A DNA stretch of 28,612 nucleotides from a virus, in IMG/VR virus record IMGVR_UViG_3300036944_000025, positions 1-28,612 of that record; one strand, 5' to 3'. The position numbers and the translations under genes were made by a program. Position 1 is the first letter of the stretch, and every line of letters begins with the position of its first letter. Below are positions 1-28,612 of this stretch, in pieces. The notes under the pieces were generated by a model, which was given only the letters and a program-made list of their open reading frames with translations, searched no databases and had not been told where the DNA came from.

Positions 1-1
1 C

Positions 2-934
2 GAATGGCAAACTGACGAATTGGCTGCTCCTACTTCTGCTGCTGTTGCTGAAGGCGTATCATACGCTACTCAGAACTCTGCTCAAGGTGCAGAACCATTC
101 CGTACTCGTTTGGGTAACTACACTCAAATCAACAGCAAGACTGTTACCGTAACTGGTACTAAGCGTGCTGTCGATCAAGCTGGTGTTGCTGACGAATACG
201 CATACCAGCTCAAGAAGCGTGGTACTGAACTTCGCCGTGACGTAGAGTTTGACTTGGTCAACTCATGGAACAGCTCAAACGGTTCAGGCACTCGTAAATT
301 CGGTGGCTACCAGTCATGGGTTAACTACACTGCAGCTACTACTACTCCTGCCACAGCACTAAACGTGTTGACTACTGGCGCTGAGTACACTGCTCCTACT
401 AACGTTGGCGCTGGTATTGCTGGTACTTTCACTACTGTTACTTCTGCTGATAAGAACAGCTTACAGTTGTCACACGTTGACACCGTAATGCAAGCTATCT
501 ACGAAAACGGTGGTAAGGCTACTAAGCTAATGTTGTCTCCTGCTAACCGCCGTGTATTCTCAGCTAAGGCTCAGTCTGCTGGTTCAAGCACAAGCAACGC
601 TGGTGACGGTAACGTTCGTCGTAACATCGACGCTGACGGTAAGCTCCGCCAATCCGTTGAAATCTACATGTCTGACTTCGGCGACATCATGGTTGTTCCT
701 AACTACGTAATGGGTATTTCTAATACTACCGTTTCTGGTTTGGACCAAGCTGCTAACTTCAGCGCGTTCCTCTATGACCCAATGTGGTTCAGCTACGCTT
801 CATTGCGTCCTCTACAAGAAGTTGACCTCGGTCAGCTTGGTGACTCTATCATCGGTCAAATCGTTGAAGAAGGTACCTTGGAGTGTCGTAATCCAAAAGG
901 CGCTGGCTTGATCTTCGGTTTGTCAGGTGCTTAA
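2..934 (+). CDS. Major capsid protein, SU10-like (5' partial)
   Basis: Structural shell protein of the head. The reading frame is open to the left edge, so the true start lies outside the window; a TTG at 20 is an internal Leu codon, because the residues before it (EWQTDEL) fit this family's N-terminus. The first visible third, with RLGNYTQINSKTVTVTGT followed by AVDQAGVADEYAYQLKKRG and ELRRDVEF, is the signature I know from SU10-type (DUF5309) capsid proteins. A later segment, VMQAIYENGG then KLMLSPANRRVFS, and the C-terminal PMWFSYASLRPLQEVDLG also fit. About 310 residues are visible, so little is missing. Codon use is biased to C-ending aac, tac, ttc and gac, unlike the next genes, as expected for a very highly expressed gene. 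A strong terminator follows directly. Confidence 0.9.
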   Translation, partial: EWQTDELAAPTSAAVAEGVSYATQNSAQGAEPFRTRLGNYTQINSKTVTVTGTKRAVDQAGVADEYAYQLKKRGTELRRDVEFDLVNSWNSSNGSGTRKFGGYQSWVNYTAATTTPATALNVLTTGAEYTAPTNVGAGIAGTFTTVTSADKNSLQLSHVDTVMQAIYENGGKATKLMLSPANRRVFSAKAQSAGSSTSNAGDGNVRRNIDADGKLRQSVEIYMSDFGDIMVVPNYVMGISNTTVSGLDQAANFSAFLYDPMWFSYASLRPLQEVDLGQLGDSIIGQIVEEGTLECRNPKGAGLIFGLSGA

Positions 935-943
935 TAGCTAATT

Positions 944-974
944 AAAAGGGAGGGGAGAAATCCTTTCCCTTTTT
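944..974 (+). terminator. Intrinsic terminator after the capsid gene
   Basis: Ten bases after the capsid stop codon, AAAAGGGA pairs with TCCCTTTT, extended by two G-T wobble pairs and two G-C pairs to a stem of about 12 bp around a loop AGAAAT. A run of T follows, partly inside the stem. This is the classical rho-independent form, and it is the only good hairpin in the only gap above 50 bases. It probably sets capsid mRNA apart from the downstream genes. Partial read-through must occur unless a promoter exists further on, and I saw none. Confidence 0.8.
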
Positions 975-990
975 ATTTCAAAGGATTAAA

Positions 991-1266
991 ATGGAATTTC
1001 TAAGAATTACAGCAAGTGATGGTACAAGAAAGTACATCCCTGATAATTATGTTGCGCAGATTTCTGTTGCTGCAGATACAGGCACTACTGCTTCTAACTA
1101 CGCAGCTTCAACAGTTGTTCGTGGTAAAATTACTGGTGTTAAATATTACGATGGCGCTAATGCTACTGCAGGTGCTTTAGTAGTTGTTACCGATGTATCA
1201 ACCGCTAAATACGAGTATGGCTGTCATACCGTTGATGGTTCATTCAGCGCAGCATTATCTAATTAA
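991..1266 (+). CDS. Small conserved virion-region protein, unknown
   Basis: A 91-residue protein directly downstream of the capsid gene and its terminator. The start has AAAGGA nine bases upstream. The sequence is soluble, Ala/Thr/Val-rich, with alternating hydrophobic residues (VVRGKITGVKYY, ALVVVTDVST) that suggest a small beta-structured domain; there is no signal peptide or membrane segment. Its place between capsid and adaptor genes would suit a head decoration, cement or head-completion protein, but I do not recognise the family and this role is inference. Confidence 0.6.
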   Translation: MEFLRITASDGTRKYIPDNYVAQISVAADTGTTASNYAASTVVRGKITGVKYYDGANATAGALVVVTDVSTAKYEYGCHTVDGSFSAALSN

Positions 1267-1281
1267 TACAAAGAGGACACA

Positions 1282-1605
1282 ATGGGGTTTCTATCACAAG
1301 AAAATAACAAAAATAGTTTCACAGTTAAGGCTGATGAAAAAGATTTTAAATTAGAACAAGACGTTCAAGCATATAAAGATTATGCTGCCCTTTCCCGTGA
1401 GCGCGATTCATTTGCATCTAACGGAAGAACATATCGCTCATTCGCTATTATTCCAGATATTGTAGCTATTGATATGTTGACTAAACACGGTTTAGATATT
1501 CATGCCCCTGACTTCATGCATGACCCTCTTAACCTACGTAAATTAAAGAAAGTCATTGACACGGATTATCCCGCACTCAAGACAAGTAATGTAAGAGCCT
1601 TATAA
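1282..1605 (+). CDS. Small conserved protein between capsid and adaptor
   Basis: A 107-residue soluble protein with a good ribosome site (AGAGGA) before the ATG. The N-terminal third is charged and probably helical (ADEKDFKLEQDVQAYKDYAAL). The C-terminal part has RSFAIIPDIVAIDMLTKHGL, then HDPLNLRKLKKVI and DYPALKTSN. I have the impression that this IPDIVA...HGLDI pattern recurs in small proteins beside the capsid gene of other podoviruses, but no function is known to me. It lies 12 bases before the adaptor gene, in the same apparent transcript. Confidence 0.6.
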   Translation: MGFLSQENNKNSFTVKADEKDFKLEQDVQAYKDYAALSRERDSFASNGRTYRSFAIIPDIVAIDMLTKHGLDIHAPDFMHDPLNLRKLKKVIDTDYPALKTSNVRAL

Positions 1606-1617
1606 GGAGAATAACAT

Positions 1618-2529
1618 ATGGCAACACCCAAATTTGACGCATTAGTCGCCAAAGTAAGAGACTGGTCAAACAAACCCGAAGTACAAACTATTCCCGACAG
1701 CGTTATTGGTGATTGCCTATCTTATTCTGCCGATGAAGCTTACCGCCAATTAAGAATTCCTCCACTAGAGTATTCTACTATTTATACTGTAACTGCAGAA
1801 GATAACATTGGTGAGAATAGCTTAGGTCTACCTTATGGTAACGCGTATACATCATTCGCAATTCCTGAAGACCTCACACAGTTTGTGTTCTTACGTACAT
1901 TAGCTCAAGAAAACGCTGGCACTTCATATTCAACATTCCCTTCTAACGTTAGTAAAGTGTTTCATGAAGTAACTGATAAACGTACTTTCTTTGATATCTA
2001 CAGTGAGAAGTATTCAGTATACAACTGGATGTGGATGGAAGGTAAAATCTTTATTCATCCTCAATTAGCTGTAGGTGCTCAAGTAGAAATTCACTATTAC
2101 CGTAGACTACCTGCTTTAGACGCAGTGTATGATGTATCCCCTATTAACTACGTTATTGGTTTGCCTGACGCAGAACAACCTTACTTATCACCTGTAGTTT
2201 CAGGCGGTATTAACTTGTATTTATCTACTGCAAACAGTATTCAAAAGTGTTTTCAAACATTAGCTGAAGCTCAAGTATATAACTCTACAGTAACAACTAA
2301 AATGTTTACTGGCAAAGAAGTATCTAACTGGCTACGAGACAGTAATGAACGATTAGTCGTATGGGGTGCATTGTATAACTTAGGTGCATACCTATTTGAC
2401 GATACAATGGAAAAGAGATATGAAAAGAAATTCATGGAAAACTTATTGTCTATGAATAAAGAAGAGAAAATGCGTAGAGCATCCGGTGGTAACGTTCAAA
2501 TGAACTTTAACAGCAACGGCAACATCTAA
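1618..2529 (+). CDS. Head-to-tail adaptor protein (P22 gp4 / T7 gp11-like role)
   Basis: A 303-residue protein with a strong AAGGAG ribosome site. The N-terminal half is helical (FDALVAKVRDWSNKPEVQTI, then DSVIGDCLSYSADEAYRQLR), followed by a beta-rich part with IPEDLTQFVFLRTL and MWMEGKIFIHP, then VEIHYYRRLPAL, and a helical C-terminus rich in Lys/Glu. This order (helix bundle, IPxD...F...R, xGxxFxxxP, Y/LxYYRxxPxL) is what I associate with podovirus adaptor proteins that ring the portal and bind the tail nozzle. The gene directly precedes the first fibre gene, while the nozzle gene lies 10 kb away. The exact Pfam family needs a profile search. Confidence 0.7.
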   Translation: MATPKFDALVAKVRDWSNKPEVQTIPDSVIGDCLSYSADEAYRQLRIPPLEYSTIYTVTAEDNIGENSLGLPYGNAYTSFAIPEDLTQFVFLRTLAQENAGTSYSTFPSNVSKVFHEVTDKRTFFDIYSEKYSVYNWMWMEGKIFIHPQLAVGAQVEIHYYRRLPALDAVYDVSPINYVIGLPDAEQPYLSPVVSGGINLYLSTANSIQKCFQTLAEAQVYNSTVTTKMFTGKEVSNWLRDSNERLVVWGALYNLGAYLFDDTMEKRYEKKFMENLLSMNKEEKMRRASGGNVQMNFNSNGNI

Positions 2530-2539
2530 GGAGAGTCTA

Positions 2540-3691
2540 ATGGCATACGAACAAAAACCGGGTATGACCGGAAATATCTCAGGTGGTGGTGAGTATGATG
2601 ACTTAGACACGGTCAATTCCCATAACTATTTGATTTTAGGTGCTGAAGATGCTGCTGCTGCAGCTCTTAGTGCCGCCGCTGCATTAGCTTCTCAAAATGC
2701 TGCTGCTGTATCTGCTGCTGCTGCCTTAGTATCTGAGATTGCTGCTGATGCTTCTGAGGCTGCTGCCTTAGCATCACAAAATGCCGCATCTGCATCTGCA
2801 AGTGCATCTGCTACGTCAGCCACCAATAGTGCTAACAGTGCTTCTGCTTCAGCTACGTCTGCAACGAACTCTGCTAACAGCGCTACTACAGCAACTACAC
2901 AGGCTGGTATTGCAACAACTCAAGCAGGTATTGCTACAACGCAAGCATCTAATGCTGCAGCTTCTGCTAGTGACGCTGCAACTACGTTAGCTGCAGTTCA
3001 GACTGTATTTGATAACTTTGATGATATCTACTTAGGTGCTAAAGCAAGTGACCCAACATTAGATAATGACGGTAACGCTCTTGTTGCGGGTCAGCTATAC
3101 TGGAATACTACAGAGCAAGAGATTAGATTCTATAACGGTGCAGCTTGGGAACGTCCAGAATATTCAGCATCACAGTCAGCTATTAATGCGGCTAACTCTG
3201 CTACATCAGCTTCCACTAGTGCTTCAACAGCAACCACTCAAGCAGGTATTGCTACTACACAGGCATCTAATGCTAGCACCTCAGCGGCTGCAGCTTTAAC
3301 CTCTGAAAATAACGCCGCAACAAGCGCAACTACAGCAACTACTCAAGCATCTAACGCTTCTACAAGTGCTACTAATGCGGCTACCTCTGCAACTAACTCT
3401 GCAGCTTCTGCTACTTCAGCGGCTTCTAGTGCTGGTACTGCTACAACTCAGGCTGGTATTGCGACTACTCAGGCAGGTAATGCGGCTACATCTGCGGCTG
3501 ATGCGGCAGCAAGTGCTGTTGACGCTGCAACAATCTTATCAACATCACTCAAGATTGCTAACAATCTTTCTGACTTGAATAACGTAGCAACAGCAAGAAC
3601 CAACTTAGGTTTAGGTTCTGCTGCTCTGAATAACACCGCTGACTTTGATGCGGCTGGTGTAGGTGTCGCAATGAGTATTGCTTTAGGTTGA
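2540..3691 (+). CDS. Tail fibre protein with Ala/Ser/Thr repeats
   Basis: A 383-residue low-complexity protein, mostly Ala, Ser, Thr and Asn, with repeated units such as ATSATNSANSA and TTQAGIATTQAGIA. Such heptad-like repeats form the long trimeric coiled-coil shafts of phage fibres. A globular insert near residues 150-205 (FDNFDDIYLGAKASDPTL, GQLYWNTTEQEIRFYNG) interrupts the shaft and is a block often seen in phage fibres. The C-terminus has LSDLNNVATARTNLGLGSAA, another standard fibre element. The N-terminus (MAYEQKPGMTGNISGGG) is short. It is the first of the fibre genes. The Leu-rich open frames read in other phases here are by-products of the repeat. Confidence 0.85.
   Translation: MAYEQKPGMTGNISGGGEYDDLDTVNSHNYLILGAEDAAAAALSAAAALASQNAAAVSAAAALVSEIAADASEAAALASQNAASASASASATSATNSANSASASATSATNSANSATTATTQAGIATTQAGIATTQASNAAASASDAATTLAAVQTVFDNFDDIYLGAKASDPTLDNDGNALVAGQLYWNTTEQEIRFYNGAAWERPEYSASQSAINAANSATSASTSASTATTQAGIATTQASNASTSAAAALTSENNAATSATTATTQASNASTSATNAATSATNSAASATSAASSAGTATTQAGIATTQAGNAATSAADAAASAVDAATILSTSLKIANNLSDLNNVATARTNLGLGSAALNNTADFDAAGVGVAMSIALG
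2891..3484 (+). repeat. In-frame tandem and dispersed repeats coding ATTQAGI/ATTQASNA
   Basis: Near-identical units encoding ATTQAGI and ATTQASNA occur at 2891-2956 (three units in tandem), 3230-3274, 3335-3358 and 3440-3484. The third-codon bases vary while the peptide stays the same, so selection acts on the protein rather than on recent DNA duplication. The units belong to the coiled-coil shaft of the fibre gene that contains them, and could allow shaft-length change by recombination. Confidence 0.7.
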
Positions 3692-3707
3692 CATATAAGG
3701 AAAATAA

Positions 3708-4034
3708 ATGGCAAATAATTTTACATCCTACGGTAATAAGTCCGTGGGTACCTCTGCTGCTACAATCGTAACGGTTGGGGCATCTACACAGACAACCATT
3801 ATTGGTTTATCCTGTGCAAACATTAACTCAACGGCTGTATATGCAGACGTTTACTTTACACGTTCAGGTGTAGACTACTATCTAATCAAAGCAGCTTTAG
3901 TACCCGTAGGTGGTTCTTTAGTAGTTGTTGGTGGTGATCAAAAGGTTGTGTTAACAACTAGTGATGCACTTAAAGTAGTATCATCTGTAGCATCTTCGCT
4001 TGATGTTGTAACATCTGTATTGAACATTACTTAA
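3708..4034 (+). CDS. Small tail-associated beta protein, unknown
   Basis: A 108-residue protein starting 16 bases after the fibre gene, with AAGGAAA before ATG. The sequence is Val/Ser/Thr-rich with many short beta strands (AATIVTVGASTQTTIIGLSC, YADVYFTRSGVDYYLIKAAL, VPVGGSLVVVGGDQKVVL). This strand pattern, with the P-GGSLxxxGGxQKxxL turn, is one I associate with small proteins beside tail-fibre genes of aquatic phages, where they are called structural or tail proteins. No enzymatic motif or membrane segment is visible. A fibre-base or fibre-tip role is inferred from position only. Confidence 0.6.
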   Translation: MANNFTSYGNKSVGTSAATIVTVGASTQTTIIGLSCANINSTAVYADVYFTRSGVDYYLIKAALVPVGGSLVVVGGDQKVVLTTSDALKVVSSVASSLDVVTSVLNIT

Positions 4035-4043
4035 GGAGTCTTC

Positions 4044-5198
4044 ATGGCATATATTGGATCAGCTCCAACAGCTAATACTTCTCAGTTTAGTTCTATTTAT
4101 ACACAGTCCTTTAGTGGTACTGGTGCAGCTACTTCATTTACTTTAGGTAGAGCAGTAGCCAGTGTTAACAACATTGAAGTTATTGTTAACAACGTTCAAC
4201 AGTCTCCTTTTGATGGTTCTTATACTGTTACCGGATTGACTACGCTATTGTTCAGTGAAGCACCTTCAAGCGGTACTAACAATATTTATGTTGTTTATCG
4301 TGATCAACCTTTATTAACCCTTACAGACGCAGGTGCAGTACGGCAAGATAGTATTACAGGTGCAGCTCAAATGCCTTTTGGTACTACTGCCCAAAGAACT
4401 AGTGTAGCAGGTGCTGGTATGTTTCGTTATAATACAACAAACCAAGAAGCCGAGTTTTATAATGGTAGCTCATGGAAAGCATTTTCACAACAAGCCACAG
4501 GTATTTACGCTATTGATTATGTTGTAGTGGGCGGTGGTGGTGGTGGCGGCTCTGGTGGAACTGGATCTGGTGCTCAACCAAATGGCGGCGGCGGAGGTGG
4601 AAGTGGCGTTGTTGCTGGATCTACTACTGTTACTACTGCTGCTTCATTTAGTATTGTTGTTGGTGCTGGCGGTACTATTAGCGGTGCAGGGAATGCATCA
4701 ACAGGTTTTTCTGTAACTGCTGGTGGAGGCTCAGCCCACAGTGGTATGTCAGGTGGTACCTCGGGAACACCTCAATCTCTTGGTGGCGGCGGCTCAACAA
4801 CTTACGCTGGTGGCGGCGGTGGTGGTTCTGGGGGAGCAGGTACATCTGGCTACAGCACGTATTACGGCGGCGCAGGTGGTACAGGTTTACTGGCACCAAA
4901 CTTTACTGGCTTTGGTCAGTCTGGCTACTTTGGTGGAGGCGGTGGCGGTGGCCAAGCTTATGGTGGGGGTGCAGGTGGTATGGGCGGAGGTGGCTCAGCT
5001 AACACCGGTCCGGGCACTGCAAATACAGGTGGTGGAGGCTCTGGCGGGTATGGAGCACCAAACACCGGTGCAGCTGGCGGCTCTGGTGTTGTAATAATTC
5101 GTTACTCTGGAACTCCTCGGGGTACAGGTGGCACTATCACACAATCTGGTGGCTACACATACCACACATTCACCTCATCTGGTACATTTACAGCATAA
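4044..5198 (+). CDS. Glycine-rich tail fibre / adhesin
   Basis: A 384-residue protein in three parts. Residues 1-100 (MAYIGSAPTAN, then FTLGRAVASVNNIEVIVNNV, YTVTGLTTLLFSEAPSSGTN) look like the N-terminal virion-anchoring domain shared by T7-type fibres. Residues about 110-155 carry the MPFGTTAQRT...FRYNTTNQEAEFYNGSSW block common in fibres. From about residue 160 to 350 there are many runs of Gly (GGGGGGGSGG and similar) between short aromatic or Thr/Asn loops, ending with GGSGVVIIRYSG. Known phage adhesins of this composition (for example gp38 of phage S16) fold as packed polyglycine-II helices with variable host-binding loops. The C-terminus (GGYTYHTFTSSGTFTA) is a motif that usually accompanies this domain. 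A receptor-binding role is likely. Confidence 0.8.
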   Translation: MAYIGSAPTANTSQFSSIYTQSFSGTGAATSFTLGRAVASVNNIEVIVNNVQQSPFDGSYTVTGLTTLLFSEAPSSGTNNIYVVYRDQPLLTLTDAGAVRQDSITGAAQMPFGTTAQRTSVAGAGMFRYNTTNQEAEFYNGSSWKAFSQQATGIYAIDYVVVGGGGGGGSGGTGSGAQPNGGGGGGSGVVAGSTTVTTAASFSIVVGAGGTISGAGNASTGFSVTAGGGSAHSGMSGGTSGTPQSLGGGGSTTYAGGGGGGSGGAGTSGYSTYYGGAGGTGLLAPNFTGFGQSGYFGGGGGGGQAYGGGAGGMGGGGSANTGPGTANTGGGGSGGYGAPNTGAAGGSGVVIIRYSGTPRGTGGTITQSGGYTYHTFTSSGTFTA

Positions 5199-5206
5199 GG
5201 ACACAC

Positions 5207-5497
5207 ATGGCACATTTCGCAAAAGTAAATAACGGAATTGTGGTTCAAGTAATTGTTGCTGAACCAGAGCTCTTTGAAACATTCGTGGACACATCTCCCG
5301 GTGAGTGGATCCAAACAAGCTACAACACTTATGGTGGAGTTCATACCCAAGGAGGTACACCTCTTCGTAAGAATTATGCTGGTATTGGATTCACTTATGA
5401 CACAGAAAAAGACGCATTCATTCCACCTAAACCTGAAGGTGATTGGGTATTAAATGAAGACACATGCTTATGGGAGTCTAATGAGTTATCAAATTAA
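5207..5497 (+). CDS. Small tail-fibre accessory protein
   Basis: A 96-residue protein starting eight bases after the glycine-rich adhesin, with AAGGA upstream. It begins MAHFAKVNNGIVVQVIVAEP and continues with GEWIQTSYNTYGGV, NYAGIGFTYDTEKDAFIPPK and WVLNEDTCLWE. I associate this order (FAK...V.VIV, W.QTSYN, YAGIGYTYD, F..P.P...W.LD...W) with short genes that accompany fibre genes in cyanophages and other aquatic phages; its function is unknown there. It could be a small fibre domain or a fibre assembly factor. Its end overlaps the next gene by 17 bases. Confidence 0.7.
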   Translation: MAHFAKVNNGIVVQVIVAEPELFETFVDTSPGEWIQTSYNTYGGVHTQGGTPLRKNYAGIGFTYDTEKDAFIPPKPEGDWVLNEDTCLWESNELSN

Positions 5498-5768
5498 TTT
5501 AACACAAGCTGAGGATAAAGCTTTATCCTATGTTGCATTCAGTCAAGACGACTGGATTCAAAACGCAGTACATGAACGCTGCCGAGTAGCTATCGATGAA
5601 ATCGTTCAGATCACAGTAGCAAAATGCTTAGAGACTTCTACACAGATCCCCGGTTCAAAAGAGGAAATGGTAGAACTAGCCTTCACACAAGGTTGGGTTA
5701 AGACTGCTGCTCAACGCCAAGCTGAATTTGAAGCTACGGCACAGGAGCAAATGAATGCCACTGAGTAA
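5481..5768 (+). CDS. Small conserved tail-region protein
   Basis: A 95-residue helical protein. The frame is open from 5454, but the ATG at 5481 is chosen because GGGAG lies at the right distance upstream and the family-like sequence begins there (MSYQINLTQAEDKALSYVAF). The middle has DDWIQNAVHERCRVAIDEIV, and the end has SKEEMVELAFTQGW followed by a Glu/Gln-rich helix. I associate this type with short proteins paired with the preceding gene's family near fibre genes in aquatic phages; the function is unknown. The start overlaps the previous gene and the end overlaps the next, so translation is probably coupled. Confidence 0.65.
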   Translation: MSYQINLTQAEDKALSYVAFSQDDWIQNAVHERCRVAIDEIVQITVAKCLETSTQIPGSKEEMVELAFTQGWVKTAAQRQAEFEATAQEQMNATE

Positions 5769-6252
5769 ACTTCCCGCAACGGCATTAGCTGCAGGTGCGG
5801 CCAAAGGAAACTTTGGTGCGGGAGCTGTGCTGCAAGTTGTGCAAGCGTCAACTAGCTCCCAAACAAGTTCGACAAGCAATACGTATGCTGATGCAACAAA
5901 CCTGTTTGCATCTATTACCCCATCTAGTTCAACAAGCAAAATTCTCGTTCTTGTTGATTACAGCGCGTATGTGCAAACAGATAACGCATGTCAAATGGGT
6001 GTGCGCTTGATGCGCAACGGTAGCGTTGTGGTGTGGGAAGATGCTTTTGCGACAATGAACAACGTAAACGCAAACGTCGCAACAGGGACACGAAACTGCA
6101 TTAACAAACTCGACTCGCCAAACACAACAGGCGCGTTGACATACAAGCTGCAATTCAAACGCTCGTATATTGCGGGTACTGGGTATGCGGTTTACATCAA
6201 CGGCAACACAGTAAACGTGTCGACAATTACTCTGATGGAGATCGCAGGATGA
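5755..6252 (+). CDS. Short beta-sandwich tail/receptor-binding type protein (copy 1)
   Basis: A 165-residue protein whose ATG overlaps the end of the preceding gene, with CAGGAG upstream. After a short N-terminal linker (MPLSKLPATALAAGAAKGNF) comes GAVLQVVQASTSSQT, then SNTYADATNLFASITPSSST and SKILVLVDYSAYV, ending VSTITLMEIAG. The same plan recurs in the genes at 6696 and 7532: a polar Ser/Thr lead-in, I-TP/SxxSxSK-hydrophobic strand, and a C-terminal TItxxEI-G. Such domains are found at fibre ends, where they probably form jelly-roll-like heads. The base composition is visibly richer in gcg, cgc and gtg codons than the flanking genes, which suggests recent acquisition. Confidence 0.65.
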   Translation: MPLSKLPATALAAGAAKGNFGAGAVLQVVQASTSSQTSSTSNTYADATNLFASITPSSSTSKILVLVDYSAYVQTDNACQMGVRLMRNGSVVVWEDAFATMNNVNANVATGTRNCINKLDSPNTTGALTYKLQFKRSYIAGTGYAVYINGNTVNVSTITLMEIAG

Positions 6253-6686
6253 GTTACATAGGCGTACCCCCATTTGGACAAACCGTCCGGACCATCACCG
6301 AGAAGATTGCATCAGCATCTCAAACAACATTCCAACCTTCTGGTGGATATGTAATTGGGTATATTGATGTAGTTGTTAACGGTGTACAATTACTCACCAC
6401 AGACTTCACCGCATCAGACGGTATCAACGTAGTTCTCGGTGTAGCATGTTCTGCAGGTGATGAATTCCAGTCAACAGCATATTGGCCTGTTAACATTGTT
6501 GATACTATTAATTCCTCAGTAGCTCGTGGTGGTGGTAACGACAAGATCTTCTTTGAGAACGATCAGGTAGTAACCTCTAACTATACAATCACAGCTGGTA
6601 AGAACGCAATGTCTGCTGGTAATATTACAATCAATGACGGAGTCGTGGTGACAACACCTACTGGCTCTGTCTGGACTATCGTTTAA
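6249..6686 (+). CDS. Short fibre protein: T7-type N-terminal anchor plus compact C-terminal cap
   Basis: A 145-residue protein; its ATG overlaps the stop of the gene before it (ATGA), with GGAG-like bases upstream. Residues 1-85 (MSYIGVPPFGQT, YIDVVVNGVQLLTTDFTASD, GDEFQSTAYWPVNIVDTI) repeat the plan of the N-terminal anchor of the protein at 4044. Residues about 95-145 (DKIFFENDQVVTSNYTIT, GKNAMSAGNITINDGVVVTT, GSVWTIV) are a compact beta repeat I know from the C-termini of many phage fibre proteins. The protein therefore looks like a minimal fibre with an attachment end and a cap but no shaft or receptor head. Confidence 0.7.
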   Translation: MSYIGVPPFGQTVRTITEKIASASQTTFQPSGGYVIGYIDVVVNGVQLLTTDFTASDGINVVLGVACSAGDEFQSTAYWPVNIVDTINSSVARGGGNDKIFFENDQVVTSNYTITAGKNAMSAGNITINDGVVVTTPTGSVWTIV

Positions 6687-6695
6687 GGAGAACAT

Positions 6696-7229
6696 ATGCC
6701 TCTTATTTTATCAGGCTCAAGTGGTCTTTCAGGGAACGTAGGGACTACTACTAAAGAGATGCTTCCTGCTGGAACAGTCTTGCAGGTCCAGCAAGCGCGT
6801 AAAACAGACACTTGGTCAACATCATCCACTGGGTTTCAACCCATTAGCGACATGGCTATTTCAGTAACTCCTTTAAATACTAACAGCAAATTTCTTATAG
6901 AAGTTTCTTTGTTTGTTGGCGCATATTGGTGGGGTAGTAACGGCGGTTACATGGGATTGTCTGTTAATGGCGCAAGCAGTCCTTTATTAGGTAATGGAGC
7001 AAGCCCTTGGACATTACAGTATGGTGCTGACACTGGAAACTCACCTTACGAAACAATACAGTGGACCGATTCAACAATCATTTCGCCTAACTCAACTGCA
7101 GTGCAGACCTTTATTCCAATGCTTGCTTCTTACAACTCAAGTTACGCAATTTATTTAAATCGATCTTACAACAACAATTACGGTACGCAAGGTCGAAGTA
7201 CTATTACTGTAACAGAAATCAAAGGATAA
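6696..7229 (+). CDS. Short beta-sandwich tail/receptor-binding type protein (copy 2)
   Basis: A 177-residue protein with a strong AAGGAG site. The N-terminus MPLILSGSSGLSGNVGT is a common start of fibre-end proteins, followed by GTVLQVQQARKTDTWS, then ISDMAISVTPLNTNSKFLIE, Trp/Tyr/Asn-rich loops (FVGAYWWGSNGGYMG, YLNRSYNNNYGTQG) and the C-terminal STITVTEIKG. It shares its plan with the genes at 5755 and 7532. The aromatic and Asn-rich loops would suit carbohydrate contact, but that is inference. Confidence 0.65.
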   Translation: MPLILSGSSGLSGNVGTTTKEMLPAGTVLQVQQARKTDTWSTSSTGFQPISDMAISVTPLNTNSKFLIEVSLFVGAYWWGSNGGYMGLSVNGASSPLLGNGASPWTLQYGADTGNSPYETIQWTDSTIISPNSTAVQTFIPMLASYNSSYAIYLNRSYNNNYGTQGRSTITVTEIKG

Positions 7230-7232
7230 ACA

Positions 7233-7529
7233 ATGATCGCAAAATCACTACAAACACTACGCCCAGGTGCTCAATGGGTACTCCGAGGTGACACTTATGA
7301 GGGTCTTGAATGGCTCTCTACAGACGTTGCTAAGCCAACCCTTGAAGAAATTCAAGCTGAATCAGCTCGCTTAGATGCTGAATATATTGCAACACAATAT
7401 CAACGAGACAGAGCCAAAGCATACCCTGCTATTGGTGATCAGCTAGACGCTCTCTGGAAGGGTGGGGATGCTGCAGCTGCAATGTTAGCTCAGGTACAAG
7501 CTGTTAAAGATCAATTCCCGAAAGGTTAA
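7233..7529 (+). CDS. Putative tail fibre assembly chaperone-like protein
   Basis: A 98-residue protein beginning three bases after the previous stop, with AAAGGA upstream. The N-terminus LRPGAQWVLRGDTYEGLEWL, the central KPTLEEIQAE and the C-terminal YPAIGDQLDALWKGG followed by a helical Ala/Gln segment form a pattern seen in many small proteins beside phage fibre genes, often labelled tail assembly or XkdW-like. No catalytic residues are evident. It sits between two proteins of the receptor-binding type and could help fold or attach one of them. Confidence 0.65.
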   Translation: MIAKSLQTLRPGAQWVLRGDTYEGLEWLSTDVAKPTLEEIQAESARLDAEYIATQYQRDRAKAYPAIGDQLDALWKGGDAAAAMLAQVQAVKDQFPKG

Positions 7530-7531
7530 TC

Positions 7532-8065
7532 ATGCCATTACGTCTACGTAGTGCTGGTGGTGGGTCAGTACAATTAAACCCACCTGTTGCTACATCTACG
7601 GATGTCGTGATGGAAGTCCCTGCGTATGACGGGGCGAAGGTTCTTACGAATAAAACGCCGGGTGTTTCACTTCAAACTCTTTCTTTTAGTTTAAAAACCG
7701 CGTTTTCAACTTCGTCAACTAGTTATGTTGATATTGGGGCATCATGCCCTATCACTCTTCAAAAGTCAAGCAATAAAGTTCTTTTGCTGGCTCGAATTCC
7801 TTTTGATATTACAAGATACGGTTTTAGTATTCGAGTAAAAAGAAACGGTACGGTTGTTTACACTCCAGATTCCCCTTACGAAATATATGGCGACCCTAGC
7901 GGTCCTTCAAATCACCGTGGCCATTGGGTAATTAATTTATTAGATAGCCCCGGAACTACTTCTGCAACTTATACATTTGAAGCGGTGTCGTATACAGGTA
8001 ATGCTTTTCTTTTGATGGAAGGTATTTACCCTGCGCTGTTTACTTTACAGGAGATCGCAGCATGA
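7532..8065 (+). CDS. Short beta-sandwich tail/receptor-binding type protein (copy 3)
   Basis: A 177-residue protein starting two bases after its neighbour's stop; AAAGG upstream is only moderate, so it may be read by coupled translation. Residues 1-40 (MPLRLRSAGGGSVQLNPPVA, DVVMEVPAYDGAKVL) are a conserved N-terminal element of short phage tail proteins, probably for attachment. Then come FSTSSTSYVDIGASCPITLQ, SNKVLLLARIPFDI and the C-terminal LFTLQEIAA. The second part shares the plan of the 5755 and 6696 proteins, while the N-terminus is of another kind, as if the same head had been joined to a different anchor. Confidence 0.65.
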   Translation: MPLRLRSAGGGSVQLNPPVATSTDVVMEVPAYDGAKVLTNKTPGVSLQTLSFSLKTAFSTSSTSYVDIGASCPITLQKSSNKVLLLARIPFDITRYGFSIRVKRNGTVVYTPDSPYEIYGDPSGPSNHRGHWVINLLDSPGTTSATYTFEAVSYTGNAFLLMEGIYPALFTLQEIAA

Positions 8066-8598
8066 GTAAACTTCAAACAAACGCTATTCGCCATTTGGGG
8101 AGTTCTGTTGATAATATGACGCTGGATAGTTCTGGTAGGGTACTGATGCCACAACAACCTGCTTTCCGCGCTGGTTTTTCTTCTTCTGGTGACCAGTCAA
8201 CAACATCAGGTACGACGATTCCTTATGATGCAAAATCATTTGATATCGGTGGAAACTACGATACAAGCTCTGCAAAGTTTACAGCACCTATTGCAGGTCG
8301 ATACGTGTTTAGCGCAAACCTTTATTTGACTCAGTCAGCTGGGGCTTTTACAGGCGGCATTGGTATTAAAGTAAACAACAGCTATGTGCTTGCAGCTGCC
8401 GGTGATGGCGCTCGTGTAGACTGCAACGTAGGTTCTGGAGCAGGTCAAATGACTATTAATTCTTGCGCTTTAACGCTAGTATTAAATCTTGCAGCAAACG
8501 ACTACGTACAGGTGTACGGAATAAACTATTCAGGTGGTGCTGCCGTCTGCCGATATTACAAAGGCACTTCCTTCTGGGAAGGCTATTTAATTGGATAA
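8062..8598 (+). CDS. C1q/TNF-like fibre-head protein
   Basis: A 178-residue protein whose ATG overlaps the previous stop (ATGA), with AGGAGA upstream. The N-terminus MSKLQTNAIRHLGSSVDNMT, then LDSSGRVLMP, is a tail-attachment motif I know from aquatic phages. From about residue 35 (PAFRAGFSSSGDQ) the sequence follows the C1q globular pattern: FDIGGNYDTSSAKFTAPIAG then RYVFSANLYL, later NDYVQVYGINYSGG and the C-terminal SFWEGYLIG, which corresponds to the C1q ending S-F-x-G-xL. C1q-like trimeric heads are used as receptor-binding tips by some phages. Binding of a host surface molecule is therefore the likely role. Confidence 0.75.
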   Translation: MSKLQTNAIRHLGSSVDNMTLDSSGRVLMPQQPAFRAGFSSSGDQSTTSGTTIPYDAKSFDIGGNYDTSSAKFTAPIAGRYVFSANLYLTQSAGAFTGGIGIKVNNSYVLAAAGDGARVDCNVGSGAGQMTINSCALTLVLNLAANDYVQVYGINYSGGAAVCRYYKGTSFWEGYLIG

Positions 8599-8607
8599 GG
8601 AGCATAT

Positions 8608-9606
8608 ATGAGTATATCAACAAAACTTTCTCAACTAGCTTCTAGCTATAATTCAGGTGGTATTAACGGCTTCAAGAACCGCATCATCAATGGTGCGATG
8701 GTGATCTCACAGCGTAATAATTCGACTAGTGTCACTATTGCAGCAGGAACAGCGCAATACACAGTTGACCGCTACTTTGTAAATAATGATGCTGATTCTG
8801 TTTTGGCAGTAATTCAGGATACGTCAGCCCCTTCTGGTTTTACCAACTCGTTAAAAGTTACAGTCAGCACTGCTGATGCTTCTATTGGCGCAACGCAAAA
8901 CGCATATGTGGCTCAAAATATTGAAGGTAATAACGTATCTGATTTTGGGCTAGGCGCTGCGGGCGCTGCTACATACACGTTAAGTTTCTGGGTTAAATCA
9001 TCACTCACTGGGACATTTGGCGGCGTGTTTGGTAATAGCGCCCTTGATTACACATACCCTTTTACATACGCAATCAATGCTGCAAACACTTGGGAACAGA
9101 AAACAATTACTGTTTCAGGCGCTGTTGCTGGTACTTGGTTAACTACAAATGGTATTGGCTTGCGCGTCTTTTTTGCACTTGGTACAGGTTCAACATATCT
9201 TGGTACTGCAAACGCATGGGCTGCAACTCAATATCGTGGAGCCACAGGACAAACTCAAGTTATATCAACTGTCAACGCTACATGGCAAGTCACAGGCGTT
9301 CAACTAGAAAAAGGCAGCACAGCCACATCGTTTGACTACCGCCCGTATGGTACTGAGTTGGCTTTGTGTCAGCGGTATTATTCAACAGCTAATTCTGCTT
9401 TTGCTATTGGCTCGGCAACATTTACTACTTCTATGATGCCATATAAAGTAACAATGCGGACTACTCCGACGATTACAAGACTTGCTAACTGGAACTCGGG
9501 CGGCGAAACGGGAACATCTGTATCCGTTAGCACAAACCAAGAGGCTTTACTTTTTAACTCATCTGCCAACGTAGGCGGCACATACACACTTTCTGCGGAG
9601 CTTTAA
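8608..9606 (+). CDS. Large fibre-tip protein with carbohydrate-binding-like domain
   Basis: A 332-residue protein with a strong AAGGAG site. Near the N-terminus, GGINGFKNRIINGAMVISQR and YTVDRYF form the start of a widespread family of phage tail proteins (FKNRIINGxMxIxQR...VDRW). The middle is a beta-sandwich with TYTLSFWVKSSLTGTFGG and WQVTGVQLEKGSTATSFDYR, which is typical of carbohydrate-binding-module-like folds. The pattern ELALCQRYYSTA follows and marks the usual junction to a variable C-terminal domain, here about 80 residues. No hydrolase signature is evident, so binding is more likely than cleavage of sugars. Confidence 0.8.
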   Translation: MSISTKLSQLASSYNSGGINGFKNRIINGAMVISQRNNSTSVTIAAGTAQYTVDRYFVNNDADSVLAVIQDTSAPSGFTNSLKVTVSTADASIGATQNAYVAQNIEGNNVSDFGLGAAGAATYTLSFWVKSSLTGTFGGVFGNSALDYTYPFTYAINAANTWEQKTITVSGAVAGTWLTTNGIGLRVFFALGTGSTYLGTANAWAATQYRGATGQTQVISTVNATWQVTGVQLEKGSTATSFDYRPYGTELALCQRYYSTANSAFAIGSATFTTSMMPYKVTMRTTPTITRLANWNSGGETGTSVSVSTNQEALLFNSSANVGGTYTLSAEL

Positions 9607-9759
9607 ATGTATAAGTTGCACATGAACCCAATGAGTAGTGAGACTAACGGTGTATTGAAAGACAACGCCTTCATCCCTTTCGACCCCGCCAACACAGACT
9701 ACCAAGAGTATTTAAAATGGCTTTCAGAAGGCAACACACCGGAGCCAGCCGATGAGTGA
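9607..9759 (+). CDS. 50-residue conserved small protein after the fibre gene
   Basis: A short gene: 50 codons from ATG at 9607, next to the stop of the large fibre-tip gene, with GGAG (in gcggagctt) upstream, to TGA at 9757-9759. The protein reads MYKLHMNPMSSETNGV..., followed by DNAFIPFDPANTDYQEYLKW and LSEGNTPEPADE. The pattern (xIPxDPxNxDYxEYLxWLxxGNxPxPAD) is common in small genes and protein N-termini directly behind phage fibre genes, where it is linked to fibre assembly proteins. Its end overlaps the holin candidate by eight bases. Confidence 0.7.
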   Translation: MYKLHMNPMSSETNGVLKDNAFIPFDPANTDYQEYLKWLSEGNTPEPADE

Positions 9760-9946
9760 TCACAACTTAACAACAGAAACGGGGGTAGCAATGATTACTA
9801 AAGCCACCCCTCCAGTGACTATATCCCTAGCAACAGTAGCTGGTTATCAGGTATCAGAGTTGGTCCTATGGGCTACTCTTATATACACATTGTTGATGAT
9901 TGGTCATAAAGCCCTTCAGCTCTACAGAGAATTTAAGGCTCCATAA
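9752..9946 (+). CDS. Putative holin with two possible starts
   Basis: A 64-residue protein beginning lysis functions. From the ATG at 9752 (GGAG eight bases upstream) it has 13 polar residues, then MITKATPPVTISLATVAGYQ, a hydrophobic helix (about residues 35-53: SELVLWATLIYTLLMIG) and a short basic tail HKALQLYREFKAP. A second ATG at 9791 (residue 14), with its own GGGGG stretch just upstream, would give a 51-residue form. This resembles T7-type class II holins, which permeabilise the inner membrane at lysis. Only one strongly hydrophobic segment is clear, with a weaker one at residues 22-34. Confidence 0.65.
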   Translation: MSDHNLTTETGVAMITKATPPVTISLATVAGYQVSELVLWATLIYTLLMIGHKALQLYREFKAP

Positions 9947-10680
9947 TGCCTCTCATACTTCTTGCAGGGGCAATCAAAGCAGTTGAAGCAATCCAGCAAG
10001 GGTGCGAGATGTACAAGGAATACAAAGGAACAGTTCTTAAAGCAAAGAAAACATTTGATGAAGTCAAAGGTATTGCTAACGAAGTTACTTCAGTTAGTAC
10101 AGGCATCTGGGGCTTCCTTAAATCAAAGTTCTTTGCTGATGAACCTCCACCTCAAGTAGTTGCTCCTAAGGCCATAGAAGAAATTAAAAAGATCACTAAG
10201 CCTAAAGAAGAATATCAAGAATTTGATGAGCAGTCAGTTAAGGCTGACCTCATTAAGAACCTGAAGATATTTTTTAAGGCTATGATCGCTATGAAAAAGA
10301 AGATAGCAGAACAACAGGAAAGAATTGATCACACCGAGATTCACCCTGATGAACTCTTAGATATATCTCTTGATCATGTAGTAGCTCTCAAAGAAATGGA
10401 GAAACTACAGAAAGAAATTCGTGAGATAATGGTCTATCAAAGCCCTCCCGAATTAGGTGCATTATATACAGACGTAGTTAATATGTTTGGTATTGTACAA
10501 GAAAAACAAGAAGCAACTCATTTGCTTAATATGAGAAAAAAGAAAGAAGCACACCAGAGAAAACAAATGCTTGTGAATAAGTTTCATAGGCGAATTTCTT
10601 GGGTAGTTGTTGTAGCAATAATTATTTTAGAAGTATGGGGGCTATTATTAACAATTCATTTAGCGAGAGCGCCTATATAA
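9946..10680 (+). CDS. Membrane-anchored coiled-coil protein in lysis cassette
   Basis: A 244-residue protein whose start overlaps the holin stop (TAATG). Residues 1-65 are amphipathic and Ala/Lys-rich (AGAIKAVEAIQQGCEMYKEY). The central part is very rich in Lys and Glu and likely coiled-coil (FKAMIAMKKKIAEQQERIDH). Residues about 217-239 form one clear transmembrane helix (WVVVVAIIILEVWGLLLTIH). The basic stretch before the helix (MRKKKEAHQRKQML) predicts that the large N-terminal part stays in the cytoplasm. I do not recognise the family. Position suggests a lysis regulator or a membrane-bound virion/assembly factor. Confidence 0.6.
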   Translation: MPLILLAGAIKAVEAIQQGCEMYKEYKGTVLKAKKTFDEVKGIANEVTSVSTGIWGFLKSKFFADEPPPQVVAPKAIEEIKKITKPKEEYQEFDEQSVKADLIKNLKIFFKAMIAMKKKIAEQQERIDHTEIHPDELLDISLDHVVALKEMEKLQKEIREIMVYQSPPELGALYTDVVNMFGIVQEKQEATHLLNMRKKKEAHQRKQMLVNKFHRRISWVVVVAIIILEVWGLLLTIHLARAPI

Positions 10681-10784
10681 GCTTTCTTGTATTGCTTACA
10701 CTATTATTCTTTATTATATTACCTTTTGAGTTATACCTTTATATAATCGTTAAAGACGCAGTAGATGCGTGCAGGAGTAAATAA
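10635..10784 (+). CDS. Small membrane protein, unknown
   Basis: A 49-residue protein that starts inside the end of the previous gene. The frame is open from 10599, but the ATG at 10635 gives a sensible protein: MGAIINNSFSESAY, then a strong hydrophobic segment (residues 15-38, with LVLLTLLFFIILPFELYLYI) and a short polar end VKDAVDACRSK. The ribosome site is weak (TTAGAAG), which suggests coupled translation from the overlapping gene. Among lysis genes, a one-helix protein could be an antiholin or holin partner. No family is recognised. Confidence 0.5.
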   Translation: MGAIINNSFSESAYISFLVLLTLLFFIILPFELYLYIIVKDAVDACRSK

Positions 10785-10786
10785 TC

Positions 10787-11050
10787 ATGGACGAGATTAT
10801 GAAAAAAAAGTGGACCTATTTGATGGGTCTTACTTATATGGCAATCAACATTGCCGACTTTATTTTATTCCCTATTATGTACATTGTTGTACAGTTCTGG
10901 GAAGTACAAGCAGCTAACGATGCTTTCCGTCAGTGGATTCCATTGACACTAACTAACGGTGGCTTTGTGCATATTGCCTTTGCTGCTATCCTTGGTATCT
11001 CTGCTTTAAATAAGCAAGAGAAGAAAGAGGAAGATGTTAAGCCTGTTTAA
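10787..11050 (+). CDS. Putative holin (second candidate)
   Basis: An 87-residue protein with GGAG before the ATG at 10787; an in-frame ATG at residue 5 is an alternative. Hydrophobic segments lie at about residues 11-35 (YLMGLTYMAINIADFILFPI) and 58-73 (FVHIAFAAILGISAL), separated by QFWEVQAANDAFRQWIPLTL, and the C-terminal tail is highly charged (NKQEKKEEDVKPV). The layout of two membrane segments with a polar tail and the position directly before Rz fit a holin. I associate the sequence type with holin-like proteins of aquatic podoviruses. It overlaps the Rz gene by 17 bases. Confidence 0.65.
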   Translation: MDEIMKKKWTYLMGLTYMAINIADFILFPIMYIVVQFWEVQAANDAFRQWIPLTLTNGGFVHIAFAAILGISALNKQEKKEEDVKPV

Positions 11051-11441
11051 CCCATCGGTTATTCTTAGTATTATTATTGCTGTGGGTGCCTCATTTGGTT
11101 GGGGCCACCATACAGCATACGTTGAGCAACAAGCCGAGATAGGTAGACTTAACGCAGTAATGGCAGAAGAAGCTGCTCAAACTAACGCAAAGTACTCCAA
11201 GGAAAAACAAGATGCACAAATTAAAATTACTAAGCTTAGGGCTGATCTTGATGCTGGCACTCTCCGGTTGTCAATCCCCAGTCCCGTATCAAATCCCGCC
11301 TCTGGAACTACAGAAGCGAGAGCCGAACTTGACAGATCGACTAGTCAAGCTCTTATCACCATCACAACAGACGGAGACGAAGCAATAAGAGATTTAAACC
11401 TCTGTATTGATCGTTATAACCAAGTAAGGAATGTTAAATGA
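11034..11441 (+). CDS. Rz-like inner-membrane spanin (i-spanin)
   Basis: A 135-residue protein with AGAGGAAG before the ATG. Residues about 7-25 (PSVILSIIIAVGASFGWG) are one N-terminal transmembrane helix. The rest is a periplasmic domain with a long helical, coiled-coil-prone part (QQAEIGRLNAVMAEEAAQTN, then KQDAQIKITKLRADLD) and a C-terminal helix containing one Cys (DLNLCIDRYNQ). This is the architecture of Rz-type i-spanins, which pair with an outer-membrane lipoprotein to fuse the two membranes at the end of lysis. A complete Rz1-type gene lies inside it in another frame, which strongly supports the call. It overlaps the endolysin gene by four bases. Confidence 0.85.
   Translation: MLSLFNPSVILSIIIAVGASFGWGHHTAYVEQQAEIGRLNAVMAEEAAQTNAKYSKEKQDAQIKITKLRADLDAGTLRLSIPSPVSNPASGTTEARAELDRSTSQALITITTDGDEAIRDLNLCIDRYNQVRNVK
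11212..11388 (+). CDS. Rz1-like outer-membrane lipoprotein spanin (o-spanin), nested in Rz
   Basis: A 58-residue protein in a different + frame, wholly inside the Rz gene. It starts at ATG 11212 with AAGGA seven bases upstream. Residues 1-20 are a textbook lipoprotein signal: basic MHKLK, hydrophobic LLSLGLILMLA, then lipobox LSGC with the lipidated Cys at position 20. The mature 38 residues are rich in Pro and Gln (QSPVPYQIPPLELQKREP...) and end at TAA 11386-11388. Size, proline content, lipobox and full embedding match lambda Rz1-type o-spanins, which sit in the outer membrane and bind Rz across the periplasm. Confidence 0.88.
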   Translation: MHKLKLLSLGLILMLALSGCQSPVPYQIPPLELQKREPNLTDRLVKLLSPSQQTETKQ

Positions 11442-11890
11442 ACCTCTCTGAACACTTCACATTAGACGAAGCTACACACTCTGATACGGCTATCCGTATG
11501 GGTATCCCTAATCAACCATCTACTTTACAGCTAGAAAACATGAAGATGGCAGCTCAAAAGCTTGAGCAACTCCGTGCTGTTACTGGTCCATTAAACATTA
11601 ATTCATGGCTACGTTTACCTGATGTTAACGTTGCTGTAGGTGGCTCTAAAGTATCTTCACACATGGATGGTTGGGCTATTGATGTGTCTTCATCTAAGCT
11701 AACCCCTATTCAGTTGTGTCAAGAAGTAAAGAAAGCTGGCATTAAGTTTGATCAAATGATTCACGAGTTTGGTCGTTGGATGCACATCAGCTTTGCTCCT
11801 GAAATGCGTCAACAAGAACTAACTATCTTTCGTCCAGAGAACAAATACAAGTCTGGCATCCTCACAGAAGCAGAATACCACGCAGCGTAA
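11438..11890 (+). CDS. Endolysin, M15-type peptidoglycan peptidase
   Basis: A 150-residue enzyme whose start overlaps the Rz stop (ATGA). It fits the M15 D-Ala-D-Ala carboxypeptidase-like fold used by small phage endolysins to cut peptidoglycan peptides. Zinc ligands are visible: His75 and Asp82 in SSHMDGWAID (the SxHxxGxAxD motif) and His116 in WMHISF; Glu110 in IHEFGRW is a candidate for the catalytic Glu. The N-terminus NLSEHFTLDEATHSDTAIR is the usual lead-in of this family. There is no signal peptide, so release through the holin lesion is expected. It lies directly behind the spanins, completing the lysis cassette. Confidence 0.9.
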   Translation: MNLSEHFTLDEATHSDTAIRMGIPNQPSTLQLENMKMAAQKLEQLRAVTGPLNINSWLRLPDVNVAVGGSKVSSHMDGWAIDVSSSKLTPIQLCQEVKKAGIKFDQMIHEFGRWMHISFAPEMRQQELTIFRPENKYKSGILTEAEYHAA

Positions 11891-11912
11891 TCGGTACCTA
11901 ATAGGAAACAAA

Positions 11913-12596
11913 TTGAAAAGAAACCAACGTAACAAGGCACAGGAACTTCAGGCTAAGCCTCGCTCCTTCCACATCCAACCTAAAACACAGAACCAAGGAT
12001 TATTGTTAGACGCTATTGAGTACTACCCTATCACAGTCACTTTAGGTGCGGCTGGTGTAGGAAAAACTTTCTGTGCTGCTTCAAAGGTAGCACAACTATT
12101 TATGTCGGGTCAATACGATCATATTATTCTTACACGGAGTAATGTCCCTACAGGACGATCGTTAGGTTTCTTTCCCGGCGACATCAAAGAGAAGCTAGCA
12201 CCTTGGCTACTCCCTATGATTACGGTATTACAAAAACAACTTACAAAAACTAAGTACGAATATTTACTTGCTAAAGATGCAATTCAATATCAGCCTATTG
12301 AGACTATTAGGGGTCGTTCATTTGAGAATACTCTTATTCTTGTTGATGAAGTACAGAACATTACTATTGAAGAATTAAAAGCTATTACTACTCGCTTAGG
12401 TGAGAATAGTAAAATGATTCTTATGGGTGATGCTTCTCAATCAGATATTAATAATGGTGAAGACATCTTGAGGTTTTGTAAGATGTGTGAAAACGCAGGT
12501 ATTGAAATTCCTATTGTGAGATTCACAGTAGATGATATTGTCAGGTCAGATATTGTAGGCGACTTGGTAAGGATGTTTATTAAAGAAAAGATTTAA
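11913..12596 (+). CDS. phoH: PhoH-like ATPase
   Basis: A 227-residue P-loop NTPase starting at TTG, with AGGA six bases upstream; no ATG gives the full domain. Walker A is GAAGVGKT (residues 45-52), Walker B is LILVDEVQN (Asp145, Glu146), and further motifs are RGRSFENT (133-140) and GDASQ (172-176), together with GFFPGDIKEKLAPWL. This is the core of the PhoH family, slightly shorter than bacterial PhoH. Family members are RNA helicase/RNase-related ATPases. In phages the gene is frequent, especially in marine ones, but its role is unsettled. It sits between the endolysin and nozzle genes within the late transcript. Confidence 0.93.
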   Translation: MKRNQRNKAQELQAKPRSFHIQPKTQNQGLLLDAIEYYPITVTLGAAGVGKTFCAASKVAQLFMSGQYDHIILTRSNVPTGRSLGFFPGDIKEKLAPWLLPMITVLQKQLTKTKYEYLLAKDAIQYQPIETIRGRSFENTLILVDEVQNITIEELKAITTRLGENSKMILMGDASQSDINNGEDILRFCKMCENAGIEIPIVRFTVDDIVRSDIVGDLVRMFIKEKI

Positions 12597-12605
12597 AGGA
12601 ATAAC

Positions 12606-14156
12606 ATGGCAGCAGCAGAACCAATTAGCGGCTTAGGAAAGGGCGGTATTAACCGAGACCTTCCTCCTATGCTTGTGCCTCAAAATACTTTCACAGACGG
12701 ATATAACATTCGATTTGATGATGAGAGTGTACAAACAATTACAGGTGAGACTACCTACAAAACAGTCGCTATTGCTCCTGACTTTGGTATTCATTGGGCA
12801 AGACCCGATCAAGGATATAACATCTTTGCAAAGAACGGTAATATAGTTCGTATTGATGCAGCAGGTAACTCATCATCAATGCTTAGTAGTTCAGCCAGTG
12901 AATATAATAATAGTGATTGGCAAGGAACTTTATTTAACGGAGGTTATGCAGTTGTCATTAATAACGGTACTTCTACTCCCTTATATTGCTTATATGGAAG
13001 CTCTACAGCTGGTAGCTCTTTCCAACCCTTACCTAACTGGAATTATATTTCAGGACTCACAGTCACAGCAAAAGTAGTTAGGTCACTTAACTATTCTTTA
13101 GTTGCAGGTAATTTAACATTAACTCAAGATGGTGTTACAACATATGCACCTGGAACTATCCGTATTTCAGTACAAGCTACAACAGGTAATATCCCTCAAG
13201 TATGGCAACCGGGCTTGACTACCGATACTGCTGATGAATTTGAGTTATCTTCTACATCTGCTATTTTAGATATGGCTGAATTAAGAGGTAACCTATTTGT
13301 ATATTCACAAGACAGTATTTCGATGGTGTCTTTAACTGGTGCAGTTACTCGTGTATCTCCTTATTCAAAGTCATATGGTATTTTAAATACTGATTGTGTT
13401 GTTGAGTATGATGGTAACCATTTCGTTGTAGATAGAAATGATATTTATATTCATAATGGTTCTGGTCAAATTAAATCTATTGCTGATTGGCGCGTTAAAA
13501 AATATTTCTTTAATGAGTTAAATAAAGCAGCATTAAATAAAGTACACGTTACTAAGCATCCATTTTATAAAGAAATCTGGATTAATTATCCTGAAGATTC
13601 ATCTACAGTTTGTAATGAAGCTCTTATTTATAATTATAGAAACGATACATGGTCAAAAAGAACTTTACCTTCATTAACATATTCATTTGCTGGTCCACAT
13701 AACGTATCTAATACATTCCAATATAGTAAAGAAGTAGTTTATTTCTGTACTAATAGCACACAGACACTAGTTACAGATGACAATTACTTAATGTGGAATG
13801 GTACTTCATTAACTAATTTTACTTCTTATATTGAGAAATTAAAATTAAATACTGGTGACGTATCAGGTAGTTCTTTAATTAGTTCTATTTATCCCGTGTT
13901 TGATAAAGTACCTAATGATGCTGCTATTACTATTAGAGTTAGAGGGCAAAACAATTATGTTGACTACGCAGATTTATCTACTGATGACCCTGATTTAAAA
14001 GATACTTTTGTATTTGAACCTAATAATAATAAGTCACAAGGCTATAAGGTTGACCCTCGTATTAACGGTCGTGTATTAAATTACAGGATTACTTCTACTG
14101 GTTACTGGCGACTAGCTTTAATTGGTATTGATGCTAAACCAGCTGATCGGAGATAA
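12606..14156 (+). CDS. Tail nozzle / DNA stabilisation protein (P22 gp10 / T7 gp12-like role)
   Basis: A 516-residue beta-rich protein with AAAGGA upstream. The N-terminus GLGKGGINRDLPPMLVPQ, followed by TFTDGYNIRFDDESVQTI, is the common opening of podovirus nozzle proteins (G-N-D-P--P-N--T---N-R--dg). The central part has repeating strand pairs as in a beta-propeller (ILDMAELRGNLFVYSQDSIS, VVEYDGNHFVVDRNDIYIHN, EALIYNYRNDTWSKRTLP). In known podoviruses this hexamer caps the adaptor and closes or guides DNA at the tail. Its length fits P22 gp10-type proteins better than the longer T7 gp12. Confidence 0.8.
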   Translation: MAAAEPISGLGKGGINRDLPPMLVPQNTFTDGYNIRFDDESVQTITGETTYKTVAIAPDFGIHWARPDQGYNIFAKNGNIVRIDAAGNSSSMLSSSASEYNNSDWQGTLFNGGYAVVINNGTSTPLYCLYGSSTAGSSFQPLPNWNYISGLTVTAKVVRSLNYSLVAGNLTLTQDGVTTYAPGTIRISVQATTGNIPQVWQPGLTTDTADEFELSSTSAILDMAELRGNLFVYSQDSISMVSLTGAVTRVSPYSKSYGILNTDCVVEYDGNHFVVDRNDIYIHNGSGQIKSIADWRVKKYFFNELNKAALNKVHVTKHPFYKEIWINYPEDSSTVCNEALIYNYRNDTWSKRTLPSLTYSFAGPHNVSNTFQYSKEVVYFCTNSTQTLVTDDNYLMWNGTSLTNFTSYIEKLKLNTGDVSGSSLISSIYPVFDKVPNDAAITIRVRGQNNYVDYADLSTDDPDLKDTFVFEPNNNKSQGYKVDPRINGRVLNYRITSTGYWRLALIGIDAKPADRR

Positions 14157-14158
14157 TA

Positions 14159-15004
14159 ATGTTTAACTCACCCATTACAGGTAATGACGAATTAGATGCT
14201 TTCTTGTATCAAATTCAGTTCATGTCTAATAGCGAGCAACAAACTTCATTCTCTGACGTTAGTAATGGGGTTACAGGTAACTCAGCTGTAGGATATCTAT
14301 ATAAATATCTTCATATTAAATATGCTGATGATAATATTGGTGGTGGTTTAAGTAATACTTGTACAAACAAAGATTACTTTGGTGTATACAACTCAACATC
14401 AAGCACTGAATCAACTAATCCTGCTGACTATACTTGGTTTAAAGTAACTAATGGCTTTGGTACAACAAAGTTTTTATGGTACGTGGTACTAGCAGGTAAA
14501 TTGATTCAAACCTTTATTGGTACTTCAGCACCTAACGTACTATGGGCATTAGACCCGGGTTCAGCTATTGATCTTGATAGCATCTCTACTACCGCTGGTA
14601 AGACAGGAAGAGTAGCTTATGCTGCTGCTACCTCATACGCTATTGGTACATTACCTACTACATTCCAAACTATTGGTACGATAGGATATCCTCCTACAAA
14701 TACTTGGGGTGCTAACGAGACATGGCAAGGTACTCCACCTACATTAGGTGAGGGTGAAGGATTATACATCTCTGCTGGTGTATATGACCCTGCCACCAGC
14801 TACACTACGTGGTCAGTACCTTACCTAGCTGCTATTAAAGTACTAGCCCTTAGCGCTATCAGTGCTAACTTAGGTACTGTTAACGCAGGTGTTATTAACG
14901 CAGGTGATACTACTAACGGGGTTATTATTAGTGCTAACAGCAAGACTATTAAAGTTTATAATGCAGGTGTATTAAGAGTTCAGATTGGTGACTTGTCTGC
15001 ATAA
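14159..15004 (+). CDS. Tail-tip/fibre protein
   Basis: A 281-residue Thr/Ser/Gly/Tyr-rich beta protein starting two bases after the nozzle gene (CGGAG upstream). The C-terminal 55 residues (LALSAISANLGTVNAGVINA, GVIISANSKTIKVYNAGV) resemble the central-fibre element found at the end of tail-tip proteins, where ISANLGTVxAG repeats form a short beta-helix. The N-terminal half has no feature I can name. Together with the next two genes it forms a tail-tip set attached to the nozzle. Confidence 0.65.
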   Translation: MFNSPITGNDELDAFLYQIQFMSNSEQQTSFSDVSNGVTGNSAVGYLYKYLHIKYADDNIGGGLSNTCTNKDYFGVYNSTSSTESTNPADYTWFKVTNGFGTTKFLWYVVLAGKLIQTFIGTSAPNVLWALDPGSAIDLDSISTTAGKTGRVAYAAATSYAIGTLPTTFQTIGTIGYPPTNTWGANETWQGTPPTLGEGEGLYISAGVYDPATSYTTWSVPYLAAIKVLALSAISANLGTVNAGVINAGDTTNGVIISANSKTIKVYNAGVLRVQIGDLSA

Positions 15005-15013
15005 GGAGTTTAT

Positions 15014-15292
15014 ATGTATGGTTTAAATACATTCAAAAGCGATGGTTCATTAGCATACAGTACTGATGATGTTACTTGGAATCAAGTAGACTTCTTTAGC
15101 GTATCTGCAGGAGGCTCTGCAAGCTATAGTTACCCTGTACTTTCAGGTAGGGAAGTACTTACTGCACAAATTCTTATTGATGCTCCTCCCACTACTCGTA
15201 AGGCTATTGCCCATACAGTAACTGTTTCTGGCACTACGGTGTCAGCTTCAGGTGGTTCTGAAAACGCTTATATATTGGTATTAATGAGATGA
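15014..15292 (+). CDS. Small tail-tip protein
   Basis: A 92-residue protein with a strong AAGGAG site. It opens MYGLNTFKSDGSLAYSTDDV and continues with GGSASYSYPVLSGREVLTAQ, ending in the strand AYILVLMR. The opening (M-YGL---DG-L--ST) resembles that of short phage tail-tip proteins, including the next gene's MTYGFLATNNSNQVLIS, so the two probably share a small beta domain. Its stop overlaps the next start (ATGA), indicating coupled translation. The specific function is unknown. Confidence 0.6.
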   Translation: MYGLNTFKSDGSLAYSTDDVTWNQVDFFSVSAGGSASYSYPVLSGREVLTAQILIDAPPTTRKAIAHTVTVSGTTVSASGGSENAYILVLMR

Positions 15293-16215
15293 CTTATGGA
15301 TTCCTTGCAACTAACAATAGCAATCAGGTTTTAATTTCTTCTGAAACAAGAAACCTTCACTTGGTAGAAAAGATTGCTTCACCTACTTTTATTGATTACA
15401 CAAACGGTAACTATGGCGGTATTAATATTTTAAGGTACCGTACTACGTGTAATGTTACACCAGTACCTTTCTTTACAATGCCTTCTACAAGTGACTTCTA
15501 TGGGTGTACTCGTGTAACTTCTGTATCAAGCAATCAGTGGGATATTGAAATCATTAAGTCAGGTGCAGCTTCAAGCTATCCTGAAGTATATATCTTTGCT
15601 GACCCTAGAGGAACAACTCCTGCTCCTGCCTTTGGTATGAAAGTATTTAGGGATGATGGTACGCCTTCATTTGACAGCAGATTAAGTCCTTTAGCTATTA
15701 CAGGTGGTCTAGGTTTAACTCACCCAAGTAATCCTAAACCTTCATTCCCTTATGGTCTTAGCTCTGACTACTGCAGCTCATCAGACGGCACTGCTGGTGT
15801 TATGTTTCAACCAGACCAGTATAACTCTTACTCAGTATCATTACCAAGTAAGCCTATGTTCTTTTACCCTTCTTTAGCACAAGCTGAACGGGAAGCTACT
15901 TATAGCCGAACAGATGAAGATTGTATTGGTGGTGAAGTAAAAGGTAATTGTGTTGGTTACGTAGAACGTTACGCATGGACAAGTGAGTATTGGGCTTTTT
16001 ACCGTGGAGCTATCCGTAGGGCTAGCAGCCAAGTACAAGCTGGCTGGTGCGTTGCTTCCTTTGGTTGTAACTGGACTTATGCAGAAGAAAGCGGTTTCTT
16101 TGGTGTAGGTACTGGTGGATCCTCTGGTCAAGGTGGTATTTGGCCTTACAACAATGAAACAATTAATTTATCTTCTGCTACATTAATTATTGGAGATGCA
16201 TCCCGTTATGATTAA
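15289..16215 (+). CDS. Tail-tip protein
   Basis: A 308-residue protein whose ATG overlaps the previous stop. The N-terminus MTYGFLATNNSNQVLISSET, then RNLHLVEKI, followed by WDIEIIKSGAASSYPEVYIF and AFGMKVFRDDGTPSFDSRLS, follows a recognisable plan of tail-tip proteins in which a YG-l--n--g-vliss opening domain is joined to a G-kv--ddG---FdSR-- segment. The C-terminal half is Gly/Ser/Trp/Tyr-rich with several Cys (SSDYCSSSDG, ARRASSQVQAGWC-like stretch near residue 250, FGCNWTYAEESG). Surface exposure and receptor contact are plausible but not shown. Confidence 0.65.
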   Translation: MTYGFLATNNSNQVLISSETRNLHLVEKIASPTFIDYTNGNYGGINILRYRTTCNVTPVPFFTMPSTSDFYGCTRVTSVSSNQWDIEIIKSGAASSYPEVYIFADPRGTTPAPAFGMKVFRDDGTPSFDSRLSPLAITGGLGLTHPSNPKPSFPYGLSSDYCSSSDGTAGVMFQPDQYNSYSVSLPSKPMFFYPSLAQAEREATYSRTDEDCIGGEVKGNCVGYVERYAWTSEYWAFYRGAIRRASSQVQAGWCVASFGCNWTYAEESGFFGVGTGGSSGQGGIWPYNNETINLSSATLIIGDASRYD

Positions 16216-16408
16216 ACCTTTTAAAGTAACTAATGTAAGAGAAGAACCTGAAGGCGCTAAGACTGTTTATTTTACAGTTAAAAAGTATGTTTACAAAGAT
16301 AACGGCGGTGTTCAGATTGATAGTATGTCAACAGCAATCTATGTAGATGCTGATAAAGATGTTGACGAAACAATCTTTGAAGATTTAAAAAAGACTGGGT
16401 GGATTTAA
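16208..16408 (+). CDS. Small protein, unknown
   Basis: A 66-residue protein. The frame is open from a TTG at 16190, but the ATG at 16208 is preferred: it overlaps the preceding stop (ATGATTAA) as in neighbouring gene pairs, with GGAG 12 bases upstream. The sequence MIKPFKVTNVREEPEGAKTV and the later YVDADKDVDETIFEDLKKTG is charged, compact and probably alpha/beta. No family is recognised. Its stop overlaps the next start (TAATG). Confidence 0.55.
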   Translation: MIKPFKVTNVREEPEGAKTVYFTVKKYVYKDNGGVQIDSMSTAIYVDADKDVDETIFEDLKKTGWI

Positions 16409-17067
16409 TGGCTGACGTATTATACAAACAAGATGGTTCTAAGGTAAGGAATATTAACCTAACTGATGATGAATCAATCCCTTTAATGGCTCAACTTAAA
16501 AGTAAGTTTGATTGGATCAATCAAGAGGAATACCGAGCTGTTGCTGAACCTTACTTCCATGAATACCTTGAAGCTAACGTTATTCGAACATGCGTTATTA
16601 TTAAAGTAGCCGAAGTGTTGCTAGGCAAATCATTAGCCACAGCGCATAGGTTGTTTGACCTAGATTCAAACACTTCAATGTTGTATGCTACTTCTTTATT
16701 TCAAGAAGAACAACCTGCATGGGCACCTCCTAACGCATTTATCTTAGGAGTAACAGAGCATTACGAAGAATATTCTCATGCTATTAACCCTAAGATGCTT
16801 GACTTTAAAGAGTACTTCTTTGTAGCACCTCCTGAAACATTAATTGAGTTAGGTGTTGATCAAACAGATATTAATAATGACACAGTGTATAGTGCTTTAG
16901 TTTCTAATAATGAAGTAAAAGCTATTCGTAGGTACACTAACTTTGTAGAGAATGACCCAGGTATCCTTGCTAATTGGCAACTACTTTATATTATCTTTGC
17001 TAAGAAAGCAAGACGATTAGATCTTATTCGTGATCTACTATCTAAACCTTTTGTAGAGGCTCAATGA
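16408..17067 (+). CDS. Unrecognised soluble protein in tail/ejection region
   Basis: A 219-residue protein. The frame extends three codons upstream, but the ATG at 16408 overlaps the previous stop (TAATG) with GGTGG upstream, so it is chosen. The sequence is acidic and largely helical (KSKFDWINQEEYRAVAEPYF, HEYLEANVIRTCVIIKVAEV), with aromatic patches (EEQPAWAPPNAFILGV, KEYFFVAPPETLIELG). No membrane segment, signal peptide or known catalytic motif is visible. It lies between tail-tip and ejection genes and overlaps the acetyltransferase-like gene by four bases. A virion or assembly role is inferred from place alone. Confidence 0.55.
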   Translation: MADVLYKQDGSKVRNINLTDDESIPLMAQLKSKFDWINQEEYRAVAEPYFHEYLEANVIRTCVIIKVAEVLLGKSLATAHRLFDLDSNTSMLYATSLFQEEQPAWAPPNAFILGVTEHYEEYSHAINPKMLDFKEYFFVAPPETLIELGVDQTDINNDTVYSALVSNNEVKAIRRYTNFVENDPGILANWQLLYIIFAKKARRLDLIRDLLSKPFVEAQ

Positions 17068-17477
17068 CAATCACTATTTTATCTCACTCACAAATACTCC
17101 AACATTGGAGCGTTATCTCAGCACTTCTAGAAAAAGCTATTGACCAGAATTGTGGTGAGGCTAAACTAGAAGATTATTTAAGAAAAGTTTTAAATGATCA
17201 AGCTCAATTATGGGCTATCATTGATGGTGATAATATCACAGGAGCAGGTGTAACTGAAGTGTTAACCTACTCTAAACAAAAAGTGTTTCATATCTTCCTC
17301 TTTGCAGGAATTGACTTTGAACTACAGTCACAAGTGTTTCCCATTGTAGAAGCCTTCGCTAAGGATTGCGGATGTATAGCTATTGAACAATGGGGTAGGA
17401 AAGGTTGGGCTAAGACCCTTCCTAAGTATGTCCCCGGATTTAGGGAAGTCTATACAGTAATGAGGAAAGAATTATGA
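17064..17477 (+). CDS. Acetyltransferase-like (GNAT-type) virion-region protein
   Basis: A 137-residue protein whose ATG overlaps the previous stop, with GAGG upstream. The layout fits small GNAT-like phage proteins: N-terminal helix pair, strands LWAIIDGDNITGAGVTEVL and VFHIFLFAGID, a helix FPIVEAFAKDCGCIAIEQWG, and the C-terminal KTLPKYVPGFREVYTVMRKE. The usual acetyl-CoA loop (Q/RxxGxG/A) is not evident, so catalysis is doubtful. T7 gp13, also about 138 residues and in the internal-protein region, has a similar size and place; a comparable assembly role is possible. Confidence 0.6.
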   Translation: MTITILSHSQILQHWSVISALLEKAIDQNCGEAKLEDYLRKVLNDQAQLWAIIDGDNITGAGVTEVLTYSKQKVFHIFLFAGIDFELQSQVFPIVEAFAKDCGCIAIEQWGRKGWAKTLPKYVPGFREVYTVMRKEL

Positions 17478-18175
17478 AATACAATATTAAAGGTAAACTA
17501 GACAAACGCCGTACAGGTGGGGGTGGTGCTACTACTGTTGAGTCAGTACCCTCATGGGCTGCTCCTTATGTGCAGAACGCTATGGCTAAGACTGAGGAGC
17601 AATACAACGCAGGTAACTTAGACAATGTAGCAGGAACTTCTGACCTACAGACTCAAGCCTTTACTACAGGCGCACAAGGTATTAACCAAGCTACTACTGG
17701 TGGATTGACTGCCCTTCAGCAACAACAACAACGATTAACATCCCTTGCAGACACCCCTAACGCAGCTCAACTAGACGCTCAGAAGAACGCTGTTGTTCTT
17801 GATGCTCAGAAAAAAGTAGCTGGTATGGATACTCAGTTTGGTCAAGCAGGTACTTTAGGTTCTGCTCGTCAGGCTGTTATGCAAGGCGCTCAGAACGCAG
17901 ATACTACAGCCAAATTAGCTCAGGTAGATGCTGACTATTCAAACAAAATGTTCCAGAACAGACTAGCCGCTGAACAACAGTTAGGTTCTTCTGTAGCTGC
18001 AGGTTCACAAGTAGCTTCTACAGGTGCTTCTAGCTTAGCTAACCTAGGTAATCAACAACGTGGTATTGATCAACAACAGCTTGATGCTGATTGGCAAGGT
18101 CTACAGCGTTATGCTTCTACTATCTATGGTACTCCTGCTAAACAATCTGCTGTAACAAACGGTAAAGGGCTATAA
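17474..18175 (+). CDS. Internal virion / ejection protein, Ala/Gln-rich
   Basis: A 233-residue protein with GAGGAAAG upstream; it overlaps the previous stop (ATGA). Its basic N-terminus (MKYNIKGKLDKRRTGGGG) leads into a long helical region rich in Ala, Gln and Thr (TALQQQQQRLTSLADTPN, QFGQAGTLGSARQAVMQGAQ, KMFQNRLAAEQQLGSSVAAG). The motif G-x-LGSAR-x-x-V/A...AAE is one I associate with podovirus internal proteins encoded just before the large ejection proteins. Such proteins leave the capsid with the DNA and help to build the conduit across the cell envelope. Confidence 0.65.
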   Translation: MKYNIKGKLDKRRTGGGGATTVESVPSWAAPYVQNAMAKTEEQYNAGNLDNVAGTSDLQTQAFTTGAQGINQATTGGLTALQQQQQRLTSLADTPNAAQLDAQKNAVVLDAQKKVAGMDTQFGQAGTLGSARQAVMQGAQNADTTAKLAQVDADYSNKMFQNRLAAEQQLGSSVAAGSQVASTGASSLANLGNQQRGIDQQQLDADWQGLQRYASTIYGTPAKQSAVTNGKGL

Positions 18176-18177
18176 AC

Positions 18178-18762
18178 ATGGACGGTTATAAAGACCCTTG
18201 GTCATGGATGCAGGGTGAACAAGTCCCTAAGATGCCAAATACTTTACCACAATTACCTCAAACACAGGCTCCTGCAAACGTAGGTAGTCCTTCTATGGGG
18301 CCATTAACTTCCGCTGTTCAAAGCAAAGCTATTAACAAAGGTTTATCTGAAGCGGATAAGGCTTTGTTTGGTAAAACACCACCTCCAAACCCTGCTTCAG
18401 TGCCTGTTGAAGATGCAGTACCTATGCCAGTGTCAGGTCCAGCTACGCCTGTGTCTTCACCTGTACAAGGTCCAGCCACTGGTACAGAGGCTTTACAAGC
18501 ACAACCATTAGCACCATTAGCTGCCCCTATAGAACCAACTACTGCGGCTGCAGCTCAAGGTACTGAGATTGCAGGTGCTGCTCAGGCGGCTACTGAAGCT
18601 ACGGCTATTGCAGAAGCTGCTGCTGCGGCTGAAACTGCAGGATTAGCAGTACAAACAGCAGGGATGACTGCTGCTCAAATTGAAGCATTTTTAGCTGCAC
18701 AAGCTGCTCAGGCGCTAGCGGCACAACAAGCTGCAGCATACGCAGCTGTAGTACTCGCTTAA
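18178..18762 (+). CDS. Ala/Pro-rich internal virion protein
   Basis: A 194-residue low-complexity protein. Residues 1-125 are Pro-rich and probably disordered (MPNTLPQLPQTQAPANVGSP, PMPVSGPATPVSSPVQGPAT). Residues 130-194 are almost pure Ala/Glu/Gln helix (AAAAQGTEIAGAAQAATEAT, AALAVQ-like repeats, QALAAQQAAAYAAVVLA). Its short N-terminus (MDGYKDPWSWMQGEQVPKMP) may bind a partner. Position between two ejection-type genes suggests a packaged internal protein. No family is recognised, and other low-complexity virion roles are possible. Confidence 0.55.
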   Translation: MDGYKDPWSWMQGEQVPKMPNTLPQLPQTQAPANVGSPSMGPLTSAVQSKAINKGLSEADKALFGKTPPPNPASVPVEDAVPMPVSGPATPVSSPVQGPATGTEALQAQPLAPLAAPIEPTTAAAAQGTEIAGAAQAATEATAIAEAAAAAETAGLAVQTAGMTAAQIEAFLAAQAAQALAAQQAAAYAAVVLA

Positions 18763-18772
18763 GGAGAAACAT

Positions 18773-21499
18773 ATGGGGCCATTATCAGCCAAACAACAAA
18801 GAGAGTGGGCTAAACACCACGCTAAAGAGGCTCGTGAATCCGCTAAGATGGAATCCGAAGAGAGCCGTAAGAACAAATTACATGAGATTAAGCTTCAAGA
18901 AGCTGCTGCTAAAGCTAACCAAGGTATTGGCCACAAAGAAGAAGCTCATGGTTTAAAAATGAAAGAACTAGGTGGTCCTCTAGGTGGTTCTAAGCGTATG
19001 AATCGCCAGAAGTTAGGTTTACCTAGTAACAACCCGTTAGCTGGTGCTGAAGTATTTAGCCGTGGTCAACACATGCTTCCTAAAGGTACTGATACAGTCC
19101 CTGCTATGCTCACTCCCGGTGAAGCTGTTATCCCTAAGGCTGCAGCTCAAGACCCAAAGAATAAATCAATGATTAAGAAGATGGTTCAAGAAGGTCGTAC
19201 TAAGCAGTATGCTATGGGTACTACAGAAGTTCCTGCATACTATGCTATTGGTTCTGAATCAATCCCTAACGTTACTGCTAACTACTATCATACAGATAGT
19301 GCTGCTGCTTTATCTGATGGTACTACTAGTGTACAATACTTTACTGAAGGTGTTGAAGAAGTTGAACGCAAACAATTAGCAAAAGATCAAGCGGCTAGTG
19401 GTATTGTTGGTGATCTAGCGTTAGGCGCTGCTGCAATGCCAGCTGCAATTGTTGGCACACCTCTTGCTATGGGCTACAACAAACTAGCTGATGCAGGTGA
19501 ATGGGTAGCTAACAGTCGTTTAGGTAATTTTGTTTCAGGTAACACAGACGATTTAAAGATTCCTCGTATTGAACGACCTAACTTAGTTAAAGCTAATTGG
19601 CAAGATACAGGGGACGCAATTGCTAACACTGTTAAAACAGCTCAAACAAACTCACAACCTAAACCAGTATCTGTTAGTGAACTTAACCCTGAACCTGTTA
19701 AGCCAGAAGTACCTCAAGTATTTAGCTCACCAACAGCTGAAGACCGTTGGGTGTCAACACGAGAGAGTAACAATGACCCTATGGCTAAGAACCCTTTGAG
19801 TTCAGCTAAAGGTCTCTATCAAATGACTGACCCTGCTTGGGTTGACGCTATTAAGCAGAACCCTAAATTAGCAGGTGTTAACCGTGACCTACCAGAAAGC
19901 CAACAATTAGGTCGTGATGCTTACAAAGCTGTATTAGCTAAACAATTACAAGCTCAAGGTATTACACCTACAGAAGAAGCAATTCGTAAGGCATGGGTAG
20001 TAGGTGCTGGTGGTTATTCTAACATTATTAATGCTGACCCTAACGCACCATTAGCAGTAAGTGCTGAAGCTATGAGGATTAACCCTAATTTTAAGGGTAA
20101 AACTAACGGTGAGTTTATTGCAGATGCAAACCCTTACTCAATTAAAGGTAAAGGTTATGTACCTGAACCTCGTATCCAAGCTAAAGCAACAGATCCTGAA
20201 CAAAAGAAACTTGATCAAGCTTACAAAGAGTTTAAGAAGGGTGGACCTCTACCTGCTGGCGCTCCTACTGAGATTGCTGAACGTGATACACGTATTGCTG
20301 AATTCTCTAAGAGTATTATCGATGATGAAAACTCAAACAAGAAAATTGATCAGATCGTAAATGATAAAAATTCCGCTCCAGAAATTATTAAGAATAAATT
20401 AACAAGTTTGTTCAAAGAAATTTATGGACCAACAGGAATGTTCAATGATCGTGAGTTACTACGATTCTCTTTATTAGCTAGTGCAAGTAAGGCGTTTGGT
20501 TACAACACAGCTCAGTCTGTACGTTATGCTGCTCGTGATACGTTAGCTGCAGCTGACAAGCGTTACACTGCTGAAGCTTCTGCTCGTGTAGAGTCTGCTA
20601 AAAATCAACGTGAATTATTAGAACGACTTGATCAAGATTATCGTACTGCATTAGGTGCTAATGTATCTCCTCAAGCTCGTAAAGCAGCTATGGATGCATG
20701 GGGTACAACTAAAAACGTAGAATCTAAGCGTAAGGTAATTGAATTTATTCGTTCACAAACTGACCATAATACGGGCGAAGGTTCTAAACCTAACAAACCT
20801 GAGATTGGTTACATTGGTGACAAACAAGTTCAATATCGTAATTATCAAGGTAACAATCAAGTATTAGACTCTACTACAGGTGATTGGAAGAGCACTTCAA
20901 CAATGATTACTCCTAAGCTTGATTACGATAAGAATCGTGATGATATCTTTAAGTCATCAGTTAACCGTATTGCCCCGTTGTTGCATAGTACTTACAGCAA
21001 AGGTGATAAGAACTATAGTATGGGCGTTGCTGAAGGTCAAGCTAAAGCACACGCTGAGGCATTAGCTTTACTGCATGGTGAACTAGGTGGTACAGTAGAT
21101 AAGACTTCATTTGCTAAGATGGCAGAAAACACTATGCGTTCAGCTATCGACACTGCTAAAGCATCTGGTACACAACTCACTGAGGAAGGTATCCGTAAAG
21201 CTTTCTACGGTAACGCTGTGATTGAAGGTCGTGTAGGTTCTAATAAAGACTTATACATGACTAAAGATCCAAAGAATCCATTACCCTCTGCTGAGTACCA
21301 AGTAGTATTAGGTAACTTCTTAGACAATCAAAAGAAAACTCGTGGCTTAAATGCTGGTGAAGCTTCTAATGCTCTTGAAAAAGCATGGGAATCACTAGAT
21401 AAAAACCAAAAGAAAAAGTACACTGATATGTCTAAAGGCGCTCCCGGCTCTACGCCTATGCTATTCTGGTTGTATTCAACTGGTGGTAAATCAAAATAA
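18773..21499 (+). CDS. Large ejection protein with lytic transglycosylase domain
   Basis: A 908-residue protein with an AAGGAG site. Residues 1-65 are a highly charged helix (WAKHHAKEARESAKMESEES). Residues 105-120 are GTDTVPAMLTPGEAVI, a motif best known from tape measure proteins. Residues about 322-420 form a transglycosylase-type lysozyme domain: RESNNDPMAKNP (candidate catalytic Glu331), AKGLYQMTDPAW (346-357), then WVVGAGGYSNI. Such enzymes cut the glycan strand for DNA entry. The remaining 450 residues are Lys/Glu-rich and helical. It is followed by the nuclease-bearing and polymerase-like genes. Confidence 0.8.
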   Translation: MGPLSAKQQREWAKHHAKEARESAKMESEESRKNKLHEIKLQEAAAKANQGIGHKEEAHGLKMKELGGPLGGSKRMNRQKLGLPSNNPLAGAEVFSRGQHMLPKGTDTVPAMLTPGEAVIPKAAAQDPKNKSMIKKMVQEGRTKQYAMGTTEVPAYYAIGSESIPNVTANYYHTDSAAALSDGTTSVQYFTEGVEEVERKQLAKDQAASGIVGDLALGAAAMPAAIVGTPLAMGYNKLADAGEWVANSRLGNFVSGNTDDLKIPRIERPNLVKANWQDTGDAIANTVKTAQTNSQPKPVSVSELNPEPVKPEVPQVFSSPTAEDRWVSTRESNNDPMAKNPLSSAKGLYQMTDPAWVDAIKQNPKLAGVNRDLPESQQLGRDAYKAVLAKQLQAQGITPTEEAIRKAWVVGAGGYSNIINADPNAPLAVSAEAMRINPNFKGKTNGEFIADANPYSIKGKGYVPEPRIQAKATDPEQKKLDQAYKEFKKGGPLPAGAPTEIAERDTRIAEFSKSIIDDENSNKKIDQIVNDKNSAPEIIKNKLTSLFKEIYGPTGMFNDRELLRFSLLASASKAFGYNTAQSVRYAARDTLAAADKRYTAEASARVESAKNQRELLERLDQDYRTALGANVSPQARKAAMDAWGTTKNVESKRKVIEFIRSQTDHNTGEGSKPNKPEIGYIGDKQVQYRNYQGNNQVLDSTTGDWKSTSTMITPKLDYDKNRDDIFKSSVNRIAPLLHSTYSKGDKNYSMGVAEGQAKAHAEALALLHGELGGTVDKTSFAKMAENTMRSAIDTAKASGTQLTEEGIRKAFYGNAVIEGRVGSNKDLYMTKDPKNPLPSAEYQVVLGNFLDNQKKTRGLNAGEASNALEKAWESLDKNQKKKYTDMSKGAPGSTPMLFWLYSTGGKSK

Positions 21500-21514
21500 C
21501 TTTAAAAGGAATCT

Positions 21515-24500
21515 ATGAGTAACTTAGATTATTTTCTTGAGGAGGCTGCTAAGGCTAAACAAGCTGACGGTGGCTCTCCTGTAACTACTATCAACGGTAA
21601 ACCTGTAGGTTCCCCTGTTGAAGTTATTGACCCTGACACTGTTAAATCAGGAGGTCAGTCTTATCGTCTTAGGGGTTTCAACGCCCCTGAGACTGCCAAG
21701 ATTCAAGGCGGTATTTTCGTACCTAATCAGGTACAGAACGACACATCCCAGTTCGATGTGGATACTATCGCCCGTTTAGGTGGCTACACAAACTTAGAGG
21801 TTGATGGTAAAGATCCATACAACCGTTTGCTAGCTAAACAAACTAATGCACAAGGGCAATCTTTAGGTGACACACTCACTGCATTAGGTCTACAAAGAAC
21901 TACATTACACAGTTCTGATGAGGCAGTACGCCGTAACGCTTCTCTAAGCGCTATCACTAAAGTAATGCCTGAGTTGGTAGATGCTGACCCAATGTTAAGG
22001 TTAGCTCGTCAACGTAAAGAGGAAGCTATCCAGCAAGCTGGTGGTAACCCTCTCTATATTCCTAAATCAGTAGCGCTAGATGAGCAGATGTATGCTGCTA
22101 TCAAGAACTCTACTGGTATTCCCGCTGTTAAAGAAGAACAAGATGAGATCACTCGTCTAAGTAAGATTCTTCGGGAAGAAAAACTTAAGCCTGAAACTAG
22201 AACAAGGCTTGAAGAAAAATTAAAAGAGTCCCGTACAAGACTCTATATTGCTGCAACATCTCCTGACTCTGCTGGTGTAATGGTACGTCATAATGACCGT
22301 TCTATGATGAACCAAGCACATGATCAATTCACCACAACCCTACACAGAGCAAGCTTAGACTTGTATAAGAGTATGGGTGGTATCTTAGAAATGTCTGGTG
22401 ATAAGGCTAAGTGGGACTGGTTGAAAGATCAGGGACAAACAATGTCTCGTTCAACTAAGACTCAACAAGAGTTAATGGCTGATACAATGACGTCTTATAA
22501 AGACATCAACACTAACAATGCATGGTCTACTATTAAAGATAGTGCTACCTATGCGGGTAACTTAATTGCGGGTACACTACCAAGTATGGCTGTTATGCTA
22601 GGCTCTACAGCCGCAACAGGTGGTATGAATATTCCTGCATTAGCTGCAGCAGGATTGTCTACAGTACCTACCTCTCTAATGTACGCTGGTGGCTTCTATG
22701 CTGACCAAGCTGATGACAAAAAGAATGCATCACTAGCCACTACTATGGGTATTGGTTCAGCTGTTCTAGATCGTGTTGGTCTTGAAGGTATGCTAATTAA
22801 GAGTAACGTATTAACACAACAAGGTCGTAATGAGATTGTTGGTTTGTTAAAACAAAAGTCATTAAAAGAAACTGGTAAAGAAATGTCTGATCAGGCTGCT
22901 TTTGATTTAATTGAACAAGCAACTAAGAAAGAACTAGTAGAGTTTTCTACTGCTGGTGCTGCCCTTGCTCGTGATCAATTTAAGTCTAGTGAAGCTGCCT
23001 TACGTGGTCTAGCTCAAGTTGGACAGTCTACTGCTGGTGAAGCATTAACAGAAAGTACTCAACAGTACCTAGAAATGATGGCTCAACAAGGTGTATGGAA
23101 CACTGACATCAAGTATGAACGTGGCTTCTATCAGAACCTTATGGATGCTGCCATTGGTGGTGGTGTTATGGGTGGTGCAATGTCAGGTGTAGGTTCTTTA
23201 AAGAACGCTGCAGAGTGGCATTCACTATCTAATGCTCAAGAGATGTCTAAGAAAGAATTGTCAGATGCTCAAGCATTTAACAATGATCAAGTATTAAGAT
23301 CAAGAGAAGGTGACCCAACAGCGTACGACTCTACAATTAGAATGGCTCATGGTGTTAAGCTACAACAGACTAACAACCCAGTTAAAGCCCTCAAAGATCA
23401 TCCAGCACTAGAAGGTGCTTACAATGGTTTGAAGTCAATCGTTACAGACCCAGGTCGCTTAGTACGTCAGCTAGTTGATACTGCTATTCCTTCTATCACT
23501 CGTGAAGACGGTACCTTTAAGACTAACTTGGCTTACCTAAAGTCTATTATGGGTGGCAAAGGTATTCTCCCCGGAGATCACTATGACGCACTCAAACGTA
23601 AGCTCGTGGGCAGATGGTCAGGTAATACTGCTGAAGATTTAGCGTCTAATCTAGGCGTTAATATGAAGACAGCTAATGACATGGCTAAACAAGCATGGCA
23701 AAATACTTGGTCTAAATTTGACCCTGACACTGGTGAGTACTATCGCCTACCAAAAACAAGCGCACAGAACATTGAGCTACAAGCTTGGAAAGATAATTTA
23801 GATAATTCACTTACAAAGATGAATAACGATTTATCTCAGTATGGCTTATACGCTGATGAGATGAACTCTGTTAACGCTTTATTTGAAACTGCTGCTGTTC
23901 ATCCTGCTACTTTAATGAAGAACAGAGAAGCTGTTACTGCTACAATGATGCGTAACGGTGCTAATCGTAGACAAGCTAACGATGCTATTGAAGGTATTTC
24001 TTCAGGTAATCCTGAGTACGTTCGTAACTCTCGTGACATGATGAAACAATATGGTGTCTTTGCTGACCCATCTTTGAATCATGTATTTGAAACTAACTTG
24101 TTTACAAGTATGAATCAATTAAAAGAGCAGTTAGCACATCGTATCTCAAGTGAAGTTCTACTAGGTAAAGGCGGTGTAGTACTATCTAAATTAATTCAGA
24201 ACGCTAAAGACAGTGGTGAGTTTGAGAATGATCAAGACTACATGGACACTGTTAAGAACGTTCGTGACTGGTATGATATTATTCACGGCAACTATAACCC
24301 ATTGTCTAATTATCCTAAACTAGAAAAGATTCTTGGTTGGGGTACTACAATGACTATGCTTGCTGCCTTAGGTAAGTCTGCATTATCGTCACAAGTAGAA
24401 GTAGCTACCTCAGTACTTGGTACTCAAGGTGATAAAGTTAAAACTCAACTCAGTGAATACTTCAAAACATTTGGTCGTGAGATTCAGAATGATATGAACG

Positions 24501-25762
24501 CTGGATTGTCTTATGGCTTTGCCGCACTAGGTATTGACTACGCTCGTAACAGCCCTCATGCTGCACTCAATAAACAAATTGATAAATGGCAACAAGAGTT
24601 TGATGAGCTTAACACTAAGCCAAACGCTAGCCCAGAAGCTTTAGCTAAATTGAACGATAAGATTCAACATGCTATTAAACAGTCTACTGGTCGCTCTCTG
24701 TTTGAACACTTAGGTTTCAATGAGACAGGTTATAACACTCAAACTAAGTTTGAATTACCTAACAACAGTATGCGTAAGGCAATGCAAACATTTGCTGCTA
24801 TCATTGGCTTGAGAGCCACTACTGATGCTACTCGTATGGCAGTATTAACTGTTGCTTCTGATACCGTTATTGGTAAGCTACAATCATTAATGATGCTTGA
24901 CCCTCAAGCACGAACAATGATGGTTACTTCTGGTAAAGGTTTAACTAACTATCAAGCACAGTCCGTCATGGAACTACAAGAGTACGGTATGAACGTACCA
25001 GCTGTGTTGGATAACTTACAAAAGATTTCTGAACAACAAATCAACCCTTATGATTTCTTCTCTGAAAAGAATTTGACTCAAGATGAGTATCAACCTCTTA
25101 CTAAGGAACAATCTAAGACAGATATTGATTGGAAATTCTTACAAGAAAACATTATGACTACATTAGGTAACTTTGTTGATGCTAAAGTAACTAACCCTCA
25201 GCCACACAACTTACCTAAGTACTACTATGACCCTCGACTACGACTGATTACTACGATGACTCGCTTTATGGCTGGTCTACATAGTACTGTCCTACCTAAG
25301 CTATACCGACAATACCTCTTAGAAGGTAATGCTGGTATGAGATACCAAGCGTTCTCTGTTATTGCTATGTCTATTGCTTTCTCAGCACTAGCTAATGCAA
25401 TCAAAGACCAGTTATCTTATGGTGAAGACAGCCCTTACATCAAGGGCAAAGTAAAGAATACCCAACGTACACTCTACGGTTCAGGTCTTCTAGGTCAATA
25501 CGAGAAGATTGTAGATACAGTAATGCCTCTATACGACAAACAGAAACCATCACCATTTGAAAAGCCCGGTAAATGGGCTTATGAATCAGTGAAAGATCTG
25601 TCGCCTGTCCTATCATGGGCAGAAAAGCCTGTCAGAGCTGCCTTCTTAGCCAGTGAAGGTAAGGATGCAGAAGCTGCTAAACTCGCTCTCAGAGCAACAC
25701 CTGTTATCGGTAGTTTCCCTATCGCAGCAGAAACACTTTCAAACACGTTAAAGGATAAATAA
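21515..25762 (+). CDS. Giant ejection protein with N-terminal SNase-like nuclease domain
   Basis: A 1415-residue protein with AAAGGA upstream. Residues about 28-130 match staphylococcal nuclease: [13 protein letters not shown] (Asp41 for the calcium site), [11 protein letters not shown] (Arg51, Glu59) and [14 protein letters not shown] (Arg104), so all three catalytic positions (Arg/Glu/Arg) are present. One calcium-ligand Asp is replaced by Asn56. The rest is long and mostly helical, with hydrophobic stretches at about 345-400 ([40 protein letters not shown]) and 543-556 ([14 protein letters not shown]) that could insert into a membrane, and another near 945 ([16 protein letters not shown]). 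Size and place suggest a protein injected with the DNA. Its stop overlaps the next start (TAATG). Confidence 0.8.
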
Positions 25763-28612
25763 TGTCTATTCAAACTAAAGTCGCACCTTTAGGGTCTAGT
25801 CGTGGTCTAAACATTGATGACTTAATTGCTCGTCAACAAGCAAGTACAGATGCCTTTGGTTCTGTACAAGCTCCAATGGAAGATCAAGTTGCCAATGCTC
25901 AAGCAATGGTTAACGAGTATGAGCCTCGTCCAATGGATGTACCTGCTCGTAGCATGCCGCCAGAAATGGCGTTAGCTAATGCCAATATGATTGAGTCTCC
26001 CGAAGATGTAGCTGCTACTTCTTACTCACAATTTGGTGCTCGCCCTGTACAAGAGCCTGTGTTCAATCAGGATAACCAACTAGAAGTTGACCCTGAAACT
26101 AATGAGCTTCGCCTCAAAACAATTGGGTCAGAGGCTTACAACAATCAACTGTTCCGTGAGAAGGCTGGTCAGCGACTAGTCTCAGGTGAGATGCATAACT
26201 TAGCTATGCAACCTTTTACTGGTGCTAAAGAAGCTATGTCAGGTCAGTTGAAGTTAGCTTCAGGAGCTGCCTTTGATGCATCAGCAAGAGAGTCAAGTAA
26301 GATTCTCTCTGGTGGTGATGAGATTGACCGTACAGCTGATAAGGCTCAGAGTGGTTTAGCTCAGATGGTTAGCTACGCAAGTAATGCTTTATTTACTGCT
26401 AATGGCCCTATCAAAATTAAGATGGACCACAATGGTGTACAAGTACCTATTGCAGCTGGCTTACTTATTGCTTCGGAAGAAGGTTATCATTCACCTGAAG
26501 ACCAAGCCCCTATCTCACTAGCTTTTGGTGCTGGTTTGATAAAGGCTGCGTCACAAGGTAAGCTTGAAAAGGGTGAAAAGGAAGATAAACGTTCTGTATT
26601 AACACCAACAGGTGCTAAAGTTGATGATGCAATGTATCTTAATGACTTTATCAACGGTGTTAAGCACTATGCGGGTAATGCTCTCGATCGTATGGGTGTT
26701 AAGATGTCACCTAAAGCTAAAGAGCGTATGGCTAAGGCAATGGTTATGTCTGCTGTTCATGATGGTAGTATCCCTGCTTTCCATTATGGTGATCGCGTAG
26801 TAGTTCAGATTGGTCGTGACTTCAAGAACATTGCTAAGGCAACTGAGCGTACACTAGAAGTTATTGCCGGTGACTATAACCGTAGACGTTCCTCTACCGC
26901 ACCTAACCGTAGCGGTGCAGCGTTCTCAGCGGGTGGTCAACAGATGACTCGTAAGTCTCTTCGCCGTGGTGGTATTGATACTACTGCTGCAGAAGCTACT
27001 AAAGACATTTTAGGTTCTATTGCTCTTTACTTTGACCCTAAAGATGTTCAATACAAAGAGATTGAATACACAATGATCACTGACCCTGAATATTTAGTGG
27101 TTGATGAACAAACAGGTGAACCTAAATACAGCAACCATTGGGCAGCTAAACGTAACGGTGTCTCTAAGAAAGACTACGATGCGGCTATGATGAAGACACA
27201 TCCCAAAAAGGACTTTGATAAGAATAATCCTGCTGACGTTATGCAACATGAAGCTAATCAAAAGCGTCAAGCAAGTGAGATTGTTAATGAAAAACTTAAA
27301 TCACTTAAGTTTGATATTGATAATGCAAAAAGTTCACAAGGTCTACGTTACTCAGAGTGGATTCACTCGTTAGCTAACCAACGTTTCTTCCCCAATAGCT
27401 TTGATGTAGACTACATGGGTTCTAAGTCTGGTGTCCGTGATATGCTTGGCTTTGGTAAACGTGACTTAGTGTACTCAGCTAATTTATTTGATGATGACAA
27501 CGGCAAAGGCGGTAAAGTAGCGGCACTTAAGGTTACTGCTAACCGTATTCTACGCCTCAAAGGTGAAGAACAAAACAAAGCGTTGTTAGCTCTGAATCCT
27601 CTTGATGCCTCAGCTATTGGCACTATGCTTAACACAGTTATTGCATACTACTCTGCTGTTAATGGCACACACCCTGACATTGTTAAAGAAGCTCCTGCTA
27701 CTATTGTATCTAAATATACAGTAGATATGGCTAAGTCTCTTGCTGCTGTTGGTCGTGAATATAACCAGTTCTTAAATAACCCTAAGGCGGCTGGTGAAAA
27801 CATTCAACGTCTCCTAGCTGGTATGGAGAAGGGTGAATCAATGGGTAGTAAGAACCTTTGGGACGACATGATGCGTCTTGAAGATAACTTTATTAACCCT
27901 CAGTTGTCTAAGGTACCTGTGATTTTATCTCATCATTCATTCGATGACGGTAATCAGAACGGTATCTTCTTGCAGTCACTATTCTACGGTAATCCTGATA
28001 ATGCTCTTCGTCTAGGTACATTCAATCCTTCATTGGATGACATGCGTGAATACGCTATGAACACAATGCTACCTAAGCTAGAGGATTTACTCAGGGATCA
28101 ACCAGAGAAAATGGAAGCTTGGAATAACTTCTTCAACACAATGCGTGAGAAGTACGGTAAGGCAGGTATGGCTAAAGAGTTCTTTAAGAAACCTCTAATG
28201 CAAACCTCTTATGGTAAAGATGCAGGTATGTTTGGTGAACACTTACTAGACTTACTAGCTGACCAATTCCAAGAAGAAACGGCTGACACATTAGGTTCAA
28301 GCGTATACAAAGATGATATCCCTACTGCCGCTGAAGACTTAAATGCTGCATTAACATTAGCTCTACGTGAAGTAGTTAACTCTGATAACTCACGAATCAT
28401 GGGTAACATTGGTCGATACACTGCTATCCTTAACCATACGGTTATGATGGAAGGTATTGCTGGTGATACATATGTATTCACACCTGTTGAGGTTGTACCT
28501 GTTAACAAAGGTGTTGATAGTGATCAGGTATTACCTGTAACTTTAGCATCTGGCGAACAGATCATGGTTAAAAAGAAAGAACGAGAGTCAGATACTTTCA
28601 GTACACCTGATG
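25762..28612 (+). CDS. Putative virion RNA polymerase, single-subunit (T7/N4-like), 3' partial
   Basis: The ATG overlaps the previous stop, and the frame stays open to the right edge: 950 residues visible. Residues 1-500 have no motif I can name; 1-120 are Pro/Glu-rich and probably disordered. Three later segments follow single-subunit RNA polymerases in order: a T/DxxGR-like site (YSEWIHSLANQRFFPNS, Arg541); motif A (SHHSFDDGNQNGIFLQSL, Asp728 or Asp729 as metal ligand); and motif B (KEFFKKPLMQTSYGKDAGM, Lys809 and Tyr817-Gly818, with the same eight-residue Lys-Tyr spacing as T7 Lys631-Tyr639). Motif C, with the second catalytic Asp, would lie beyond the window. N4 packages such an enzyme; position beside ejection genes suggests the same here, by inference. 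Confidence 0.75.
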   Translation, partial: MSIQTKVAPLGSSRGLNIDDLIARQQASTDAFGSVQAPMEDQVANAQAMVNEYEPRPMDVPARSMPPEMALANANMIESPEDVAATSYSQFGARPVQEPVFNQDNQLEVDPETNELRLKTIGSEAYNNQLFREKAGQRLVSGEMHNLAMQPFTGAKEAMSGQLKLASGAAFDASARESSKILSGGDEIDRTADKAQSGLAQMVSYASNALFTANGPIKIKMDHNGVQVPIAAGLLIASEEGYHSPEDQAPISLAFGAGLIKAASQGKLEKGEKEDKRSVLTPTGAKVDDAMYLNDFINGVKHYAGNALDRMGVKMSPKAKERMAKAMVMSAVHDGSIPAFHYGDRVVVQIGRDFKNIAKATERTLEVIAGDYNRRRSSTAPNRSGAAFSAGGQQMTRKSLRRGGIDTTAAEATKDILGSIALYFDPKDVQYKEIEYTMITDPEYLVVDEQTGEPKYSNHWAAKRNGVSKKDYDAAMMKTHPKKDFDKNNPADVMQHEANQKRQASEIVNEKLKSLKFDIDNAKSSQGLRYSEWIHSLANQRFFPNSFDVDYMGSKSGVRDMLGFGKRDLVYSANLFDDDNGKGGKVAALKVTANRILRLKGEEQNKALLALNPLDASAIGTMLNTVIAYYSAVNGTHPDIVKEAPATIVSKYTVDMAKSLAAVGREYNQFLNNPKAAGENIQRLLAGMEKGESMGSKNLWDDMMRLEDNFINPQLSKVPVILSHHSFDDGNQNGIFLQSLFYGNPDNALRLGTFNPSLDDMREYAMNTMLPKLEDLLRDQPEKMEAWNNFFNTMREKYGKAGMAKEFFKKPLMQTSYGKDAGMFGEHLLDLLADQFQEETADTLGSSVYKDDIPTAAEDLNAALTLALREVVNSDNSRIMGNIGRYTAILNHTVMMEGIAGDTYVFTPVEVVPVNKGVDSDQVLPVTLASGEQIMVKKKERESDTFSTPD

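Follow-up and report, generated by a model that had tools for sequence, protein, structure and literature searches.

Giant T7/N4-type RNA polymerases of the virion have been reported as exclusive to the N4-like family (PMC12633501). In the Schitoviridae these enzymes, termed vRNAPs, are 2,842–3,820 aa in length and carry the motif ExDGxxxG (PMC10654107). A published search of IMG/VR dropped vRNAP-like proteins under 2,500 aa (PMC10654107). The complete open reading frames of the family described here close at 1,196–1,389 aa, and the cut-off would therefore have hidden this group. A group of short-tailed water phages unrelated to N4 carries a single-chain RNA polymerase that is probably packed in the particle and delivered to the cell along with the DNA. 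This enzyme is the last of three giant cysteine-free injection proteins and is present in addition to an ordinary T7-like polymerase; thus the N4 strategy seems to be present in a second phage lineage.

The stretch of DNA analysed, here termed the window, is a whole viral record of 28,612 bases. A major capsid protein gene, its 5′ end cut by the contig, is at positions 2–934 (+ strand) and matches PF17236 (E 3e-59), and the portal of a relative, G003, is of the SU10_portal type (PF23899, E 4.5e-125). This bears out the SU10-type capsid proposed in the initial annotation. Three giant proteins follow at the other end. The first (18773–21499, + strand) has 908 aa, a transglycosylase-like stretch and no cysteine. 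The second (21515–25762, + strand) has 1415 aa, no cysteine and an SNase-like N-terminus (window 21515–22030), in which DxDT, R51, E59 and Y102xR104 are invariant in six diverse homologues; Pfam gives no SNase match for it. The third is the polymerase gene (25762–28612, + strand), whose start overlaps the stop of the second by one base in the sequence TAATG, in agreement with the translational coupling noted initially. Its placement at the end of an ejection-protein cluster also holds: it is the last of the three giants, as it is in all genomes checked, and it closes the structural module in all genomes mapped. In G003 and two further relatives, G008 and G024, the + strand order is terminase, portal, scaffold, SU10 capsid, tail genes and the three giant proteins, with the polymerase last. 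A facing − strand module encodes a T7-like RNA polymerase (733–735 aa), a primase-helicase, a family A DNA polymerase and more.

The family of the 1415-aa protein is homologous to the virion structural protein gp51 of the LUZ24-like Pseudomonas phage tf, with an E value of 6e-16 across 886 columns. The virion status of seven tf proteins was inferred in the tf genome paper from mass spectrometry of LUZ24 (PMC3517423). LUZ24-like phages such as tf have this counterpart of the second giant protein but not the polymerase described here, and ejection itself thus does not depend on this enzyme. The 1415-aa protein was also considered as a split-off N-terminal domain of the N4 vRNAP (PHROG 2206, E 1e-8). 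This was rejected, as a profile comparison with the N4 domain gives an E value of 0.43 and the relationship is with tf gp51 instead.

The final open reading frame of the window, 25762–28611 (+ strand), has 950 codons and is open to the contig end. Its motifs, predicted fold and relatives mark it as the first part of a virion-type single-subunit RNA polymerase gene. Motif A, SFDDGNQNG, is at residues 726–734 (27937–27963, + strand), exactly where the initial annotation placed it, and contains the invariant D729. Motif B, KKPLMQTSYG, is at residues 809–818 (28186–28215, + strand). K809, M813 and Y817-G818 were read correctly at the outset and K809, M813 and Y817 are invariant, but T815 is variable and is off by one relative to the MT--YG segment of T7; T636 of T7 aligns with Q814 rather than with T815. 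A site first described as T/DxxGR-like is actually HSLANQR, at residues 535–541 (27364–27384, + strand). It lacks the glycine and R541 is its sole invariant residue, which falls on the GR of the N4 TxxGR in a profile alignment. R541, D729, K809, M813 and Y817 are conserved in 26 of 26 aligned sequences, and the motifs of the window protein are therefore not a matter of chance.

Relatives were not found by the usual routes. Direct searches with the window polymerase (P0001) gave no homologue in Pfam, PDB sequences, phage records or viral contigs and none of significance in PHROGs. The Pfam RNA_pol profile PF00940 does not match P0001 (E up to 1), nor gp33 of Roseobacter phage CRP-7 or the relative L141 (E up to 0.05). 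The family is beyond the reach of this profile, as is largely the case for N4-type enzymes. PF00940 is a detection profile and not a defining trait; membership of the superfamily was decided by fold and motifs. With the capsid gene as a probe, 80 IMG/VR loci were reached, and comparison of P0001 with 36 records revealed full-length relatives, the closest of which are about 55–56% identical. Most family members are 27–38% identical to P0001. A profile search gave 37 loci. CRP-7 came up in searches with the capsid and the gene upstream of the polymerase, and its gp33 is at the same place; the polymerase and gp33 families match by profile–profile comparison with an E value of 2.8e-25 over 835 columns. 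When 50,697 phage records were searched by tblastn with L141, gp33 was the sole match (E 5e-7). The genome collection searched showed no prophage or cellular copy of the polymerase. One record, G026 (IMGVR_UViG_3300021963_000137), has a whole member at 436–4050 and part of a different member at its other end (60736–61491), which represents either tandem genes or a chimeric assembly.

Motif C is absent from the window because the contig ends inside the polymerase gene. The initial annotation proposed to look for it within about 30–150 codons to the right, and in the relatives an H-D motif is found 81–89 codons beyond the window edge in 25 of 25 cases, in the form VHDSxI...YRNAYNNIAIP. The part missing from the window also includes a PIQSxDGDL block in relatives; its Q and D are kept in 25 of 25, and we take it to correspond to the block that precedes motif C in T7. 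In a second and very divergent clade of seven records, clade 2 (L116, L196, L197, L198, L199, L200 and L202), motif C reads FD rather than HD. These phages have a closely related capsid, 98% identical in G002. In clade 2 only the third giant protein matches the polymerase family (E 3e-6 to 8e-15), and for the two proteins beside it E is 0.04 or worse, which provides an internal negative control for the family match.

The extreme divergence of the family, together with the change from HD to FD in clade 2, could indicate that the protein is packaged and ejected but, having an RNA polymerase as ancestor, is no longer catalytic and has a structural or DNA-binding role in the ejection channel. This appears decidedly unlikely. 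D729, K809, Y817, the aspartate of motif C and the Q and D of the preceding block are invariant despite the divergence, and FD is also found at motif C in the N4 vRNAP profile. The preferred reading is a catalytically competent enzyme.

An AlphaFold2 model of residues 90–1215 (1126 aa) of the L141 protein, which has 1,261 aa in all, has a pLDDT of 84 and a pTM of 0.80. In a Foldseek search of the PDB, all 50 matches listed are single-subunit RNA polymerases (mitochondrial, T7 and N4) with probability 1.0, and the E values are 4e-12 for the mitochondrial enzyme, 2e-10 for T7 and 4e-9 for the N4 vRNAP. VIA-align superposes the model on T7 RNA polymerase with Z 24.7 and an rmsd of 5.5 over 557 residues, and on the N4 mini-vRNAP with Z 16.8 and 6.8 over 724 residues. 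The window protein's own model, which has a pLDDT of 75 and is without motif C, yields a similar match list, with Z 14.8 for yeast mtRNAP (7.9 over 518 residues), 12.1 for T7 and 9.6 for N4. Both models thus match single-subunit RNA polymerases best, as expected of the polymerase right hand postulated in the initial annotation, and the predicted right-hand fold covers the whole catalytic core. A right-hand palm is common to family A DNA polymerases, and the protein might on this ground be a different kind of polymerase, a primase or a DNA polymerase with a T7-like hand that is delivered to prime or repair the entering DNA. This is highly improbable, since the 50 best PDB matches are RNA polymerases over the whole length, the T7-like N-terminal region included, motif B retains the K-x7-Y spacing of RNA polymerases in the window protein family, and the genomes already encode a primase-helicase and a DNA polymerase of family A. 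It is almost certain that the window gene product is a single-subunit RNA polymerase.

Is the enzyme carried in the virion? The window's three cassette proteins, 3,273 residues in all, lack cysteine altogether. The cassettes of three genomes contain 0, 2 and 1 cysteines, where the cysteine frequency of the remaining structural proteins predicts 18.9, 17.5 and 27.4 (P 6e-9, 4e-6 and 3e-11). N4 gp50 (3,500 aa), gp51 and gp52 also have none, and the T7-like RNA polymerases of the family's phages have 10–14. The N4 capsid protein is likewise cysteine-free, and absence of cysteine is therefore supportive but is no proof. Together with gene position, cysteine depletion provides correlative support for packaging. 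The fold alone would equally suit a real single-subunit RNA polymerase of the late operon that is not packaged and acts in the cell late, beside the T7-like enzyme. Such a role is unlikely: the protein is the last of three giants of an ejection cassette and is depleted of cysteine as they and the N4 vRNAP are, unlike the other polymerase, and a late-only enzyme would duplicate the T7-like one, for which candidate promoters are already present at the head of the structural module. From gene place, N4-like cysteine depletion, homologous neighbours, conserved cassette position and the separate T7-like polymerase in the same genomes, we infer packaging, ejection and early transcription. That the polymerase is packaged and ejected is very likely; given packaging, it is likely to very likely that it starts early transcription.

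The second polymerase, detected with PF00940, is present in 14 records, and all 14 also carry a family member (seven of clade A, six of clade 2 and CRP-7). A sequence resembling a T7-type promoter, about AGTCGGTACCTAATAGRGAA, is found in the window and in the relatives G008, G003, G024 and G018, on both strands and in the gene direction. In three genomes it is repeated in the gene direction in the − strand module and directly 5′ of terL. With up to three mismatches there are 8, 12 and 7 such sites in the three genomes, compared with about 2.4 expected, some of them being chance matches inside open reading frames. The motif is read as the promoter of the T7-like enzyme. In the window a candidate T7-type promoter, CGGTACCTAATAGGAAA, is upstream of phoH (11892–11908, + strand). 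Taken alone this site would be a weak candidate, and the argument for it is its conservation at the same place in G003. A hairpin scan showed no recurrent or convincing N4-like promoter hairpin. A different hairpin, GTTAGG-NNNN-CCTAAC, is conserved directly 5′ of the gene adjoining the DNA polymerase in G008 (42755), G003 (58665) and G024 (32812); ARAGORN detects no tRNA there. Five tRNA genes (Arg, Met, Trp, Tyr and Asn) are located between the two polymerase genes of G008 (L107:11890–12971, − strand).

If middle and late genes are transcribed by the T7-like enzyme, its first mRNA must have another maker, either the polymerase brought in by ejection or that of the host. We propose that the third ejection protein is a single-subunit RNA polymerase of about 1,200–1,300 residues, catalytically competent and carried in the virion, and that it would enter the cell through the tail together with the other two cysteine-free giants. 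It would then transcribe the first phage genes from the entering DNA, leading to production of the phage's T7-like RNA polymerase, and the latter would transcribe the middle and late genes from T7-type promoters. The observations on which this model is based are the fold, the catalytic motifs, gene position, cysteine depletion, the co-occurrence of a T7-like polymerase and the candidate T7-type promoters. The model as a whole, with transcription started by the ejected polymerase and handed over to the T7-like enzyme, is likely at best. More tentatively, and with some doubt, the family may be a deep lineage of phage single-subunit RNA polymerases, the third besides N4 vRNAP and T7 RNA polymerase and at about the limit of sequence-profile reach from both. 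It would be a free-standing ejection protein of SU10-capsid phages in a two-enzyme cascade where host RNA polymerase is perhaps dispensable, and might also pull the DNA in.

A compact relative of the N4 enzyme in a separate and widespread lineage would show that the virion-polymerase strategy is more general. It would set the polymerase apart from the end domains specific to N4, which would help in asking how an enzyme in its folded state gets through a narrow tail. CRP-7, with its gp33 of no assigned function, offers a cultured test case. This protein (QBQ72826.1, "hypothetical protein"; L002:15964–19671) is a full-length homologue, about 20% identical, at the same place and with an HD motif C. 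Neither gp33 nor gp34 has a cysteine, and the T7-like RNA polymerase gp30 is beside gp33. The CRP-7 genome paper reports one RNA polymerase (ORF30) and proposes no function for gp33 (PMC6918029). Within the literature searched, no earlier claim of a gp33-type protein as a polymerase was found, and none of its papers from 2020 on mentions CRP-7 together with "podovirus".

At the sequence level the family is distant from both known types. Its profile matches N4 vRNAP with an E value of 1.3e-4 and the T7 type with 1e-3, compared with 3.6e-11 between N4 vRNAP and T7. As a control, the upstream ejection protein gives 0.3. In the alignments to N4, R541 and motifs A and B are in register. The clade 2 profile matches N4 vRNAP at 3.7e-6 over 563 columns and the T7-like enzymes of the same phages at 0.12. 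Sequence leans slightly to N4 and fold to T7, and neither is claimed as sister. T7 RNA polymerase (gp1 of Autographiviridae) shares the fold (Z 24.7) and catalytic residues but is an early, non-virion enzyme with 12 cysteines, and its profile similarity is barely detectable (E 0.001).

The crAss-like virion RNA polymerase resembles the proposed enzyme in being a phage RNA polymerase delivered with the DNA, but is multisubunit-related and does not have the T7/N4 fold. The same likeness and difference apply to the virion polymerases of phiKZ and P23-45, which are related to multisubunit cellular RNAPs (PMC10770324; PMC7598289). The putative vRNAP of Stenotrophomonas phage StenR_269 is a large cysteine-free protein, also proposed as a virion RNA polymerase outside Schitoviridae (PMC10747016). 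That proposal is based only on size, helicity and lack of cysteine, and the present one on motifs and fold; StenR_269 is compared here by description only.

N4 gp50 is another close known system. Shared properties are the single-subunit RNA polymerase fold, the DGxxxG of motif A, the K-x7-Y of motif B, the [HF]D of motif C and the lack of cysteine (0–2 in relatives of the window protein). In N4, two smaller ejection proteins, gp52 then gp51, precede gp50, which ends the structural module, and the order is the same here. N4 also has a second phage polymerase, the RNAPII heterodimer, in place of which there is one T7-like chain. The relatives, at about 1,200–1,390 aa, have about a third of the length of the Schitoviridae enzymes, and no similarity to the N4 N- and C-terminal domains was found in the family. 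FDDGNQNG keeps the DGxxxG of ExDGxxxG but not the E, and the capsid and portal types differ from those of N4 (SU10_MCP in the window, SU10_portal in G003). By length, domains and ExDGxxxG motif the protein is therefore not filed as a Schitoviridae vRNAP, although it would work like the N4 enzyme.
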